DNA from: Candidatus Gastranaerophilales bacterium
Lineage (GTDB): Bacteria > Cyanobacteriota > Vampirovibrionia > Gastranaerophilales > Gastranaerophilaceae
Direction of reading: 5' to 3'
NCBI GenBank assembly: GCA_028693235.1
Contig: JAQUVW010000001.1
Coordinates: 470,616 to 534,615 of the forward strand
DNA length: 64,000 bases
Positions within the stretch are counted from its first letter, which is position 1, and each line of letters begins with the position of its first letter. Below the pieces are notes generated by a model that saw nothing but the letters and a program-made list of their open reading frames with translations, had not been told where the DNA came from and did not search any database. The position numbers and the translations under genes were made by a program. Shown here piece after piece: positions 1-64,000 of the stretch.

Positions 1-2
1 TC

Positions 3-1532
3 AATGGAGATATGGTCACTGACGGTGATTTCGTCAATTTGAATTTTGGGCAGTATAACGGCTGGCTTACTCACCCTGTTACCAAAAATTTCATGGTTCG
101 ATTATCTGCAAATGAAGGATACATTTATTCCGACAGAATTGAAGAATTTGATGGGGTTGCAAAAATTATAAAAAACTATGATTTGCGTTTTGGTGCTACC
201 TCCTTTGGCTCACTCATCAACCCTGGTGGAATGGGGCTTGGATTAAATTCTGAAGCTAACGCAGCTAAAGATAGAATACCTGATAGAGGTACTTATAAAA
301 TTAAGGCTAAGACAATCATAATAGATTCTCGTGATGAGCATAATTACATGACTGTAAAAAACGGCGATTTGTATATGAAAAATCTACGAATCGGAAGTGC
401 ACCGAATATGAAATTTATTTCTGATAAAGAGCAACAATTTGTTGAAACAAATATTCCGGAATTTGGTCAGGTTTCTGAGTTGGGAATGTTTGCCGGTCCC
501 GGTATTGCATTGGATTTACCAGGCACTTCTACTTTGAAATTGGTGCCATTGTTGAATTATTGCGATAGTGAACTTGGCGTCGGAGGTATTGCAAGATACA
601 GAAATCCTCATAATGTTACAGAAATTGCTTATGGGTCTGCAGCCGATTCTTTCGTTGTCAGAGGTGAGCAAAAAATTACTAAGAATTTAAGATTAAGTTA
701 TTCTCAAAATGCTTATAATGACGAATGGTTTTTAGGCTATAGAATGCCTCGATGGGGTACCCAATTACAATATGATAATATCTATGAAAATAAAGATTTA
801 GGGGTGAATTTTGCTCAAAGGATAAATGCCGGCCTTTTTGTCGATGAAAACAAGCAATTCCGTGATTTTGAAGGTAGAGCCAGATGGATGACTCAATCTT
901 GGAAGCCTATATATTCTTATACAAATCAAAAAAAAGATTTCAATTTTAATATGAATGTTGTAGCACAAACAGCTCTTTCTCTATACACAACCGGTGATAC
1001 AGTTGGTATCGCAAGATTGGGACCTGCTTTTCAAACTACATATAAGAAATGGGCACAGTCTTTAATCTATTACCAATCAGCTGTGGCAGGACATTCGCCA
1101 TTTTTGTTTGATGAGTATATGTATGGCAAATCCAATGTCGTTTTAATTGAGTCTTTGAAAATTAATAAATATTTGACACTTGGCTTCTTGTCTTCATTAG
1201 CTTTGTTGAAAGACAATTATGAAAATGATATGTTGCAAGAAGCTCGCTTTTTGGTAAGTGTTGGACCTGATTATGCAAAAGTAACTTTAGGATATGATGC
1301 TTACAGGCAGTCAACAATGATGCTTTTTTCTATGATGGTAGGAACAGAAGGTTCTGATGTTAAATTTAAAAAAGCAGTTTTGAAAAATCCTGAAAACTTG
1401 AATAAAAAGAACAAACGTCACTTTGATATAGATAAAAAGCTTCAAAAGTTGTTCCCGAAAGTAGATACGACAAAGCCGTTAGCTCCGGCGGATAATATTA
1501 CGCCTGTAAATTATGGGTTAGTTACTTTTTAG
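3..1532 (+). CDS. LptD/OstA-like outer-membrane beta-barrel protein (5' end outside window)
   Basis: The frame is open from the first full codon of the window, so the N-terminus lies to the left. What remains (about 509 residues) begins with a segment of alternating short strands (for example IKAKTIIIDSRDEHNYMT) that recalls the OstA/LptA-like N-terminal half of LptD. It is followed by a long run of amphipathic strands rich in Tyr, Gly and Asn, as in a beta-barrel. The tail after the barrel (about residues 455-509) is Lys/Pro-rich. In the LptD family the protein inserts lipopolysaccharide into the outer leaflet; cyanobacterial relatives are annotated DUF3769. The family call is inference from strand pattern and context. 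The 3' end overlaps the convergent phospholipase D gene by 11 bases. Confidence 0.5.
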   Translation, partial: NGDMVTDGDFVNLNFGQYNGWLTHPVTKNFMVRLSANEGYIYSDRIEEFDGVAKIIKNYDLRFGATSFGSLINPGGMGLGLNSEANAAKDRIPDRGTYKIKAKTIIIDSRDEHNYMTVKNGDLYMKNLRIGSAPNMKFISDKEQQFVETNIPEFGQVSELGMFAGPGIALDLPGTSTLKLVPLLNYCDSELGVGGIARYRNPHNVTEIAYGSAADSFVVRGEQKITKNLRLSYSQNAYNDEWFLGYRMPRWGTQLQYDNIYENKDLGVNFAQRINAGLFVDENKQFRDFEGRARWMTQSWKPIYSYTNQKKDFNFNMNVVAQTALSLYTTGDTVGIARLGPAFQTTYKKWAQSLIYYQSAVAGHSPFLFDEYMYGKSNVVLIESLKINKYLTLGFLSSLALLKDNYENDMLQEARFLVSVGPDYAKVTLGYDAYRQSTMMLFSMMVGTEGSDVKFKKAVLKNPENLNKKNKRHFDIDKKLQKLFPKVDTTKPLAPADNITPVNYGLVTF

Positions 1533-3306
1533 AAAAAGGGAAACAGCCTTCGTCTAAGTTATCAGTTTTGCCGTCAAAATCATTATCTATCCCGTCATTG
1601 CAAGAGCCGATTGATGCGAAGCTTTCTGCTGAAGGTGACAGATAAAGATATTTTTCAGGTATTGAGTTCCACATTATCAAGAAACTTCCTTTTAGATATT
1701 TTGCAATGTCTGAGTTCTCTATAACAAGAGTATTTTCATCATTTATTTGGTTTCCGCTTTTAGTATAATTCATTGAGCCAATTATGGAATATTTGTCATC
1801 TGCGATAATTGCTTTCATATGCATTTTACCTGCTTTATTTTCAACTTTTGTAGGTATTTTAGCTAGTCTAAGTGTTTTGCAGAGGCTATATTTACCGTTT
1901 GCATTAGTTGCATCCATTATTATTTTTATGTCTACGCCTCTTACTTTTGCAGATATCAAATGCTCTGCAATTCTTTTATCTGTTAAAAAGAATATTGGCA
2001 TAAAGATGTAGCTTTTTGCGTTATCGATAATAGGTATAATGATATTTTCTGTAGTTGAGGCTTTGGGTGAAAATAAAGGTTTGACAATCAGTGATTTGTT
2101 GAGGTAAATATAGTTTGTACTTGTATGTGATTTTGCTTTATGAAAAGTACCATTATACATTTTTTCAAATTCAGCTTTGTAATAGGCTGATACTTGAGGA
2201 GAATTAATAAGTGCTACGTAGTTTGCGTTGAAATTAGATAGGTCTGTAGATGTTAAGTTTGCTGACCCTGTCCATACTTTTTTGTTATCAAATATAAAAA
2301 ACTTGTTGTGCATTATAGCTGACGGAGTTGATGTTTTATCTGTGTTATATAAAGGTAATAACTTCATTACTTTTTCATTATCTTTATAATATTCATCATT
2401 ATTTGGTGTGTAATCTGTTACCCACCTGATATTAACGCCTCTTTTTTGAGCTTTTATTAAAGCATTAAGAATTTGAGGTTCGTTTTGAATTCCATAAACG
2501 GCAAAATCGATGCTTCTTTGAGCTTCGTTTATCTCTTTCTGTAACGCTTTGCATGCTGGAATTTTACAATCGTTATATGGGTGTTTCAAATTGTTGAAAT
2601 TTATAAAAAATATAGTAAAAATATTGTCAATGGAATAGGACGAAGGGTATTTTGTGGGATATATTTTATAATTAAAGTGGTGAGATTTGTTGTGTTTTTT
2701 ATGGCTATGACATAATTTACATGGGGTTGATATCCCTTTGACCTCAATAAACGGGACAATTTTATAGTTGTGTAATTTTGCAATAAGGGGGCAATCTAGT
2801 TTATGATATTTGTTTGATTTGAGGTTTACCACAACGTAATTTTGGGCTTCAATTTGAGTTAAAATGTTTTTTAATTCGTCAATTTTTATATTCTTTAATA
2901 ATGATTTATTATCGGTTTGAGCAAATCCATTTTTAATTATAAAAATTCGATAATCAATATTGTCAATATAAAAAGATATACAGTCATCATTGTCTTTAAT
3001 CAAGATGACTTTCTTATTTATAAGATTTTTGTCTGCCCATTCTTTAAACTTATACTCAAGGTATAATTTTTGAATAGGTGTTAGATTTAAATTTGGAGTT
3101 CGTTTTTCCTGTACGGAAACAGGAATGCAATCCTTGATGTCAACAAGCTCGTTTTCTTCAATTTGATTGTTTTTGTTTAAATCAAGATATAAATGAGCGG
3201 CATCTTCATAGCCAAGTATTTTATATTTACCATTATCTTTTGAAGTATAAAGAAATAATGACGCAAAAATTATGCAAATCAAAATAATGTAAAAAGTTTT
3301 TTTCAT
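1522..3306 (-). CDS. Membrane-anchored phospholipase D family protein with extra EF-hand-like and Cys-rich modules
   Basis: The 594-residue protein starts with a hydrophobic anchor or uncleaved signal (residues 5-20). Two HKD motifs, HNKFFIFD (about residue 330) and HMKAIIAD (about 493), each followed by the usual G-S-x-N-x-T, identify a complete two-lobed phospholipase D superfamily enzyme (phosphodiesterase or nuclease). Extra modules are visible. Residues about 42-54 read as an EF-hand loop (DLNKNNQIEENEL). Residues about 165-205 hold a C..CxxCH cluster resembling Ada-type zinc sites, as found in some secreted nucleases. The C-terminus has CNDGIDNDFDGKTD, a calcium-loop-like motif common at the ends of exported proteins. 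Location is probably the periplasm or cell surface. Lipid versus nucleic-acid substrate cannot be told from sequence. The gene is monocistronic and convergent with the LptD-like gene. Confidence 0.8.
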   Translation of the reverse strand: MKKTFYIILICIIFASLFLYTSKDNGKYKILGYEDAAHLYLDLNKNNQIEENELVDIKDCIPVSVQEKRTPNLNLTPIQKLYLEYKFKEWADKNLINKKVILIKDNDDCISFYIDNIDYRIFIIKNGFAQTDNKSLLKNIKIDELKNILTQIEAQNYVVVNLKSNKYHKLDCPLIAKLHNYKIVPFIEVKGISTPCKLCHSHKKHNKSHHFNYKIYPTKYPSSYSIDNIFTIFFINFNNLKHPYNDCKIPACKALQKEINEAQRSIDFAVYGIQNEPQILNALIKAQKRGVNIRWVTDYTPNNDEYYKDNEKVMKLLPLYNTDKTSTPSAIMHNKFFIFDNKKVWTGSANLTSTDLSNFNANYVALINSPQVSAYYKAEFEKMYNGTFHKAKSHTSTNYIYLNKSLIVKPLFSPKASTTENIIIPIIDNAKSYIFMPIFFLTDKRIAEHLISAKVRGVDIKIIMDATNANGKYSLCKTLRLAKIPTKVENKAGKMHMKAIIADDKYSIIGSMNYTKSGNQINDENTLVIENSDIAKYLKGSFLIMWNSIPEKYLYLSPSAESFASIGSCNDGIDNDFDGKTDNLDEGCFPFSKK

Positions 3307-3404
3307 AAAATGATTATATCATGTGCTATATTTTCAGTCTAATTCATTGAATTTTATTTAATAAGGAAAAATTATTATAGTTATTTTTTATAAAAGTTTA
3401 ACTA

Positions 3405-4311
3405 TTAATATTCCACATCATGGTTTAACCAATCCGTTAAAAGGAAATTTTTCTCCAAAATTGGTCCCGGAGCAAATATTAAATTTGGATCACAAGCGGA
3501 ATGTGGTATGTTTTGTAATTTATTATTAAATATTATTTTTGTTCCTCCATTAATATTTAAAAATTTGTATAATAATTCAGGTGATGTTGTATAGTGATTC
3601 AAATCCCAAACCATAAATAAATTATCATAATTTATTCTTTTTACATGCTCATCCCACTTTGCTTTTATATCGTCAAAATCTAATCTTCCAATAAATTTTA
3701 TTTCAATGTCACCTAAAGAACACAAGGTATGATATTTATCGAGATACATCCATTCTTCAAATCTGAGAAATTTAAGTTCTTTTGACATATATTCTTTCAA
3801 ATTAGAACAAAGTTTAAAATAATCATTTGGCAAAATAATCGTAGCAACAGTTGGGGTCTTATAACTACAATTAACTAATTGATATATTCGAATAGCTATA
3901 CACGTATTGCTGATTATAGTAAAATTTTCAGTTTTCAAAAGTTTATTTCTTAAGGGTGCCAGCATAAAATTAAAACCATTAAATTCGGAATCAATATATA
4001 CTTTCGCATTGTCTATATTTCGTTCAATGCTATGTACTCCACTATATACATTAGAACAAGTTACTAATATGTTTTTTTTCTTTATTAAAAAATGTTTTTT
4101 GGAAAGTTTCAGGAGAATAGATATTTAAATTGTTGAAATAATGCCCCTGTTTATTTGTATCAATTATACAATCGATTTTTAATCCTGCACGTTTTGCCAT
4201 AGCTATAATGACTTCAGCGTTTGAACCTGCTCCGTATAAAGCAAAAACTTCATTTTCGTTTTTGGGATTTCTATTCCAAAAATTTACACTTTGACTTGTT
4301 AGTTCAATCAT
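3405..4311 (-). pseudogene. DUF1919 (exopolysaccharide biosynthesis-type) protein gene, split by a +1 frameshift in an A8 tract
   Basis: Two consecutive frames make one protein. Frame 1 (4311 to 4051, 86 residues) has a strong AAGGAGG ribosome site upstream and a Rossmann-like N-terminal domain (VFALYGAGSNAEVI, then IDCIIDTNKQG) as in nucleotide-sugar-associated proteins. Frame 2 is open from before 4071 to 3405 and holds a DUF1919 domain (ENFTIISNTC, KELKFLRFEEW, RINYDNLFMVWD). The junction is a run of eight A on the coding strand (4072-4079 as T). With seven A the reading goes NKEKNILVTCSNVYSG without interruption, the strand-rich link expected between the two domains. As written, translation stops at 4051-4053. 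It may be a slippage-prone phase-variable gene, a real mutation or a sequencing error. DUF1919 proteins are linked to surface polysaccharide synthesis, but no glycan cluster is adjacent. Confidence 0.75.
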
Positions 4312-4521
4312 TATTTTCCTCCTTAATATACATAGTTGTGATAATAATAACTATAAACTATCTAATTTAGTAATGTCAAAATCGTTAAAAAAATATAAAT
4401 TACATTCAAAGGTCTTGTGCAAATTAATCTTTTGTACTATTAATGGTAAATACTTGCTTTCTTTGAAATTGAAAGAAAATCATTCAATGTATATTTTACC
4501 CGTTAAATAAATAAAAAATGC

Positions 4522-4608
4522 GGAGAGGTGTCCGAGTGGATTAAGGTGCAAACCTGGAACGTTTGTGTGGGGGCAACTCCACCGCGGGTTCGAATCCCGC
4601 CTTCTCCG
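4522..4608 (+). tRNA. tRNA-Ser(GGA)
   Basis: The acceptor stem GGAGAGG (4522-4528) pairs with CTTCTCC (4601-4607), with G as discriminator base. The anticodon stem CAAAC/GTTTG encloses loop CTGGAAC, giving anticodon GGA for UCC/UCU codons. A long variable arm typical of class II tRNAs and the T-loop GTTCGAATC are present. CCA is not encoded. A T6 tract follows directly and may act as terminator. Confidence 0.97.
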
Positions 4609-4612
4609 TTTT

Positions 4613-5233
4613 TTATAGTCTTGATGTGTTTATATATGAGTCAGTTACTGTGTAAGACGGCTTAGTCATTCCTGCAGGTACTTGAGCCTCATCACCTTTC
4701 ATTAATAAAAATAATGGGCAAATTAATACGCTTAATACGATTGATGTTGTCATGCTGTCTTCTGGTTGGCTTGAAACTGAAGCTGATAGCGGAATATAAG
4801 TTCCGTCTACGGCATTGGTGTGGAAATCGTTCACTGTTAATTCGCCGGATTTGCCTATCATTCCTTTTTTCTTTGCAAAAGTTATTTCTGCGGTAACCGG
4901 TGTTCCAGCTTTTATTAATACTAAACCGCTATCACTTTTTACATCTGCCAATACTGAAAATATAACTGTACCACCGCTTACAACATCTCTTGTTGAAATT
5001 GTGTCTTCGCATTTTATCATTATCGGAGTATGTGCAGGTAATTTTGCTTTGCCGACATTGTTAGCTGATATTCGAATAGATGGATATTTGTAGGATGCTT
5101 CAATATTTTCGGTGTTTTTTAAAAATGTGTATAATGATTTGTCAGGTCTTGTCGATTCGGCTGAAAGCGGAGCTGCATTGAGTGATACAAGTGTAACTAA
5201 CAAAAATGATGAGATTATTTTTTTAACGTTCAT
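4613..5233 (-). CDS. Secreted protein of unknown function
   Basis: The 206-residue protein has a clear signal peptide (MNVKKIISSFLLVTLVSLNAAPLSA, cut near residue 25). The mature part is strand-rich with phrases such as AHTPIMIKCED, SGGTVIFSVLADV, VLIKAGTPVTAEI and GKSGELTVNDF, reminiscent of small periplasmic beta-sandwich proteins. Near the C-terminus, residues about 165-180 (SIVLSVLICPLFLLM) form a hydrophobic stretch followed by KGDEA. This may be a membrane segment or an internal hydrophobic strand. The start overlaps the end of the upstream DUF2085 membrane protein gene by 11 bases, so the two are translated as a unit. The gene runs convergently into tRNA-Ser, ending four bases from it. 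I do not recognise a function. Confidence 0.7.
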   Translation of the reverse strand: MNVKKIISSFLLVTLVSLNAAPLSAESTRPDKSLYTFLKNTENIEASYKYPSIRISANNVGKAKLPAHTPIMIKCEDTISTRDVVSGGTVIFSVLADVKSDSGLVLIKAGTPVTAEITFAKKKGMIGKSGELTVNDFHTNAVDGTYIPLSASVSSQPEDSMTTSIVLSVLICPLFLLMKGDEAQVPAGMTKPSYTVTDSYINTSRL

Positions 5234-5684
5234 AAGTGATTTTCTCCTTTATAAATTTTATAATAAAACACAAAGTCAACGTAAATATATAGCCCATTAA
5301 CATTCCGATTAAAAATCTTATACCATTACCGGTATCGATTTTTAAAATAAAATTGGCATATAAATCCGCTATTACCAGAATTATTGAAAATATAATTACT
5401 AATAAGTTGTTTTTTAAAGGTCTAAAAATTGAAATAAGTGTGCTTGAAAAAACTCCCGTATAAAAACCTAAGCATCTTGCACATAAAGCTACAGGATAAC
5501 CTAAAATCCAAAACGAGCGGTCCGGTTGTTGGTGACAAGAATACATATAGGTGCCAGTTAGTTTTGCTGATATATCGTAATGTTGAAAGTGTGCCAAAAT
5601 AGGTGCTAAAGTGCTCCCAATAATAAAAAATAAGCTATATATGCAAAATGTCAACAATATGATTTTTTCTATTTTATTTCGCAT
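5223..5684 (-). CDS. DUF2085 integral membrane protein
   Basis: A 153-residue protein with about four membrane spans (residues 8-28, 70-88, 92-110, 125-145). Between the first two lies the conserved signature CHQQPDRSFWILGYP followed by ALCARCLGFYTG. The Cys-His and CxRC residues of DUF2085 are all intact and suggest metal or thiol chemistry at the membrane face. The biochemical role of the family is not established. The gene is first of a two-gene leftward operon with the secreted protein that overlaps its 3' end. Confidence 0.85.
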   Translation of the reverse strand: MRNKIEKIILLTFCIYSLFFIIGSTLAPILAHFQHYDISAKLTGTYMYSCHQQPDRSFWILGYPVALCARCLGFYTGVFSSTLISIFRPLKNNLLVIIFSIILVIADLYANFILKIDTGNGIRFLIGMLMGYIFTLTLCFIIKFIKEKITYER

Positions 5685-5858
5685 TTGTCTTTAAAACTCA
5701 TTTGTATATTTATAAACAATTTTCATTCTCTGTTTATAATACTAGATATGAGCATTTATAGCAATTAATATTTATCTATCCTTTATTTAACAGATGGCTT
5801 TTTTTTTCATTTTGAGCTATCGTATTAATGTTTATTACTTATTTTAGAAAGGTCTGTT

Positions 5859-6260
5859 ATGAAAAAAAGTTTAATTTTTTTATTTACAATTGCATTGACA
5901 ATGGGGTGCATTTCAACTCAAACGACTGCAAATGCAGCAACTAATGATAACCTGTTTTCTGGTAGTGCGATTTTGAAAGATTTAAAAGAAGGTGTAAAAA
6001 AAGATTTGGAATCTGCTGCTGATGCTACGAAAAAATCAAGAGTTACCAGATTGCAAACTGAAAGAAATGAAAAATTAGCTCCTATTAATAAAGAAATAGC
6101 AGCAAAAAAAGTTGAAATTGCACAAATTAACAAAGCTAAAACTACCGAAACTGAAAGAGCTTTAAAATTAATTAAAGCAAATCATGAATTGCAAGCACTT
6201 GAAGCAAAAAGAGATAGAGTTAAATCTTTCTACGATAAGCAAATTGAAGCCTCAAAATAG
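5859..6260 (+). CDS. Small exported coiled-coil protein
   Basis: The 133-residue protein is preceded by an AGAAAGG ribosome site. The first 27 residues form a signal peptide ending ANA/A. A Cys at residue 17 sits in LTMGC, but the residue three before it is Thr rather than Leu, so a lipoprotein is less likely than a signal peptidase I substrate. From about residue 50 to the end the sequence is a charged heptad-like helix rich in Lys, Glu and Ala (KEIAAKKVEIAQINKAK). It is probably a periplasmic helical protein. No family recognised. It ends at a strong bidirectional terminator shared with the convergent neighbour. Confidence 0.7.
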   Translation: MKKSLIFLFTIALTMGCISTQTTANAATNDNLFSGSAILKDLKEGVKKDLESAADATKKSRVTRLQTERNEKLAPINKEIAAKKVEIAQINKAKTTETERALKLIKANHELQALEAKRDRVKSFYDKQIEASK

Positions 6261-6283
6261 TTCTGATTTAATTGCTTTATACA

Positions 6284-6315
6284 AAAAAGAGTTAGCCGAG
6301 AAGCTAACTCTTTTT
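6284..6315. terminator. Bidirectional intrinsic terminator
   Basis: The inverted repeat AAAAAGAGTTAGC / GCTAACTCTTTTT has a six-base loop, with A and T tracts on opposite sides. It can therefore end both the rightward coiled-coil gene and the leftward gene that stops at 6314. Confidence 0.9.
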
Positions 6316-6793
6316 AAAATCCAAGCATTGAACGATTATAATCCGCCATAAAACCTAACGTTTGCCCAAGCATATTTTGATTGGATTGTGAAGAATATGT
6401 ACTATACAACGATTGATACTTAGAAAGGAACGTAGCTGCTTGTGCTTTTTGTAGTTCTGATTGATTTTGCGACTCTTGCATTTGGGCTATCTTTTGAGAA
6501 ATTTTATCAAAAATTACAGACATTTTTTCATTTTGATTGATTTCAACTCCGAGTTGATTTGCCAAAGAAGTTGCTTGCTCTCTAAGATTGTTCATATATG
6601 AATATTGAGTACTTTTAGATGATTGTTCTTTTTCTTTAATTTGTAATTGACGTAATCCTTCAGCTTCTGTTTTTATGTCTTTCGTGTCAATGCCCAATGC
6701 TTCTAAACGACGTTTTGTTTCCTGCGTTAAACCGGAGTATGAATATACTCCGTAATTAGAAAAAACACTAACTGAGTTAACAGCACTAACCAT
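6314..6793 (-). CDS. Small helical protein of unknown function with an LGI motif
   Basis: The 159-residue protein lacks a signal peptide. The N-terminus is Ser/Val/Tyr-rich (MVSAVNSVSVFSNYGVYSYS). It is followed by the helix LTQETKRRLEALGIDTKDI, then a long Gln/Ser/Lys-rich helical region that may form coiled coil, and a C-terminus ending MLGF. The motif KRRLEALGIDTKDIKTEAE resembles the duplicated motif KKKLQEAGIPSDVISQGRE in the protein at 33682-34116. No known family recognised. It lies downstream of the EF-hand-like gene at 6882 on the same strand, 88 bases apart. Confidence 0.65.
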   Translation of the reverse strand: MVSAVNSVSVFSNYGVYSYSGLTQETKRRLEALGIDTKDIKTEAEGLRQLQIKEKEQSSKSTQYSYMNNLREQATSLANQLGVEINQNEKMSVIFDKISQKIAQMQESQNQSELQKAQAATFLSKYQSLYSTYSSQSNQNMLGQTLGFMADYNRSMLGF

Positions 6794-6881
6794 TATATAA
6801 CTTTCTTCTTACTTCGATATATAATGTTCCACAAAAAAAATATTATAAACCTAAAAAGTGCTGTAAAAACTCAGAATAACT

Positions 6882-7415
6882 CTATAGAGCTATATCTAGT
6901 TGTGCGTGAGAAATTTGCGTAGGTGTATATGCGTTTTTAATTTTTGTATTATTAAATTTTTGATGTCCATCAACATGTTGAGCAGCGTCTTTAACGTTTT
7001 CGGTTGTTGCTTTTGTAGTTGTAAAACCTGCCATAGATATAACGTTATTGTCGCTATTGAATTCAGGTGATTTTATCGTTGGAGCTTTATAAGTATTAGT
7101 TGATTGATTTTCTTTATCTGTATCTTTAAAAAGTTGAACTACAGTGCTGTCATCATTTTTTTTGTCAACTTGTGTGGAAGTTGTATCTTCTTCATCTTGA
7201 TATGTGACTTTGTCTTCTTCAGGTATCGGGTAGTTGTCTGCGTTGTATTTTAGTTCTTCCCAAATCTCAATTTTTTTATCTTTATTGTAATCCATCGCTT
7301 CAAGCAAATCTTCCTCACTACCGTGTAGTGAGGTTATATTGGGCAAATATTGATTATTTTTTGTGATTGGGAAAAACGATGAAACCCCAATCTGTGTAGA
7401 AACTGTTAGTTCCAT
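6882..7415 (-). CDS. Small acidic protein with one EF-hand-like loop
   Basis: A 177-residue protein with no signal peptide. Residues about 40-53 (DYNKDKKIEIWEE) fit the EF-hand loop with D1, N3, D5, I8 and E12, preceded by the helix SEEDLLEAM, so one calcium site is plausible. The rest is low-complexity and probably disordered, rich in Asp, Asn, Thr and Lys. It sits just upstream of the LGI-motif gene. A comparable pair (LGI-motif protein beside an acidic protein with degenerate EF-hand) occurs at 33682 and 34208. No function assigned. Confidence 0.65.
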   Translation of the reverse strand: MELTVSTQIGVSSFFPITKNNQYLPNITSLHGSEEDLLEAMDYNKDKKIEIWEELKYNADNYPIPEEDKVTYQDEEDTTSTQVDKKNDDSTVVQLFKDTDKENQSTNTYKAPTIKSPEFNSDNNVISMAGFTTTKATTENVKDAAQHVDGHQKFNNTKIKNAYTPTQISHAQLDIAL

Positions 7416-7508
7416 TACCCAAGCCTTTAGTTTAAACCACTACCATTGTAACATTTTTTTAAATGTTTTTAAATACAAATCCGCATTTTGTGAATTTTTG
7501 TAACGACA

Positions 7509-7534
7509 AAAGATGGCTCTATAGAGTCATCTTT
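7509..7534 (-). terminator. Intrinsic terminator downstream of the Skp-like gene
   Basis: The near-perfect inverted repeat AAAGATGGCTCT / AGAGTCATCTTT (one mismatch) has a two-base centre. On the minus strand it is followed by TTGTCG, so the U-tract is provided mainly by the stem end. It lies 34 bases beyond the stop of the Skp/OmpH-like gene. Confidence 0.65.
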
Positions 7535-7567
7535 CGTAAATTAAATTTTAAAGAGGTTACGTTTAGA

Positions 7568-8032
7568 TTATTTAACAGCTTTTATGACTGAAGTTGTAAT
7601 ATCATCTCCACCATAAAGAACAACACCTTTAGCTAAAACCAAGTTGTAGTTTTTAGCTTTTGCTTCATTTGAAATAGATGTTGATATTGTAGAGTCTATG
7701 TCTTGAAGTTTTTTAGCATATTCTTTTTCAATAGTGCCTGTTTTAGCTTTTAATTCTTTATTGTATTTATCTTCAAGAGCCTTTTTCTTGTTTGCATCTT
7801 TTTCATCAGAAACAGCTTTTTTTGCAGTAGCTACAAATGATTGTAAATCTTTGATTTTTGCTTGTTGTTCAGCTTTCAAGGCTTTGACTTGACTAGAGCT
7901 TGATACTACTTGTTGAACATCAACTGTAGCTATTTTGAAACTTGCAATATCAGAAAATGCAGCATTGTTGATACATAATCCTAAAGCGAATGTACATACG
8001 GCTAGAGTAGCCACTTTGATTTGTTTTTTCAT
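7568..8032 (-). CDS. Skp/OmpH-family periplasmic chaperone
   Basis: A 154-residue protein with a signal peptide (cut near residue 27, NNAAFSD). The mature protein opens with KIATVDVQQVV, the conserved first strand of OmpH/Skp. It continues with two long charged helices (about residues 50-115, the tentacles of the trimeric jellyfish fold) and closes with the return strands NYNLVLAKGVVLYGG and DITTSVIKAV. Size and layout match Skp, which holds unfolded outer-membrane proteins in the periplasm. Its position next to the TpsB transporter locus and near an LptD-like barrel fits that job. It is transcribed leftward, 95 bases after the flippase gene, and has its own terminator. Confidence 0.88.
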   Translation of the reverse strand: MKKQIKVATLAVCTFALGLCINNAAFSDIASFKIATVDVQQVVSSSSQVKALKAEQQAKIKDLQSFVATAKKAVSDEKDANKKKALEDKYNKELKAKTGTIEKEYAKKLQDIDSTISTSISNEAKAKNYNLVLAKGVVLYGGDDITTSVIKAVK

Positions 8033-8127
8033 GATAGATTCCTTTATTATCTACGATTTTATATATGTGTTATTATATCATTTTAAATCTTTGTAAATAC
8101 AAGTTGTTACATTTAATTTGGAAAAAT

Positions 8128-9630
8128 TTACATGTTTTTTATAAATTTATGGAATTTTTGTGAGCTTATATATGTTCCATAATATATAAGTAATAAGCTG
8201 ATTATTTCAAGTAAAGGTATTAATTCAAGTTTGTTGAATACAAAATAATAAATTAAAGCTGCCGGAATGAAACATACAAGAATTTGGGATATCTTTTTGT
8301 AAGGTATTTGCCATTCAAGATTAGGTACCACTACAATAATGCTTAATAAGAAATATAAAATATTACCGCAAAGAGTTGCTACCCCTAAGCCAAGAAGTCC
8401 GTATTTTGAAATTAAAATAATGTTCAACCCCAGTCCTACAATAGCTGATATAACCCTGATTATGGTATTAAGATAGGTCTTTTTGCTTAAGCTATATTGC
8501 AAGGTTGTATAGTCTGCAAGTGATAAGAAAAATACAGAAAATGCTAAAAATGGTATTAATACGTAAGCTCCGATAAATTTTTCATTTGCCAAAAGCAAAA
8601 TTATATCTTTTGAATACACTGAATATAAAACAATTATCGGGAGTGATATTAAAATATAATATTCTGTTAATTTTGAAATAATTGGTCTGACATCAATGCC
8701 GTCTTCATAAAGATTAATTATTCTTGGAACTGCTGCCAAAGTAATAATTACAAAAAATGTCATTAATATTGAAAAAGTCAGATTATAAGATACACCAACA
8801 AGCCCTACATCTTTAAAACCGCTTTCGTGCATCATTATAAAACGGTTACTTTGGTTAATTGCCCAAAGACTTATTGAGGTTATGGATAGAGGAACTCCGT
8901 ATCTGAAAAGTGATGTGAATATTTCAAATTTAGGCTTAGTTTTGACCATATATTTGAAATATTTGGTAATGTTACTTTGATACAACAATACAAAATCTAT
9001 GAGTAATATAGATATGCCCATTGCTATTAATACAGAGTATGCTCCTGTGTGGACATATTTCATGAATATTATAGATATTCCGATTGTTAGTATTTGATTT
9101 AAAATTGTAGAAATTGTAAATGCGTTTGGTTTGATTTGTGCTCTTAAAATCTGGAAAAATAAAGCTCTAATAGCGACAGGTATCACAAGTATTAGAACGC
9201 TAAAAATTATTTTGGGAGGTATGCTGAAAAATTTGTAAAACCACCCTGTAGATGTATATAAAGGGGCGAGCAAAAACATTATTAGTAAGTTCATACCCAA
9301 CAATGCAAGAACGGTTGTTAAGTATTTCGGCATTTTGTCTGTTATTTCGTGGTGTCTGAAAAACCTCAAAGCACTCAATCCAATCCAATCAGAAAATATT
9401 ATACAAAGAAAGGATAAAAAGGAAATGGCAAGTGTATAAATACCATACTGCTCTGTTGATAATAATGTTGTATAGATTGGAATAACAATTGTATTGCCAA
9501 TCAGCCCACAAATTTTAGAGGGTGAATATTTTACCATGTCGACAAACATATTTTTTAAAGAAGTTGCTGTTACTTCTCTTGAAATTACTTCATCTTTAGA
9601 TGAGTTGTTTATTACTTCAGCTTTTTGCAT
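8128..9630 (-). CDS. MOP/Wzx-type polysaccharide flippase
   Basis: A 500-residue polytopic protein with about 12-14 hydrophobic segments spaced as in the MOP exporter superfamily (Wzx/MviN/PST clan). After a short polar N-terminus comes the typical first span and the loop YTTLLSTEQYGIYTLAISF, matching the E/Q-Y-G motif of PST-family flippases. Such proteins move lipid-linked oligosaccharides across the inner membrane. The gene begins four bases after the stop of tpsB on the same strand, so both are probably in one transcript. This links surface glycan export to two-partner secretion. The glycan is unknown, since no glycosyltransferase cluster accompanies it. Confidence 0.82.
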   Translation of the reverse strand: MQKAEVINNSSKDEVISREVTATSLKNMFVDMVKYSPSKICGLIGNTIVIPIYTTLLSTEQYGIYTLAISFLSFLCIIFSDWIGLSALRFFRHHEITDKMPKYLTTVLALLGMNLLIMFLLAPLYTSTGWFYKFFSIPPKIIFSVLILVIPVAIRALFFQILRAQIKPNAFTISTILNQILTIGISIIFMKYVHTGAYSVLIAMGISILLIDFVLLYQSNITKYFKYMVKTKPKFEIFTSLFRYGVPLSITSISLWAINQSNRFIMMHESGFKDVGLVGVSYNLTFSILMTFFVIITLAAVPRIINLYEDGIDVRPIISKLTEYYILISLPIIVLYSVYSKDIILLLANEKFIGAYVLIPFLAFSVFFLSLADYTTLQYSLSKKTYLNTIIRVISAIVGLGLNIILISKYGLLGLGVATLCGNILYFLLSIIVVVPNLEWQIPYKKISQILVCFIPAALIYYFVFNKLELIPLLEIISLLLIYYGTYISSQKFHKFIKNM

Positions 9631-9634
9631 TTAG

Positions 9635-11653
9635 TTATTGCTTCTTTTCTTTTTGTTGTTTTGTTGAATCTTTAATTACAGCATTTTTTTCAGAAGCTTT
9701 TATTTTTTTTGAATTTTTTTTATCCGAAACATTTTTTATGTTGTCATTAGTAATCGGTTTGATTTCTTCTTGTTTAACAAGTTGTATTTTTTCGCCTTTT
9801 TTCTTAGCGTTATGGATTTGAATCATTTTGTAGAAGTCAGGAGAAACAGCGACTTCAAAGTGGAATCTGCCGGCTCTGGGTGTTTCTTCGTGAGTATTTT
9901 GAATTAAAGGGTAGCCCCAATATAATCTGGCTGTTAAGTCACCCGGGAGATTAATTCTCAACCCCATACCAATACTTGCAAGGCAATCATCATCTATATA
10001 ATAGCTTTCTTGCCCCGGTCCTCGGCCTTTGAATGGGAATATGCCTGCGTGGTCTATAAATACAGCACCTCTGACCCATCTTCCGAAGAATGGAACCACG
10101 TTTACAATGTCAGGTTGAGTTTTCGATTTTACTCTTATATTTGAAGGAGCGATAGGAAACATTATTTCAGCACTTGTGAAATAGCCTGATTTACCAATCA
10201 AAAGACCTTCGGTGTAGCCTCTTACTGTAGATAAACCGCCTGATTGGAATTGGTCTACATAAGGGACGACATCTTGAGGTATGTATTGATAATTTAGTCT
10301 GAATTGACCGACGATTCCATGTGAAAAATCGTGTAATCTAACGAAATTACCTTCATATTTAAAATATTTTGATTCGTCTTGAATCATCGGAAATGCTTGA
10401 TAAACGCCTTGACTTGCGTACCAAATACCTCTTTTGGAATCATATTTAGCACTTATTGTTGTTTGGGCACTTGTTATTTTGTCAGTGTACAAATCGAAGC
10501 TGTCAAATGAAGTGGTAGCTTGTTTGTAGTTTGCAGAAGTAATACTTGTTAATTCGAAGTTAGGTCTTCTTAATAGTGGATGAGAATAGTATAGCGAGAA
10601 ATTGTTTGAACGACTTTGAATGTTAAACATTGAGAAATTGCCGCCAGTAATATCGGAAACACTCGATGAATACATAAATCCAAGACGACCGTCATATTTA
10701 TTAACTGGTATATTATAATCCGCATATGGAGTTACAGAACTTCTGCTTTTATAAGCACCTAAAGTCAATCTATCCCTTAGTCCAAACAGACTGTCAGCTT
10801 GTAAATTTAAGCCGCCTCTGAAAACACCGATTGTAGAACGACCTGCATTATCCATTAATCCCGTTATGTGAAAAGGAAAAGTTTCAGCTGTTTTTAGAAA
10901 AATATCTGTTGAATGATTTTCGATGCCCGGATATAAATCTGCTTTTAATTTAACGCCGTCATTGTATCTATTAAATTTTAAAAGGTCTTTTTCAAGTGTT
11001 ACGATGTCAAATACTTGACCCGGTTTAGCTTTAATTCGGTTTTTTATGTAATAATCACGAGTCCATTTGTTGTTTTCTATATTTATGTTGCCGACTCTAC
11101 CTTCAACAAGTTCTATTTTTACGATTCCATCTTCCATTGTTTGTGGTACAAGGAAAGCTCTTGCTGTAACATAGCCTTTTTCTGCGTATGCAGAATTTAT
11201 TTTATTAACCATTGCTTGAAGGTCGTCTATTTTGACATTTTTACCTTCAATGTTATATGCATATTTATTAAGTTCATTTTGAGTAAAAATGGCAGATTCA
11301 GAAAATTCAACACGTGCGATAAAAACGCCTTTTGTTTGATATTCAGAAACTTTAGCTCTCATTTGAACCGGCATTTCTGTTTTAGGCTCAATATTTATAT
11401 CTTCGTTTGGATTATTTGGCTTGTTTTCTTTTTCTTTATTTTCTTCATATCGTTGGAAGTCTTGTTGACCTTGTTTTATCATTTGTTGTTGTTTAAGCAT
11501 ATCCATATCGTGAGTATTCAATGAACCTGCATTTAAAGAGCCGGGATTAAAAGCAGGTGCAGAAAAAGCCGGAATAAAACAATTAGTCAATATTAAAACG
11601 GATATCACAAAGATATTTATTTGATTTTTACTATACACATTCAAAATTTTCAT
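9635..11653 (-). CDS. Two-partner secretion transporter TpsB (ShlB/FhaC/LktB-like)
   Basis: The 672-residue protein has a signal peptide (about residues 1-31) and a polar Gln/Asn/Lys-rich linker. A ShlB-type POTRA follows (FIARVEFSESAIFTQNEL through GYVTARAFLVP), then a second POTRA-like segment with VEGRVGNINIEN. The rest is a 16-stranded-type barrel including the conserved VRGYTEG and GRWVRGAVFID segments, ending RFHFEVAVSPDF near residue 607. Members of the family thread one cognate TpsA across the outer membrane. Unusually, the barrel is followed by a 65-residue Lys-rich tail; most TpsB proteins end at the last strand. It is divergent from the giant TpsA gene, sharing a 177-base spacer, and co-directional with the flippase. 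Confidence 0.92.
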   Translation of the reverse strand: MKILNVYSKNQINIFVISVLILTNCFIPAFSAPAFNPGSLNAGSLNTHDMDMLKQQQMIKQGQQDFQRYEENKEKENKPNNPNEDINIEPKTEMPVQMRAKVSEYQTKGVFIARVEFSESAIFTQNELNKYAYNIEGKNVKIDDLQAMVNKINSAYAEKGYVTARAFLVPQTMEDGIVKIELVEGRVGNINIENNKWTRDYYIKNRIKAKPGQVFDIVTLEKDLLKFNRYNDGVKLKADLYPGIENHSTDIFLKTAETFPFHITGLMDNAGRSTIGVFRGGLNLQADSLFGLRDRLTLGAYKSRSSVTPYADYNIPVNKYDGRLGFMYSSSVSDITGGNFSMFNIQSRSNNFSLYYSHPLLRRPNFELTSITSANYKQATTSFDSFDLYTDKITSAQTTISAKYDSKRGIWYASQGVYQAFPMIQDESKYFKYEGNFVRLHDFSHGIVGQFRLNYQYIPQDVVPYVDQFQSGGLSTVRGYTEGLLIGKSGYFTSAEIMFPIAPSNIRVKSKTQPDIVNVVPFFGRWVRGAVFIDHAGIFPFKGRGPGQESYYIDDDCLASIGMGLRINLPGDLTARLYWGYPLIQNTHEETPRAGRFHFEVAVSPDFYKMIQIHNAKKKGEKIQLVKQEEIKPITNDNIKNVSDKKNSKKIKASEKNAVIKDSTKQQKEKKQ

Positions 11654-11830
11654 TTCTCTCTATCCCATAATTTATACATAAAGGTAACATGAACTACCCT
11701 TGTTGGTATTATTTTGTAACATTTGATTAAAAAAAAGTTATATATCTTAACATGCCAATAAATTTAGCTACCTTTTGTATTCTAATAGATATGTCTAAAT
11801 AAAAAAATACATCAAAATAGGGAAATATAT
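11654..11830. promoter_or_regulatory. Divergent control region between tpsB and tpsA
   Basis: This 177-base AT-rich spacer must hold promoters for both the leftward tpsB-flippase transcript and the rightward tpsA. AGGGAAA (11819-11825) is the ribosome site for tpsA, six bases before its ATG. I see AT-rich candidate -10 stretches but no convincing paired -35/-10 set or clear operator repeat. Confidence 0.5.
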
Positions 11831-14800
11831 ATGTTGAGTCACTTGATTAATCGTGTACGTGTAAATATGAAAAGATTCTTTGTGGGCTTTTTGTGTTTTA
11901 CTTTTTTAATCCAGCAAACAGCACTGTTGCCGGCATTGGCAGAGTCTACAATTACAGGAGTTGCCAATGGTACGAGCGGGGCTTTTAATATAAATCCGGA
12001 TTTGAAAAGTGGTGATACAGGTTTCAAGTATTATAATTCTTTTAATTTAGGACAAGGTGATATCGCAAACCTTATATTCCAGATGAAAAACAATGGTGGC
12101 GATGTTTCTAAATTTGTTAATTTGGTTAACAATCAAATTGTCATTAACGGTATTTTGAACTCTGTTGGTGGTGACGGTGCTTTTTATAACGGGCATGCGA
12201 TATTCGTTTCACCAAACGGTATGGTTGTTGGGGCGTCAGGTGTCATAAATGTTGGTGCTTTAACAGCAATTGCTCCTAATCCTGTTGATTTTGCCAAATA
12301 TGCTGCATTGAGTTTAGGTACAGCAGGTTCTGAAACTTTAGGAAATGAAGTTTTAAAAGTTGCAGGTCGTGAAGATGTAAATATTGGTGATTATCTTTCT
12401 TATCTTCCTGTTAAAAATGAAGCAAGTTTAGCTGCATTAAAGGCTGCTGATCAAACAGGTGACGTTGTCGTCAATGGTAAAATATTTGCTAGAAACAATG
12501 TTGAACTTTATGGTAAAAATGTTGCTGTCGGAGCTGATTCAACTTCTAAAAATACAACAGGTATATTTGCAGGTGTAAAAACTTCAGCAACCGGAACTCA
12601 ATATAATCAAGGTGATTTGATTTCATCTACAACACAAGCTGAAAATCTATTTAAAGTATTGGTTAGTAATAATGATATTTCTAATGGTGCAGCTTTTGGA
12701 GTTAACGGAGAGGGCAAAATTGAAATCAAAGCCCAATCAGTGAAAGATATCGGTTCTATTTCTCCAGTCGATAAGTTCTATTATCAAGTTGGTGATAAGT
12801 TATTAGAATTAACTGAAGACCAATTAAATACTAAAATTAATGAAGTTCTTGCTGATTTAGTCTCTGATGTTACAGCAAAGCAAGCTGCTTTGACGGAGGC
12901 TCAAAATAACGGTGGTGATGTTGAAGCTGCTCAAACAGCTTTAAATGTAGCTAAAGCAACATTAGAAACTGCTAAAAATGAACAAATAACTAAGTCTATT
13001 GCATCTACTACTAAAAAATATCTTGAATCTTCAACATCAGCTGCAAATGATGCAAAATCTATTGATAAAAATACAGCTACCGTGAAAGTTCAAAATGCGA
13101 CACTTGGCGGTCAAGATGTTAATTTGACAGCTCAAAGTGTTGTTAATTATACTGCACAAAAAAATGATCCGATGACCAGTGTTACAGATAGTTCTGCAAT
13201 TGGTAACATGCTGCAAAGTGCTCTAATAACAGAAACCGGCAAAATTTTAGGAATGGAAGATGTAGTAGGTCAAGGGTATGATTATGAGGGGGCAAGAGCA
13301 AAGGCGACTGTTGAAGTTGGCTCAGGCTCTAATATTTTTGCAACTCATGATGTTAATCTTTCAAGTGAAGCTGTTGCTAATACAAATTTAGTTATTAAAA
13401 ACAGATTTGCTCCTTGGGTTGATACTTCAGCTGAACTTTATTACGCTACAGGTGATAAAACCATCTCTACTATTGATGTAACAGGTGACGCAGTTGTAAA
13501 AGCAGCTAATAATGTTGTTGTTAACGCTAAATCTGTAAATACACAATGGGTTAAAATTAAAAATCCATCTTCTGTTACAGAGCAAATATTAGCTCAAAGT
13601 TTCAGCGTTCCAAACTTCCAAATTATACTTTTGAATGCAAAAACTGAAGCTACAACAAGGGCAAACATTGCTGAAGGTACTACGGTTGAAGCTAGAGCTT
13701 TAGATGTTAGTGCAGTTAACACGACAAATGATTTGTCTATTTTAAATGCAGTTTCTTCAATTTCAGATAAAAGTGCTGCAACTTCAATTGCTATAACAAT
13801 AAAAGATGCAACAATAGATACTCAGGCGATTATTGATGGTACTGTTACGACAACAGGTGATACTTCTGTTACCGCTCAAAATCTTCATACAGCTGCTAAC
13901 ATTAACAATGCAACTGTTGAAACTGATATCGGATACAAAGCTAAATTAATCTCTGCAGCTTTGAATAAAGCAGGTTCAGGGGTTAAGAGTTTAATTTCCA
14001 AAGTAGCAGGTAATGTTATAGATGAAGGTATCTTTAATGAACTTTTCAAAGCAGAAGCTAATTTGCCAAGTGCAAGTTTAAGTGTTTTGTATAACAACAG
14101 TAGTATAAGCACAGTGGCTAAAGTTGGTAAACATTCTACTATTACTGCTGATAATGTCAATATTAAAGCTAATACAATAGATTTGACAGTTAATAATGTT
14201 GCTGCAAAAGTAAAAAAAGAAGGTGAAACTAAAACTTCTAGTGTTTCATTGCCTTCGCCGGGTATAGCTGTTTCTATCAGTAATCAAAATAATACAACAA
14301 GTGCTTATATAGAAGATGGTGATTCTACAAACCATGCAGTTGTAAATGCTAATGGTGCTGTTAATATCAGTGCTACATCTGAAAATCCGATGAATGAAGC
14401 AACTTTTGAATTTTTGTTGAATTTATCGAAATTGGGTGCAAGTGCTTATTATGGAGTAGGTAATCTAAAAGATACCGCAGGAAATGTTATAGATGATGTC
14501 GAGAGTGTTGACTATAGAGAGCTTTTGGCAGCTCTATCTAATACTACCGATCCCCTTTCAGATGCTTTAGACGGTGTTTTCTTAGATTTGACAATGTCAG
14601 GATTAACAAGCTCTTTAGGATTAAAAGGTTTCTTTAATAACTGGGCGGAAAGCGGCTCAGGTATTCAAACAGGTGGCGTTGGTGTTGCCGGTTCTGTTGT
14701 ATATACAAGTATATTGAATAATACGCTTGCCAAAGTCGGTAAATCAGCTAATTTGAATGTTCAAGATTTAGTTGTTAACGCTGTAAATAAAACAACTCAA

Positions 14801-17800
14801 TATAATGCGGTTGGTGACGTTGGTAAATTATGGAGTTTCAAAGACGGTTCATCAGGTTCAAGCGGACTTGGCGGAAGTGTTTTAATTCAGGAAATAGATA
14901 ATAATGCTGACGCTGTAATTGCTGATAATGCCAAAGTTACTGCAACGGATAAAAATGCAAACGACAATTATAAAGGCGGTAATGTAAAAGTTCAATCAGC
15001 AAACAGTCAAGATTATATTTCACTTGTTGTTACAGGTGGTAAAGCGACTTCTGACGGTGGCGTTGCAATGACAGGTAGTGTTGTTGTCCAAGATGTAAAA
15101 GGAAACACTAATTCATCAGTCGGCTCAGCTGTTATAGATGCCGTTAATATGGATGTTGTCGCAGGACAAGGTGATATCTCATTAGTTCAAAAGGCATCTG
15201 ATGATTTAGGCGGAATGTTTACAAATCCTTTCTCTCCAACATCTGTAATTATGGACGGAGTTGAATATTCTGTCGTTAACGGAGTATTGGTTTCAGGTGC
15301 AGGAAATAAGCTAAAATCTGATGTTACTTGTACAAGTAATTCTATTGAATCAAACGGAATTCTTTATACTTTAACGAATGATGGTAAATATAAAGATTCA
15401 AATGGAAATATATTCCAAGATTCAAAAGGAAATGACATTGTCTTGAAAGATAATAAAATAACTTTTGATGATGTTGAATATCAATACGATAGTGCTGATA
15501 ATTCTTTTAAAGCAAATGGTGATGTTTTAAAAACGGATGTTACAGTTAGCGGAAAATCAATTTGCTATAATAATGTTACATATACAGTTAATTCAGATGG
15601 CGAATTTGCTGACAAACAAGGAAATGTATTGAGTGGCAGTAATAATGAAGCTGTAACTTATAACAATGTTTATGATGTTGATTTGAGTCAAGTTGATGAT
15701 GATTCACCATCAATTACAAGTTTTGCAGGTATAGGCAGCGATGGAAAAATTGGCTTAAATAATTCTAAATCTGTAAAAGACGGCATTTCAAATTTAATGA
15801 TTACCGGGGCTATTTCGACTCAAAGTACAACAACGAAGGTTAAAAACGGTTCTACAACTCAAACCCCATCATCTTCATCAGGTGTTGCAGTAGGTGCTTC
15901 TGTCGGGTTTAGTGAATTCCATAGAAACGTTTCTGCGACAATAGCTGACGCAGCAAATGTTACTGTTGCTGAAAATCTAAACGTCATAGCGGATACATTC
16001 ACAAAAAGCTTAAATATAGCTTTGGCGGGTGCATTTGCTGGTGGTGCTAAAAAAGATGAACCCGGATTTATTGATAAGCAAAAAACAAAATTAAAAAATA
16101 AGGCAGATGGCTATAGAACAAAGTTAATCGGTTTGACAAGTGAACTATCAGGAGGACTAATCGGTGGTGATTCTAAAACTTCTAGTTTATCATCATCTAC
16201 GGGTGCTTCACCTATTACAGTTGATGGCGTTAAATACAGCGTTAAAGGTGGTAAATATGTTGATGATGCCGGCAAAACTTTGAAAAACGCTGATGGCACA
16301 GATGCTCTTTATAAGGGTTCTTTGGGTGATACTATTCCGGCAGACAAGGCAGCTTCTGCTAAATCAGGTGCTGACAATATGTCTGCAGCTGCTGCTGGTG
16401 CTTTGAATATTCAATTGAATGAAAGTACAGCTCAAGCTAAAATTGGTAATGCGACAATTAAAGTCGGAAAAGATTTAAAAGTTTCAGCTATTCAAACAAC
16501 AAATGCTTTAAATGTTTCAACAGGTTTGGCGAAAGCTGCTACCGTTGGTGCAGGTGCCGCTTTAAACTATGTTAAAAATTCTAATACAACTCTTGCTCAA
16601 ATAGGTGATAAAACAAAATCAGGTAATGCTATCATTACTTTTGATGACTCCAAAACCGGTGCTCACAAACTTGATGTAACGGCAAACGAAGATAATTCAA
16701 ATATTGAAGTAGCTCTTGGCGTTGGTGCCAGTAAGTCAAATGAACAAAATTCTTCAGCTACTCAAGTTGCGGCAGGCGGCTCATTCAATGCTGATGTATT
16801 AAAAAATAATGTAACTGCAAATATTGAAAATGCTCAAGTTTCTTCAACTACTATAGGTTCTAAAAATATCGCTGTAAATGTTGACGCAGAAAATTATTCT
16901 AAATCGTTTAAAGGTGCAGGTGGATTTGCTTATACAGGAAGCCAATCTAAGGAAGGTACTTCTGTTGGTGCCGGCATGTCTGCTAATTTGAATTTGATAA
17001 ATAAAACAACTAATGCAAAAGTTGAAAGTTCAACTATAAATAATGCAACAACTCTTGATGTAACTGCAAATAAAGATGCTTCAAAAATTAGTGAAGATTT
17101 GATTTCTGTAGCTGTTGCAGGTGCTGTTATGACAGGTGCTGAAAGTGCCTATTCATTCGTAGGAGCCTTTGGTGTTGATGTTATATCTAATATTGTTCTT
17201 GCAACTGTAAAAGATTCTACTCTTTATGCAAATGGAGCTGCTAACGTAGCTGCGAATGATTATATCCGCAATTGGAATATTCCGGGGGCTGTAAGTCTTT
17301 CAACAACATCAAAAGGTGCAGGTATTGGTATTGGTACAGTTGTTGATGTTATTACAAATAACTTGACAGCAACTGTTGATAATTCAACTATTGATACTCC
17401 AAGCCGAATCTCAATTAAAGCTAATGAAAATGAATTTTTAAACTTTATCGCTGCGAATATGGGTATATCAACAAGTGGTTCATCAGAAATTACAGCGAAC
17501 GCAATAGTTAATGTTTTAAACAGTACAATTACATCTGGTATTGTTAATTCTTCAGATGTTAAGAGCAATAGTTATGTTGACGTAATTTCTAATTATTATA
17601 ATGAATTAAATCTAGGTACAGTTGTGGGGGCTATTTCTTTAGATAGTGGAAATGCCGGAGCTGGAAATATTATCGCTAATATTTTACAAACAACAAATAC
17701 CGCTAAAGTCGAAAATTCTGATGTTAATGCAAAAGGGAAATTGACAGTTAATGCAATTTCAGAAGATAATATAACTTCTACACCTGCTGCAGTTGCTGTT

Positions 17801-20800
17801 ACTTCCTCTGGCAAAGTCGCTGGTGCTGCAAATATTTCAGCTAATGTCGTAAAAAATAAAACAGAAGCTTTTGTTAATGGAAAAGCTGACAAAAAAGCTA
17901 ATATAACATCAAACGGCCTAGATATTAAAGCTCAAGACAATACAACTTCAAGAACTCGTGGCGGAACACTTGCTGCGACAGCTTCCGGTACTGTATCTTT
18001 AGCTGGTTCTTTGATTGCTGACGTTTATGTAAAAGATATTGATGCTTATATTGATAATGCTATTTTGAATGAGGGAAAAGGGGGCGTTAGTGTTTCAGCA
18101 AGTGCTGAAAATGTATTCGGTGTAAAAGAACCGACTTCAATTACCGCAAGTGCGATAGCTTCTCAAATTAAAAATGAAGGATTTAGTTGGACAGAAGCCG
18201 CTAATTTACTTAATTTCGAAATGACTTATGACATCAGTGGTTCAGGTGGTTCTGCTGCTTTAGCAGGGTCAATAAATACTAAAAATGTTATTAATGATGT
18301 AAATTCTCATATTGGTTCAGGTACAACAATTAAAAATGCAGGTGCTATTGATGTTAATGCATCAAACTTTACTTATGTAGCAGGTATCGTAGGTAATATA
18401 TCAGCTTCATCAGGTTCAGCAGCTGTTGGTGGTGCTTTATTCAGCACGGTAAATGTTGCAGATGTAAATGCTTATATTGATGAAAATGCAATAATCGGTT
18501 CAGCTGATTCAATGGTTGGAGCTGTTAACGTTTCAGCTTCATCACTTCAAGAATATAGAACAATAATGTTATTAACAGGTGCCTCTAATTCAGCAGCTGT
18601 TAATGGTACATTAAATTCTAATGTTATTGTTAATGAAACAAACGCTTATATCGCAAAAGGCGTAGATTTATATTCAAATTCAACAGTAAATGTCAATGCT
18701 AAGGATTCAGCGGATATCCAGTCAATTAATTTAGCTGTTTCTGCTGCAGGCTCAGCTGCTGTAGGTGGTATCGGATACGCTAATGTTTTAGCTGAAAGAA
18801 CAAATGCAAGCATCGGTAAGGTTGGAGATGCTTTAAATACGAAAAAAGCAAATATCATAGCGAACAATGATGTAACAGTTAGTTCTGATTCAAGTCAAGA
18901 TTTCTCTGCTAATATGCTTATGGTTGCAGGTTCCGGTTCAGCTTCTGTTTCAGGCGTTGCTATAGCTACAACCGTTGCAGCTCAAACAAGTGCAAAAGTT
19001 GATAATGCTAATGTTGCATCTAAAAACGGAAAAGTTGATGTAAAAGCTTCAAACAGATATAATGACCCGACAAAGTCTGCTAATATCGTTCAATTTATAA
19101 AGAATAAAGCAAATTCAGCAAGTAATATTACTCCGTCAGACGAAGAAGTAAGTGAATCTGAAAAGGCAAATCGAAAAAATGCAACTTTATCCACAGAAGA
19201 GCTTGCTGACAACAAATATGTCAAAGTTGTTGATTCAAAAGGCAATATAACATATAGATTAGCTAATGGTGATGACCCTGCTGATAGCGTAATAAGTTTG
19301 ATTCCTTTAGTAGCTTTGATGAATATAGCTGGAGCCGGATCAGCTGCCGTTACAGGTAATCTTGTTGCTAATGTCGTAGTTTCAAATGTTGACGCAGAAG
19401 TTACAAATTCTACAATTAATTCTTTGTCAGGTTTAAATATTGATGCAGCAACGAGCGTTACTACCTACGATTCAATAGTCGGCGTTGCAGGTAGTGCATA
19501 TGCTTCAGTTGGAGCAAACGGTATAACAAATGTTGCTGTAAATCAAACAAATGCATTATTACAAAATTCAACAGTTGAATCAGGTGATGCAAGTGTTACA
19601 GCTAGTGATAAATTAAACTTCAATGATATATTATTTATGGCAGCAGGTGCCGGTGAAGGAGCCGGAGTAACTGCTATTGCAAATGTTAATACAATTGTTA
19701 ATAAAGTAAATGCTATTGCTGATAAAGCGATTATTAATAACGGCAATTTGAATGTTGCAGCTAATAATGATGTTGATACTTTGACTGCAGGTGTAGCGAT
19801 TGCAGGTGCAGGTATTGGGGCAGGCGTTGCCGGTGTTGTAATGAATAATACAATTGTTGGTACTCAAAATGCTACAATTAAAAATCATTCAGATATCAAA
19901 AATGGCTCGGCTACCGTAAAATCTACTAATACAGTTGATATGAATGACGTTATAATCGGTGGTACATTAGGTGGCATCGGAGCAGGCGTTGGAATATATA
20001 CTCCGGTTAATGTTGTTGCTAACAACATTAATGCTTCTCTAGAAGATTCTGACGTTTCAAATAATAAAGATACTAAAGTTGAAGCGTTATCAGATGTAAA
20101 TATTTGGGATATTTCGGCAGTTGTCGCTGTTTCAGGCATTGGGGCATCTGTTTCAGGTACAGTATTTGTAAATGTAATTGATAACGCAATTAATTCAGTC
20201 GTTAAAAATTCTACAATTACAGGTGGTGATACCTCTATTGCTGCAAAACAAAACACTTCTATGACAGGTGGTGTATTTGCTCTAAACGCAGGTGGCGTTG
20301 GAGCAAGTGTTGGCGTTAACGCCATTAATAATACATTCTTAGATAGAGTAAATGCCTATTCAGATAATTCTACTTACAGAGATTCATCACTCGCTGTATC
20401 AGGTGAAGCAGGTGACACGATTAATATGTACTTGGCGTCACTCGCAGGTACAGGGCTTGGTGGAGCAGTAAATGCGTCAGGAATCGTTAATGTAATTAAT
20501 AATAAATTAAATTCATACGCTACAGGTGGTACTTTTGAAGGTGCGACAGAAGGTTCTAAATCAACAAAAGAATTGAAAGCTACTGCGACTCAAAAAACTA
20601 ACTTGTCTAACAATGCTGCTTCTGTTGGAATTGGGGCAGGTGCCGCTGGCGTCGGTGCTACCGTTAATGTAATTACAAATGAAGCAAAAGCAAATATCTC
20701 TGATATGGCTGTAAATACTTCCTCTGATGTTAGTGTTTCAGCTGATTCTACAGAAAATGTTACAAATTATGTTGGAGCTGTGAATGCAGGTGGTTTTGCG

Positions 20801-23800
20801 GCAGGGCTTCTTACTAATGTAAATGTAATTGAAAATACTACTCAAGCTTATATAAATTCAAAAAATAAAAATGTTATCGCTAATGATATTTCGGTTGGAG
20901 CTAAAGATAAAGTTTCATCTCAAAATATTTCAGTAATTGGCTCAGCCGGTGGAACTGCTGCTTCAGCAGGTATTACAGTTAATGTTATTAATAACGCTGT
21001 AAAAGCTGAATTATTGTCAACTGGTGACAATGGAGCTTTGCTAACAGGTAAATATACAGCTAATGACGTTAATGTTTCCGCTGATTCTGACTTTGATATT
21101 GATGTAAATACAGCTTCAGCAAGTGCAGGTATGGTTGGCTTATCAGGTGCTATCGCTGTTACTTCTTTAGGCTCAAGGTTCTCAGCCCCTACCTCAGATG
21201 AAAGCTATTTATCAAGTGCTGATGATTCAAATACCAATGTTTATGCTCAAGTTGAGTCTAAAACAGCTAAAAATCAACAAACAACAATTGTTGACGCTAA
21301 AGATTCAAGAGACAACACAGGTGCGACCTCTTTATATACAAAAGATTATAATGCAACAAATGTTAATTTAACTGAAACTAAAAAAATGGACGGTACAGTT
21401 GCTAATGTAAAAGCAAATGTTGATTATACAGGTAAAATGAATGTTGCAGCAAGTAACAAATCTGATGTTAAAACAGGAAATATAGCAGTTGCTGTTTCTG
21501 GTTCAGTCGGTGGCGGTGCTACTGTTTTGACTTCTACATCTAAATATTATACAACCGCTAAAGTATCAGGCGGAAATATTTCAGGCAAAAATAATGCGTC
21601 TGATTTAAAAGTCCAAGCAACAAACGATGTTGATGCTGATTCTGATGCTGTTTCAGCAGGTGTCGGTACTTACGCTATTGCAGGTAACGTTGCAGTATTT
21701 GTCAATGATTCTGTTACCCAAGCTTTAGTTGAAAACGCAGATATTAATACATTAGGAAAAGCTAGTATTTTGGCAATATCAGATGATGTTATTGATTCTA
21801 AAGCCGCTTCTTTATCAGCTGGTGGTGTAGCTGCTTCATTCAATGTAGCAGTTGCTAATACAACTAACAAAGTTATAACAAATGTATCGGGAACAAATCT
21901 TTCCGCAAATGGCATTGATATAATTTCTACAAATACAAGTGATTTAGATTCCACATTGGCATCTGCTTCAATTGGTGCAGCAACTCTTGGTGTTGTTGTA
22001 AATTCAGTTAATTCAAATGCTATTACGCAAGCCATAATTGCAGGTACAGATAAGGTTGTAAATGCAAACGGTGGAGACCTTAATTTGATAGCTCAAACAG
22101 GTGGTATTTCTGCTGTTGCAAAAATGTATGTCGGTACAATTACTCTATATGGTGCTAATGTTGATTCTCAAGGTGCAAAAGTCAGTTCTGAATTTAAATC
22201 CAGCGTTGAAGGAACTGCAACTGCACAGGGTCAAAACGTAAATATGCTTGCCGGTGTTAAAAAAGATACAAAGGATACAGCAGGAGAAGTTACTGCTCAA
22301 GTAGATTCTCTAAAAGGGACTATAGGCTACGTTTCAGCTTCTGTAACTCTAGAAAATGCTAAAGTTGATGCTAATGCAAATGTAAATGTTGATTCAGGTG
22401 CAAATGTTGTAGCTTCAAAATCAGGTAATGTCAGATTATTGGCTAAATTAAAAAGATTAGCTTCAACAGGTGCCTCATCTGCTACTTTAGGAGCTGTAAA
22501 TATCTCTGCTATGAGGTTGAACTCAGAAGTCACCGGCGACTCTACAATTACTGCAAACGGAACATTAAAGGGTGGTAATGTTGATCTTGATGTCGTAGAT
22601 GACAATGACGCCAGAACAAAAATACTTAGTGGTGAGATTACATTAGCCTCAGGTAATTTGAACTATGCAAAAGCAAAAGTAGATACAAATTCAAAAATTA
22701 CAACAGGAAATATTCATGCAAATAACGTAGATGTAAATGTTACAGCTAATAAAGATGCTAAAGTCGATAATTCTTCATTCAGTGTTTCCTTGATTTCAGC
22801 TGGTTCAACAGATATTGAAACTACAGTTTCTGGTCAATCGGGTATTTCAACTACCGGTACGATTAAAAATTATGAAAATTCTGGCAGAGCAAATAGTGTT
22901 GTTTTGAATAACAGAGAAACAGCAACAGCTCAAAACGCATCTATGTCAGGTTCTTACGGACTTGTTTCAGGTAAAAATCTTTCAATGACAAGTACTGCCG
23001 ATTCATCAGTTTCAAATAATATCGGTGGCTCAATTAATGCTAATAGCGTTGATATTGATTCATCATTAGTTAGAACAACAATCGCTAACGCTGCAGCTGA
23101 TAGTGCCGGTCTTGGCTCTATTAATAAAATGACATTAACAAGTAAAATCGGTAACGGTTCTACAACAAACTTCTCAGGAGCTATTAATACAGATAGTTTG
23201 ACGATTAATTCAAATATGACGAACGCCGTTGAATCTTATGTTTACCAAAGTTCTAAAGGTTTGGTTGCGTTGGCAAAGGGTTCTGTTCTAAATGAAATAA
23301 ATAATACTGTCAAAAATATTGTTTCATTTAACGCAGGTACAGATATTAATGCAGGTTCAATAAATTCAGATGCTTCAACAATGGTTTCAACAACAAGTAA
23401 TGCGAAGTTGTTCAAACAAAGTGGAAGTTATGGGCTATTTGCTATTAGTGGCGGCTTGTTGACTAATACTTTAGCTGCTCAATCAATCTTGAATTTTAAC
23501 GGAGGAACAATTAAAACAACAAAGATAGATGATGTTGCTAATTTCAAAATCACAAATGTCGCATCAACACCATCAAAAATGATAGTGGATGACCATATCG
23601 GAGGCTTTACCGCTAAAGGTGGTGCTAAATTAAGTAATACAATCAATCAAGAATCACATATTAATGTCAATAATGGTGCTAAAGTTATCGCAGCAGGTAC
23701 TTTGAATATTGGTATGAATACAGGTGCTCAAGGCTTTGAACAATCTGTATCATCTAATGCGAGTGGTGGTTTCGCATATAATAATGCAACATCTAGCGTT

Positions 23801-26800
23801 ACAGCTAATATTAAAAACTATGTAAACGTAAATAATGGCTTGCTACAAGGTAAAGTTGTAAACATTAATATGGATTCAACAAACTCTCTTGGTGCGGAAG
23901 CTTATGTTCACACTTCTCATATTTTTGGTCAACCTTCTGTTTCTTCATATGTAACTTTGAATGTTGATAACAATGTTACAATTGGTGATGGGACAGGTGA
24001 TTTTGATGCGAAAATACTAGCAACTTCCGAATCTCCAAATGGTGTAGCTGTAAATATTAATTACATGGCTAATTCAAATCAAACTATTACGCAAATTGCT
24101 GATGTTTGGGTTCAAGCGGCTGTTGCATCTGCTGATTACGGTGGAGATATCAACTTTAATACGAATAACAATTTGAATATCAAAACAGATGGACATGTTG
24201 CTTCATCTAAAGATGTAAATGTCTTGTTTAAACGTGGTACAGAAAACTTAAATTCTAGAATTCACTACAAGAAAATAAGTAGAGCCTTATTCGGTATAAA
24301 AATAACTAAAGAAGGCAGCTGGAGTTCAACTAAGGTTGCAGCTTCTAACAAAGCTGTGATTGACGGCAAGGTTGAAGCAGGTGCCGGAACCAGCATGACT
24401 ATGAAAATAGACAAAAATGGTAATGTTGTAGCTAGTGATACAACAATAAGCGATTCATTATATGAAAAAGAAACATCTACAACGACTGTAATGACACCGG
24501 AAGAAATTGCTGAAGAACAAGCAAATATTCAAAATCAAATTACTGATTTGTCGGGAGAATTGAAGGCATTAGACGATGCTCAAACTGTTAACAAAGAAAG
24601 AGCAACTGCTATTCAATCTCAATTAGATGCTTTGAATACTCAATTGGCTTTAGTTACATATACAACTAACTTGACTGATGCACAAAAAATTGAAATTGAT
24701 GCGTTTAAGAAGTCTTTATCTGATTCTATTTTGTCTAATTTAAAAGGATTAAGCTTTGAAACAACAGATGCAGACGGAAACAAAGTGGTTTATACTGTAT
24801 CTAATGATTCTAAGTTGACAGATTTAGCTAAAAATTTGGCTTATGATAAAGATGAAAATGGTGACAATGCTTCATTCATAGCGTACTTTATGGGACAAGT
24901 CGACGCATCTTCAGGTGCTATCAAATCTGAAGACGGTAACTATACAAACCATAACCAAAGTGGTGAAGTCGGTGACGTTACAACAGTAGATGATTTATCC
25001 AACTATTTGAACGGATTAAATGCAACAAAATCCGTTTATAACAAGAGCACTGATGCTGATGGAAATGTTACATATTCATCTACAGCAGATTCAACAAGTA
25101 CTGTTTCATTGAGTGAAGCTACATTATTAGATGACGCTACAACAAGCTTAGCAAATATCAAAGCAAATGATATAAAGAAAGCAAATGTAACTCAAAATGG
25201 TGAAACATTTGAAGTTACGACATATCTCGGTAAGACAATCATTGACGGAACAACAGATACTGATATTGCGGCTGCTATAGCTTCTACAGAGGCTGAAAAG
25301 ACAGATCTCGCATCTGCTATGACAGAAGTTAGCAATAATATTATTGCTGTTTCAAATAAAATATTAGATTATCAAGGCTTATACGATAATATTGGAAAAG
25401 ATAATGTTTCAGGAACATATACAAATGGTTCTTATAAATTTGCCAATTTGAATGCGACAGGTGGTTCAATAAATATTAAATCATATAACGGCAGTGCTTC
25501 TAAAGTGTCAGGCTCAGGAAGTTTAATCATCAATGTTGCTGATGTGTTGATTGATAACTACTCAAATTACAATCTTGTATTCAAAGGATTGACAGTTGCA
25601 TCAGGGGCCTCAGGCGTCTTTATTGATGGCGTTGGATATTCAGGCTCAAAAGAAGGCAAAAAAATTAGAGAAAATAATTTGAGAGTCTTTACTCAAGGTA
25701 ATGATGATAATGCAGGTTCAATCACTATTAATGATTATTATGATCCTACGCATCCGACTAATAATTCTTTAATCGGAAATATAGCAAGTAATATAATCAT
25801 AAACGGTATTGTTGATACAAATTCAGGTAACGTAAACATCTGGAATGAGGGTGGTAATATCGCTATCAATAATTCAATCAATGCTGAAAAGATAACCATC
25901 AATGTACCTCAAGGTGATTATACTCAAAATACAAAAGGTCAAGCTTACAAATTGAAAGCTGAAGATTCATTGTTTGCAGGTGGAAAAATTGATATTACAG
26001 CTTCAACAATAGATATTCAAGGTACAATGAGAGCAGGTAATGCTGATAGAAATATCACTATTACTGATTCTATGCTTGCTAATTTAACTAACGATTATGT
26101 AACATGTAAAGATAATCTTATTAAATTGATAGATGATTCTACGACTAAAGCTGTAACTGACTCTGTTTATATGAAAGATACAGACAATATCAAGGCTCTT
26201 TATGATGCTGATACAAATACTGTTACTTTGTTCGGTATAAATATAAAAGATAATTCTACAATTAATCTCCATTCAACTGCTGCAGCTTCAACTGAAACTA
26301 CAACGGTTACAAATCCTGCGTTAAGTCCATGGTTAGTTAATTTGTATGAAAAATTAGGTATCTCAACTACAATCGTTACTACTAAATCAACTATTCCATT
26401 AGTAATCGGTAGTAATGCAAATATCCAATCTGCTAACGGCTATGGCAAAATCAACATAATTAACAATACAAATAAAAACCTTGTTGTTAATGGTGTTACT
26501 AATAATTATGTGACAGGTGGAATAAAATATACAAATCTAAAAAATAATACTTATGATTTGGTATCATTAATTCAAGATAAAAATTCAGCCATAAATGCTG
26601 CAGTTGCTTCAATAGTAAATGGTGCGGTTAAAACCGAAACTCTTGACGCTATGAGCGATTACAATAAACAAATTGTAGCAAATGATAATACTGACTCATT
26701 AAAAGCTGCTGCTGTGAGTGATGATAATGTTAATACTATCAATAATCATTTAGCTTCATCAAAGACAACTAATGATTATAAACAATCAGCTATGAAAAAT

Positions 26801-29800
26801 ATTTCAAAAGGTTCTCAAGCTGGTCTGTTGACTACTAATGCCACTGATACAAATATTGTCATCGATACGACAGGAGCTTCAGAAAATCAAACCGGAGACC
26901 TTTCTGTTAAAGGTACAATCAGTTCAGGGAATGTTAATGACGGTAAATTTAACTTGAATCTCAAAACAAACGGAAACTTGAATATATTGACAAAATATGT
27001 TTCAGGAAATTCAGGTACTCAAACTCCTGTTATTAATACAAACGGCACAGTTACTCTTGATAAATTGTCATCTAATGGTGGTGTGAATATTGAGGGGTTA
27101 ATTAAAAATGCCAATGGTACAGTTACCGTAAATAACGCAGGTAATTCTGCTTTGACAATAGATTCACTTGGTGAAATTAGTAATACAAATGGTAGCATTC
27201 TGTTGAATAATACAGGTGCTCAAGGTATTACGGTTGCCGGTAAATTGAATGTTATCGGTGCTGTAACAGACAATGTTGTTGAACTTAATAATACAAATGC
27301 CGTTGCTGGTATCAATGTCTTGCAAAATGCTTTGATATCAAATGTCTCAGCGAATGCAGCTAACTCAATTACTCTATCAAGCCAAGGTGCTCAAGGAGTT
27401 GTTGTTGATGGTAATATCGCTTCTGAAAACGGTGGAGTTAAATTATCTTCAACTCTTGGCGATATAGATGTTAACTCAAACGCTAATATTAAAGTCAATG
27501 AGAACAATACATTAGCTGAACAAGCTTTAGATATAGAAAATACATCAACAGCCAAAGGTATAAAAATTTCAGGTAAGTTGAAAAACTTCGGCAAAGGTAA
27601 TTTGAATATTACAAATAACGGGACTGAAGATACTAATATAGCAGCAACTGCTAATGTCGAAAGTGCTTCTGGCGGAAATGTCGTTATTTTTAAGAAAAAT
27701 GCAGGTGGAATAACAATCTCTGGCATGGTTAAAAATGCACAAGGAGATAATATCGTAACCAAAGAATCAGGTAGTGGTGCGGTTCTTGTTTCAGGAAAAT
27801 TGCTAAATGAAAAAGGTGACACAACTCTTACTAATAAAACTGCTACAGAGGGTACTGTTATTGCTTCAACAGGTAAAATTGAAAATAGCAATGGTTTGTT
27901 GAAAATTGAAAATAAAGCAGGTAGTGTCCTCGTTCAAAAAGATGGCGATTCAAAAGGCTTAATCAAAAATACAAACGGCAACCTTGAAATTATAAACTCA
28001 GGCTCTCAATCAGATTCTAAAATCAATATTGCAGGCAATGTCGAAAGATATGGTAACGGCGAGTTGAAAGTTTCAAATTACGCACAAGGTGGCATTGACA
28101 TATCAGGTGCTATTCAAAATGCAGTAAATACTATGTCTATTTTGAATGATGTTGCAGCTTCTTCCGGTATCGTAATATCAGGTATTGTCGATAATCTTAA
28201 CGGTGCGTTAGATATTTACAATAATTCAGCTACAGGCACAGATGGTATTAATATATCAGGTACTGCTCAAAATGCAGGCGGTAATTTGACAATATCAAAC
28301 AATAAAGCTGATATTACCATAACAGGTACTGTTAAAAATCTTGTTAATAGTAATAAAGGCGGTGATTTAGGTATTTCAAATACAGCGACTGCGGGCTCTA
28401 TTGTTTTTGCAGGTGCAAGTGTTTCAAATGCAAAAGGTAATACTTCAATTACTAATAACGGTTCTAATATAATTGAATTTAAGAAAAATGATACAACAGC
28501 AAAAGAAACTTCTGTTTCAAACTCAAACGGTAAACTTTCAATTCTAAATAAAGGTGCTAACGGTATAAATATTCAAGATTCGACATATGTTTCAAATAAT
28601 GGCGGAACCTTAGATATTATCAATGAAACTACTGCATCTAAAGGCATTAGTATAAAAGGTTCATCAACAGTTACCAATGCAGCAGGCACGCTAACCGTTG
28701 ACAACAAATCAACAGTTGATACAGCAGGTATATTGCTAGAACCTAATGCTACTATTACCAATAATAACGGCAAAATAATTGCTAAAAATGTCGGTAAACA
28801 AGGCATTAAAGTTCAAGGTAGAATAAAATCTGTTGATAATAATGTCGAAGTTACAAATCAGGATTCTGATATAGTTATAGGCGATTCAGCATTAACTCTT
28901 GATAATACAAATAATACTCAAGGTTATATTGCAGCAGCTGCAGATGTTGTGATAAATCAAACAAATGGTGACATCTTGAATGGTCTATATTTGAATGATT
29001 TAGCAGGTACATATAGCAACTATGACTTAGGTCAACCTAATAACCATTATCAAACATTAATCAGTGCTAAAAATCTTGAAATGACTGTAATAGACGGAGA
29101 TATTGGACAGACTGACAATGCAAGACCTGGCTTCAGCATTGATAAGAAAACAAGAAATTACACTGAATCAATCAATGTAAATGTTGTAGAAAACATCACG
29201 GCAAAAGCTTTGAATAATACAAAAACTGATAACAGACTTGTTAATTTAAGAAGCAGATTCTCTAATATGAAGAATGTTGATGTTACATCAAACGGAAATG
29301 TAATCTTAACGGCTGCTGATTGGAAACAATCTGATGCTGATAAAGGTACAAGCGAATACAACAAAGATGGCTATCTCAACGGCTTCTATATGAATGGTAA
29401 AGTTGAAGGTCAAGATATATCAATGATAACAAGTCACAATTTAGATATGACAGTCAATCAACGTACAGATATTAACCCATTAGCTTATGTAAGTTTTGAG
29501 GCTGAAAATGACGTTAATGTCGTTGGCTCAAATAAAGGCGATATGAATTTATGGCAAGCTATATCTAAACACGGCTCTATGGATTTGACATTCAGTGGTA
29601 ATACGGTCATTAGGGCATTGACGGCTGGTGAGCACTTGCATATATTGAATAAAGGTAAAAATCTTACTATATATGATTTGGGCATCATTCCTGCGTCAAT
29701 GGGCTTTGAAGATATGTTATATCCTCACGATAAGATTGCTATGACTGGTTCAGATTGGGTTGTTCCAAAATCAATAACTATTGAAGTCCTTGATTTGTGG

Positions 29801-31105
29801 GGCGGTAATACTGCTGAATCAACATTGAATATCTATAACGCTTATCTAAAAGGTAGAGATGCGGGTGATAAGACTCCGTCAGATATGAATGGCATATTAG
29901 CTCCATATATTAAAGATTTGGGCTTGATGGCGTCTGATGTCACAATCAAGGCAGATAATATGATTGCTCACTCAAAAGATGCACCTGATTCAATTGTAGG
30001 TACAATTTCTAATCCTGCCGGCTTTAATGTAGATAATTCAGATCGTTCATATTTTGATGACCCTCTAACAGGCAAAGGTCCTAGGCATGATGCTACAGGT
30101 TTCAATTCATATGGCATCGGTGCGGGCGATTCCATAAGCTTTGATATAAGAGGCGTTAATCCGAATTTGATTAATGCTTATAATGACGGTGCTACAAATA
30201 TTAGAACTCAATTCTTAAATCAACCTATAATTACGACATTGCTTGTTTTCACAAATCCAAAATATATTCAAGCTCCGAACTACAAAATGTCACAAGTATC
30301 ATTAACGTTAAATCAAAATAATGGATTTGCGACACAAAACAGAGGTATGCTTATCGATAGGTTATATGCTGATGATGCTTACATAAATACTGGTGATTTG
30401 AACCTTGATATCGTTGACGGTATGATTGGCAGATACGGTGAATTCAAAAACGGCAACCGTGGTGGTTCAGGCGATTATACGTTTAGACCATTCAGATGGA
30501 ATACCATTGTTGATAACGATTACAGACGTAAAATTGACGAAGTATATAGCGGTTATTATGTAACGTTGCAATTATTCACTAAAAAAACAGGCTCCTTTGG
30601 TGTCTCAATGGGTGATTTGATTGTTATGGAAACAATGGCTCCCCCTGTTGCATACAACCCTTACGAAGTTACAAACTTGCCTAGAAACGAAAATAGTTTC
30701 TATAGACAAACTTATAAAGATGACAAAATTCAAGAAACAACTACAACACCTGAATTTAAAGATTTAGATAAGTCTACGAACGGGCAAACTAAACGTGATG
30801 CTATTCGTTTTGAATCAAATGATGTAAGCGTTTCTTCAAACGGTGCATCAGGTATTCAGGTTTACAATATCTCTAAAACAGGCATGGAAGTCGATAATGT
30901 AAATAATGCCAAGGTGGGCGATAAAATTACTTTGGAGATAACTATTGATGGTGATAATATCAAAGTTGATGCTCAAGTAATGCGTGCAAATGATGGAAAA
31001 ATTGGTGTTAAGTTTACTAACTTAGACAAAGCAACAGCCAATAAGATATTGTATATGAACATGTTGTCATCACAAGCAAAAGATAAAAAAATATCTAAAT
31101 TATAA
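11831..31105 (+). CDS. Giant TpsA exoprotein, LktA/FHA-like filamentous adhesin with C-terminal PilZ domain
   Basis: A single 6424-residue frame. Residues 1-38 form a long signal peptide. Residues about 40-155 are the TPS secretion domain (YYNSFNLGQGDIANLIF, HAIFVSPNGMVVGASG). From about 155 to 3800 run dozens of Ala/Gly/Ser/Asn-rich repeats alternating a small-residue strand with a VNVINNTTNAYI-type strand, as in leukotoxin LktA-family adhesins. Residues about 1140-1285 hold four copies of a DGVEYSV-type unit, with a fifth near 1460. Residues about 4220-4300 are a helical coiled-coil-like insert. Residues about 5060-5690 are short FHA-like repeats (INNGSNIIEF style). Residues about 5700-6310 are non-repetitive. 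Residues about 6320-6410 read as a PilZ domain with R6322DAIR and N6346ISKTG. I see only three Cys. It is expected to be secreted by the divergent TpsB; the PilZ end is unexplained. Confidence 0.93.
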   Translation: MLSHLINRVRVNMKRFFVGFLCFTFLIQQTALLPALAESTITGVANGTSGAFNINPDLKSGDTGFKYYNSFNLGQGDIANLIFQMKNNGGDVSKFVNLVNNQIVINGILNSVGGDGAFYNGHAIFVSPNGMVVGASGVINVGALTAIAPNPVDFAKYAALSLGTAGSETLGNEVLKVAGREDVNIGDYLSYLPVKNEASLAALKAADQTGDVVVNGKIFARNNVELYGKNVAVGADSTSKNTTGIFAGVKTSATGTQYNQGDLISSTTQAENLFKVLVSNNDISNGAAFGVNGEGKIEIKAQSVKDIGSISPVDKFYYQVGDKLLELTEDQLNTKINEVLADLVSDVTAKQAALTEAQNNGGDVEAAQTALNVAKATLETAKNEQITKSIASTTKKYLESSTSAANDAKSIDKNTATVKVQNATLGGQDVNLTAQSVVNYTAQKNDPMTSVTDSSAIGNMLQSALITETGKILGMEDVVGQGYDYEGARAKATVEVGSGSNIFATHDVNLSSEAVANTNLVIKNRFAPWVDTSAELYYATGDKTISTIDVTGDAVVKAANNVVVNAKSVNTQWVKIKNPSSVTEQILAQSFSVPNFQIILLNAKTEATTRANIAEGTTVEARALDVSAVNTTNDLSILNAVSSISDKSAATSIAITIKDATIDTQAIIDGTVTTTGDTSVTAQNLHTAANINNATVETDIGYKAKLISAALNKAGSGVKSLISKVAGNVIDEGIFNELFKAEANLPSASLSVLYNNSSISTVAKVGKHSTITADNVNIKANTIDLTVNNVAAKVKKEGETKTSSVSLPSPGIAVSISNQNNTTSAYIEDGDSTNHAVVNANGAVNISATSENPMNEATFEFLLNLSKLGASAYYGVGNLKDTAGNVIDDVESVDYRELLAALSNTTDPLSDALDGVFLDLTMSGLTSSLGLKGFFNNWAESGSGIQTGGVGVAGSVVYTSILNNTLAKVGKSANLNVQDLVVNAVNKTTQYNAVGDVGKLWSFKDGSSGSSGLGGSVLIQEIDNNADAVIADNAKVTATDKNANDNYKGGNVKVQSANSQDYISLVVTGGKATSDGGVAMTGSVVVQDVKGNTNSSVGSAVIDAVNMDVVAGQGDISLVQKASDDLGGMFTNPFSPTSVIMDGVEYSVVNGVLVSGAGNKLKSDVTCTSNSIESNGILYTLTNDGKYKDSNGNIFQDSKGNDIVLKDNKITFDDVEYQYDSADNSFKANGDVLKTDVTVSGKSICYNNVTYTVNSDGEFADKQGNVLSGSNNEAVTYNNVYDVDLSQVDDDSPSITSFAGIGSDGKIGLNNSKSVKDGISNLMITGAISTQSTTTKVKNGSTTQTPSSSSGVAVGASVGFSEFHRNVSATIADAANVTVAENLNVIADTFTKSLNIALAGAFAGGAKKDEPGFIDKQKTKLKNKADGYRTKLIGLTSELSGGLIGGDSKTSSLSSSTGASPITVDGVKYSVKGGKYVDDAGKTLKNADGTDALYKGSLGDTIPADKAASAKSGADNMSAAAAGALNIQLNESTAQAKIGNATIKVGKDLKVSAIQTTNALNVSTGLAKAATVGAGAALNYVKNSNTTLAQIGDKTKSGNAIITFDDSKTGAHKLDVTANEDNSNIEVALGVGASKSNEQNSSATQVAAGGSFNADVLKNNVTANIENAQVSSTTIGSKNIAVNVDAENYSKSFKGAGGFAYTGSQSKEGTSVGAGMSANLNLINKTTNAKVESSTINNATTLDVTANKDASKISEDLISVAVAGAVMTGAESAYSFVGAFGVDVISNIVLATVKDSTLYANGAANVAANDYIRNWNIPGAVSLSTTSKGAGIGIGTVVDVITNNLTATVDNSTIDTPSRISIKANENEFLNFIAANMGISTSGSSEITANAIVNVLNSTITSGIVNSSDVKSNSYVDVISNYYNELNLGTVVGAISLDSGNAGAGNIIANILQTTNTAKVENSDVNAKGKLTVNAISEDNITSTPAAVAVTSSGKVAGAANISANVVKNKTEAFVNGKADKKANITSNGLDIKAQDNTTSRTRGGTLAATASGTVSLAGSLIADVYVKDIDAYIDNAILNEGKGGVSVSASAENVFGVKEPTSITASAIASQIKNEGFSWTEAANLLNFEMTYDISGSGGSAALAGSINTKNVINDVNSHIGSGTTIKNAGAIDVNASNFTYVAGIVGNISASSGSAAVGGALFSTVNVADVNAYIDENAIIGSADSMVGAVNVSASSLQEYRTIMLLTGASNSAAVNGTLNSNVIVNETNAYIAKGVDLYSNSTVNVNAKDSADIQSINLAVSAAGSAAVGGIGYANVLAERTNASIGKVGDALNTKKANIIANNDVTVSSDSSQDFSANMLMVAGSGSASVSGVAIATTVAAQTSAKVDNANVASKNGKVDVKASNRYNDPTKSANIVQFIKNKANSASNITPSDEEVSESEKANRKNATLSTEELADNKYVKVVDSKGNITYRLANGDDPADSVISLIPLVALMNIAGAGSAAVTGNLVANVVVSNVDAEVTNSTINSLSGLNIDAATSVTTYDSIVGVAGSAYASVGANGITNVAVNQTNALLQNSTVESGDASVTASDKLNFNDILFMAAGAGEGAGVTAIANVNTIVNKVNAIADKAIINNGNLNVAANNDVDTLTAGVAIAGAGIGAGVAGVVMNNTIVGTQNATIKNHSDIKNGSATVKSTNTVDMNDVIIGGTLGGIGAGVGIYTPVNVVANNINASLEDSDVSNNKDTKVEALSDVNIWDISAVVAVSGIGASVSGTVFVNVIDNAINSVVKNSTITGGDTSIAAKQNTSMTGGVFALNAGGVGASVGVNAINNTFLDRVNAYSDNSTYRDSSLAVSGEAGDTINMYLASLAGTGLGGAVNASGIVNVINNKLNSYATGGTFEGATEGSKSTKELKATATQKTNLSNNAASVGIGAGAAGVGATVNVITNEAKANISDMAVNTSSDVSVSADSTENVTNYVGAVNAGGFAAGLLTNVNVIENTTQAYINSKNKNVIANDISVGAKDKVSSQNISVIGSAGGTAASAGITVNVINNAVKAELLSTGDNGALLTGKYTANDVNVSADSDFDIDVNTASASAGMVGLSGAIAVTSLGSRFSAPTSDESYLSSADDSNTNVYAQVESKTAKNQQTTIVDAKDSRDNTGATSLYTKDYNATNVNLTETKKMDGTVANVKANVDYTGKMNVAASNKSDVKTGNIAVAVSGSVGGGATVLTSTSKYYTTAKVSGGNISGKNNASDLKVQATNDVDADSDAVSAGVGTYAIAGNVAVFVNDSVTQALVENADINTLGKASILAISDDVIDSKAASLSAGGVAASFNVAVANTTNKVITNVSGTNLSANGIDIISTNTSDLDSTLASASIGAATLGVVVNSVNSNAITQAIIAGTDKVVNANGGDLNLIAQTGGISAVAKMYVGTITLYGANVDSQGAKVSSEFKSSVEGTATAQGQNVNMLAGVKKDTKDTAGEVTAQVDSLKGTIGYVSASVTLENAKVDANANVNVDSGANVVASKSGNVRLLAKLKRLASTGASSATLGAVNISAMRLNSEVTGDSTITANGTLKGGNVDLDVVDDNDARTKILSGEITLASGNLNYAKAKVDTNSKITTGNIHANNVDVNVTANKDAKVDNSSFSVSLISAGSTDIETTVSGQSGISTTGTIKNYENSGRANSVVLNNRETATAQNASMSGSYGLVSGKNLSMTSTADSSVSNNIGGSINANSVDIDSSLVRTTIANAAADSAGLGSINKMTLTSKIGNGSTTNFSGAINTDSLTINSNMTNAVESYVYQSSKGLVALAKGSVLNEINNTVKNIVSFNAGTDINAGSINSDASTMVSTTSNAKLFKQSGSYGLFAISGGLLTNTLAAQSILNFNGGTIKTTKIDDVANFKITNVASTPSKMIVDDHIGGFTAKGGAKLSNTINQESHINVNNGAKVIAAGTLNIGMNTGAQGFEQSVSSNASGGFAYNNATSSVTANIKNYVNVNNGLLQGKVVNINMDSTNSLGAEAYVHTSHIFGQPSVSSYVTLNVDNNVTIGDGTGDFDAKILATSESPNGVAVNINYMANSNQTITQIADVWVQAAVASADYGGDINFNTNNNLNIKTDGHVASSKDVNVLFKRGTENLNSRIHYKKISRALFGIKITKEGSWSSTKVAASNKAVIDGKVEAGAGTSMTMKIDKNGNVVASDTTISDSLYEKETSTTTVMTPEEIAEEQANIQNQITDLSGELKALDDAQTVNKERATAIQSQLDALNTQLALVTYTTNLTDAQKIEIDAFKKSLSDSILSNLKGLSFETTDADGNKVVYTVSNDSKLTDLAKNLAYDKDENGDNASFIAYFMGQVDASSGAIKSEDGNYTNHNQSGEVGDVTTVDDLSNYLNGLNATKSVYNKSTDADGNVTYSSTADSTSTVSLSEATLLDDATTSLANIKANDIKKANVTQNGETFEVTTYLGKTIIDGTTDTDIAAAIASTEAEKTDLASAMTEVSNNIIAVSNKILDYQGLYDNIGKDNVSGTYTNGSYKFANLNATGGSINIKSYNGSASKVSGSGSLIINVADVLIDNYSNYNLVFKGLTVASGASGVFIDGVGYSGSKEGKKIRENNLRVFTQGNDDNAGSITINDYYDPTHPTNNSLIGNIASNIIINGIVDTNSGNVNIWNEGGNIAINNSINAEKITINVPQGDYTQNTKGQAYKLKAEDSLFAGGKIDITASTIDIQGTMRAGNADRNITITDSMLANLTNDYVTCKDNLIKLIDDSTTKAVTDSVYMKDTDNIKALYDADTNTVTLFGINIKDNSTINLHSTAAASTETTTVTNPALSPWLVNLYEKLGISTTIVTTKSTIPLVIGSNANIQSANGYGKINIINNTNKNLVVNGVTNNYVTGGIKYTNLKNNTYDLVSLIQDKNSAINAAVASIVNGAVKTETLDAMSDYNKQIVANDNTDSLKAAAVSDDNVNTINNHLASSKTTNDYKQSAMKNISKGSQAGLLTTNATDTNIVIDTTGASENQTGDLSVKGTISSGNVNDGKFNLNLKTNGNLNILTKYVSGNSGTQTPVINTNGTVTLDKLSSNGGVNIEGLIKNANGTVTVNNAGNSALTIDSLGEISNTNGSILLNNTGAQGITVAGKLNVIGAVTDNVVELNNTNAVAGINVLQNALISNVSANAANSITLSSQGAQGVVVDGNIASENGGVKLSSTLGDIDVNSNANIKVNENNTLAEQALDIENTSTAKGIKISGKLKNFGKGNLNITNNGTEDTNIAATANVESASGGNVVIFKKNAGGITISGMVKNAQGDNIVTKESGSGAVLVSGKLLNEKGDTTLTNKTATEGTVIASTGKIENSNGLLKIENKAGSVLVQKDGDSKGLIKNTNGNLEIINSGSQSDSKINIAGNVERYGNGELKVSNYAQGGIDISGAIQNAVNTMSILNDVAASSGIVISGIVDNLNGALDIYNNSATGTDGINISGTAQNAGGNLTISNNKADITITGTVKNLVNSNKGGDLGISNTATAGSIVFAGASVSNAKGNTSITNNGSNIIEFKKNDTTAKETSVSNSNGKLSILNKGANGINIQDSTYVSNNGGTLDIINETTASKGISIKGSSTVTNAAGTLTVDNKSTVDTAGILLEPNATITNNNGKIIAKNVGKQGIKVQGRIKSVDNNVEVTNQDSDIVIGDSALTLDNTNNTQGYIAAAADVVINQTNGDILNGLYLNDLAGTYSNYDLGQPNNHYQTLISAKNLEMTVIDGDIGQTDNARPGFSIDKKTRNYTESINVNVVENITAKALNNTKTDNRLVNLRSRFSNMKNVDVTSNGNVILTAADWKQSDADKGTSEYNKDGYLNGFYMNGKVEGQDISMITSHNLDMTVNQRTDINPLAYVSFEAENDVNVVGSNKGDMNLWQAISKHGSMDLTFSGNTVIRALTAGEHLHILNKGKNLTIYDLGIIPASMGFEDMLYPHDKIAMTGSDWVVPKSITIEVLDLWGGNTAESTLNIYNAYLKGRDAGDKTPSDMNGILAPYIKDLGLMASDVTIKADNMIAHSKDAPDSIVGTISNPAGFNVDNSDRSYFDDPLTGKGPRHDATGFNSYGIGAGDSISFDIRGVNPNLINAYNDGATNIRTQFLNQPIITTLLVFTNPKYIQAPNYKMSQVSLTLNQNNGFATQNRGMLIDRLYADDAYINTGDLNLDIVDGMIGRYGEFKNGNRGGSGDYTFRPFRWNTIVDNDYRRKIDEVYSGYYVTLQLFTKKTGSFGVSMGDLIVMETMAPPVAYNPYEVTNLPRNENSFYRQTYKDDKIQETTTTPEFKDLDKSTNGQTKRDAIRFESNDVSVSSNGASGIQVYNISKTGMEVDNVNNAKVGDKITLEITIDGDNIKVDAQVMRANDGKIGVKFTNLDKATANKILYMNMLSSQAKDKKISKL

Positions 31106-31112
31106 CGAATTA

Positions 31113-31138
31113 AGAGGACTGAAAAAATCAGTCCTCTC
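31113..31138 (+). terminator. Intrinsic terminator after tpsA
   Basis: The perfect ten-base-pair stem AGAGGACTGA / TCAGTCCTCT has a six-base A-rich loop and is followed by the pyrimidine tract CTTTCCTTTA. It separates tpsA from the sensor kinase gene. Confidence 0.85.
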
Positions 31139-31199
31139 TTTCCTTTATTTGAATGATTGGTTTTTTGCTTGATTTCATTAATATGTAAATGGAGGTTCA

Positions 31200-32894
31200 A
31201 TGTTCAAATTCGCCAGATATCTATTTGTGTTATTTATAATTACCACAATTGTACCTTTGTTGTTGCTTTTGCTTTTTACTAATAATAAAATTGAAAAGCT
31301 TGAAGTTAAGTCATCTTCGCATATGTTAGAATTGGCGTCTAAACAAATAATGGAATCTTTTTATAAGCTTAATTCTGCTAATATTTCTAATATATCAATA
31401 AAACTTCAAGGTCTTAATGGTAAAAAGATTTCTGATGTTGAATTAAAAAAGTTATTTCCAGATTATCAAGTTTCAGTAGATACAAAAGTTATAAATGTTG
31501 TTTCTTATAATTATGAGTTAGTTTCTAATCCTTTTTCTCCCGACAATAAAGTTTTAAATGTTATTTATAAATTCCCTGTTAAGTCAAATAGTAATTCAGA
31601 TTATAGTTCTGTAATATTAAAACAACCTGTAAATCTTGAGAATATGATATTCAGAGGGCCTTTCGAGAGTGAGTTCTATTATGGAGAAGGTACTCAAAAA
31701 AAAGATTTAATATCCATTGTTAAAAATGAACCTATTGATAGGTTGCATGAAAAGATGGAATCCCATACAATGTTGCGCTCAACACTTGATATTCATCCTG
31801 CTTCTCCACGTGAAATGGAGCCTTGGGGGCACGAACCGAGTTTGCGTAAATACGATAGAAAAAAAGCTCCCATAACCAGATTAACTTTAAATAATTCTGA
31901 TGGAAGTGTTGGCTTTACTGTTTTGATAAGGTCAATGATTCCTCCAAAACCAATGGGACCTCCGGGTGCGGATTGGTTTAATGCGTTGATATTAGTTGCA
32001 GGTGTGGTGTTGAGTGTTTCAGTCGCTTTTATCGTGCACAGAACTTTTGTTATTCCTCTATCGGAGCTTACTGTTGCTGCTAAGGAAATCAAAAAAGGAA
32101 ATTTGAAATTTATATTAAAAACTGATAGCAAAGAACCTCAAATCGTTGAAACGTTTTCATCTTTCAATAATATGATTAAGGGGTTGCTAGAAAAAGAAAA
32201 TTTGAGAGACAGTTATATTGCTAGTTTAACCCATGATTTAAGAACTCCTATAATCGCTCAACAACGGGCTTTGTCTTTGATTACTCAAAAGTTTGAGTCA
32301 ATGGGGCTAGAAGATGAAAGAGAATTGTCAAAGAGTTTGGAGCGTAACAGCACTCATTTACTTCGAATTGTAAATTTGATTTTAGAAGGATATCAATTTT
32401 CAAGACAAACTATAAAATTGAAATATGTAGATATAGATTTGCAGGCATTGATTTCGGATTGTTTTGAAAAAGTTCTTCCTATTTCTGAAGATAAGAATAT
32501 ATCTCTAATAAACTCTATTTCTTCTGATTTTATTCATATTGAGGCTGATAAGATAAGCTTAGAGCGTATTTTCTTGAACTTGATTTATAATGCGGTTGAA
32601 AATATTGATTCAAATAAGACTATAAAAATTACGGCAATAGATACAGATGCAACTGTTACTTTGACTGTGGAAGACAATGGAAATGGTATTGCACCTGCTG
32701 AAATCGGGCATATTTTTGATATGTATTATTCAGGCAAATCTGTCGATAGAAAAATCGGTTCCGGTTTGGGGCTTGATGTTTGTAAAAAATTAGTTGATTT
32801 GCACAAAGGTATTATATTTGTTGAAAGTGAAGTTGGGGTTTTTACTAAGTTTACGGTGATTTTACCCAAAAAAAATTCGGAGAAGAATTTATGA
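31200..32894 (+). CDS. Membrane sensor histidine kinase
   Basis: A 564-residue protein, start set by GGAGG at 31191-31195. A first membrane span (about 8-26) is followed by a roughly 235-residue extracytoplasmic sensor region of no recognised family (Pro/Met-rich near its end, IPPKPMGPPGAD). A second span (about 262-282) leads into HAMP (PLSELTVAAKEIKKGN). The HisKA phospho-acceptor is H345 in SLTHDLRTP. HATPase_c has LNLIYNAVENID (N box), VEDNGNGIA (G1) and GSGLGLDV (G2). All catalytic motifs look intact. The stop overlaps the response regulator start by four bases (ATGA), so the two are coupled. Lying directly downstream of tpsA, it could sense envelope or adhesin state; that is inference. 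Confidence 0.9.
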   Translation: MFKFARYLFVLFIITTIVPLLLLLLFTNNKIEKLEVKSSSHMLELASKQIMESFYKLNSANISNISIKLQGLNGKKISDVELKKLFPDYQVSVDTKVINVVSYNYELVSNPFSPDNKVLNVIYKFPVKSNSNSDYSSVILKQPVNLENMIFRGPFESEFYYGEGTQKKDLISIVKNEPIDRLHEKMESHTMLRSTLDIHPASPREMEPWGHEPSLRKYDRKKAPITRLTLNNSDGSVGFTVLIRSMIPPKPMGPPGADWFNALILVAGVVLSVSVAFIVHRTFVIPLSELTVAAKEIKKGNLKFILKTDSKEPQIVETFSSFNNMIKGLLEKENLRDSYIASLTHDLRTPIIAQQRALSLITQKFESMGLEDERELSKSLERNSTHLLRIVNLILEGYQFSRQTIKLKYVDIDLQALISDCFEKVLPISEDKNISLINSISSDFIHIEADKISLERIFLNLIYNAVENIDSNKTIKITAIDTDATVTLTVEDNGNGIAPAEIGHIFDMYYSGKSVDRKIGSGLGLDVCKKLVDLHKGIIFVESEVGVFTKFTVILPKKNSEKNL

Positions 32895-33544
32895 GTATTA
32901 AGGTTTTGTTAGTTGATGATCATGAATTAACAAGAAAAGGTATTGAGTATGGTTTAAAACTGGATTCGAAATTTTTAGTTGTTGGTTCTGTTGATAATGG
33001 GAAAAAAGCAGTTGCTTTTGTCAGGCAAAATCAACCAGATGTTATATTGATGGATATTGGGATGCCTATTATGAATGGGATTGATGCAACTCGTGAAATC
33101 CATAATGTTTATCCTGATATAAAAGTTGTTGTTTTGACTTCAATGACAGAAAAGCAATCTGTAATAGGTGCTTTTCACTCAGGAGCAAATGCTTATTGTA
33201 TGAAAGATGCCCCTATTGATGAATTAATTAAGGTTATCAATACTGTCTTAAATGGTGCTGTATGGATTTCTCCAAGTGTTGCTCAGTATGTTGTTGAAAT
33301 ATTGCAATCCAATAGTTTCATGGTGCATAGTGAAATTGAGTCATCGGTGGATTATAATTTGACTGCACGAGAGCTCGAAATTTTAAAATATATTGCTGAT
33401 GGCAAGAGCAATAAAGAAATTGCGGACAGCTTATTTTTATCATTATATACTGTGAAAAATCATGTGAAAAACGTTATTCAAAAATTATCAGTTTCTGATA
33501 GGACGCAAGCTGCCGTTTTAGCTCTTAAAGATAATATCATTTAG
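32891..33544 (+). CDS. NarL/LuxR-family response regulator
   Basis: A 217-residue two-domain regulator. The receiver domain (residues 1-125) has acidic residues D9/D10, phospho-acceptor D55 in LMDIGMP, T84 in LTSM, and K105 in CMKDA. The output is a LuxR-type helix-turn-helix (about 155-215) with LTARELEILKYIADG, SNKEIADSL and YTVKNHVKNV. It is translationally coupled to the kinase before it. Pairing a HisKA-type kinase with a NarL-type regulator is less usual than HisKA_3 pairing but is known. Targets are unknown; the adjacent tps locus is the obvious candidate. Confidence 0.93.
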   Translation: MSIKVLLVDDHELTRKGIEYGLKLDSKFLVVGSVDNGKKAVAFVRQNQPDVILMDIGMPIMNGIDATREIHNVYPDIKVVVLTSMTEKQSVIGAFHSGANAYCMKDAPIDELIKVINTVLNGAVWISPSVAQYVVEILQSNSFMVHSEIESSVDYNLTARELEILKYIADGKSNKEIADSLFLSLYTVKNHVKNVIQKLSVSDRTQAAVLALKDNII

Positions 33545-33571
33545 TTATTGAAATCTATAATTTAATCAGTT

Positions 33572-33599
33572 GAGCCATTTCTTTTTCTAGAAATGGCTC
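33572..33599 (+). terminator. Hairpin after the response regulator, terminator-like
   Basis: The perfect 11-base-pair stem GAGCCATTTCT / AGAAATGGCTC has a six-base loop, 27 bases after the stop codon. A U-tract is lacking, so it may be a weak terminator or an mRNA-stabilising 3' structure. Confidence 0.55.
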
Positions 33600-33681
33600 T
33601 CTGGTGCTAGTAATTTACCTGCTCAATTTTTTTTTATTATAGTGTGAAACGGAAAGATAGAAAATTTAAAAGGAGATAAAA

Positions 33682-34116
33682 ATGATTAACGGGATTTCAG
33701 CAAATTTAGGTTCAATTGGTGGTAATAATCAAGATGCACCTGCAGACTTAAAAAAGAAATTACAAGAAGCAGGTATTCCTTCAGATGTTATATCTCAAGG
33801 TCGTGAAGCGGTAATGCAATATGCTCAACAAAACGGTATTGCAATGCCCGAACCTCCTCAAAAACAAGACTCCGGTTCTATATTTGCACAAAATGGTACT
33901 CAAGCAGCTCAAGGTTCTCAATCAGCTAAAGCGGATGAAAAAGAGCCTCCTGAAGAATTAAAACAACAATTAGTTTCATTAGGTATTCCAACAAGCGTTA
34001 TTTCTCAAGGTAGAGAAGCTGTAATGGAATACGCAAAAGAAAATAATATTCAGCTTCCCGAACCTCCCCAAAACCAAGGTGGAGCAACCGGTTCAAGATT
34101 GAACTTAGAAGCATAA
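33682..34116 (+). CDS. Small protein with an internal tandem duplication (LGI motif)
   Basis: A 144-residue protein with strong ribosome site AAAAGGAGATAAAA, no signal peptide and no Cys. Two copies of a roughly 35-residue unit are separated by a Gln/Ser/Ala-rich linker: DLKKKLQEAGIPSDVISQ with GREAVMQYAQQNGI, and ELKQQLVSLGIPTSVISQ with GREAVMEYAKENNI. Each ends in LPEPPQ or MPEPPQ. Both units predict two short helices with a GIP turn. A single related motif occurs in the protein at 6314-6793. Function unknown. The strong ribosome site suggests good expression. A terminator follows. Confidence 0.75.
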   Translation: MINGISANLGSIGGNNQDAPADLKKKLQEAGIPSDVISQGREAVMQYAQQNGIAMPEPPQKQDSGSIFAQNGTQAAQGSQSAKADEKEPPEELKQQLVSLGIPTSVISQGREAVMEYAKENNIQLPEPPQNQGGATGSRLNLEA

Positions 34117-34153
34117 AATTTTTAGTTATTTGGTTGGATACTCTTCTTAAGCA

Positions 34154-34187
34154 TAAGCGACTATTTTTCAATAGCCGCTTTTTTTTA
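34154..34187 (+). terminator. Intrinsic terminator
   Basis: The inverted repeat AAGCGACTATT / AATAGCCGCTT has one A-C mismatch and a four-base loop, followed by a run of T. It ends the rightward duplicated-motif gene. Confidence 0.85.
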
Positions 34188-34207
34188 GGGATATAACAGA
34201 TATAGGG

Positions 34208-34657
34208 TTAAATTAAAATATCAATAGGGGATTCAAGTTGGTCTTTTGTTACATCAGATGGTATCTGCCAATCTGTGATATAAGAAAACAGATTTTCTTG
34301 ATTTGATGTGATTCCGTTTTTTGCATCTTGTGGTGGTGTTGGCGGTTTTAATAAGTCAGCATTGTTGACCATATCCTCGGATGAAATCTCTCCATCTTCA
34401 CCTGCGATTGTATCAAAGTTTTCAATCAGTTGATTTAAAAATCCCAACTTACCTTTATCATCTGTACTTTCATCAGAATTCAATTCGTCGATATATTGTT
34501 GCAATTGGTCTTTTGTTATTTTTGTTGAACCGTCTGTTCCCAAGTCTGAAGATAGTTTGGAAAACATATCTGTCCCATTAAATTCGGGTTCTTTTGCTGA
34601 ATTTTGAAGCATTTGACTGATTAAGGTTGAATTCGCTGAACTTATACTTGATACCAT
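34208..34657 (-). CDS. Small acidic protein with degenerate EF-hand-like loops
   Basis: The 149-residue protein is preceded by GAGGAGG-like ribosome site sequence (complement of cctcctc at 34664). It has no signal peptide. The N-terminus is MVSSISSANSTLISQMLQ. Two loops, DLGTDGSTKITKDQ and IAGEDGEISSEDM, keep the D-G and I positions of EF-hands but miss other ligands, so calcium binding is uncertain. The C-terminal third is Pro/Asp/Gln-rich. It is convergent with the duplicated LGI-motif gene. No function recognised. Confidence 0.65.
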   Translation of the reverse strand: MVSSISSANSTLISQMLQNSAKEPEFNGTDMFSKLSSDLGTDGSTKITKDQLQQYIDELNSDESTDDKGKLGFLNQLIENFDTIAGEDGEISSEDMVNNADLLKPPTPPQDAKNGITSNQENLFSYITDWQIPSDVTKDQLESPIDILI

Positions 34658-34799
34658 TTTTACCTCCTCGATATTTCGTAACCTTTCGTAATAATTATAT
34701 TAACTTTTTAACATTATGAATATGGCTCTTAAGTGCTATTTTGAAACAATTGTTCATAAAATGGCAATAATTGTAATTTAGCGGTATTAATAGTTCATC

Positions 34800-37049
34800 A
34801 TGATAATAAATAATTTCGGCATCAAAAACGCAAATATTTCTCAAAATATCGTTAAAAATAATATTAACGCTACATTGCCTTGTGTTGTAAAAGATTCGGG
34901 GCACTCTAAGATATTGCCGATGAATTACAAAGCATATTCTTCAATTACTTTTAAAGGTGCTATTGCTGAACATATAGGGCAAGGTGCCAGATATTTAGGT
35001 GATGGAAAAACAAGGTTTACGCTAACGGCTCCTTTGGCTGAAGCTGCTATGGTGTCTATAAAAGATGATGAAAATGATTGTTTTAGACCATTTTTTATGG
35101 AAAAACAAGGAGATAGATTTTCAACGGTTGTTGACGGTGTTGAAGCTGGTAATAAATATTTCTATACTATTATGAAAAAAAACGGGGATATGAAAAACAT
35201 TTACGACCCGAGAGCGGATTATTTGCCTAATGATATTGATGATTATGATGAAAATTCATGTTTATCAGAGGTTATCGCCCATGATAAATTTAATTGGGAC
35301 GATAGTGCTTGGCTTAGTGCCAGAAAAGCTTCAAATAACGGCAAAATCGGGTGGGGGCTTCCATCTGATATGATTATCGAGTCTATGCATGTCGGGCTTT
35401 TAGGTGGATTCGATAATGCCAAAAAAGAACTTGATAATATTTCAAAAAATGGTGTCGCAAATGCAGTCAGGATTATGCCAATAGGTGAATTCTACGGAAA
35501 AAACAATTGGGGATACGACGAGGTCGCAAAATTCGCTGTCGAAAATTCATACGGTAGACCTGAAGATTTTAAGGAATTTGTTAATTATGCTCATAAAAAA
35601 GGTATAAATGTTATTCTTGATGTTGTCCCCAATCACTTTGGCCCTTATGGCACAATGGTTCAAGAAACAATTCCTACTTTTGAAGAAGGAAAAGATACAA
35701 GCTGGGGAGCTACGTTAAAGTTCAATGGTGAAGACTCCAAGTATATGCGTTCTTACATGAAAGATATGTTGGTAAATTGGGCTGTAAATTACCACGTCGA
35801 CGGATTTAGATTTGATGCAACTCAAGCTATGGATTCTAATGATGCAATTCAAGATATTGTTCGTGATTTGAGAAGTCATAAAGAAACAGAAAATTTGATT
35901 TTATACCCTGAAGATATGCGTATTTCAAGAACCATGGCAAACTCTAATATGCCAAAAGAAGTTTGCGATGAAAATTGGGGCTTTAATGGGCAAACTACTT
36001 TTGATTTTTACAAATCATTGATTGCGTGTGCTAAAAATCAAAACGTCAAAGGAATGAGCCCTGATTTAGATAAATTGGCATTTATATATAACAATTCTGT
36101 TTTACGTTCACATGAAGAAGATGTGTTGCTAGATAGCAGTGTTGATGCTTCTTATAGAGAAAAATGTAAGCAACATCTTGAATTGCCAAAGGCAGATGCA
36201 GACAATATGCTGGTAAATATTTCTAACCATGATGAAATAGGAAATGAAGCTGGCGGAAAACGTAATATGGTGGGAATACTCGCTGACGGTCTTGATTTGA
36301 CTCAGCGGTGCGGTAATGATTGGCGGAAATCTCAAAAATTAATATTTGAGATGGTTAAATATTATTCAGAAAACGGTGAGCCGATGCCAGAAGAATTGCA
36401 ACAAAAATTAGGCTGCAAAGCTCCTGTTAATAAAAATTTGTTTATGCGTGAATTTAACAAAGCGTTCGAGCTCAACAAGTTGCTCTTAGGTGCAATGTTT
36501 ATGCATCCGAGCCCTAAAGAATTCTTTATGGGTGATGATAGGGGTGAGCTTGCTCCTTTGAAATTCTTCTGTGAAGTACCAAATTCCGCAAAGAAAAATT
36601 TATCTGATATTGAGCTCGAAAAAGGTTATGCTCCTGATGAGAACGCTTTTCAGGATTCAAAACTTGAGCAAAATTCTTATAACCCCAAGTGGGTTAATTA
36701 TGGGACAAATGAGTTTTCTAAAGATTTTGCACATATTTTTCGTACAAATAAAGCTTTTAGCGAAACGAAATTAGAAAATGTATGCTCAGCTGTAAAAAAG
36801 GATAAGGCAACTCTTGAAGTAAAACGATACGACAATGATGGACATGAAGTTATCGCTGTTATGAATTTTTCTTCTTGCCCTCAATCTGATTTTGAATTGC
36901 AAACAACATCTTCGAAAAATGTAAAAGAACTTATAAACAGCAATGAAAATAAATACCAAGGTAGTGGGCAATATATAAATGAAGGCATTGTTTCATCAAA
37001 AGAAATTACTGTTCCACCTTATGGAATTGTTGTGTTGCAACCTTGTTAA
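34800..37049 (+). CDS. GH13 alpha-glucan enzyme (branching enzyme / trehalohydrolase type)
   Basis: The 749-residue protein has an N-terminal leader (about 1-55) ending SSITFKGA. A CBM48-like beta domain follows (TRFTLTAPLAEAAMVSI, then NKYFYTIMK with DPRADY). The GH13 barrel has region I DVVPNHF, region II GFRFDATQ (nucleophile Asp), a probable acid Glu in LYPEDM, and region IV ISNHDEIGNE, so all catalytic residues look present. NHDxxGN is closer to maltooligosyl-trehalose trehalohydrolase, whereas domain order also suits a GlgB-like branching enzyme; I cannot separate them. A C-terminal beta domain is present. No good ribosome site precedes this ATG, so the start is uncertain; the next Met is residue 41. 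It ends exactly where the convergent nrdG stop begins. Confidence 0.82.
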   Translation: MIINNFGIKNANISQNIVKNNINATLPCVVKDSGHSKILPMNYKAYSSITFKGAIAEHIGQGARYLGDGKTRFTLTAPLAEAAMVSIKDDENDCFRPFFMEKQGDRFSTVVDGVEAGNKYFYTIMKKNGDMKNIYDPRADYLPNDIDDYDENSCLSEVIAHDKFNWDDSAWLSARKASNNGKIGWGLPSDMIIESMHVGLLGGFDNAKKELDNISKNGVANAVRIMPIGEFYGKNNWGYDEVAKFAVENSYGRPEDFKEFVNYAHKKGINVILDVVPNHFGPYGTMVQETIPTFEEGKDTSWGATLKFNGEDSKYMRSYMKDMLVNWAVNYHVDGFRFDATQAMDSNDAIQDIVRDLRSHKETENLILYPEDMRISRTMANSNMPKEVCDENWGFNGQTTFDFYKSLIACAKNQNVKGMSPDLDKLAFIYNNSVLRSHEEDVLLDSSVDASYREKCKQHLELPKADADNMLVNISNHDEIGNEAGGKRNMVGILADGLDLTQRCGNDWRKSQKLIFEMVKYYSENGEPMPEELQQKLGCKAPVNKNLFMREFNKAFELNKLLLGAMFMHPSPKEFFMGDDRGELAPLKFFCEVPNSAKKNLSDIELEKGYAPDENAFQDSKLEQNSYNPKWVNYGTNEFSKDFAHIFRTNKAFSETKLENVCSAVKKDKATLEVKRYDNDGHEVIAVMNFSSCPQSDFELQTTSSKNVKELINSNENKYQGSGQYINEGIVSSKEITVPPYGIVVLQPC

Positions 37050-37742
37050 TTATCGAATCTCAACTTTTTTAATGTTTTTTTCTAATAGCATTTTAAAATT
37101 TTGCAAATCCGAATCACTATGAGGCTTGTAATTCATAAATGATGAGTCGAGTGTTTTTGACGCAACAAATTTTTGGATATAATATTTTTCTGCACCTTTT
37201 AATAAAAGCCCAATTTTTTCAAAGTCATTATTCGATAGTTGCTCTTGCGTGGCTGTAGTCCTGAATTCGTATTCAACATCTTTTTTTAATAATATATCAA
37301 TGCTTGATTTTATCAAATTTGTGCTGATAGAAGATTTTGATATTTCGTTATATTTATCCAACGGGGCTTTTATATCCATTGCAACATAATCAATCAGTTT
37401 TTCTTTGATAAGTTGTTGCAACATTGTTGGATTTGTTCCGTTTGTGTCGAGTTTTATTAGAAATCCAAATTCTTTTATTCTTTTTATAAAAGTTGGCAAA
37501 TCTTTTTGTATAGTTGGCTCGCCACCACTTATTACGACAGCATCGAGTTTCCCTTTTCTCTTTGTTAAAAATTCGAGAATTTCATTTTCCTTATACAAAA
37601 TTCCGTCGCCGTTTTTGACAAGCTCAGGATTATGACAATATCCGCAAGCAAAATTGCAGCCCAATGTAAAAATTGTAGCTGCAATCTTATTAGGATAATC
37701 AATAAAAGATGTTTTTTGAATGCCACCTATTTTGATAGACAT
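37050..37742 (-). CDS. nrdG: Anaerobic ribonucleotide reductase activase, radical SAM
   Basis: A 230-residue radical SAM protein with CxxxCxxC at C29, C33 and C36 (GCNFACGYCHNP) to ligate the 4Fe-4S cluster. It also has the SAM-binding glycine-rich segment VVISGGEPT and the N-terminal phrase GGIQKTSFIDYP typical of the NrdG2-type activases. It abstracts hydrogen to install the glycyl radical on NrdD. It overlaps the 3' end of nrdD by 16 bases, so the two are co-translated behind the cobalamin riboswitch. Activases of this longer type are sometimes annotated pyruvate-formate-lyase activating enzyme; the neighbour supports NrdG. Confidence 0.92.
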   Translation of the reverse strand: MSIKIGGIQKTSFIDYPNKIAATIFTLGCNFACGYCHNPELVKNGDGILYKENEILEFLTKRKGKLDAVVISGGEPTIQKDLPTFIKRIKEFGFLIKLDTNGTNPTMLQQLIKEKLIDYVAMDIKAPLDKYNEISKSSISTNLIKSSIDILLKKDVEYEFRTTATQEQLSNNDFEKIGLLLKGAEKYYIQKFVASKTLDSSFMNYKPHSDSDLQNFKMLLEKNIKKVEIR

Positions 37743-39841
37743 TCCTTGCCTTCTTTTGCGATATTATAGGTTTTTCTGGCTTTAAATTCCGCTTGTTTGC
37801 CTTTATTCCACTGTTTGACAGGTCTTATAAATCCTACAACTCTCGAATAGACTTCGCATTCTGTTCCGCAAGTAGGGCATGAACTGTGTTCACCTACGAT
37901 ATACCCGTGGTCAGGGCAGATGCTGAATGTCGGAGAGAATGTAAAGTATGGCAATTTATAGTTCTCACATACTTTTTTGACGAAATTTTTCATAGTTTCG
38001 TTATTAGACACTCTTTCACCGGCAAATATGTGGACGGTAGTTCCTCCGGTATATTTTGTTTGCAATTCATCTTGAAGGTCTAAAAGTTCAAACACATCGT
38101 CTGTGTAATTAACAGGAACATGGGTAGAGTTTGTGTAGTAAGGTTCGCCGTCGTTATTAGCAGAAATTATGTGCGGGCAATTTTCTTTATCCAGTTTTGC
38201 AAGACGGTAAGTTGTTCCTTCTGCAGGTGTTGCTTCAAGATTGTAGTTGTGCCCTGTTGTTTCTTGGTATGAAACAATTCTTTCACGCATAAAATCCATA
38301 ACTTCTATTGCGAAGTTATGACCTTTTTCACTTGCAATATTTTCCCCGAATAAGTTTAAACAAGCTTCGTTCATACCGATTAAACCAATTGTAGAGAAGT
38401 GGTTTTTCCAGTATTCATTAAATCTTGCATAAATATCTCTAAGGTAAAATTTTGTATATGGATAAAGGTTGTTGATGGTAAATTTTTCAACCAACTTTCT
38501 TTTTATTTCAAGTGATTCTTTTGCTAAATCCATTCTTTCTGTAAGAATTTTGAAAAATTCTTGTTTGTTATTAGCTTGGTACCCTATTTTTGGTAAATTG
38601 ATTGTTACAACACCGATAGAACCCGTTAGAGGGTTAGAACCGAATAAACCGCCACCTCTGTATTGGAGCTGTCTGTTATCAATTCTTAAACGGCAGCACA
38701 TAGAGCGTGCGTCTTCTGGGTTGAGGTCTGAATTTACAAAATTTGAGAAGTTTGGAATTCCGTATTTTGCAGTTATTTCCCATAATCCGTCAAGATTTTT
38801 GTTTTCCCAGTTAAAGTCCTTTGTAATATTATAAGTAGGAACCGGGAACGTAAAGACTCTTCCTGCACTGTCACCTTCCATCATTACTTCAAAGAAGGCT
38901 TTATTGACCATGTCCATTTCCCCTTGGAAGTCGCCGTAAGTAGCTTCTTGGATTTCTCCTCCGATAATTACGCCTTGCTCTTTATAATAGCTCGGAACAT
39001 TTAAGTCCATTGTTATATTTGAAAATGGAGTTTGGAATCCTACACGAGTCGGGACGTTCATATTGAAAATAAATTCTTGCATAGCTTGTTTTACTTGTGC
39101 ATAAGTAAGATTATCATATCTAATGAATGGTGCAAGCAATGTGTCAAAGTTTGAAAAAGCTTGTGCTCCAGCTGATTCACCTTGCAAAGTGTACATAAAG
39201 TTTACAATTTGTCCCAAAGCTGTTCTGAAATGTTTCGCAGGTGCACTGGATATTTTACCTTCAACGCCTTTAAAACCTTCCATTAATAGGTCTTTTAAGT
39301 CCCAACCAACGCAATATGAAGCTAATATATTTAAGTCGTGGATATGTATGTCACCTTGCGAATGAGCTTCTTTGATTGCGTCAGGATATATTTTGTTTAA
39401 CCAGTAGCTTTTACTTATGTTTGAAGCGATGTAGTTGTTCAAACCTTGGATTGAGTAACCCATGTTAGAATTTTCATTGACTTTCCAATCAATTAATGAC
39501 AAATAATCGTCAATCATATCAACTTGTGCATTTTCTGCAAAATCTCTGATTTTTGCGTGTTGTTCACGATAAACAGCATATGATTTGGCTGTTTTTTTAT
39601 AGTTAGAAGAAAACAAAACGTATTCTACAACATCTTGAACTTCTTCAACAGATGAAATATTGTGTTCTTCTTGTCTTTCTTTTACAAGTTTAGAAACCAA
39701 AGATATAACTTTTTCAGTAAGTGTTTTAGCTGTTTTTTTATCAAATTCTTTTGTAGCAAGCCCCGCTCTGACAATAGCATTAGTGATTTTGTCGGAGTTG
39801 AATTCTACGACATTGCCGTCTCTTTTAAGTATTTTTTCCAT
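37727..39841 (-). CDS. nrdD: Anaerobic (class III) ribonucleoside-triphosphate reductase
   Basis: The start is taken at 39841, giving MEKILKRDGNVVEF and 704 residues, because AGAGGGG lies just upstream; the frame stays open 21 codons further only by way of a GTG. An N-terminal ATP-cone (KRDGNVVEFNSDKI) is followed by the ten-stranded catalytic barrel (NMGYSIQGLNNYI, MCCRLRIDNR, TEGTTYRLAK-like segments). The C-terminal zinc site is CPDHG...CPTC. The glycyl-radical motif is RVVGFIRPV (Gly near 670). It reduces NTPs to dNTPs in the absence of oxygen and implies anaerobic growth. The upstream riboswitch predicts shut-off when cobalamin is plentiful. Confidence 0.96.
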   Translation of the reverse strand: MEKILKRDGNVVEFNSDKITNAIVRAGLATKEFDKKTAKTLTEKVISLVSKLVKERQEEHNISSVEEVQDVVEYVLFSSNYKKTAKSYAVYREQHAKIRDFAENAQVDMIDDYLSLIDWKVNENSNMGYSIQGLNNYIASNISKSYWLNKIYPDAIKEAHSQGDIHIHDLNILASYCVGWDLKDLLMEGFKGVEGKISSAPAKHFRTALGQIVNFMYTLQGESAGAQAFSNFDTLLAPFIRYDNLTYAQVKQAMQEFIFNMNVPTRVGFQTPFSNITMDLNVPSYYKEQGVIIGGEIQEATYGDFQGEMDMVNKAFFEVMMEGDSAGRVFTFPVPTYNITKDFNWENKNLDGLWEITAKYGIPNFSNFVNSDLNPEDARSMCCRLRIDNRQLQYRGGGLFGSNPLTGSIGVVTINLPKIGYQANNKQEFFKILTERMDLAKESLEIKRKLVEKFTINNLYPYTKFYLRDIYARFNEYWKNHFSTIGLIGMNEACLNLFGENIASEKGHNFAIEVMDFMRERIVSYQETTGHNYNLEATPAEGTTYRLAKLDKENCPHIISANNDGEPYYTNSTHVPVNYTDDVFELLDLQDELQTKYTGGTTVHIFAGERVSNNETMKNFVKKVCENYKLPYFTFSPTFSICPDHGYIVGEHSSCPTCGTECEVYSRVVGFIRPVKQWNKGKQAEFKARKTYNIAKEGKECLSK

Positions 39842-40170
39842 ATTTCCCCTCTGAAAGTTTAGTGGTAGTGAGTACAAAAAGTTTGCTGTTTCGTCGCAAT
39901 ACACGCACCTATAATTATATCGTGCAGATAAAAATGGTGTAAAATTAATAGTCTAGGTTATTTGTTTCGTCATAATCTATCTCCTGTGCCGAGGTGTAAC
40001 ATCAATACTAAGTTGAGTATTCCGACTTTACGGTTGCGGACCAGCCAAGGAATTTCACCCTGATTCCCTCAAGTTAGTCTATTAATTGTAATTCTTTTTT
40101 TATCGTCATGTCAAGCAATTAATTATATGTTTGGGTGTTTATATTTCATGTAATAATATTGGTACTTTAC
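39842..40170. other. Intergenic stretch between nrdD and the GNAT gene
   Basis: These 329 bases hold the cobalamin riboswitch (39943-40087) and a 100-base leader to nrdD with its AGAGGGG ribosome site. At the right end is a short AT-rich region that must contain the promoter for the leftward transcript and the start region of the rightward GNAT gene. No further gene is seen. Confidence 0.7.
39943..40087 (-). promoter_or_regulatory. Cobalamin (B12) riboswitch upstream of nrdDG
   Basis: On the minus strand the B12-box region reads GAGGGAATCAGGGTGAAAT, then TCC, GCTGGTCCGCAACCGTAA (about 40024-40075). This matches the conserved GGTGAAAxTCC and CCGCAACxGUAA blocks of cobalamin riboswitches. The outer helix P1 is visible: AATTAATAG (40087-40079) pairs with CTATTAATT (39951-39943). 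The 3' end of P1 lies about 100 bases from the nrdD start. I do not see a clear intrinsic terminator in that gap, so translational control is as likely as termination. Confidence 0.88.
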
Positions 40171-40896
40171 GTGAATATAAAACCTCTTAATAAAAATAAT
40201 TTGCTATCAAATCATCAAATTGGTGTGAAAAATCATACAAATAATGCACTAAATTGTGAAGATGTCTTAACTTTTGAAAAGAATATGCCCAATTCTTCTT
40301 TTATAAAAGCAAATTATATGCCCATAGCTTTTGGTTCATTGAAAAAACTAGGAGAAACCCAAGTTATTGAAAAATCTACCGGTAAAAAGCAAAAAGCTCT
40401 TTTGAAATATGATGAAATCGGTGATTATACTCAAATTAAAATGACCGTAAAAGGAAAAGAGGCTGGTTTCTTAGATATATATATTCCTGCAGATACTATG
40501 GATATTGAAGATTATATTGATGAAAAAGCTCTGACTTCAGAAATAAGGCATTTACGTTCACTTATGGGGGATAAATATTTAGGCATTGGAAGTGCCCTTG
40601 TTAAAGCCGCTTTTTCTATCAGTAACAAGAAAGGCTGTGCTAATCCGCTATGGCTTGAGGCAGAAAAAGGATACGCCAAAACCTTGGCTCCTTATCGAAG
40701 TGATGAAAATCCAATTCCTTTTTATTACAAGTTAGGTTTTGAAGCTTTTGACGATAGGGAAGATGATTATATAAAAAGTTGTTTTGCCAACGGGGCGTTG
40801 AATATGTTGCCTGAAAGTTGTCAATTAATGTTGAGTGATGAAGCTAAAGAAAAGTGGATTCAAGAGCTTATCAAACACCCGATTATTAATCAATAA
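40171..40896 (+). CDS. GNAT-fold acetyltransferase-like protein with N-terminal leader
   Basis: The start is taken as GTG 40171 (MNIKPLNKNNLL, 241 residues); an upstream in-frame GTG at 40135 would add an unlikely hydrophobic tail. Neither has a good ribosome site. Residues about 1-55 are an Asn/Lys-rich leader ending MPIAFGS. The body has GNAT features: strand AGFLDIYIP, then HLRSLMGDKYLGIGSALVKA (acetyl-CoA loop and helix), WLEAEKGYA, and PIPFYYKLGFEAF, the classic C-terminal PxxFYxKxGF. The acyl acceptor is unknown. The leader resembles that of the GH13 protein at 34800. The 3' end overlaps the convergent ABC ATPase by 11 bases. Confidence 0.72.
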   Translation: MNIKPLNKNNLLSNHQIGVKNHTNNALNCEDVLTFEKNMPNSSFIKANYMPIAFGSLKKLGETQVIEKSTGKKQKALLKYDEIGDYTQIKMTVKGKEAGFLDIYIPADTMDIEDYIDEKALTSEIRHLRSLMGDKYLGIGSALVKAAFSISNKKGCANPLWLEAEKGYAKTLAPYRSDENPIPFYYKLGFEAFDDREDDYIKSCFANGALNMLPESCQLMLSDEAKEKWIQELIKHPIINQ

Positions 40897-41683
40897 TCGT
40901 CCAAAGTCTTCCTGAATTTGCCTTAATCAATTTCGTTTTAATCCCGAAGGTCTTTTCTATATTTTGTTCGGTAAGAACATCTTGTTTCTTTCCGCAAGCT
41001 TCAATTTTACCTGATTTCATAATCATTCCCAATGTAAAAATTGGCAGTATGTCTTCGATTCTTTGTGATATGAAAATCATTGTTAAATCAGGGTGAGTCT
41101 CTGATAATTTATTTACTGCGTTTAGAAAATATTCTCTTTCCGCAATATCAAGATAAACAGTTGGTTCATCCAAAATCACCAATTCAGGCTCTGTTAATAG
41201 GGCTCTTGCTATTAAAATTTTCATCTGTTCGCCTGAGGACATGTCGTTTATATTTTTGTCCCCAAGGTGCTCTCCTCTTAATTCTTTAAGAAGTGTTCTT
41301 GCCTTTTGCGTTTCTTCAGAAGAAGCATTCCCTGAAAATCCTAAAAAGCCTTCAGGACCTGATAGTACCATATCTAAACCGCTTGAATATTCTGGCATTT
41401 TCTTTTGTAAAAACGGACTAACCCACGCTATAGATTTGCGAAGTGTATTGAGGTTTGTTTTTCCGTAACGTTTTCCTAACACTTCAACTTTAGCACCATA
41501 CAAAGGCCATATGTAGCCCAAAATTGTTCTTACAAGGGTTGTTTTACCTGCACCATTTGCACCTAAAATAAAATATCTTGCACCTTTTTTAACCTGCCAT
41601 GATATGTTGTGCAATATCTCGTTTCCACCAAGCAAAACGGTTGCATTTTCAACATCTATTGCGTATTCATAATCTTTATTCAT
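40886..41683 (-). CDS. ABC transporter ATP-binding protein (YlmA/ModF-like)
   Basis: A 265-residue ATPase with Walker A GANGAGKTTL, Q-loop region WVSPFLQKKM, signature MSSGEQ, Walker B LVILDEP and D-loop. The switch position that is His in most ABC ATPases reads Gln (IFISQRIEDI), which may slow hydrolysis or reflect this subfamily. The C-terminal segment (GMIMKSGKIEACGKKQDVLT) resembles YlmA/iron-type stand-alone ATPases. No permease or binding protein is adjacent, so the substrate is unknown. A TATAAT (complement at 41702-41707) lies upstream. Confidence 0.88.
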   Translation of the reverse strand: MNKDYEYAIDVENATVLLGGNEILHNISWQVKKGARYFILGANGAGKTTLVRTILGYIWPLYGAKVEVLGKRYGKTNLNTLRKSIAWVSPFLQKKMPEYSSGLDMVLSGPEGFLGFSGNASSEETQKARTLLKELRGEHLGDKNINDMSSGEQMKILIARALLTEPELVILDEPTVYLDIAEREYFLNAVNKLSETHPDLTMIFISQRIEDILPIFTLGMIMKSGKIEACGKKQDVLTEQNIEKTFGIKTKLIKANSGRLWTIID

Positions 41684-41701
41684 AATTTCCTCTTGTTAAT
41701 A

Positions 41702-41731
41702 ATTATACCACGCGGAAATTTTGTATTATAA
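41702..41731. promoter_or_regulatory. Divergent -10 boxes for the ABC ATPase and the 65-residue protein
   Basis: The complement of ATTATA at 41702-41707 gives TATAAT for the leftward ABC ATPase gene. TATAAT at 41726-41731 points rightward, about 32 bases before the small gene. No consensus -35 is obvious for either. Confidence 0.5.
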
Positions 41732-41762
41732 TACTTGCAGATTTACAATTAAGGAGAATTTT

Positions 41763-41960
41763 ATGTATCTTGTATATGTTGATAAACCGTCATCTTTTTC
41801 CCCCGACTTATTAGGAGAATACAGCGACTTGGAGGAAGCTCAAAAAGTTGCAAAACAAGCAAAGATTGATGACCCGGAAATTTCATACAGTATTGAAGAA
41901 TCAAATGGCGGTTTCAACAGCTACGGTGACCTTTTAACAAGTGTTATAGAAAAAGGTTAG
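41763..41960 (+). CDS. Small conserved-looking protein, 65 residues
   Basis: The start at 41763 (MYLVYVDKPSSF) is set by AAGGAG seven bases upstream; the open frame extends 14 codons further without a ribosome site. The protein is compact and soluble-looking: strand YLVYVDKP, helix DLEEAQKVAKQAKID, strand EISYSIEES, C-terminal helix. No Cys and no signal peptide. It looks like a small alpha/beta protein; I do not recognise the family. Its own TATAAT lies at 41726. Confidence 0.7.
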   Translation: MYLVYVDKPSSFSPDLLGEYSDLEEAQKVAKQAKIDDPEISYSIEESNGGFNSYGDLLTSVIEKG

Positions 41961-42024
41961 GTTATAAATTAAAAGCTCCTTTTTGGGGCTTTATTTATAT
42001 ATTTTATGCTCTTTGATATTTTTG

Positions 42025-42513
42025 TCAGTGAAAAAATTTTTCACTCCACACTGCATATAATTGCTCTAAATTCCAATTTGCATTTGCCGGACTGGTTGAG
42101 GGTAGTTTGTATAATTCATAATTTTCTAAATCGTTAAAATGTTTTTTGAAACTTGTGTAAGCTTTACTTCCGTTGCAAAGAATGTATTTTATATTTTTAT
42201 AATTATTAAGAAGTTTTTTTAATTGATTAGGTTGCTCGTTTTCTATTGATGTGTCAAGGCTTCCCTCCCTTTCGCAACTATGAATTACGTCCCATAGGGC
42301 AATCTCGTTTTTTAACAAGGTGTTAGTTTTTGTCTTGTAATCATTATTTTCAAGTTCTTGAGTGTTGCATATCCTACCCATAATCTTCCAAAATCTGTTT
42401 TGAGGATGAGCATAGTATTCTTGTTGTTGCAATGAGCGTATTCCCGGCATTGAGCCAAGAATTAAGTAACGGGATTCCTTGTTAACTATTGGTTTTAAAC
42501 TTTTGCATTGCAT
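42025..42513 (-). CDS. DNA-deoxyinosine (hypoxanthine-DNA) glycosylase, UDG superfamily
   Basis: Taken from Met at 42513 (MQCKSLKPIVN, 162 residues, the usual family length); the frame is open to 42564, and neither start has a clear ribosome site. LILGSMPGIRSLQQ followed by YYAHPQNRFWKIM is the signature of the Mug/TDG-related deoxyinosine glycosylases. NEIALWDVIHSC and LPSTSPAN near the C-terminus match the later uracil-glycosylase motifs (the family SPAN box). It excises deaminated adenine (hypoxanthine), and perhaps uracil, from DNA. It is monocistronic and downstream of tRNA-Arg, whose terminator separates them. Confidence 0.88.
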   Translation of the reverse strand: MQCKSLKPIVNKESRYLILGSMPGIRSLQQQEYYAHPQNRFWKIMGRICNTQELENNDYKTKTNTLLKNEIALWDVIHSCEREGSLDTSIENEQPNQLKKLLNNYKNIKYILCNGSKAYTSFKKHFNDLENYELYKLPSTSPANANWNLEQLYAVWSEKFFH

Positions 42514-42751
42514 ACAAACATTATATTTCGAATTAAAAATAATTGAAATTATTATGTTTAACATTTCTTTGTTTGTATTTAGACAATCTTTTATTTCTTT
42601 AGTGCTCTCAACAAAAGTTCATCAAAATCAAAAATATACGTATAGTTGCTTATTTAGTTACCTTGACAGTCGTTGAAAAAACAGCAAAAGCTCTTTGTGT
42701 AATCTTTCAAGTATTGTTTGATTTTTGGGATTTGAATTAGTTTTAAACATA

Positions 42752-42776
42752 TAAAAAGACTCCACAAAGGAGTCTT
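42752..42776 (-). terminator. Terminator for tRNA-Arg
   Basis: The stem AAGACTCC / GGAGTCTT has a five-base loop (42756-42776). It is followed on the minus strand by TTTTTAT, just beyond the tRNA-Arg 3' end. Confidence 0.85.
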
Positions 42777-42779
42777 AAA

Positions 42780-42856
42780 TGGCGCGCCTGGAGGGATTCG
42801 AACCCCCGACCTTTTGGTTCGTAGCCAAACACTCTATCCAGCTGAGCTACAAGCGC
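42780..42856 (-). tRNA. tRNA-Arg(ACG)
   Basis: On the minus strand the acceptor GCGCTTG pairs with CAGGCGC (one G-T pair), followed by discriminator G and an encoded CCA (42782-42780). The D-arm is AGCTCAGCTGGATAGAG. The anticodon loop CTACGAA lies in stem TTTGG/CCAAA and gives anticodon ACG. The T-loop is GTTCGAATC. The mature tRNA body is 42783-42856. Confidence 0.97.
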
Positions 42857-42912
42857 ATTCAAGTATTATTCTATTACAAAAATCTTACTTCGCAAGTGGT
42901 TTCTTCTCTTTT

Positions 42913-42985
42913 CAAAAAAAAATAGCTGCATAGCAGCTAATACTTAATAATCTTGGGAGGAGATTTGGGGATTTGTTACACTTAT
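42913..42985 (-). ncRNA. Candidate small RNA with anti-Shine-Dalgarno stretch and intrinsic terminator
   Basis: On the minus strand a seven-base-pair hairpin TAGCTGC/GCAGCTA (42939-42923) is followed by nine T (42922-42914), a textbook terminator. No minus-strand gene precedes it. Just upstream is the unpaired C-rich run ATCTCCTCCCAAG (about 42964-42950), complementary to Shine-Dalgarno sequences. A TATTAT lies about 20 bases further upstream. The implied transcript is about 60-70 nt. The layout recalls cyanobacterial Yfr1, although the core sequence differs. This is inference without expression data. Confidence 0.35.
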
Positions 42986-43128
42986 AATAATTCACCTGAA
43001 GGAAAAAGTTTACACTTTTAGTCAAAATATTAATAAAAATTTACAAATTATTGATTTCATATCGTATTTTAGTTATTTTTCTATGGATTTTTTCTTTTGT
43101 TTTATCTAAAATTGTTATTGAGGTAATT

Positions 43129-44697
43129 ATGATTGACTTATTAATAAATTCTTTAATACTTATTTTCCTATACGTAATGGCGTTTTCGCTTTATTATGCT
43201 ATAGTCGTTTTTGCTAGTACTAAAAAGCATGCTCTTCAATCTCAACAAAAATTTTCTACAACCGCATACAATAATAATATTGTAGTTATTATTTATGCTC
43301 AAAATGACGAAAAAACTGTTGTTCCGATGCTTGAGATGCTAAATAAACAAACTTATCCCAAAAATAATTATCAAATTCATATTATTCTTGATAATTGTAC
43401 CGATGATTCTGCGAATAAGTTAGAGTTTATCGGTGGTGCAAAAGTTTGGCGTTTATCAGACGGTGCTCCGATGGGAAAAGATGAGGCTATTTCTTGGCTT
43501 TTAGAACGTTTGATTTCTTTTCAAAATGTTAATGCCTTTGCTTTTTTGAACGCAAACAGGGTGGTTGATGAGAATTTTTTAACCTCTGTTAATGCTTCTT
43601 TGTTTAAATCTGACATAGTTGTCGGCTCAACAGAGATTGTTCTTGGTGAAAAACCTTCTTTTTATGAAAGAATGATTGATAGAATAAATAGATATTCAAA
43701 TAATATTATTAAGACGGGTCGCTCTGTTTTGCGATTGGCTGCCAGAATTGATTCTGATGTTGTGGCTATTAAACAAGAAGTTATAGAAAAAATAAGGTGT
43801 GTCGATTTTAAGGACGTAAACAGCGAGCTTAAATATACTGTTTTGTTGACTCGAAACAATTTCGTGCCAATATATTCTCCTGAAGTTAAAACTTGGGTAG
43901 ATATTGCGTCTTACAATTCGGAGAGTCCAAGTGTATCTTATAGATTTTCGTTGTTTAAGCATTGCTTTAAGATGATGTTTTCTCGTAATTGGAAATTTTC
44001 AGAATTTATATTGAATATGTTTACGCCAAATGTATTGTTATTATTAATGCTGTTGATTGGTATAGCTGTTTTCTCTTATAATTATTATTTTATATTTGAT
44101 TTTCCGTTGGTTGCAACATTTGCCGCATTGCTTATAGGTGCATTTATTGCTTCTATCGCTATTGAAAAACAAGAACATGCTCAATTTAGATATTTGTTTG
44201 CTTATCCGTTTTATTCGATTTTTGATAGATTTGTTTTGCAATCGCCTATATATAAGTTTTTTAAAAAATTACTTGCAAAAAAAGAATATATAAATGTTGA
44301 AAAGGCTACTTTGCCTGTTATTGTTACTGATGGAAAAAACAATATTAATTGCTTTTTAGATTTAATTTCAGAAGATGGGTTGGTAAAGGTAATATTTAAA
44401 TATAAAAAGAAAAGGTATGTAACGGATTCTCATATAAGAATGTGTGATGCAATAAAAGATATTACGGATAAACTTTTCCAACATGGTTTTAGAATTAAGA
44501 TATGTCAAACCTGTGCTTATTTTTCACCAAAGATAGATGGAACGACAAATATGCTAAAAGGATTTTGTAACAGGGCTGTTGTGACTGATGAATTGTCAGA
44601 ACCTACAGAAACATTATTATGGAACACTTGCGAATTCTATTTGCCTGAAGATTTGAACAAAATCGTTAATATTAATACATATAAAAAAGAAAAGTAA
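43129..44697 (+). CDS. Degenerate family 2 glycosyltransferase-like membrane protein with C-terminal Cys4 domain
   Basis: The start is ATG 43129 (522 residues) with GAGGT upstream; the frame reaches back to a TTG at 43051 without a ribosome site. A first membrane span (about 3-25) precedes a GT-A-like domain (NNIVVIIYAQNDEKTV, IHIILDNCTDDS). Where the metal-binding DxD should be, it reads FAFLNANRVV, and the later catalytic ED region reads NSELKYT, so key acids are missing. Two or more spans follow (about 275-345). The C-terminal 120 residues hold CQTC, then FCNRA, and WNTCEFYLP, a CxxC...C...C pattern of a small metal-binding domain. It is probably catalytically inactive or altered; role unknown. 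Confidence 0.7.
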   Translation: MIDLLINSLILIFLYVMAFSLYYAIVVFASTKKHALQSQQKFSTTAYNNNIVVIIYAQNDEKTVVPMLEMLNKQTYPKNNYQIHIILDNCTDDSANKLEFIGGAKVWRLSDGAPMGKDEAISWLLERLISFQNVNAFAFLNANRVVDENFLTSVNASLFKSDIVVGSTEIVLGEKPSFYERMIDRINRYSNNIIKTGRSVLRLAARIDSDVVAIKQEVIEKIRCVDFKDVNSELKYTVLLTRNNFVPIYSPEVKTWVDIASYNSESPSVSYRFSLFKHCFKMMFSRNWKFSEFILNMFTPNVLLLLMLLIGIAVFSYNYYFIFDFPLVATFAALLIGAFIASIAIEKQEHAQFRYLFAYPFYSIFDRFVLQSPIYKFFKKLLAKKEYINVEKATLPVIVTDGKNNINCFLDLISEDGLVKVIFKYKKKRYVTDSHIRMCDAIKDITDKLFQHGFRIKICQTCAYFSPKIDGTTNMLKGFCNRAVVTDELSEPTETLLWNTCEFYLPEDLNKIVNINTYKKEK

Positions 44698-44713
44698 GAA
44701 ACGGTATAATAAG

Positions 44714-44749
44714 AATAAAAGCTATTTGTTTTCACAAATAGCTTTTATT
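44714..44749 (+). terminator. Strong intrinsic terminator
   Basis: A perfect 16-base-pair stem (44714-44729 with 44734-44749; arms begin AATAAAAGCTATTTGT) with a four-base loop, ending in a T-rich arm, 17 bases after the glycosyltransferase-like gene. Confidence 0.9.
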
Positions 44750-45019
44750 TCGTGATTTTTTCATTTCGTATTGTAACAAAAGCTTAATAAACAATGTTTT
44801 TAGCTTAAGAAATCATTAAATTTACCGATAAAAATAGAGTAAGGGAAAGTTAAAAGCTTTCAAAAGGGTATGTGAAAATATAATAAAAAGGTGTGAAAGG
44901 CTTATCACTACTCGTCTAAGCATAAATGTGAACTATTGTAACGATATATATCCTTTATGCAATTAGTATATAAAAATTGTTTTTATATAAGTGTGGTTAA
45001 ATAATAAAGGTTTTAAATT
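44750..45019. other. Long AT-rich leader region, no gene seen
   Basis: These 270 bases follow the terminator and precede the 267-residue protein gene. No open frame with a ribosome site is visible. The stretch probably contains the promoter and a long 5' leader. AAAGG at about 45006 is the likely ribosome site. I see no convincing riboswitch motif. Confidence 0.5.
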
Positions 45020-45823
45020 ATGGGTTTAGCATCATCTCAAGCAAGATTACTTTTATTGACAGCAAGAAAGAGCGACTTGGAATACAGAGCTCAAACAATT
45101 TCTCAAAGAAAAATTGTGTTGTCAATGCAAGCAGAACAATTAGCTACTGATTACACTCAAAAGATTTCAAACAAACAAATGATGTATGTCTTTGATGTAA
45201 ACGGTAACGAAAATGAAACATTAACAGAAGTATTAAGCTACAACGGCTTAACAGCAATCGGCAAATCAGGTCTCGGTGCATCTTACATCGTAACTGACAA
45301 CCAAGGCAGAATGGTAGTTCCTGATGCCAATAGCTTACCGGCAGGATTTTCAAGCGTATCTGTTGCTCAAGCAGACGGATCAACAAAATCATACGCTTAT
45401 CCTACAAAAACAGTTAAAAATTCTGATGGTACAGAATCAACTGTAGCTGATACATCAAGAGCCGAAGATCGTTACGAAATCAATGTATGTTCAGATATTT
45501 CAAATCCGTACGTATTCCAAAATGCTCTTAGAGGCGGCGGTTTGTATTTGAATCAATACAACAATAAAACTGATAGCTATGATAGTTTCTCTTGGCAAGG
45601 TTCAGATGTCATCCAAGATAATTTGTACACAGCTGATGACAATCTTGCAGAAACTCAATACGAAGCAGCTACTTTGAAACTTCAAACTCAAGATAAAATG
45701 CTTGACCTTGAATTGAAACAAGTAGAAACTCAACACAAAGCGATAGAAACAGAAGTTGATTCAGTTAAAAAGGTTATTGATAAAAACATCGAAACAACTT
45801 ACAAAATCTTCGCTAACGGCTAA
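45020..45823 (+). CDS. Helix-variable-helix protein of unknown function (possibly structural)
   Basis: The 267-residue protein has no signal peptide. The N-terminal 50 residues form a conserved-looking helix (MGLASSQARLLLLTARKSDL and following). The middle (about 55-200) is strand-rich, with VSVAQADGSTKSYAYP and NALRGGGLYLNQYN. The C-terminal 60 residues are a long charged coiled coil (DKMLDLELKQVETQHKAI). This helix, variable body, helix layout is shared by flagellin-like and other self-assembling secreted proteins, but I see no direct flagellar motif. Codon choice is cleaner than in neighbours (more AAC, GGC, TAC), suggesting strong expression. A terminator follows. Confidence 0.65.
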   Translation: MGLASSQARLLLLTARKSDLEYRAQTISQRKIVLSMQAEQLATDYTQKISNKQMMYVFDVNGNENETLTEVLSYNGLTAIGKSGLGASYIVTDNQGRMVVPDANSLPAGFSSVSVAQADGSTKSYAYPTKTVKNSDGTESTVADTSRAEDRYEINVCSDISNPYVFQNALRGGGLYLNQYNNKTDSYDSFSWQGSDVIQDNLYTADDNLAETQYEAATLKLQTQDKMLDLELKQVETQHKAIETEVDSVKKVIDKNIETTYKIFANG

Positions 45824-45861
45824 TAAATAGTCACCCTTGCTAAACCAGATTTATAAATACG

Positions 45862-45890
45862 AAAAAGACGGAATGCTTGACCGTCTTTTT
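45862..45890 (+). terminator. Intrinsic terminator
   Basis: The perfect ten-base-pair stem AAAAAGACGG / CCGTCTTTTT has a nine-base loop and continues into a T run. It lies after the helix-variable-helix gene. Confidence 0.92.
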
Positions 45891-45995
45891 TGTTGTCTTT
45901 GTTTTTTGTTAACAAACTTTATATTAATACTAAGAATAAGACAATAAAACCTTTCGCCGTGTTTTTATTATATTAGGTATTATTAGAGGTTATTT

Positions 45996-48074
45996 ATGTC
46001 CGTAAATTATTCCAATAATCAACAATATAATTATCCTGTCAATATGCAGGGATATGATTTGAATCAATTGTCTCCGCAAACGCAAGCAAGTATTCAAAAA
46101 GCTGGCACTGCAGTAAAAGAGACGGCTCAAGATTCATTTGTTGGTTCTATGCTCAGCAGCTTTGGGGTAGATACAAAAAATCCTAAAAAAGCTATAATTT
46201 CAATTCTTGGGGCTCTTGGCGTTGTATTTGGACTTAGTGGCGTATTGAATAAAGCCATAAAAAACGGCAATTTCTTTAAATTAACAAACAAAATTGACGA
46301 TTTTTTGGCAAATAATAAAGTTGCAAAATCAATAGGTGAAGGCTTTAAAAACTTTGCTGACAATAATCGTGCGGTCAAAGGTATAAAAAACTTTTTTGAA
46401 AATAGTAGTTTGACAAAATTTTTAAAAGATAAAAAAAATCTTGTAACTCCTAAGTTGCAATTAGTTAAGCAAACTTTGAGAGGTACCAAGGGCGAAGTCC
46501 TAGATACTGCTACAGATACATTGAGAGCTATGCTCAAAGAACAAGATGTTTATTCAGCTTTGCAAAAACTAACAAAGGGAAAAGTTGATGCGACTGCGGT
46601 TGAAAAATTATTGTCCGATATTAAATCTTCACCTTTAAAAAAAGCTGATAAATCTAAAATATTTGAAGCTTTGAGAGGCTTGACTGAAAAAGGTCTTACA
46701 AAGGACGGAAAATCGGTAATTGAAGAAGTCTTAAAAAGTAATGATGGTAAAACAGAAATTCTTTCTTCCACTTTAAAAAAATTAACAAAATCTGATAATG
46801 TCGATGATTTGGTCGATGCTGTTAGAAAAATTGCGGCTGATGATTCCAGCAAGTTTGACAATTTTGAAAAAATATATTCAGAAATTACAAAAAGTTTCCG
46901 TGGAAAAGACGGAAAAATAAAAGATGTAAACAAATTCTTAGAAGCTTTCGGGGAAAACAGTGAATTTGCTAAAATTATCCAACAAACCGAAGGTGGATTT
47001 ATGGCGGGGCAAAAGGTAAATCTTGCCGAAGCTATTAAAAAGTATGCAATATTAAATGGTGATACTGCGACAACAAAAGCAGGGCAAAAATTGCAACAAA
47101 TTTCTCTTCGTGGAATTGAAGCAATGTCTAATGGGGTTGCCAGTAAGACCGCAATGGGCTATTTGATGGGGCTATACATCTATAACGGTGTAATGAATAA
47201 AACTCAAGATGCACCAAAAGGTGAAAGAGTTTCTACTTTTGCTGATGAGGCTGTATCAGATATGGGGTCTTATATGATGTTACCCCTTGCAGGTGGGTTG
47301 ATGTATAAGGCTGCAAGTTTAAAAAATTGGGGAATAAAACCTCAAAATATAGAATCATTAGCAAAAGCAGCAAAAGATGCTTTATCAGCGGCAACACCTG
47401 AAGCAAAACAAGCTTATAAATCTGCATTAAAAGCAGCTAAAAAAGATGGAAATATTTTACAAAAGTTAGTTCGAAAAACGGCATCCGTTTTGGCTGTAGG
47501 ACTCGAAAAAAATCCTTTAAAAGGTAATTTTGCCAATAAATTAAGAGGTATCGGTGGTGGTACATTAAGATTTATTGTGATGATGTTTGCTATATCTCCT
47601 ATGTTAATGAAGCCTGTAATGAAACTTTGTCATAGACTTTTTGGTACTCCTACAGAAGTAAAAAATGAAGAAGCAAAAAAGAAGGCTGAAAAACAAGGTA
47701 AGTCTACAATAGACACAACCCCCGCAAATGCTTCAAAAGACGGTTCTACAAATTATTTAGATATGATGACAAATAAGCAAGCTAATGCTCAAAATACATC
47801 AATAAATAATGCACCAACGCCAGCTCAAAAACAAAATAATTCACCTGTGCAACCACAAGGTGCACAAAATCTATCTCAAGATGCAATTGATGCAAAAAAA
47901 ATAAAAAAAGAAGATGATAAATCTCAATCAAAACAATCTATATCAGGTCAAAGAGTATATGTCCCATCTACAGAACCTACACAGTTCCCTGATGTTCAAG
48001 AAGACACATCATCTTTGGATGCGTTGTTTGCAAAAGCTGATTCTCTTGAAAAATCGGTTATGAAAAACTTGTAA
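45996..48074 (+). CDS. Large helical membrane-associated protein of unknown function
   Basis: A 692-residue protein, ribosome site AGAGG. The N-terminus is Asn/Tyr/Gln-rich (MSVNYSNNQQYNYPVNMQGY), followed by a hydrophobic span about 65-85 (AIISILGALGVVFGLSGVL). A long Lys/Asp-rich helical region (about 95-350) contains repeated short-helix units. Hydrophobic segments recur near 388-405 (GYLMGLYIYNG), 425-440 (MMLPLAGGLMYKA) and 525-545 (FIVMMFAISPMLM). The last 140 residues are disordered and rich in Gln, Asn, Pro and Ser. It has no recognisable catalytic motif. It sits 28 bases before xerD and may be co-transcribed with it. Confidence 0.6.
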   Translation: MSVNYSNNQQYNYPVNMQGYDLNQLSPQTQASIQKAGTAVKETAQDSFVGSMLSSFGVDTKNPKKAIISILGALGVVFGLSGVLNKAIKNGNFFKLTNKIDDFLANNKVAKSIGEGFKNFADNNRAVKGIKNFFENSSLTKFLKDKKNLVTPKLQLVKQTLRGTKGEVLDTATDTLRAMLKEQDVYSALQKLTKGKVDATAVEKLLSDIKSSPLKKADKSKIFEALRGLTEKGLTKDGKSVIEEVLKSNDGKTEILSSTLKKLTKSDNVDDLVDAVRKIAADDSSKFDNFEKIYSEITKSFRGKDGKIKDVNKFLEAFGENSEFAKIIQQTEGGFMAGQKVNLAEAIKKYAILNGDTATTKAGQKLQQISLRGIEAMSNGVASKTAMGYLMGLYIYNGVMNKTQDAPKGERVSTFADEAVSDMGSYMMLPLAGGLMYKAASLKNWGIKPQNIESLAKAAKDALSAATPEAKQAYKSALKAAKKDGNILQKLVRKTASVLAVGLEKNPLKGNFANKLRGIGGGTLRFIVMMFAISPMLMKPVMKLCHRLFGTPTEVKNEEAKKKAEKQGKSTIDTTPANASKDGSTNYLDMMTNKQANAQNTSINNAPTPAQKQNNSPVQPQGAQNLSQDAIDAKKIKKEDDKSQSKQSISGQRVYVPSTEPTQFPDVQEDTSSLDALFAKADSLEKSVMKNL

Positions 48075-48102
48075 TATATAATCAAAATGATAAAATTGAG
48101 CT

Positions 48103-48969
48103 ATGTTTATTCACTACATAGCTCAATATCTTGAATATTTGGAGATAGAACGAGGTTTGGCTCAAAATACGATTGAGGCGTACCGTCGTGATTTATCTTA
48201 TTTTATTGAGTTTGTAAATTCCATAGATATTCAATGCTTTGAGGATATTGAACGCAGTTCGATTAATTTATATTTAAAAAAGTTAAGAGATAAAAATTAT
48301 TCGCCCACAAGCGTTTCTAGAAAAATAGCTTCATTGCGAGGTTGGTTTTCGTGGTTATCAATAAATGAATATGTCAAGAGGGATCCTACCTTAAGCATAG
48401 AACAACCAAAATTACAAAAAAAATTACCGAAAGTTTTAACAATAAAAGAAATTGATTCTATACTAAATAAGCATTTAGATGTGTTCGAAAGAGCTATTTT
48501 TGAGCTGCTGTACGCCGCCGGATTGAGGGTTTCAGAGCTTGTTAATATTAAGCTGCCTAATATTGATTTGCGTTCTGATTTTGTCCGCTGCGTTGGGAAA
48601 GGTTCAAAGGAAAGAATTGTTCCTATCGGACACCGTGCTCAGATTGCCGTAAATAAATATTTAAAAGAAAGAGAATTGTATCTTTTAAAAAATAAAACAA
48701 CATCTAATTATCTTTTTATTAACCAAAAAGGTAAAAAAATCACTAGGCAGGATGTGTATGTTATAATACAAAAGTTGGGAAACTCAATAGACAAACATAT
48801 TTCGCCACATACTCTCAGACATTCTTTTGCCACACATTTGTTGGAAAATGGTGCTGATTTAAGGGTAGTTCAAGAGCTTTTGGGACATTCTGACGTTTCT
48901 ACAACTCAATTATATACGCATGTAAGTAAAAAACGACTCAAGGATGTTTATTTTTCTATAAACAAATAA
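48103..48969 (+). CDS. xerD: XerC/XerD-type tyrosine recombinase
   Basis: A 288-residue recombinase of standard Xer length. The N-terminal SAM-like core-binding domain ([19 protein letters not shown]) is followed by the catalytic domain. That domain has Arg in AAGLRVSEL (about 142), [12 protein letters not shown] (His and Arg, about 239-243), LLGHSD (His, about 265) and nucleophile Tyr in TTQLYTHVS (about 274). It resolves chromosome dimers at dif with FtsK. There are no mobile-element boundaries around it and it is followed nine bases later by metF, so it is a housekeeping gene rather than an integrase. XerC and XerD cannot be separated reliably here. Confidence 0.9.
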
Positions 48970-48978
48970 GGATAAAGT

Positions 48979-49842
48979 ATGAATTTGCAAGAAATATACT
49001 CCTACGGAAACGAAAAACCAGCGATTTCATTTGAGGTTTTCCCTCCCAAGATTGATTTTGCCGAAAAAAGTCAATATTTAATGAACGAATTGACTGAATT
49101 AAAAGAATATAATCCGAGTCTTATTTCTGTGACATATGGAGCAGGTGGCTCGACTAAGTCGAATTCAATGGAGCTTGCATTGAAAATTAAAGATACTTTA
49201 AACTTAGAGGTCATGCCTCATTTTACGTGTGTTAATGCAGATAAAAAATTCGTACTGGATTATATTTCAAAAATTGAAGCTGATGATATAAAAAATGTTT
49301 TGGCTCTAAGAGGTGATTTGCCTCAAGATGAAGAGTGCGTTTTTTCTGATTTTGAGCATGCGGAAGATTTGGTGAAATTTATCTCCTCAAGAACTAATTT
49401 GAACATTGCAGTTGCCGGTTATCCGGAAGGACATCCACAGTCTGTTTCTTTGGATAGTGATATTGATTATTTGAAAAAGAAGGTTGATGAGGGTGCGTCT
49501 GCTATTTTTACACAGTTGTTTTTTGATAATGTGTATTTCTACAAATATGTTGATAAAATACGTAAAAAAGGTATTAATATTCCTGTTATTCCGGGTATTC
49601 TACCGATTACGAATGTAAAACAATTGAATAGAATGGTTGAAATGTGTAAAGTGCATGTTCCTAATTTATTGTTAGAAAAATTAAATTCTAATCAAGATAA
49701 CGCAGCAGAAATAAGGCAAATAGGTATTGAATTTGCCTCAGAGCAAGTTATGGATTTGGTCAATTTTGGTGTAAAAGGTATGCATTTTTATATATTAAAC
49801 AAGGCTGAACCTGTTAAAACTATCTTAAATAGTGTATTGTAA
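48979..49842 (+). CDS. metF: 5,10-methylenetetrahydrofolate reductase
   Basis: A 287-residue TIM-barrel flavoenzyme. Conserved motifs are ISFEVFPPK (with catalytic Glu), SVTYGAGGS, PHFTCVN, LALRGDLP (folate/FAD site), VAGYPEGHP and FTQLFFDN, all in the usual order and spacing. It reduces methylene-THF to methyl-THF for methionine synthesis. The ribosome site AAGGATAAAG lies in the nine-base gap after xerD, so the two are probably one operon. Methyl-THF feeds methionine synthase, often B12-dependent, which fits the B12 riboswitch elsewhere in the window. Confidence 0.95.
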   Translation: MNLQEIYSYGNEKPAISFEVFPPKIDFAEKSQYLMNELTELKEYNPSLISVTYGAGGSTKSNSMELALKIKDTLNLEVMPHFTCVNADKKFVLDYISKIEADDIKNVLALRGDLPQDEECVFSDFEHAEDLVKFISSRTNLNIAVAGYPEGHPQSVSLDSDIDYLKKKVDEGASAIFTQLFFDNVYFYKYVDKIRKKGINIPVIPGILPITNVKQLNRMVEMCKVHVPNLLLEKLNSNQDNAAEIRQIGIEFASEQVMDLVNFGVKGMHFYILNKAEPVKTILNSVL

Positions 49843-49881
49843 ATTTTTGTAAAAAAAACTTTTATTTGTGCATAATTTAAC

Positions 49882-50048
49882 TATAATAAAGAAATCGGGG
49901 AGTTATAAAAGAATATTTTTTAGAGAGACTAACAAATAATTTTTTTATGCTTTTTTGAATATCTGATGGTGAAATACGCTCTCAAGAGTTTGAGGAGCTC
50001 GCCAAACCTATTATTTCTGTTTATTTATTGTATTTATAAGGAGTTATT
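49882..50048 (+). promoter_or_regulatory. Promoter and leader of the GT5-like gene, with hairpin
   Basis: TATAAT at 49882-49887 is a candidate -10, which gives a leader of about 150 bases. Within it, GCTCTCAA / TTGAGGAGC (49978-49998) forms an eight-base-pair stem with one bulged G and a GAGT loop. TAAGGAG at about 50037-50043 is the ribosome site. Whether the hairpin regulates anything is unknown. Confidence 0.4.
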
Positions 50049-52796
50049 ATGAGTATCGATTTGGATGCATTGATTGCAAAACCACAAGCTAGTATAACAA
50101 ACAATCCTGCACAACCTGTTGTGAGTCAATTACCGGTTGCGGTTTCAACAATTAATCAAAATGCTGTTGATAAGACGCCTCAAAAAGACATATTTACATC
50201 TTCTAAAGCAGAAGAAAAAAAATCTTCAGGTGTTTTGGATAATGTTTTGAAATATAGTGGCGTTGCAGCATTGATAGCAACTCCGGTAGCTCTTGTCTTT
50301 AATCAAAAAGCTGCAATGAAAGCTATTAATGGTGTAAAAGATGAAATGGTTTCAAAAATTGCAGACAGTGTTTCTGATATCGGAACAAAAATGTCAGGAA
50401 ACATTGCTGATTCAAGTGCAATAAAGGGCTTATCAGCACAAATAACGAAGTTGTCTGAAGAAACAAGCGTTATAAAAAATTCGGTTGTGAAATCAGGGTT
50501 AATAATTACAGCGATGGAAGGCTTTCATATTTTAGGAAATAAAATGAAGACTGATAACGGTAGAAAAATTACAACAGAAGAAGAACCTGTTTGGGGTGAT
50601 TTGTGGGTTAAAGGATTGGATTCTAAAAAAGAATTAAAACCTGAAACTATCGAAAAAATGAAGGCTGAAATAAGCCGTGCTGTCAATGGCGAATCTCAAA
50701 TGACTCCTATTGATAAAAAAGATGCAAGATTGTGGTCTGTAAGCTATGAAACCCAGTTTAATAATGCCGGTGGACAAAAAGATATTGCAGAACAAGCTCC
50801 TCAAGCTTATACAAAACAAGGTGTAGATACTTATGCAGTAGCTCCATTGTTTGATGCTGCATTTAAAGATGGCGACAAAGTTGGAAGAACTCTTACTAAA
50901 AATGAAGATGGTAGTTATTCTTATCGTTCAAAATGTTATACTAAAACTGATGACAATGGCAAAAAATATTATCCTGAAATAAAACTCGATTTGGTATATT
51001 CAGGCAAAATGTCAGATGGTGCAAATTTTAGAGCATTTGAAGGTGTCGTTGATGGTCAAAAATATTTGTTCTTAAATGATGATAAGAATTTTGACTATAA
51101 AGATAATGAACTAATTGGCGGTACAGGTAAAAATGCTACGGTTTATGCTGACTTGAAAGGTAATCCTGAAAAAGTTCGTATGGGACAATTTGACAATCTT
51201 GTATATGAAGCTTTGGCAGTTGCAAAAGAAGGTAAAATGAAACATGCCGATGGCACGTCTATAGATGCTCCGAACAAAATGGTTGCTCATGAAGCTTGGC
51301 AATCAGGTGGTTTGATTGCCAAAATGAGATTAGTTTCAATTGCTGAAGAAGATGACGGTGCCCGCTCAAAAGATACGGCTGAATATTTGAGAAAAATGGC
51401 TGATAATACTGCAGTTCCTATTCACAATATCGGAGAAGGATATCAAGGCAGAGTTTGGGATTCCAAAACCATAAAATCATATTATAACACTATCTATGGT
51501 GGCTATGCAGCAGATATTGTAAACAATGCGTTTATTGAAGAAAAAGACCTTGACGGAAAAGAAATATTTGGCACTCCAAACCAAAGACTTGGTTTTACTT
51601 CTAACTTTATGAACCCAGCTGCTCTCAGTGTTGCTTTGGCGTCAAAAATTGGTGCGGTTTCTGAAGGTTATACCGATGAAATTTCTGAGAAGAATTTAGC
51701 TGGTAAAGATTTAACCACTTTATTAAAATTAAGACAATCAAATAAGGGACTTGTTTCATTCCCAAATGGTGTAGACAAAGCTCCTGAAGCATCAACAAGA
51801 GAAGTCCTTTATGGTGTCCCTAATGACAAAACTAAAAAAGGAAACATACATGGAATAAATGCAAAACTTGCTGAGCTTTTAGGTCCTGATGTTGATACAA
51901 AAATCCGTCCATATTTAAATGATGTTAGTGATGATGTTTCAAAAATTGATCCTGCTAAATTCGCTGAAGACAAAGTACACAACAAAAAAATGTTTATTGC
52001 GTTATTAAAAGATGCTGCCCAAAATAATGATAAACCATCTCCATTGTTGGCTGGTGCTCCTAATTTCTTTGGTACATTCAATATTGATGATATAAATGAA
52101 AATACGCCGATGTTTACTATGGCATCAAGAATGGATAGCCAAAAAGGTTTTGATACTTGCGTTGTAGCATATAGCAAGTTGTTAGATACAATTTCCTCTG
52201 TAAACAAAATGGGTAAAGGTGAAAAATTAGACGTACCGGTTATGATTATCTCTGGTGGTGCGGAAGGTACTCCTTATGATACAGATGTTAAAAATTTAAT
52301 AGAAGCTGAACAAAAGAAACACCCTGAGGCTCGTATTTTGTGGACAAGAAACAGAATGTCAGCGGGTGGTTTGCAATTAATGAATATGACAACTACTAAT
52401 ACTACTGCAAGCGATTTTGAACCATTTGGTATAAGTGACTTGAAAGGTATGTATAACGGTTCTCACGACATTCTTACCGAAGTAGGCGGTATGAAAGCAA
52501 GTGGAAATATCTCAAGAAAAGCATATCCTGCTGAATTTGATGAAAATGGAAGACTTACAAATCCTGATACTGCAAATTCAATTACGGTAAAAGATTACGA
52601 ATATATGTGTACTGCAGGTGATAAAAAAGAAGAAGTCCGAGATCGTGATGCTGAAAAGTTAAAGGAAGCTATGGCTACTGAAATGTTCTTGAACCCTGAA
52701 GATAGAACAAGAATGGACTTGAATGCCTTAGGCTTAGATGTTAGCTGGGATAAAGGTGCAGTTAAAAACTACATGGATATTATGCAAGTTAAATAG
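50049..52796 (+). CDS. Divergent glycogen/starch synthase-like (GT5) protein with long N-terminal extension
   Basis: A 915-residue protein. Residues 1-60 are a Gln/Asn/Pro-rich leader, 70-95 a hydrophobic segment (YSGVAALIATPVALVF), and 95-170 helical. The remainder aligns by eye with GT5 synthases. SYETQFNNAGGQKDIAEQAP corresponds to the N-terminal KxGGL/ADV region, here with Asn for the substrate-binding Lys. MVAHEAWQSG corresponds to the HDWH region, MASRMDSQKGFD to the R/K site, and SDFEPFGISDL to the catalytic EPxG loop, followed by EVGGMK. It is about twice normal length owing to the extension and insertions. It probably elongates alpha-glucan, but the Lys change leaves donor and activity open. 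A glucan role fits the GH13 enzyme at 34800. Confidence 0.72.
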   Translation: MSIDLDALIAKPQASITNNPAQPVVSQLPVAVSTINQNAVDKTPQKDIFTSSKAEEKKSSGVLDNVLKYSGVAALIATPVALVFNQKAAMKAINGVKDEMVSKIADSVSDIGTKMSGNIADSSAIKGLSAQITKLSEETSVIKNSVVKSGLIITAMEGFHILGNKMKTDNGRKITTEEEPVWGDLWVKGLDSKKELKPETIEKMKAEISRAVNGESQMTPIDKKDARLWSVSYETQFNNAGGQKDIAEQAPQAYTKQGVDTYAVAPLFDAAFKDGDKVGRTLTKNEDGSYSYRSKCYTKTDDNGKKYYPEIKLDLVYSGKMSDGANFRAFEGVVDGQKYLFLNDDKNFDYKDNELIGGTGKNATVYADLKGNPEKVRMGQFDNLVYEALAVAKEGKMKHADGTSIDAPNKMVAHEAWQSGGLIAKMRLVSIAEEDDGARSKDTAEYLRKMADNTAVPIHNIGEGYQGRVWDSKTIKSYYNTIYGGYAADIVNNAFIEEKDLDGKEIFGTPNQRLGFTSNFMNPAALSVALASKIGAVSEGYTDEISEKNLAGKDLTTLLKLRQSNKGLVSFPNGVDKAPEASTREVLYGVPNDKTKKGNIHGINAKLAELLGPDVDTKIRPYLNDVSDDVSKIDPAKFAEDKVHNKKMFIALLKDAAQNNDKPSPLLAGAPNFFGTFNIDDINENTPMFTMASRMDSQKGFDTCVVAYSKLLDTISSVNKMGKGEKLDVPVMIISGGAEGTPYDTDVKNLIEAEQKKHPEARILWTRNRMSAGGLQLMNMTTTNTTASDFEPFGISDLKGMYNGSHDILTEVGGMKASGNISRKAYPAEFDENGRLTNPDTANSITVKDYEYMCTAGDKKEEVRDRDAEKLKEAMATEMFLNPEDRTRMDLNALGLDVSWDKGAVKNYMDIMQVK

Positions 52797-52852
52797 AAAA
52801 GATGAAAAATTCAGCTATATTTATTATTTAATAATCTAACTGTTCAAACAAT

Positions 52853-52880
52853 AAAAGCGAGAAATTAATTTCCCGCTTTT
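52853..52880. terminator. Bidirectional intrinsic terminator
   Basis: The inverted repeat AAAAGCGAGAAAT / ATTTCCCGCTTTT has one mismatch and a tiny loop, with A and T tracts on either side. It lies between the rightward GT5-like gene and leftward hisS. Confidence 0.88.
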
Positions 52881-52902
52881 GTTGTTTTTTAATGTTTTTT
52901 AT

Positions 52903-54123
52903 TTAAAAAAGTTCTGATTTTGATATTTTATTTTGTTCGCCTGTTGATAAGTCTTTAATTGTTAATGTATTATTTGTAATTTCATCTTCACCTAAAATAA
53001 TCGCGTTGTTTGCAATTTTTGAGGCTTTTTCAAGCTGTTTTGCGAATTTGCGTTTAGAGTAGTCAAAATCTGCTGAATAATTGTTGTTACGGAGCTCATT
53101 TGTCAGTTTTAAGGCTTCTGTTATATCCGTTGAAACTACGAAATAGTCTATTTTTTGAGGTTCAACTTGTTCTATTAAAGCATTTAATCTCTCAACTCCC
53201 ATAGCCCAACCAACAGCAGGAGTGTGCGGACCTCCGAGGGTTTCAACTAAACCGTCATAACGACCGCCCCCACAAACGGCGTTTTGTGAACCGAGGTTGT
53301 TTGATTTTATTTCAAAAACGGTTTTTGTATAATAGTCTAATCCTCTAACTAGGAAGCTGTTTTCGACGTATTTTATTTTTAAAGCATTCAAATGTTTTTT
53401 TAATTCTTCATAGTGAGTTGAACATTCATCACAAAGATTTATTTTAGAAACTTGTTCTTGAAGCTTGTTTTCAGTCATTAAACTTATACAATGTTCATTT
53501 TTGCAGTCTAAAATTCTAAGTGGATTTTTTTCATATCTGGATTTGCAATCTTCGCACATTTCTTCTATGTATGGAGCCATTGAATTTATAAGTTTTTCTT
53601 TGTATTCGGCTCTACATTTGTTGCAACCCAATGAGTTAATCTCGACAGTGAGGTCGTTGAGTCCCAACTTGTTTAAAAATTTTGTAGCCAAGCTAATAGA
53701 TTCAGCATCAGCAGAAGCGTCTTGAATTCCGAACATTTCCATACCTATTTGGTGGAATTGTCTTTGGCGTCCTGCTTGAGGGCGTTCATATCTGAACATC
53801 GGACCTTTATACCAAAGTTTAATAGGAGCACTTTCTCTTGTCATGCTGTGTTCCAGATATGCTCTCACAACGCCGGCAGTGTTTTCAGGACGTAATGTCA
53901 AAGAGCGTGCACTTTTTTCAAAGGTGTACATTTCTTTGTTTACGATATCGGTTGTGTCGCCTACTCCTCTTTCAAAAAGTTCGGTTGCTTCAAATATAGG
54001 AGTCCTAATTTCTTTGCAATTTGCTTGAGTAAATACTTCAAATGCTGCGTTTTCAATTTTTTGCCAAGTAGCGATTTCGCTTGGCAAAATATCTTTAGTT
54101 CCTTTTTGTGCTTTTATTGCCAT
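52903..54123 (-). CDS. hisS: Histidyl-tRNA synthetase
   Basis: A 406-residue class II synthetase. Motif 1 region is IRTPIFEATELFERG. Motif 2 is LRPENTAGVVRAYLEH with FRYERPQAGRQRQFHQIG. The His-specific boxes are LVRGLDYYTKTVFE and VCGGGRYDGLV. Motif 3 is AVGWAMGVERL. A C-terminal anticodon-binding domain (about 325-406) follows. A Cys-rich insert (CNKC, CEDC, CDEC) lies in the insertion domain, as in many bacterial HisRS. Length is slightly below the usual 420-430. It lies downstream of the soluble sensor kinase with a 39-base gap in the order kinase to hisS reversed: hisS is the more upstream gene on this strand for the 52.9 kb end only, and it ends at the shared terminator. Confidence 0.96.
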   Translation of the reverse strand: MAIKAQKGTKDILPSEIATWQKIENAAFEVFTQANCKEIRTPIFEATELFERGVGDTTDIVNKEMYTFEKSARSLTLRPENTAGVVRAYLEHSMTRESAPIKLWYKGPMFRYERPQAGRQRQFHQIGMEMFGIQDASADAESISLATKFLNKLGLNDLTVEINSLGCNKCRAEYKEKLINSMAPYIEEMCEDCKSRYEKNPLRILDCKNEHCISLMTENKLQEQVSKINLCDECSTHYEELKKHLNALKIKYVENSFLVRGLDYYTKTVFEIKSNNLGSQNAVCGGGRYDGLVETLGGPHTPAVGWAMGVERLNALIEQVEPQKIDYFVVSTDITEALKLTNELRNNNYSADFDYSKRKFAKQLEKASKIANNAIILGEDEITNNTLTIKDLSTGEQNKISKSELF

Positions 54124-54162
54124 AATATACCTCGTGTAATAATTATATTATAAACATAGTTT

Positions 54163-55842
54163 TTATTTTCCTTCCGGAATAACTATGATAAACTCGCTGC
54201 CCTCTCCTTCTTTAGAGTTGAAAGATATTGAGCCTTTGTGCTTTTGGATAATTTTTTCTGAAATGGCGAGTCCTAAACCCGTACCTATACCTTTTCTTTT
54301 TGTTGTGAAACCTGTTGAAAATATTTTAGCTTGTGCTTTTTTGCTGATGCCTGTTCCTGTATCTTTGAATGATACTTTGAGATTACCATTGTCAAAGCTT
54401 GTTGTTATTGTGATTGTGCCTTTGACTTTTTTTTCGGTTATGCTTTGGCAAGCGTTTACAATCAGGTTCATAAATACTTGGTTCAACATATTAACATAGC
54501 AATTTATCTTTGGTATTGGACCATAATTTTTTATTATATCAACTTTATTTTTGGTTTCATGAGTCAAAAGTTGTAGAGTCAAATCCAGTTCTTGGTTGAT
54601 ATTGGCTTCTTGAAGGTCTGCTTCATCAAGTCTGACAAACTTTTTCAAGGATTTTACGATATTGCTGATTCTTTTTATTGCTTCATGGTCAATAGAGTTG
54701 AGATTTTTCAATAAATCTGTTTTCTTTTTGTCAAAGTTATCTGCTGAGAGTATTCTTTTTGCCATATCGCTATTTGAATTAATGGAACCTAATGGTGTAT
54801 TTATTTCGTGGGCGACGCCGGCTACGAGTTGACCGAGTGACGCCATTTTTTCAGAATTGATTAATTGAACTTGTGTTTCTTTTAGTTCGGAAAGTGTTTT
54901 TTGGAGCTTAGAATTTTTTCTTTTGATTTGATCGAATAAAGATGCCTGCATTATAGATGTAGCAAGTTGCGTGGCGATAGATTCGAGAATATCTATCGTA
55001 TCTTGGGAAATATCTTTTTGAGTTGTCAACGCTATTATTACGCCTAGAGGTTTAGTTTTATAGTGAATAGGTATAATTATTCTTTTCGTATTGTGACTCA
55101 GAATCTCTCTTGCTCCTTTGTATTCTCTGATGCAAGCTGATAGTGAGGGCTTTTTAGTTTTTAGTTCAGATAGTGTGTTTTCATCAAATTCGATTTTTTT
55201 GTTTATAATTTTCGAGTGTTTCTTTGGCATAATCGCTTCGATTTTGAAAGACTTACCGCTTTTTTTTGCATAATATGTTTTAGATGCTCCAAGTAGTGCT
55301 TCAATTTCGCTTAATGTTGATTTGATGATTGTATTTATGTCGTTGGATTCTCTGATAATCATAGAAATTCTGTTTAGAATTGCCATTTTTAGAGCTTGTT
55401 CTTGTGCTTTTTCTTTAAGCTTTACAAATGTAGTATTTTCTTTTTCCAATATTTTATATTTTTGATTAAGAGAAGACAAATTTAAGTTTAGTTGGTTGTA
55501 TTTTGTGATTGCGGTAATATCCTTGAAAATTAGAACTTTATAGTTTTTTCTGGCAACTGAGGATACGTTAAAATACAAATATTCATCTTTACCTTGCTGG
55601 TAGGTTAAATGTGCAGAAAAATTTTCTTTAGATTCCAAAGCTAAATCTAAAGGAGTGATACTTTTTAAATTGTCAGGATTTAAAAGACAGATATTAATAT
55701 TGAAATATTTTTTTATTTTTTCAACATCTTTTAATGAGCCGAATTGTTTTTTTGCTGCAATATTTTCAAACAGAATTTTTCCATTATTTGAAATAACGAG
55801 AATTGAATCTTCAATATTATTTAGAACTTTAAAATTATCCAT
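54163..55842 (-). CDS. Soluble PAS-GAF sensor histidine kinase (orphan)
   Basis: The start is taken at 55842 (MDNFKVLNNIEDS, 559 residues), five bases beyond the PAP2 stop. The frame reaches back to a GTG at 55908 inside the PAP2 gene, but the sequence before MDNF does not look like protein. A PAS domain (about 5-110, DSILVISNNGKILFEN) is followed by coiled coil, GAF (about 165-310) and HisKA with ASLGQLVAGVAHEINTPLG (His about 345). HATPase_c has NLIVNACQSI, FKDTGTGIS and GTGLGLAISEKI. No membrane span is visible, so it is cytoplasmic. No response regulator is adjacent. It is the last gene of a leftward run beginning at rsgA. Confidence 0.9.
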   Translation of the reverse strand: MDNFKVLNNIEDSILVISNNGKILFENIAAKKQFGSLKDVEKIKKYFNINICLLNPDNLKSITPLDLALESKENFSAHLTYQQGKDEYLYFNVSSVARKNYKVLIFKDITAITKYNQLNLNLSSLNQKYKILEKENTTFVKLKEKAQEQALKMAILNRISMIIRESNDINTIIKSTLSEIEALLGASKTYYAKKSGKSFKIEAIMPKKHSKIINKKIEFDENTLSELKTKKPSLSACIREYKGAREILSHNTKRIIIPIHYKTKPLGVIIALTTQKDISQDTIDILESIATQLATSIMQASLFDQIKRKNSKLQKTLSELKETQVQLINSEKMASLGQLVAGVAHEINTPLGSINSNSDMAKRILSADNFDKKKTDLLKNLNSIDHEAIKRISNIVKSLKKFVRLDEADLQEANINQELDLTLQLLTHETKNKVDIIKNYGPIPKINCYVNMLNQVFMNLIVNACQSITEKKVKGTITITTSFDNGNLKVSFKDTGTGISKKAQAKIFSTGFTTKRKGIGTGLGLAISEKIIQKHKGSISFNSKEGEGSEFIIVIPEGK

Positions 55843-55846
55843 TTTT

Positions 55847-56305
55847 TTAACTGAAGTTAAATAAATAAGTGTAATACAAGGCAGCCATTGCAACGCCGAA
55901 TATTGCACCGATAAGAACCTCGAAAGGAGTATGCCCTAAAAGCTCTTTTAGCTTTTCGTTGGGGTCTGTTTTACGGTGAGCATAATAGTCAGCCATAATT
56001 TTGTTTAAAGAGGCAGCCATTTTTCCTGCATTTCGTCTCAAACCTGCAGCATCGTACATAACAACAAGAGCAGTCCCTGTTGCTACAGCAAAATCAACCG
56101 AATTAAATCCGGATAAAAATCCGACCATTGTAGCTAAAGATACCATGCCGGCACTGTGAGAGCTTGGCATACCGCCTGTTGTAGCGAGAAGCTGAAAGTT
56201 TAGTTTTCGATGAGTAATCAAATACCCGACAAATTTTATAATTTGAGCGAGCATAGCAGATGTAATGCCTGTGAATAATATTTGAAAACTGGCTGATTGG
56301 AACAT
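55847..56305 (-). CDS. Divergent PAP2 family membrane protein
   Basis: A 152-residue protein with about four membrane segments. The signature TTGGMPSSHSAGMVSLAT carries the PSSH core of acid-phosphatase/PAP2 proteins, followed by MYDAAGLRRNAGKMA and LGHTPFEVLIGAIFG, the other conserved blocks of the divergent PAP2 group (also called vanadium haloperoxidase-related) found in cyanobacteria, plants and Firmicutes. The substrate is probably a lipid or prenyl phosphate. It shares one base with the end of the prenyl synthase gene upstream, which strengthens a link to prenyl-diphosphate metabolism. Confidence 0.9.
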   Translation of the reverse strand: MFQSASFQILFTGITSAMLAQIIKFVGYLITHRKLNFQLLATTGGMPSSHSAGMVSLATMVGFLSGFNSVDFAVATGTALVVMYDAAGLRRNAGKMAASLNKIMADYYAHRKTDPNEKLKELLGHTPFEVLIGAIFGVAMAALYYTYLFNFS

Positions 56306-57186
56306 TAAGAAATCCTTTCTTTTATGTCATTAATAATTCCTTCCAGGATTGGTGAAGAATAATTGTTCTTTTTAAGTATATCACAAGCAGAATTGCATAG
56401 AGTATAAACTTGTTCTTTAGCTTTTTCAAGCCCAAACATTGAAGTGTAGGTGTTTTTTTCGGCAGTTTTGTCTTTCCCGGGGGTTTTCCCGAGTTCTTCA
56501 AGTGTAGCAATTTCGTCCAAAATGTCATCGTAGATTTGAAAAGCGTGCCCGAAAAGTTGTGAGAACGTGACCATATCGTCGATTATTTTTTTATCCGCAC
56601 CTGCAATAATTGCACCTGCTTTAAAGGCAAGAGTGAATAATTTAGCGGTTTTGTATTCGTGTATATAGTCGAGAGTTTTTTCATCGATTTTTTTCTTTTC
56701 AGATTCTATGTCAACGACTTGACCTCCTATGATTCCATATACACCTGCTGCAGTGAAAAACTCATCAAGGACTGCTAAAATTTGTTCAGCAGAAAGTATA
56801 TCTTTAGATTTTCGTAAAATTAATTGAGGGGCAAAACTTAGAAGGGCATCACCTGCGAGAGTTGCAGTTGCGTCGCCATAAACTTTGTGGTTTGTTAGTC
56901 TGCCTCTTCTGTAGTCATCATTGTCCATACAGGGTAAATCGTCGTGGATAAGACTTTGAGTGTGTAGCATTTCGATTGCACAAGCTGTCGGAATTGCTTT
57001 TTCAAAAGAGCCAGAAATCATTCTTGCCACTTCAAGTGTGATGACGGGGCGAAGCCTTTTGCCGCCTGCAAGAGTAGAGTATCTCATTGAGTTGAAAATG
57101 TCATTTGGATAATCTACCGGAATATATTTGTCGAGATGTTTTTCTATAATATTTTTCAAATTGTCAAAGTCTTCTTTATAGGTCAT
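56305..57186 (-). CDS. Short-chain polyprenyl diphosphate synthase (FPP/GGPP synthase)
   Basis: A 293-residue all-helical trans-prenyl synthase. The first Asp-rich motif is HDDLPCMDNDDYRRG, with the four-residue spacing of bacterial farnesyl/geranylgeranyl synthases, and the second is QIYDDILDE. GGKRLRP (IPP site), GGQVVDIES and KTAKLF are all present. It condenses IPP with allylic diphosphates to make C15 or C20 chains. The residue controlling length (just before the first motif, HTQSLIHDD) does not decide FPP versus GGPP by eye. It overlaps rsgA by 11 bases and the PAP2 gene by one. Confidence 0.93.
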   Translation of the reverse strand: MTYKEDFDNLKNIIEKHLDKYIPVDYPNDIFNSMRYSTLAGGKRLRPVITLEVARMISGSFEKAIPTACAIEMLHTQSLIHDDLPCMDNDDYRRGRLTNHKVYGDATATLAGDALLSFAPQLILRKSKDILSAEQILAVLDEFFTAAGVYGIIGGQVVDIESEKKKIDEKTLDYIHEYKTAKLFTLAFKAGAIIAGADKKIIDDMVTFSQLFGHAFQIYDDILDEIATLEELGKTPGKDKTAEKNTYTSMFGLEKAKEQVYTLCNSACDILKKNNYSSPILEGIINDIKERIS

Positions 57187-58195
57187 TTTTTTGCTCCAAA
57201 ATGTATTTGTCAGTTTTTTGGTTGTTTGTTTTCCTAGCGGTATTACGCTTTTTAGCGGAAATTTTTGTCATAATTTTGTTTTTATTTTCTTTGGTTCGTG
57301 ATTCAGTTTTTTGACTATTATAAGTGATTTTAGTTTTGAATTCCATCGCTTCATTAACGAGCTTAATGTAGCTATCATATCTGGACTTATCTATTTCCCC
57401 GATGGCTGCAATTACGTTGCAATCGGTTTCGGTTTTATGTAGGCAGTTGCTGAATTTGCAATTTTTGCTGTGTTTTTTAATTTCTTTGAATAAATCTTGT
57501 ACGTCATAGGGCATCAGAAAGTTGAATTTAAGATGTGAAAATCCGGGAGTGTCAACAACGGAAGATGTTTCGTCTATTGGAATGATTTCGCAATGCCTTG
57601 TCGTATGGACGCCACGTCCTGTTTTTTCACTAACTTCTTTTGTTTTTATGTTTATTGCTGAAATTATGTTGATAATGGACGATTTGCCAACGCCTGATGA
57701 GCCGCAAAAAATCGAAGTATTATTTTTTAATAGTTCTTTTAGTGGTGCTATCCCTATTTTTTCTAATGCGGAAGTGAATATAATGGTGTAGCCTAGAGGT
57801 TCATAGATGGATTTTATTTTTTTTATAGTTGAATCTTCGTTTAATAAATCATTTTTGTTGAAGCACAAAACAGGTTTTATTGAATGATACTCGCAGTGTG
57901 CAATGTACCTGTTAAGTTGTTCAAAATCAAGAGTAGGTTCTTTTAATGCCGAAACGATAATAGCTTGCGTAATATTAGCCGCTTTAGGGCGTGTTATAAA
58001 GTTTTTTCTTGGAACTATTTTAAGAATAAAAGCTTGCATTGAGTCAAAATTTTCTTGCTCTAACTCAACGATGTCACCGACTACCACCTCAGCTTTTTGT
58101 TTTTTTAAAATTTCTCTGGTTTTGCATTCAAAAACACCACGTCCAGTATTTACGTAGTAAAAATCAGAATGTATTTTGAAAACTTTGCCTTGCAT
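57176..58195 (-). CDS. rsgA: Ribosome small-subunit-dependent GTPase A
   Basis: A 339-residue circularly permuted GTPase. The N-terminal OB fold (VFKIHSDFYYVNTGRG) is followed by G4 NKNDLL, then G5 FTSALEK, G1 GSSGVGKSSIIN, switch RGVHTTRHCEI and G3 DTPGF, the permuted order diagnostic of RsgA/YjeQ. The zinc knuckle is CKFSNCLHKTETDC (C-x4-C-x-H-x5-C). It acts in late 30S maturation. The last 40 residues are a Lys/Asn-rich tail beyond the usual end. It is first of the leftward run rsgA, prenyl synthase, PAP2, sensor kinase, all overlapping or nearly so. Confidence 0.95.
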   Translation of the reverse strand: MQGKVFKIHSDFYYVNTGRGVFECKTREILKKQKAEVVVGDIVELEQENFDSMQAFILKIVPRKNFITRPKAANITQAIIVSALKEPTLDFEQLNRYIAHCEYHSIKPVLCFNKNDLLNEDSTIKKIKSIYEPLGYTIIFTSALEKIGIAPLKELLKNNTSIFCGSSGVGKSSIINIISAINIKTKEVSEKTGRGVHTTRHCEIIPIDETSSVVDTPGFSHLKFNFLMPYDVQDLFKEIKKHSKNCKFSNCLHKTETDCNVIAAIGEIDKSRYDSYIKLVNEAMEFKTKITYNSQKTESRTKENKNKIMTKISAKKRNTARKTNNQKTDKYILEQKNDL

Positions 58196-58345
58196 ACGGA
58201 TTTATTTTAGCTTAATAGTAAAAAACTGGCAACAAATGTAAGAATATTTATTATGAATTTTATAGTTTGAAATATATCTTTTTTTTAATTAAAAAATAAC
58301 TTTTTAAGTTTGCTAATATAGGCTATCTAAAAAATCTTTTTATTG

Positions 58346-58351
58346 TATAAT
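58346..58351 (+). promoter_or_regulatory. Candidate -10 box for pnp
   Basis: TATAAT overlaps the first possible ATG (58350) of the open pnp frame. If this box is used, transcription begins downstream of that ATG, which supports the second start at 58392. No good -35 is seen. Confidence 0.4.
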
Positions 58352-58391
58352 GGATTTGTTACTAGAAGTGAAAAAAAAGAAAGAGAATCAA

Positions 58392-60527
58392 ATGATTGAT
58401 GTCAAAAGAAAAGAGCTTACTATAGGCGGAAAGCTCGTGACTGTTGAAACAGGAAAGTATGCTAAACAAGCTACTGCATCTGTCACAGTCAGATGTGGAG
58501 ATACGATGCTCCTCGTCCACGCTACAGTTAGTAAAGAACCAAGAGTCGGAATCGACTTTTTCCCATTGTTAATTGATTACGAAGAAAGAATGTCATCTAT
58601 CGGTAGAATCCCTGGTGGGTATAACCGTTCAGAAGGCAGATCTTCTGATAAAGCTATCCTTGTTGATAGATTGATTGATAGACCAATCAGACCTTTATTC
58701 CCTAAAGGTTACAGAAATGATATCCAAATCGTTGCACAATTATTCAGCTATGACCAAGAAAATCAACCGGATACATTGGCAATGTTGGGTGCTTCATTTG
58801 CTTTAATGCTTTCAGGTGCTCCTTTTGAAGGACCTATAGGTGCTGTTAGAGTCGCTCGTGATGAAAACGGAAACTTTATTGCTAACCCTACTCATCAACA
58901 AGCTGAAAAATCAAATTTAGATATCGTTGTATCAGGTACTCATGATTCTGTAATCATGGTTGAAGCAGGATGTAAATTCGTTACCGAAGAAGATATTATG
59001 GCTGCAGTTGAGTTCGCTCAATGTGAAATAAGAAATCAATGTGATGCACAAGTTCAATTCGCTCAAGAATGCGGCGTTGTAAAACAAGAATTTGTTAATC
59101 CTTATGATACTACTGAACTTAAAAATATTATTAATGAAACAGCTCACGATATGATAGTTGATGCTTATCACAACTTCGATAGAGCTTATAGACAAACTAA
59201 ACTTGAAGAAGCTAAAAAACTTGTTAAAGAAAAAATCGAAGCTTTGTCAGATGACCATGCAATCAAAACTATGATTGAAGAAACAGGTATCGACTTTGTC
59301 GCAGAAGAATTCAAAGCTGCTGAGAAAAAAGTAATGCGTAAAATGATTTTGGAAGAACACGTTAGAGCTGACGGTAGAAAACCTGAAGAAGTTCGTCCAA
59401 TCTGGTGTGAAGTTGGTGTTTTGCCAAGAGCCCATGGTTCAGCTGTATTTACAAGAGGTCAAACTCAAGTTATGTCAGTTGCAACTTTAGCTGGTCCCGG
59501 AATGGCTCAAGAGCTTGATGGCGTTGACCCTCAAACAGAAAAAAGATATATGCATAAATACATCTTCCCAGGCTTTTCAGTTGGTGAAGTAAAACCGTTA
59601 AGAGGCCCTGGGCGTCGTGAAGTAGGTCACGGAAATTTGGCTGAAAGAGCTAATATTCCTGCACTTCCATCTCAAGAAGAGTTTGGCTATACAATTAGAG
59701 TTACATCTGATGTACTTGAATCAAACGGCTCAACTTCAATGGCTTCAACTTGCGGGTCTTCAATGGCTTTGATGAATGCAGGTGTTCCTGTTAAATCAAT
59801 GATTGGCGGAGTCGCTATGGGTATGATTAAAGAAGAAGGCTATGAACCTGTTGTCTTGACTGATATCCAAGGTATTGAAGACTTTTTAGGTGATATGGAC
59901 TTTAAAGTTACAGGTAATGATGAAGGTATCACTGCTCTTCAAATGGATATGAAAGCAAAAGGTATTCCTAATGAAACTTTAAAACATGCTTTGTATCAAG
60001 CAAAAGATGGTAGATTGCATATCTTAGGTGAAATGAGAAAAGCTATCACAGAACCTGCTGAACTTTCACAATTCGCACCTAGAATTATGACTATGACTGT
60101 TCCTGTTGCTGATATCGGTACGGTTATCGGACCTGGCGGAAAAACTATTCGTAGTATCATTGACGCATCTGGTGCTGAAATCGATATTCAAGATTCAGGC
60201 GTTGTTACTATCACTTCAAACGATGGCGAAGGTGCAGATATTGCAATTCAAATGATTAAAGACCTTACGTTCAAACCTGAAGCAGGTATGGTTCTAAAAG
60301 GCAAAGTTGTAAGAATTATTCCGATTGGTGCTTTTGTTGAATTAGCTCCTGGAAAAGACGGTATGGTTCATATTTCTCAAGTTTGCCAAGAAAGAATTGA
60401 TACAATTGAAGGTCACTTGAATGTCGGTGAAGAAGTTGTTGTCAAAGTTGTCAAAATTGATGATAAAGGCAGAGTAAATTTGACTATTAAGGGCGTTTCT
60501 GAAGAAGAAAAAGCTAAATTCCAATAA
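58392..60527 (+). CDS. pnp: Polyribonucleotide nucleotidyltransferase (PNPase)
   Basis: The start is taken at 58392 (MIDVKRKELTIGG, 711 residues): AAAGAGA precedes it, family proteins start here, and a TATAAT overlaps the earlier ATG. Two RNase PH domains are visible (about 5-230 with FPLLIDYEERMSSIGRIPGG; about 300-535 with KFPGFSVGE-like and TSDVLESNGSTSMAS), with a helical linker. KH follows (VIGPGGKTIRSI), then S1 (GKVVRIIPIGAFVELAPGK). It degrades RNA phosphorolytically from the 3' end and can add tails. The gene stands alone between promoter and terminator. Confidence 0.96.
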   Translation: MIDVKRKELTIGGKLVTVETGKYAKQATASVTVRCGDTMLLVHATVSKEPRVGIDFFPLLIDYEERMSSIGRIPGGYNRSEGRSSDKAILVDRLIDRPIRPLFPKGYRNDIQIVAQLFSYDQENQPDTLAMLGASFALMLSGAPFEGPIGAVRVARDENGNFIANPTHQQAEKSNLDIVVSGTHDSVIMVEAGCKFVTEEDIMAAVEFAQCEIRNQCDAQVQFAQECGVVKQEFVNPYDTTELKNIINETAHDMIVDAYHNFDRAYRQTKLEEAKKLVKEKIEALSDDHAIKTMIEETGIDFVAEEFKAAEKKVMRKMILEEHVRADGRKPEEVRPIWCEVGVLPRAHGSAVFTRGQTQVMSVATLAGPGMAQELDGVDPQTEKRYMHKYIFPGFSVGEVKPLRGPGRREVGHGNLAERANIPALPSQEEFGYTIRVTSDVLESNGSTSMASTCGSSMALMNAGVPVKSMIGGVAMGMIKEEGYEPVVLTDIQGIEDFLGDMDFKVTGNDEGITALQMDMKAKGIPNETLKHALYQAKDGRLHILGEMRKAITEPAELSQFAPRIMTMTVPVADIGTVIGPGGKTIRSIIDASGAEIDIQDSGVVTITSNDGEGADIAIQMIKDLTFKPEAGMVLKGKVVRIIPIGAFVELAPGKDGMVHISQVCQERIDTIEGHLNVGEEVVVKVVKIDDKGRVNLTIKGVSEEEKAKFQ

Positions 60528-60552
60528 TAGATTAAGTTATTCAATTAATGTT

Positions 60553-60588
60553 AAAAATAGTCCTTTATTTGCATAGAGGGCTATTTTT
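60553..60588 (+). terminator. Intrinsic terminator of pnp
   Basis: AAAAATAGTCCT pairs with AGGGCTATTTTT (one G-T pair) around a 12-base loop, followed by T and A. It lies 26 bases after the pnp stop. Confidence 0.82.
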
Positions 60589-60624
60589 TAGTATTATTGG
60601 TAAAGTTAGATTCGAGGCAATATA

Positions 60625-61827
60625 ATGAACAAATCGCTAAATTATAATTTGATATTAGGCGGAGGTGCCGTTAGAGGAATAGCTTATGCTGGTGCATTCA
60701 AGGCTATGGAAGAACTTAATATTAAATTTGATACCATTGCCGGGTCTTCTGTCGGCTCAGTTTTTGCTACATTATATTTGCTTGGATATACTCCTTCTGA
60801 ATTGAAAGAAATTTGCTATACTATCAATTTGAATTTATTTCGAGATATAAATCTTAATTTGAATGGAGATATTTCATTAAGTAAAGGTGAAGTATTTGTT
60901 AATTGGTTGCGTGAATTATTCGAAAAAAAATTCTATGGCGATAAATACGAAAAAGGACAAAATCCTCCGATCACCTTTCGTGATTTAGATAAAAAATTAT
61001 ATATTTTAACGAGTGACTTGCAAAATAATAGGACAATTGTTTTTTCAAATTCAAATTCTCCTGATTTTGAAGTCGCAGAAGCTGTAAAAATCTCCTGTTC
61101 TTTCCCCGGCTTGATGAAACCTACACAACTTAACGAACATTTTTTAATCGACGGTGATTTAGTAAAAAGCTGGCCTTTGTGGAAAACTGACGCAGAACTT
61201 GAAAATACAGATGACAGAATTTTAGAATTTAGATTAGAAGGTTGCCATGAGTGCGTAAACATAAAAAAACCGCTTGATTATTTCAATGCTGTGTTTAGTA
61301 CTTTTACGAATTTTTGTACAGAAAATGTGCTGATGACATATAATCACAAAGATAAATATGACTATGTTGTTATTGATGCGAAAGATTTATTGCTTCTTGA
61401 CTTTAATTTGCCTAAAGAAAAACGTGATTGGCTCATTGAAACCGGCTATAAAACAACGATAGATTATTTTAAGAAGTCCTTGCCTGAGAAAAAGAAAACA
61501 CTAATTCCTTATTATACAAATTTGCTCTCTTTGCTAAATTCATTGGAGTTTGCTATTTCTTCTGAAAATATTCCGGAAGCCAAAGATTTTGTTTATGAAC
61601 TAATTACTGATTTGCTTGTTTCCGGTGAGTTTATTGATGAAAAGATATCAGAAAAAGTAAAATACTTAAAGAAAATTTTCTTTTCAAATTATTATAAAAC
61701 AACCTTTTTACATTCAAAAAAATTGAAAAATATTCCTCTTTGTTTGAAAATAGTTAAAGAGTTGATGGTAGAAATAAAAGAAAAGCTGTTGGAATTAAAA
61801 GAATATGTCGAAGCAAATCAACAATAA
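60625..61827 (+). CDS. Patatin-like phospholipase
   Basis: A 400-residue protein. The oxyanion loop LGGGAVRGIAYAGA, nucleophile elbow AGSSVGSVFA (GxSxG, Ser about 42) and catalytic Asp in LIDGDLVKSWP (DGD in place of DGG) form the complete patatin dyad. There is no signal peptide, so it is cytoplasmic or effector-like. The C-terminal 140 residues are helical and Lys/Glu-rich, of no recognised family, with a Leu-rich KELMVEIKEKLLELKEYV end. The substrate is presumably phospholipid acyl esters. The 3' end overlaps the start of the HAD phosphatase gene by 23 bases, so they are coupled. Confidence 0.88.
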   Translation: MNKSLNYNLILGGGAVRGIAYAGAFKAMEELNIKFDTIAGSSVGSVFATLYLLGYTPSELKEICYTINLNLFRDINLNLNGDISLSKGEVFVNWLRELFEKKFYGDKYEKGQNPPITFRDLDKKLYILTSDLQNNRTIVFSNSNSPDFEVAEAVKISCSFPGLMKPTQLNEHFLIDGDLVKSWPLWKTDAELENTDDRILEFRLEGCHECVNIKKPLDYFNAVFSTFTNFCTENVLMTYNHKDKYDYVVIDAKDLLLLDFNLPKEKRDWLIETGYKTTIDYFKKSLPEKKKTLIPYYTNLLSLLNSLEFAISSENIPEAKDFVYELITDLLVSGEFIDEKISEKVKYLKKIFFSNYYKTTFLHSKKLKNIPLCLKIVKELMVEIKEKLLELKEYVEANQQ

Positions 61828-62470
61828 GTATGTTTTAGTTTCTGATTTTGACGGAACTATAACTAAGAAAGATTTTTTTTCTTATGCCTTTGAAACAATC
61901 CTGACAAAAAAAGATATGAAACCTTGGGACGATTACAAGGAAGGTAAAATCTCTCATGTTGAGTCTTTGCACAGAGTCTTTTCCAAGATACATATTAAAG
62001 AGCAAGAGCTTCTTAAACTTATTGATACAATGGAGTTTCAAGATGGTTTTGTCGAAACTTTAAATTTGTGCTCAAAAAAGCAAATGGGTTTTCATATAGT
62101 GAGTGCTGGTGCCGATTATTACATAAATAGGGTTTTATCGCGACTAGATAAGCAGTTTGATATTCCTTTGTTAGCGAATAATTCTTCTTATTCTATGGAA
62201 ACAGGATTGAAACTTTATCCTCCTCAAAAAGATGATTCATATTTTGATTCTGAGGTCGGTGTTTCCAAAGAAAAATATGTTATGCATCTTAAAGAGCAAG
62301 GATAAACAATCATCTTTGCGGGTGACGGGCGACCTGATTTTGAGCCTGCAAAGCTTTCTGATGTTGTGTTTGCCAGAGATAATCTAAAGCAGCTCTTAAA
62401 AAAAAATAATCTTCCGTATTTGAATTTTAATTCGTATTTTGACATTTATAATTATATTTCAGATTGTTAA
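61805..62470 (+). pseudogene. HAD-superfamily phosphatase (MtnX/SerB-like) interrupted by an in-frame TAA
   Basis: Codons before the stop (166 residues) carry HAD motif I VSDFDGTITKKD, a helical cap and motif II FHIVSAG, and break off at KEQG followed by TAA (62303-62305). The same frame continues without shift for 54 codons: TIIFAGDGRPDFEPA (motif IV, the acidic GDGxxD Mg site), DVVFARDNL, then a natural end at 62470. The whole, 221 codons including the TAA, has the usual length of MtnX/phosphoserine-phosphatase-like enzymes. The truncated product lacks motif IV and should be inactive. Recent nonsense mutation, readthrough or sequence error are all possible. It overlaps the patatin gene. Confidence 0.85.
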
Positions 62471-62558
62471 ATATTACGTATTATTCTTAAAAAAATATCC
62501 AAATTAGATTTTGCTTCGGGTATAATTATTTTATGGGAATGCTATAGATGAGGGTCTG

Positions 62559-63404
62559 ATGATAAACACAGTTAATTGTGCCGAAGATGAGACGGTATCA
62601 CAAAAAAATAAGATTAATATGATTTTTGAAATAGTAGAGGCAGTTAAAAAGCTTATCGCAGAAGATAAGGCTCAGAAACAACCTCTTTTTTTAAATATAA
62701 ATGAACAATTTCTACTAAAATTAGTAAAAACTATTGTAAATAAGAAATCCTCAACTTATTTGATTGGCATTACCGGTGAATCTGCCTCAGGTAAAACGAC
62801 ACTTGTTAATAATGCGGCAAAAGCTTTTGTTGAACAAAAAGAAGAAGAACTTTTTACAACAGTATGTTGTGACGATTATTATTTTGATACTGCAAAAGAG
62901 CTAAGAGAAGCAGGAAGTTATGAAAAACTTTTTGAAAAAGGTTTTAGTCTAGACACTCCGGATGCAATAAATCTTGAATTGATGAAAGCTCATCTTGTTA
63001 GCTTGAAAAATGGTTGCGGTGTAAATGCTCCTGAATATGATTTTGTAACTTGTGAAAGCAGACCAAATTCAATTTATAAAAAACCTGCCCAAATTGTACT
63101 AAATGAAGGGCTTTATGTCTTGGATAAAAGTCTTATAGATGTTCATGATATCAAGGTCTATGTTTTTACGCCATTCGATATGCTAAAGGAACGTTGGTAC
63201 AAAAGAGCTGAAATGCGTGGAAAAGTTGGAAAAGCTGCTGATATGCAGTTTGCTGATGTAAATGCAACGGCTCAAATATATATTAGACCTACAATGCAAA
63301 TCGCAGATGTTGTTGTAAATGGATTAACAACATCAGAATATATTGAAGAAGTTACCTCAAAACTTCTTTCTATTGTAAGAAAAATAGTTCAATCATATAA
63401 ATAA
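62559..63404 (+). CDS. udk: Uridine kinase-like P-loop kinase
   Basis: A 281-residue protein, GAGGG ribosome site. The first 65 residues are a helical extension. The kinase core has Walker A GITGESASGKTTL, CCDDYYFD (acidic pair before the Tyr), LDTPDAINLELMKAHL, NAPEYDFVTCESR and VLNEGLYVLD, the standard block order of the uridine kinase/phosphoribulokinase family. A lid region follows (RWYKRAEMRGKVGKAA). It phosphorylates uridine/cytidine for salvage; another small substrate is possible. A terminator follows directly. The N-terminal extension is unusual for Udk. Confidence 0.82.
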   Translation: MINTVNCAEDETVSQKNKINMIFEIVEAVKKLIAEDKAQKQPLFLNINEQFLLKLVKTIVNKKSSTYLIGITGESASGKTTLVNNAAKAFVEQKEEELFTTVCCDDYYFDTAKELREAGSYEKLFEKGFSLDTPDAINLELMKAHLVSLKNGCGVNAPEYDFVTCESRPNSIYKKPAQIVLNEGLYVLDKSLIDVHDIKVYVFTPFDMLKERWYKRAEMRGKVGKAADMQFADVNATAQIYIRPTMQIADVVVNGLTTSEYIEEVTSKLLSIVRKIVQSYK

Positions 63405-63428
63405 AGAGGTATCAATGATACCTCTTTT
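63403..63428. terminator. Bidirectional intrinsic terminator
   Basis: The perfect stem AAAGAGGTATC / GATACCTCTTT has a three- to four-base loop and T-run. It overlaps the udk stop and faces the convergent gene ending at 63444. Confidence 0.92.
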
Positions 63429-63443
63429 TATTATGTTGTCGGC

Positions 63444-64000
63444 TTATTTATATTGTCCTGAGTAAATGCCTTCTTGGTCCATAAGTTTTATTGCTAGTTC
63501 ATAGTATTTAGACCAATATTCAGTAGAGCCTTCTTCGTATTTGCTCAATTGAGTTTTGATTTCGCTTGTCATCCATTGAGGCATCGCTTGTTTAATAGTT
63601 TTCAAAGTGTCGTGAGAAAGAATGCTTTCATAGTTGTCAGTGTTTTCAACTTTGCCCCAGTAGCTTGTGTCAACTTCTCTTATTGTATAATTTTGCAAGC
63701 CCCATTTTGCGTTGTCGCATTCAGAAAGATTGAAAGTTGCATCTGTTTGTTTTCCGTCAGATACGCCACCGAAAACGAAATCATAGAAATTAATTTTATT
63801 TTGATTTACTTCAAAAACATCGTAAGGTTTGCCGTTTTCCCAGCTCATGCCTAATTTTTCAGTAAAGCCTTGTTCGTCATAAACTGCATATTGCCCTTTA
63901 GTAAAATCTATGTTTGTGAATAAGCTGTCGTCTTTGTTTTCGAACAAAATATCATTTTTGTTGCTTTCGCTTTGCAGATATTTATCCCAGCTTACAAGAT
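63444..64000 (-). CDS. Protein of unknown function (5' end outside window)
   Basis: The frame is open to the right edge, so at least 185 residues are visible and the N-terminus lies beyond 64000; the in-frame TTG at 63945-63947 is not a credible start. The visible part is acidic and aromatic-rich (TNIDFTKGQYAVYDEQG, GKPYDVFEVNQNKINFYDFV, YTIREVDTSYWGK). It closes with an amphipathic helical end (TLKTIKQAMPQWMTSEI, STEYWSKYYELAIKLMDQEG). One Cys is seen. It may be a surface or structural protein; no family recognised. Confidence 0.65.
   Translation of the reverse strand, partial: LVSWDKYLQSESNKNDILFENKDDSLFTNIDFTKGQYAVYDEQGFTEKLGMSWENGKPYDVFEVNQNKINFYDFVFGGVSDGKQTDATFNLSECDNAKWGLQNYTIREVDTSYWGKVENTDNYESILSHDTLKTIKQAMPQWMTSEIKTQLSKYEEGSTEYWSKYYELAIKLMDQEGIYSGQYK

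Follow-up and report, generated by a model that had tools for sequence, protein, structure and literature searches.

The window, a 64,000-nt stretch of the 2.1-Mb genome of a Gastranaerophilales bacterium (G000), very probably contains an RNA gene, here called type I, which is a well-conserved small RNA (sRNA) family absent from Rfam 15. The Gastranaerophilales and Melainabacteria are gut bacteria known mostly from metagenomes, and the gut Melainabacteria are a non-photosynthetic lineage, sister to the cyanobacteria in which the sRNA Yfr1 occurs. The mechanism that we propose in full, in which a trans-acting sRNA of about 64 nt pairs with ribosome-binding sites and blocks translation, is in our judgement probable. 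In it, type I would have its own promoter and intrinsic terminator and would act in trans; its CUCCUCCC core, held in a weak loop or single-stranded, would pair with ribosome-binding sites of the GGGAGG type on selected mRNAs, and this pairing with purine-rich sites would block translation. A second sRNA of the same genome (type II), with the seed in common and driven by a sigma28-like promoter, would act with type I as a pair, and the flagellar hook gene flgE would be a target of both. The anatomy of the RNA, its core and terminator, the sister RNA, the promoter classes and the unusual flgE ribosome sites are computational results. For the Gastranaerophilales, the outcome is two candidate regulators, both with models, together with a testable target and, for one of the two RNAs, a promoter class. 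A literature search covering titles and abstract openings returned no description of a trans-acting sRNA for the Gastranaerophilales, Melainabacteria or Vampirovibrio.

The type I RNA consists, in order, of a short 5′ end, the core CCCCAAAUCUCCUCCCAAGAU, which reads AAUCUCCUCCCAAGAU in the window, and an intrinsic terminator with nine T residues (Table 1). The sequence-only reading had described a minus-strand hairpin with nine T residues and no gene upstream of it on that strand; both the hairpin and the T run are present, and the next gene upstream is divergent. The anti-Shine-Dalgarno run that had been placed immediately before the hairpin is also present, as CTCCTCCC, and is complementary to ribosome sites, but it is located 15 nt before the stem and does not adjoin it. 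The TATTAT had been said to lie at a distance that gives an RNA of about 65 nt, and this agrees with our value of about 64 nt, which follows from the predicted start near 42977.

Table 1. Features of the type I locus (positions are those of the window).
Feature	Position	Strand	Comment
Predicted sRNA (type I)	42977-42914	minus	about 64 nt, both ends predicted; from sequence and conservation
Type I 5′ end	near 42977	minus	predicted, 6-7 nt past TATTAT
Conserved 21-nt core CCCCAAATCTCCTCCCAAGAT	42950..42970	minus	exact in 25 of 30 loci
Presumed seed CTCCTCCC	42955..42962	minus	complementary to GGGAGGAG
Terminator hairpin TAGCTGC-TAT-GCAGCTA	42939-42923	minus	perfect 7 bp; terminator scan
T9 tail of terminator	42922-42914	minus	sequence
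-10-like TATTAT	42989-42984	minus	TATNAT common in the same zone of other loci
Possible -35 TAAACT	43007..43012	minus	17 nt before TATTAT; by eye, weak
Conserved upstream element TGTAAATTTTTATTAA	43030..43045	minus	5′ of the type I promoter; shorter form GTAAATTTTTATTA in other loci
tRNA-Arg(ACG)	42856-42780	minus	downstream of type I, 57 nt away, co-directional
Divergent gene upstream of type I	ATG at 43129		glycosyltransferase-like by eye

Two terminators, those of type I and of the tRNA, were found in 42700-43140, compared to a shuffle mean of 0.2. A consensus promoter scan assigned a separate promoter-like site (42895-42868) to the tRNA-Arg; the same scan did not score the type I promoter or pick up the -35 TAAACT. 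A Pfam search with the divergent gene at E ≤ 0.01 matched nothing. The 65-nt type I RNA folds better than its shuffled versions (z = -2.8), and a 75-nt version does so weakly (z = -1.6). In the window RNA, six of the eight seed letters had a predicted unpaired probability of about 1.0, the first two having 0.14 and 0.18; averaged over the eight letters, this probability had a median of 0.80 and a lowest value of 0.10 among 138 loci. Elsewhere in the window, an AdoCbl-II (B12) riboswitch was scored above the Rfam gathering score at 40007-40086 of the minus strand.

The beyond-chance status of type I rests mainly on conservation. When 111 nt were used in BLAST searches, matches at E < 0.001 were obtained in 46 of 59 genomes, the window's own counted, and matches near E = 1 (58 of 59 genomes) are mostly chance, the best one lying outside the core in at least one genome (G052). 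The 30 loci in which the 21-mer core was compared (L002-L031, L002 being the window itself) were either identical or, in 5 cases, one edit away. The exact 21-mer was found in at least 115 public genome stretches (the genome_contigs collection), a scan that selects identical cores and is thus uninformative on the degree of core conservation. Its carriers, among the matches listed, were labelled Gastranaerophilales, Melainabacteria, "Cyanobacteria bacterium", Candidatus Avigastranaerophilus and Scatousia. Two carriers were labelled Fusobacterium CAG:439 and Brachyspira, and because their flanks resemble those of the remaining loci, these labels are probably wrong. BLAST and covariance searches gave AAAAT variants of the core in distant families. 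On comparison of the loci, the core is kept while the flanks drift.

A covariance model, R1, matched 177 of 289 class genomes at E ≤ 0.1, of which 168 belong to the window's family (own genome included) and 5 lie elsewhere in the order; the remaining 4, in other orders of the class, are weak (the kinship counts given here and for the type II model were read from rows and by subtraction). R1 matches the window at G000:C1:513530-513595, and the window's type I sequence was among those from which it was built. In the family, 155 of the 168 matches reached E ≤ 1e-4 and 13 were weaker; inspection of four of these 13 (G035, G008, G366 and G413) found three that were not type I and one that was type II. 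The R1 search gave no convincing match in genera g22, g27, g36 and g3. A weak, CU-rich R1 match (E = 0.003) was also seen in the window's own genome at C3:150213. One IMG/VR contig holds a complete type I sRNA (L364:1818-1838), probably as host flank, and a type II 25-mer was found in no such contig; a phage origin was rejected.

In a scan that was independent of the model, 137 of the 138 loci whose sequence extended far enough had a terminator past the core, in contrast to 73 of 600 random stretches, and these terminators comprise 56 distinct stems. When 55 matches (53 distinct) were aligned to R1, 98.1% of the cells paired and 64 cells carried two-sided changes, compared to 13.2 in shuffles, with 0 of 500 shuffles as high; this alignment was fitted to the model, which favours covariation, and both it and the type II alignment were made from 55 hand-chosen sources, a subset of the loci. 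Two-sided changes are seen in all 6 terminator pairs, and 44 of 500 shuffles have as many such pairs; the small core hairpin shows none. This hairpin, AUCU..AGAU, was predicted in the window RNA but lacks covariation support: four of its five pairs are invariant, and 7 of 53 sequences break the fifth. Conservation together with covariation rules out a chance hairpin. Thus both the core and the hairpin, whose conservation in relatives the sequence-only reading had put forward as a check, are conserved (BLAST, 21-mer scan, R1 and covariation); the synteny that it had also named is different, the flanking genes of type I varying between relatives.

The promoter zone contained TATNAT in 116 of 145 loci, compared to 356 of 5000 random 27-mers, and GTAAATTTTTATTA occurred within 120 nt 5′ of the core in 105 of the 145, counts that are not independent because the same genome is included twice in cases such as L010/L092 and L018/L102. 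The TGTAAATTTTTATTAA element is possibly an UP element or an operator. Spaced CATG..CATG pairs were seen close to the type I promoter in 88 of the 145 loci, and together with the element they could possibly form the operator of some regulator. The first ORFs downstream of type I lie on the plus strand in 82 cases and on the minus strand in 51, and belong to many families. In 61 loci the divergent gene upstream is aroQ-like (Pfam check of one); the corresponding gene of the window belongs to a family of 21 members, and other families are found at other loci. Because the neighbouring genes differ between genera, type I stands alone.

The type II sRNA is located in the same genome at G000:C2:254926-254999 (L314). 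It has CUCCUCCC(C)AAG in common with type I, whereas the flanks and promoter differ, and it is made up of a 5′ hairpin, the stretch ACCUCCUCCCC(A/G)AGUCURGU and a terminator. Type II was first met as weak R1 matches in basal families, often in tandem, with three copies in one stretch of G050 and two each in G036, G042 and G047; its spread in the family was revealed by a search for GGGAGGAG..ATG, in which 8 of 30 loci were reverse-strand copies of it. In basal families (L225, L216, L218 and L226), type II genes stand in tandem, two or three together, and by eye each copy has a sigma28-like promoter of its own.

A type II model, R2, matched 191 of 278 class genomes at E ≤ 0.1. The window's family accounts for 175 of these; 4 more belong to the rest of the order, and the other 12 to different families of the class. 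Three of the misses listed are from the window's family. On inspection, most of the 12 have ACCUCCUCCCCAA, or a sequence close to it, flanked by a hairpin on either side, and two of them, in G271 and G288, were plainly false. Type II is nearly universal among the genomes of the family that were searched, and it also occurs in other orders of the class. Both of its helices covary, with 135 two-sided cells compared to 38.0 in shuffles, and 13 type II loci compared with Rfam gave no sRNA family above the gathering score. In other orders, weak R2 matches in three genomes (L329, L330 and L332) gave a further candidate (ACATCCCCCCTCTTTTAGTCTGCCGC..GCGGC terminator), which may be another C-rich sRNA.

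The sigma28 consensus is TAAAGTTT-N11-GCCGATAA. A strict pattern for a sigma28-like promoter was found in 28 of 60 upstream regions of type II and 0 of 132 of type I, random 90-mers giving 25 of 5000; a relaxed pattern, picked after the strict misses had been inspected, gave 57 of 60, 0 of 132 and 89 of 5000, respectively. Judged by this promoter sequence, type II appears to be switched on together with the flagellar genes, a link that is incomplete because the sigma28-like motif is also present in G021, a genome without flgE.

The hook protein was matched in 37 of 59 relatives at E ≤ 1e-20, with Pfam hook domains present and at least one genome (G049) having only a shorter homologue. In the other 22 of the 59 there was no flgE match, and many of these keep type I; therefore, flgE cannot be the sole target. 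In the 29 flgE upstream regions with the start located, GGAGG was found in 26, GGGAGG in 12 and GGGGAGG in 6, compared to 56, 3 and 0 of 954 background genes, a set that omits Yfr1 loci and loci fetched via SD-like patterns. A thirtieth region (L384), which also has GGGAGG, was left out of these counts because automatic detection missed its start. Given GGAGG, an extra G was present in 12 of 26 flgE sites and 3 of 56 background sites (Fisher p = 3e-5, the homologous genes not being independent). Counted by gene, GGAGG was present in 27 of 30 flgE, 5 of 16 flgD and 9 of 60 other genes, seven of these nine resembling flgD by eye; flgD, the neighbour of flgE, thus has similar sites less often. 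The flgE ribosome site of the window's own genome is GGGAGGAAAA-ATG.

The median predicted pairing of the flgE sites with the cores was stronger than that of about 95% of 901 background genes. The flgE sites also ranked within roughly the top 7% when scored with the ordinary 16S anti-Shine-Dalgarno sequence; high translation is thus a competing explanation for flgE, and strong translation alone could explain part of the signal. Going by these sites, flgE is the best-supported candidate for a shared target of type I and type II. The target prediction at ribosome sites that the sequence-only reading had suggested thus gave an enrichment at flgE and no general excess. In the window's own genome, GGGAGG..ATG was found at 22 places compared to 17 for reversed controls, and GGGAGGAG..ATG at none. 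Of 30 loci examined for GGGAGGAG..ATG in 99 relatives, 10 had an ORF of at least 50 aa at the ATG. For TTGGGAGGA..ATG, 98 places compared to 99 for controls were counted in 117 family genomes, or 96 compared to 67 without G011, where the control is inflated. An ORF of at least 50 aa was present at 19 of 30 such loci examined, one being flgE, and among these 19 only a 78-aa protein (three genomes) and a 501-aa protein (two, in one genus) recurred.

The 22 GGGAGG..ATG places of the window's own genome include flgE and also the HU and MinE genes (L245 and L254), which are possible further targets with GGGAGG ribosome sites. Within the window, complementarity was best near 49030-49050 on the minus strand, a site that lies antisense within a gene and was discarded. 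Hfq (PF17209) was matched in 0 of 29 genomes, and the same profile matched 5 of 14 controls. From the features described above we infer transcription of the RNA, its pairing in the cell, the repression and the list of targets.

The core is longer than a Shine-Dalgarno match needs, and this speaks against the pairing mechanism. It might instead be fixed by a protein or by the ribosome, with the RNA titrating its partner in the style of CsrB and CsrA; this would fit a conserved stretch (CCCCAAATCTCCTCCCAAGAT plus TAT) that exceeds the needs of a seed and complementary start sites that show no general excess. We consider it improbable, since known protein-decoy RNAs carry more than one motif copy and these RNAs carry one, type II has only CUCCUCCC(C)AAG in common with type I, and the flgE sites are extended to GGGAGG and GGGGAGG as pairing predicts. 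Type I could also be a sponge that pairs with another sRNA and not with mRNAs, as Yfr2 does with Yfr1, whose motifs are nearly complementary and interact according to the available portion of PMC6778093; this is quite unlikely, because both of the RNAs described here are C-rich and their cores are unable to base-pair with one another. That type I is a short leader or attenuator of the tRNA-Arg or another downstream gene is suggested by the co-directional tRNA 57 nt away, yet this reading is very nearly negligible: the tRNA has a promoter-like site of its own, the ORFs downstream lie on either strand and belong to many families, and the terminator intervenes at all but one of the 138 loci. Such a leader was rejected on account of the differing neighbours.

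Both RNAs might be Melainabacterial descendants of the ancestral RNA behind cyanobacterial Yfr1. The sister lineages, the similar size, the CUCCUC in both and the same layout in type II point in this direction, and the Rfam Yfr1 model (RF01116) passes its cut-off in 80 of 194 genomes of the phylum under strict filters. We regard such descent as unlikely, however, as RF01116 is absent from the type I region (none at E ≤ 10 in 42700-43150) and from the 13 type II loci, and passes the cut-off in none of the listed class genomes; with strict filters it has no match in the window's genome, and three family members reach only E 0.33-0.68. Nor did R2 hit the Yfr1 locus in any of 8 cyanobacteria that carry Yfr1, a crude motif screen showed no GuaB- or Trx-like neighbours of type I, and C-rich seeds arise repeatedly. 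The widest proposal, a two-RNA anti-Shine-Dalgarno system across several Vampirovibrionia families that has a common ancestor with Yfr1 and in whose non-photosynthetic branch one copy came under the flagellar sigma factor while both RNAs read the same GGGAGG sites, the hook gene first, is equally doubtful; if it were true, such control would be older than oxygenic photosynthesis.

The sequence-only reading had likened the RNA to Yfr1. What looks like an orphan, terminator-ended RNA with a conserved C-rich core complementary to ribosome sites was indeed found in a sister lineage, but the kinship was not supported: type I is not Yfr1, from which it differs in core, 5′ hairpin, Rfam model and location, and no Rfam family covers this region of the window. 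The type I core is CUCCUCCCAAG, whereas the ultraconserved Yfr1 core is 5′-ACUCCUCACAC-3′, and Yfr1 lies beside guaB in 25 of 31 and trxA in 27 of 31 genomes (both from the available part of PMC2190773), whereas a crude motif screen found no GuaB- or Trx-like motifs in 483 neighbour ORFs of the 145 type I loci. Yfr1 has two stem-loops with 16-20 unpaired nt between them, and for type I no 5′ stem-loop is predicted; type II, with two hairpins around a single-stranded linker, is the closer Yfr1 look-alike. Yfr1 (RF01116) is a short standalone RNA of 54-69 nt, and type I is predicted to be one of 64 nt; a conserved CU-rich core with CUCCUC and a terminator are common to both. Two Yfr1 interactions map to ribosome-binding regions, as stated in the portion of PMC6974561 used here. 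Yfr1 and Yfr10 are, according to an extract of PMC6778093, present in one genome with one seed and with different structure and expression; type I and type II are likewise two sRNAs with one seed, although here one has a sigma28-like promoter and the seeds differ from those of Yfr1 and Yfr10. Type I and type II offer an outgroup for the origin of Yfr1.

A further likeness, in an unrelated phylum, is to CjNC1 and CjNC4 of Campylobacter. From the accessible part of PMC4626219, these sigma28-dependent RNAs repress flgE2 and cj0428 reporter fusions in E. coli, Hfq is dispensable for repression of the cj0428 fusion, and their loss in Campylobacter gave no phenotype. As in those RNAs, so far as that part describes them, a region complementary to a ribosome site is followed by a stem-loop; type II seemingly resembles them in sigma28 dependence, whereas type I is without a sigma28-like promoter (0 of 132). 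CjNC1 and CjNC4 act on the flgE2 reporter in that account, and here the flgE ribosome sites are strongly enriched, with the 16S anti-Shine-Dalgarno sequence also scoring high. After Campylobacter, this would possibly be a second example of an RNA under sigma28 control that acts on hook genes in the absence of Hfq.
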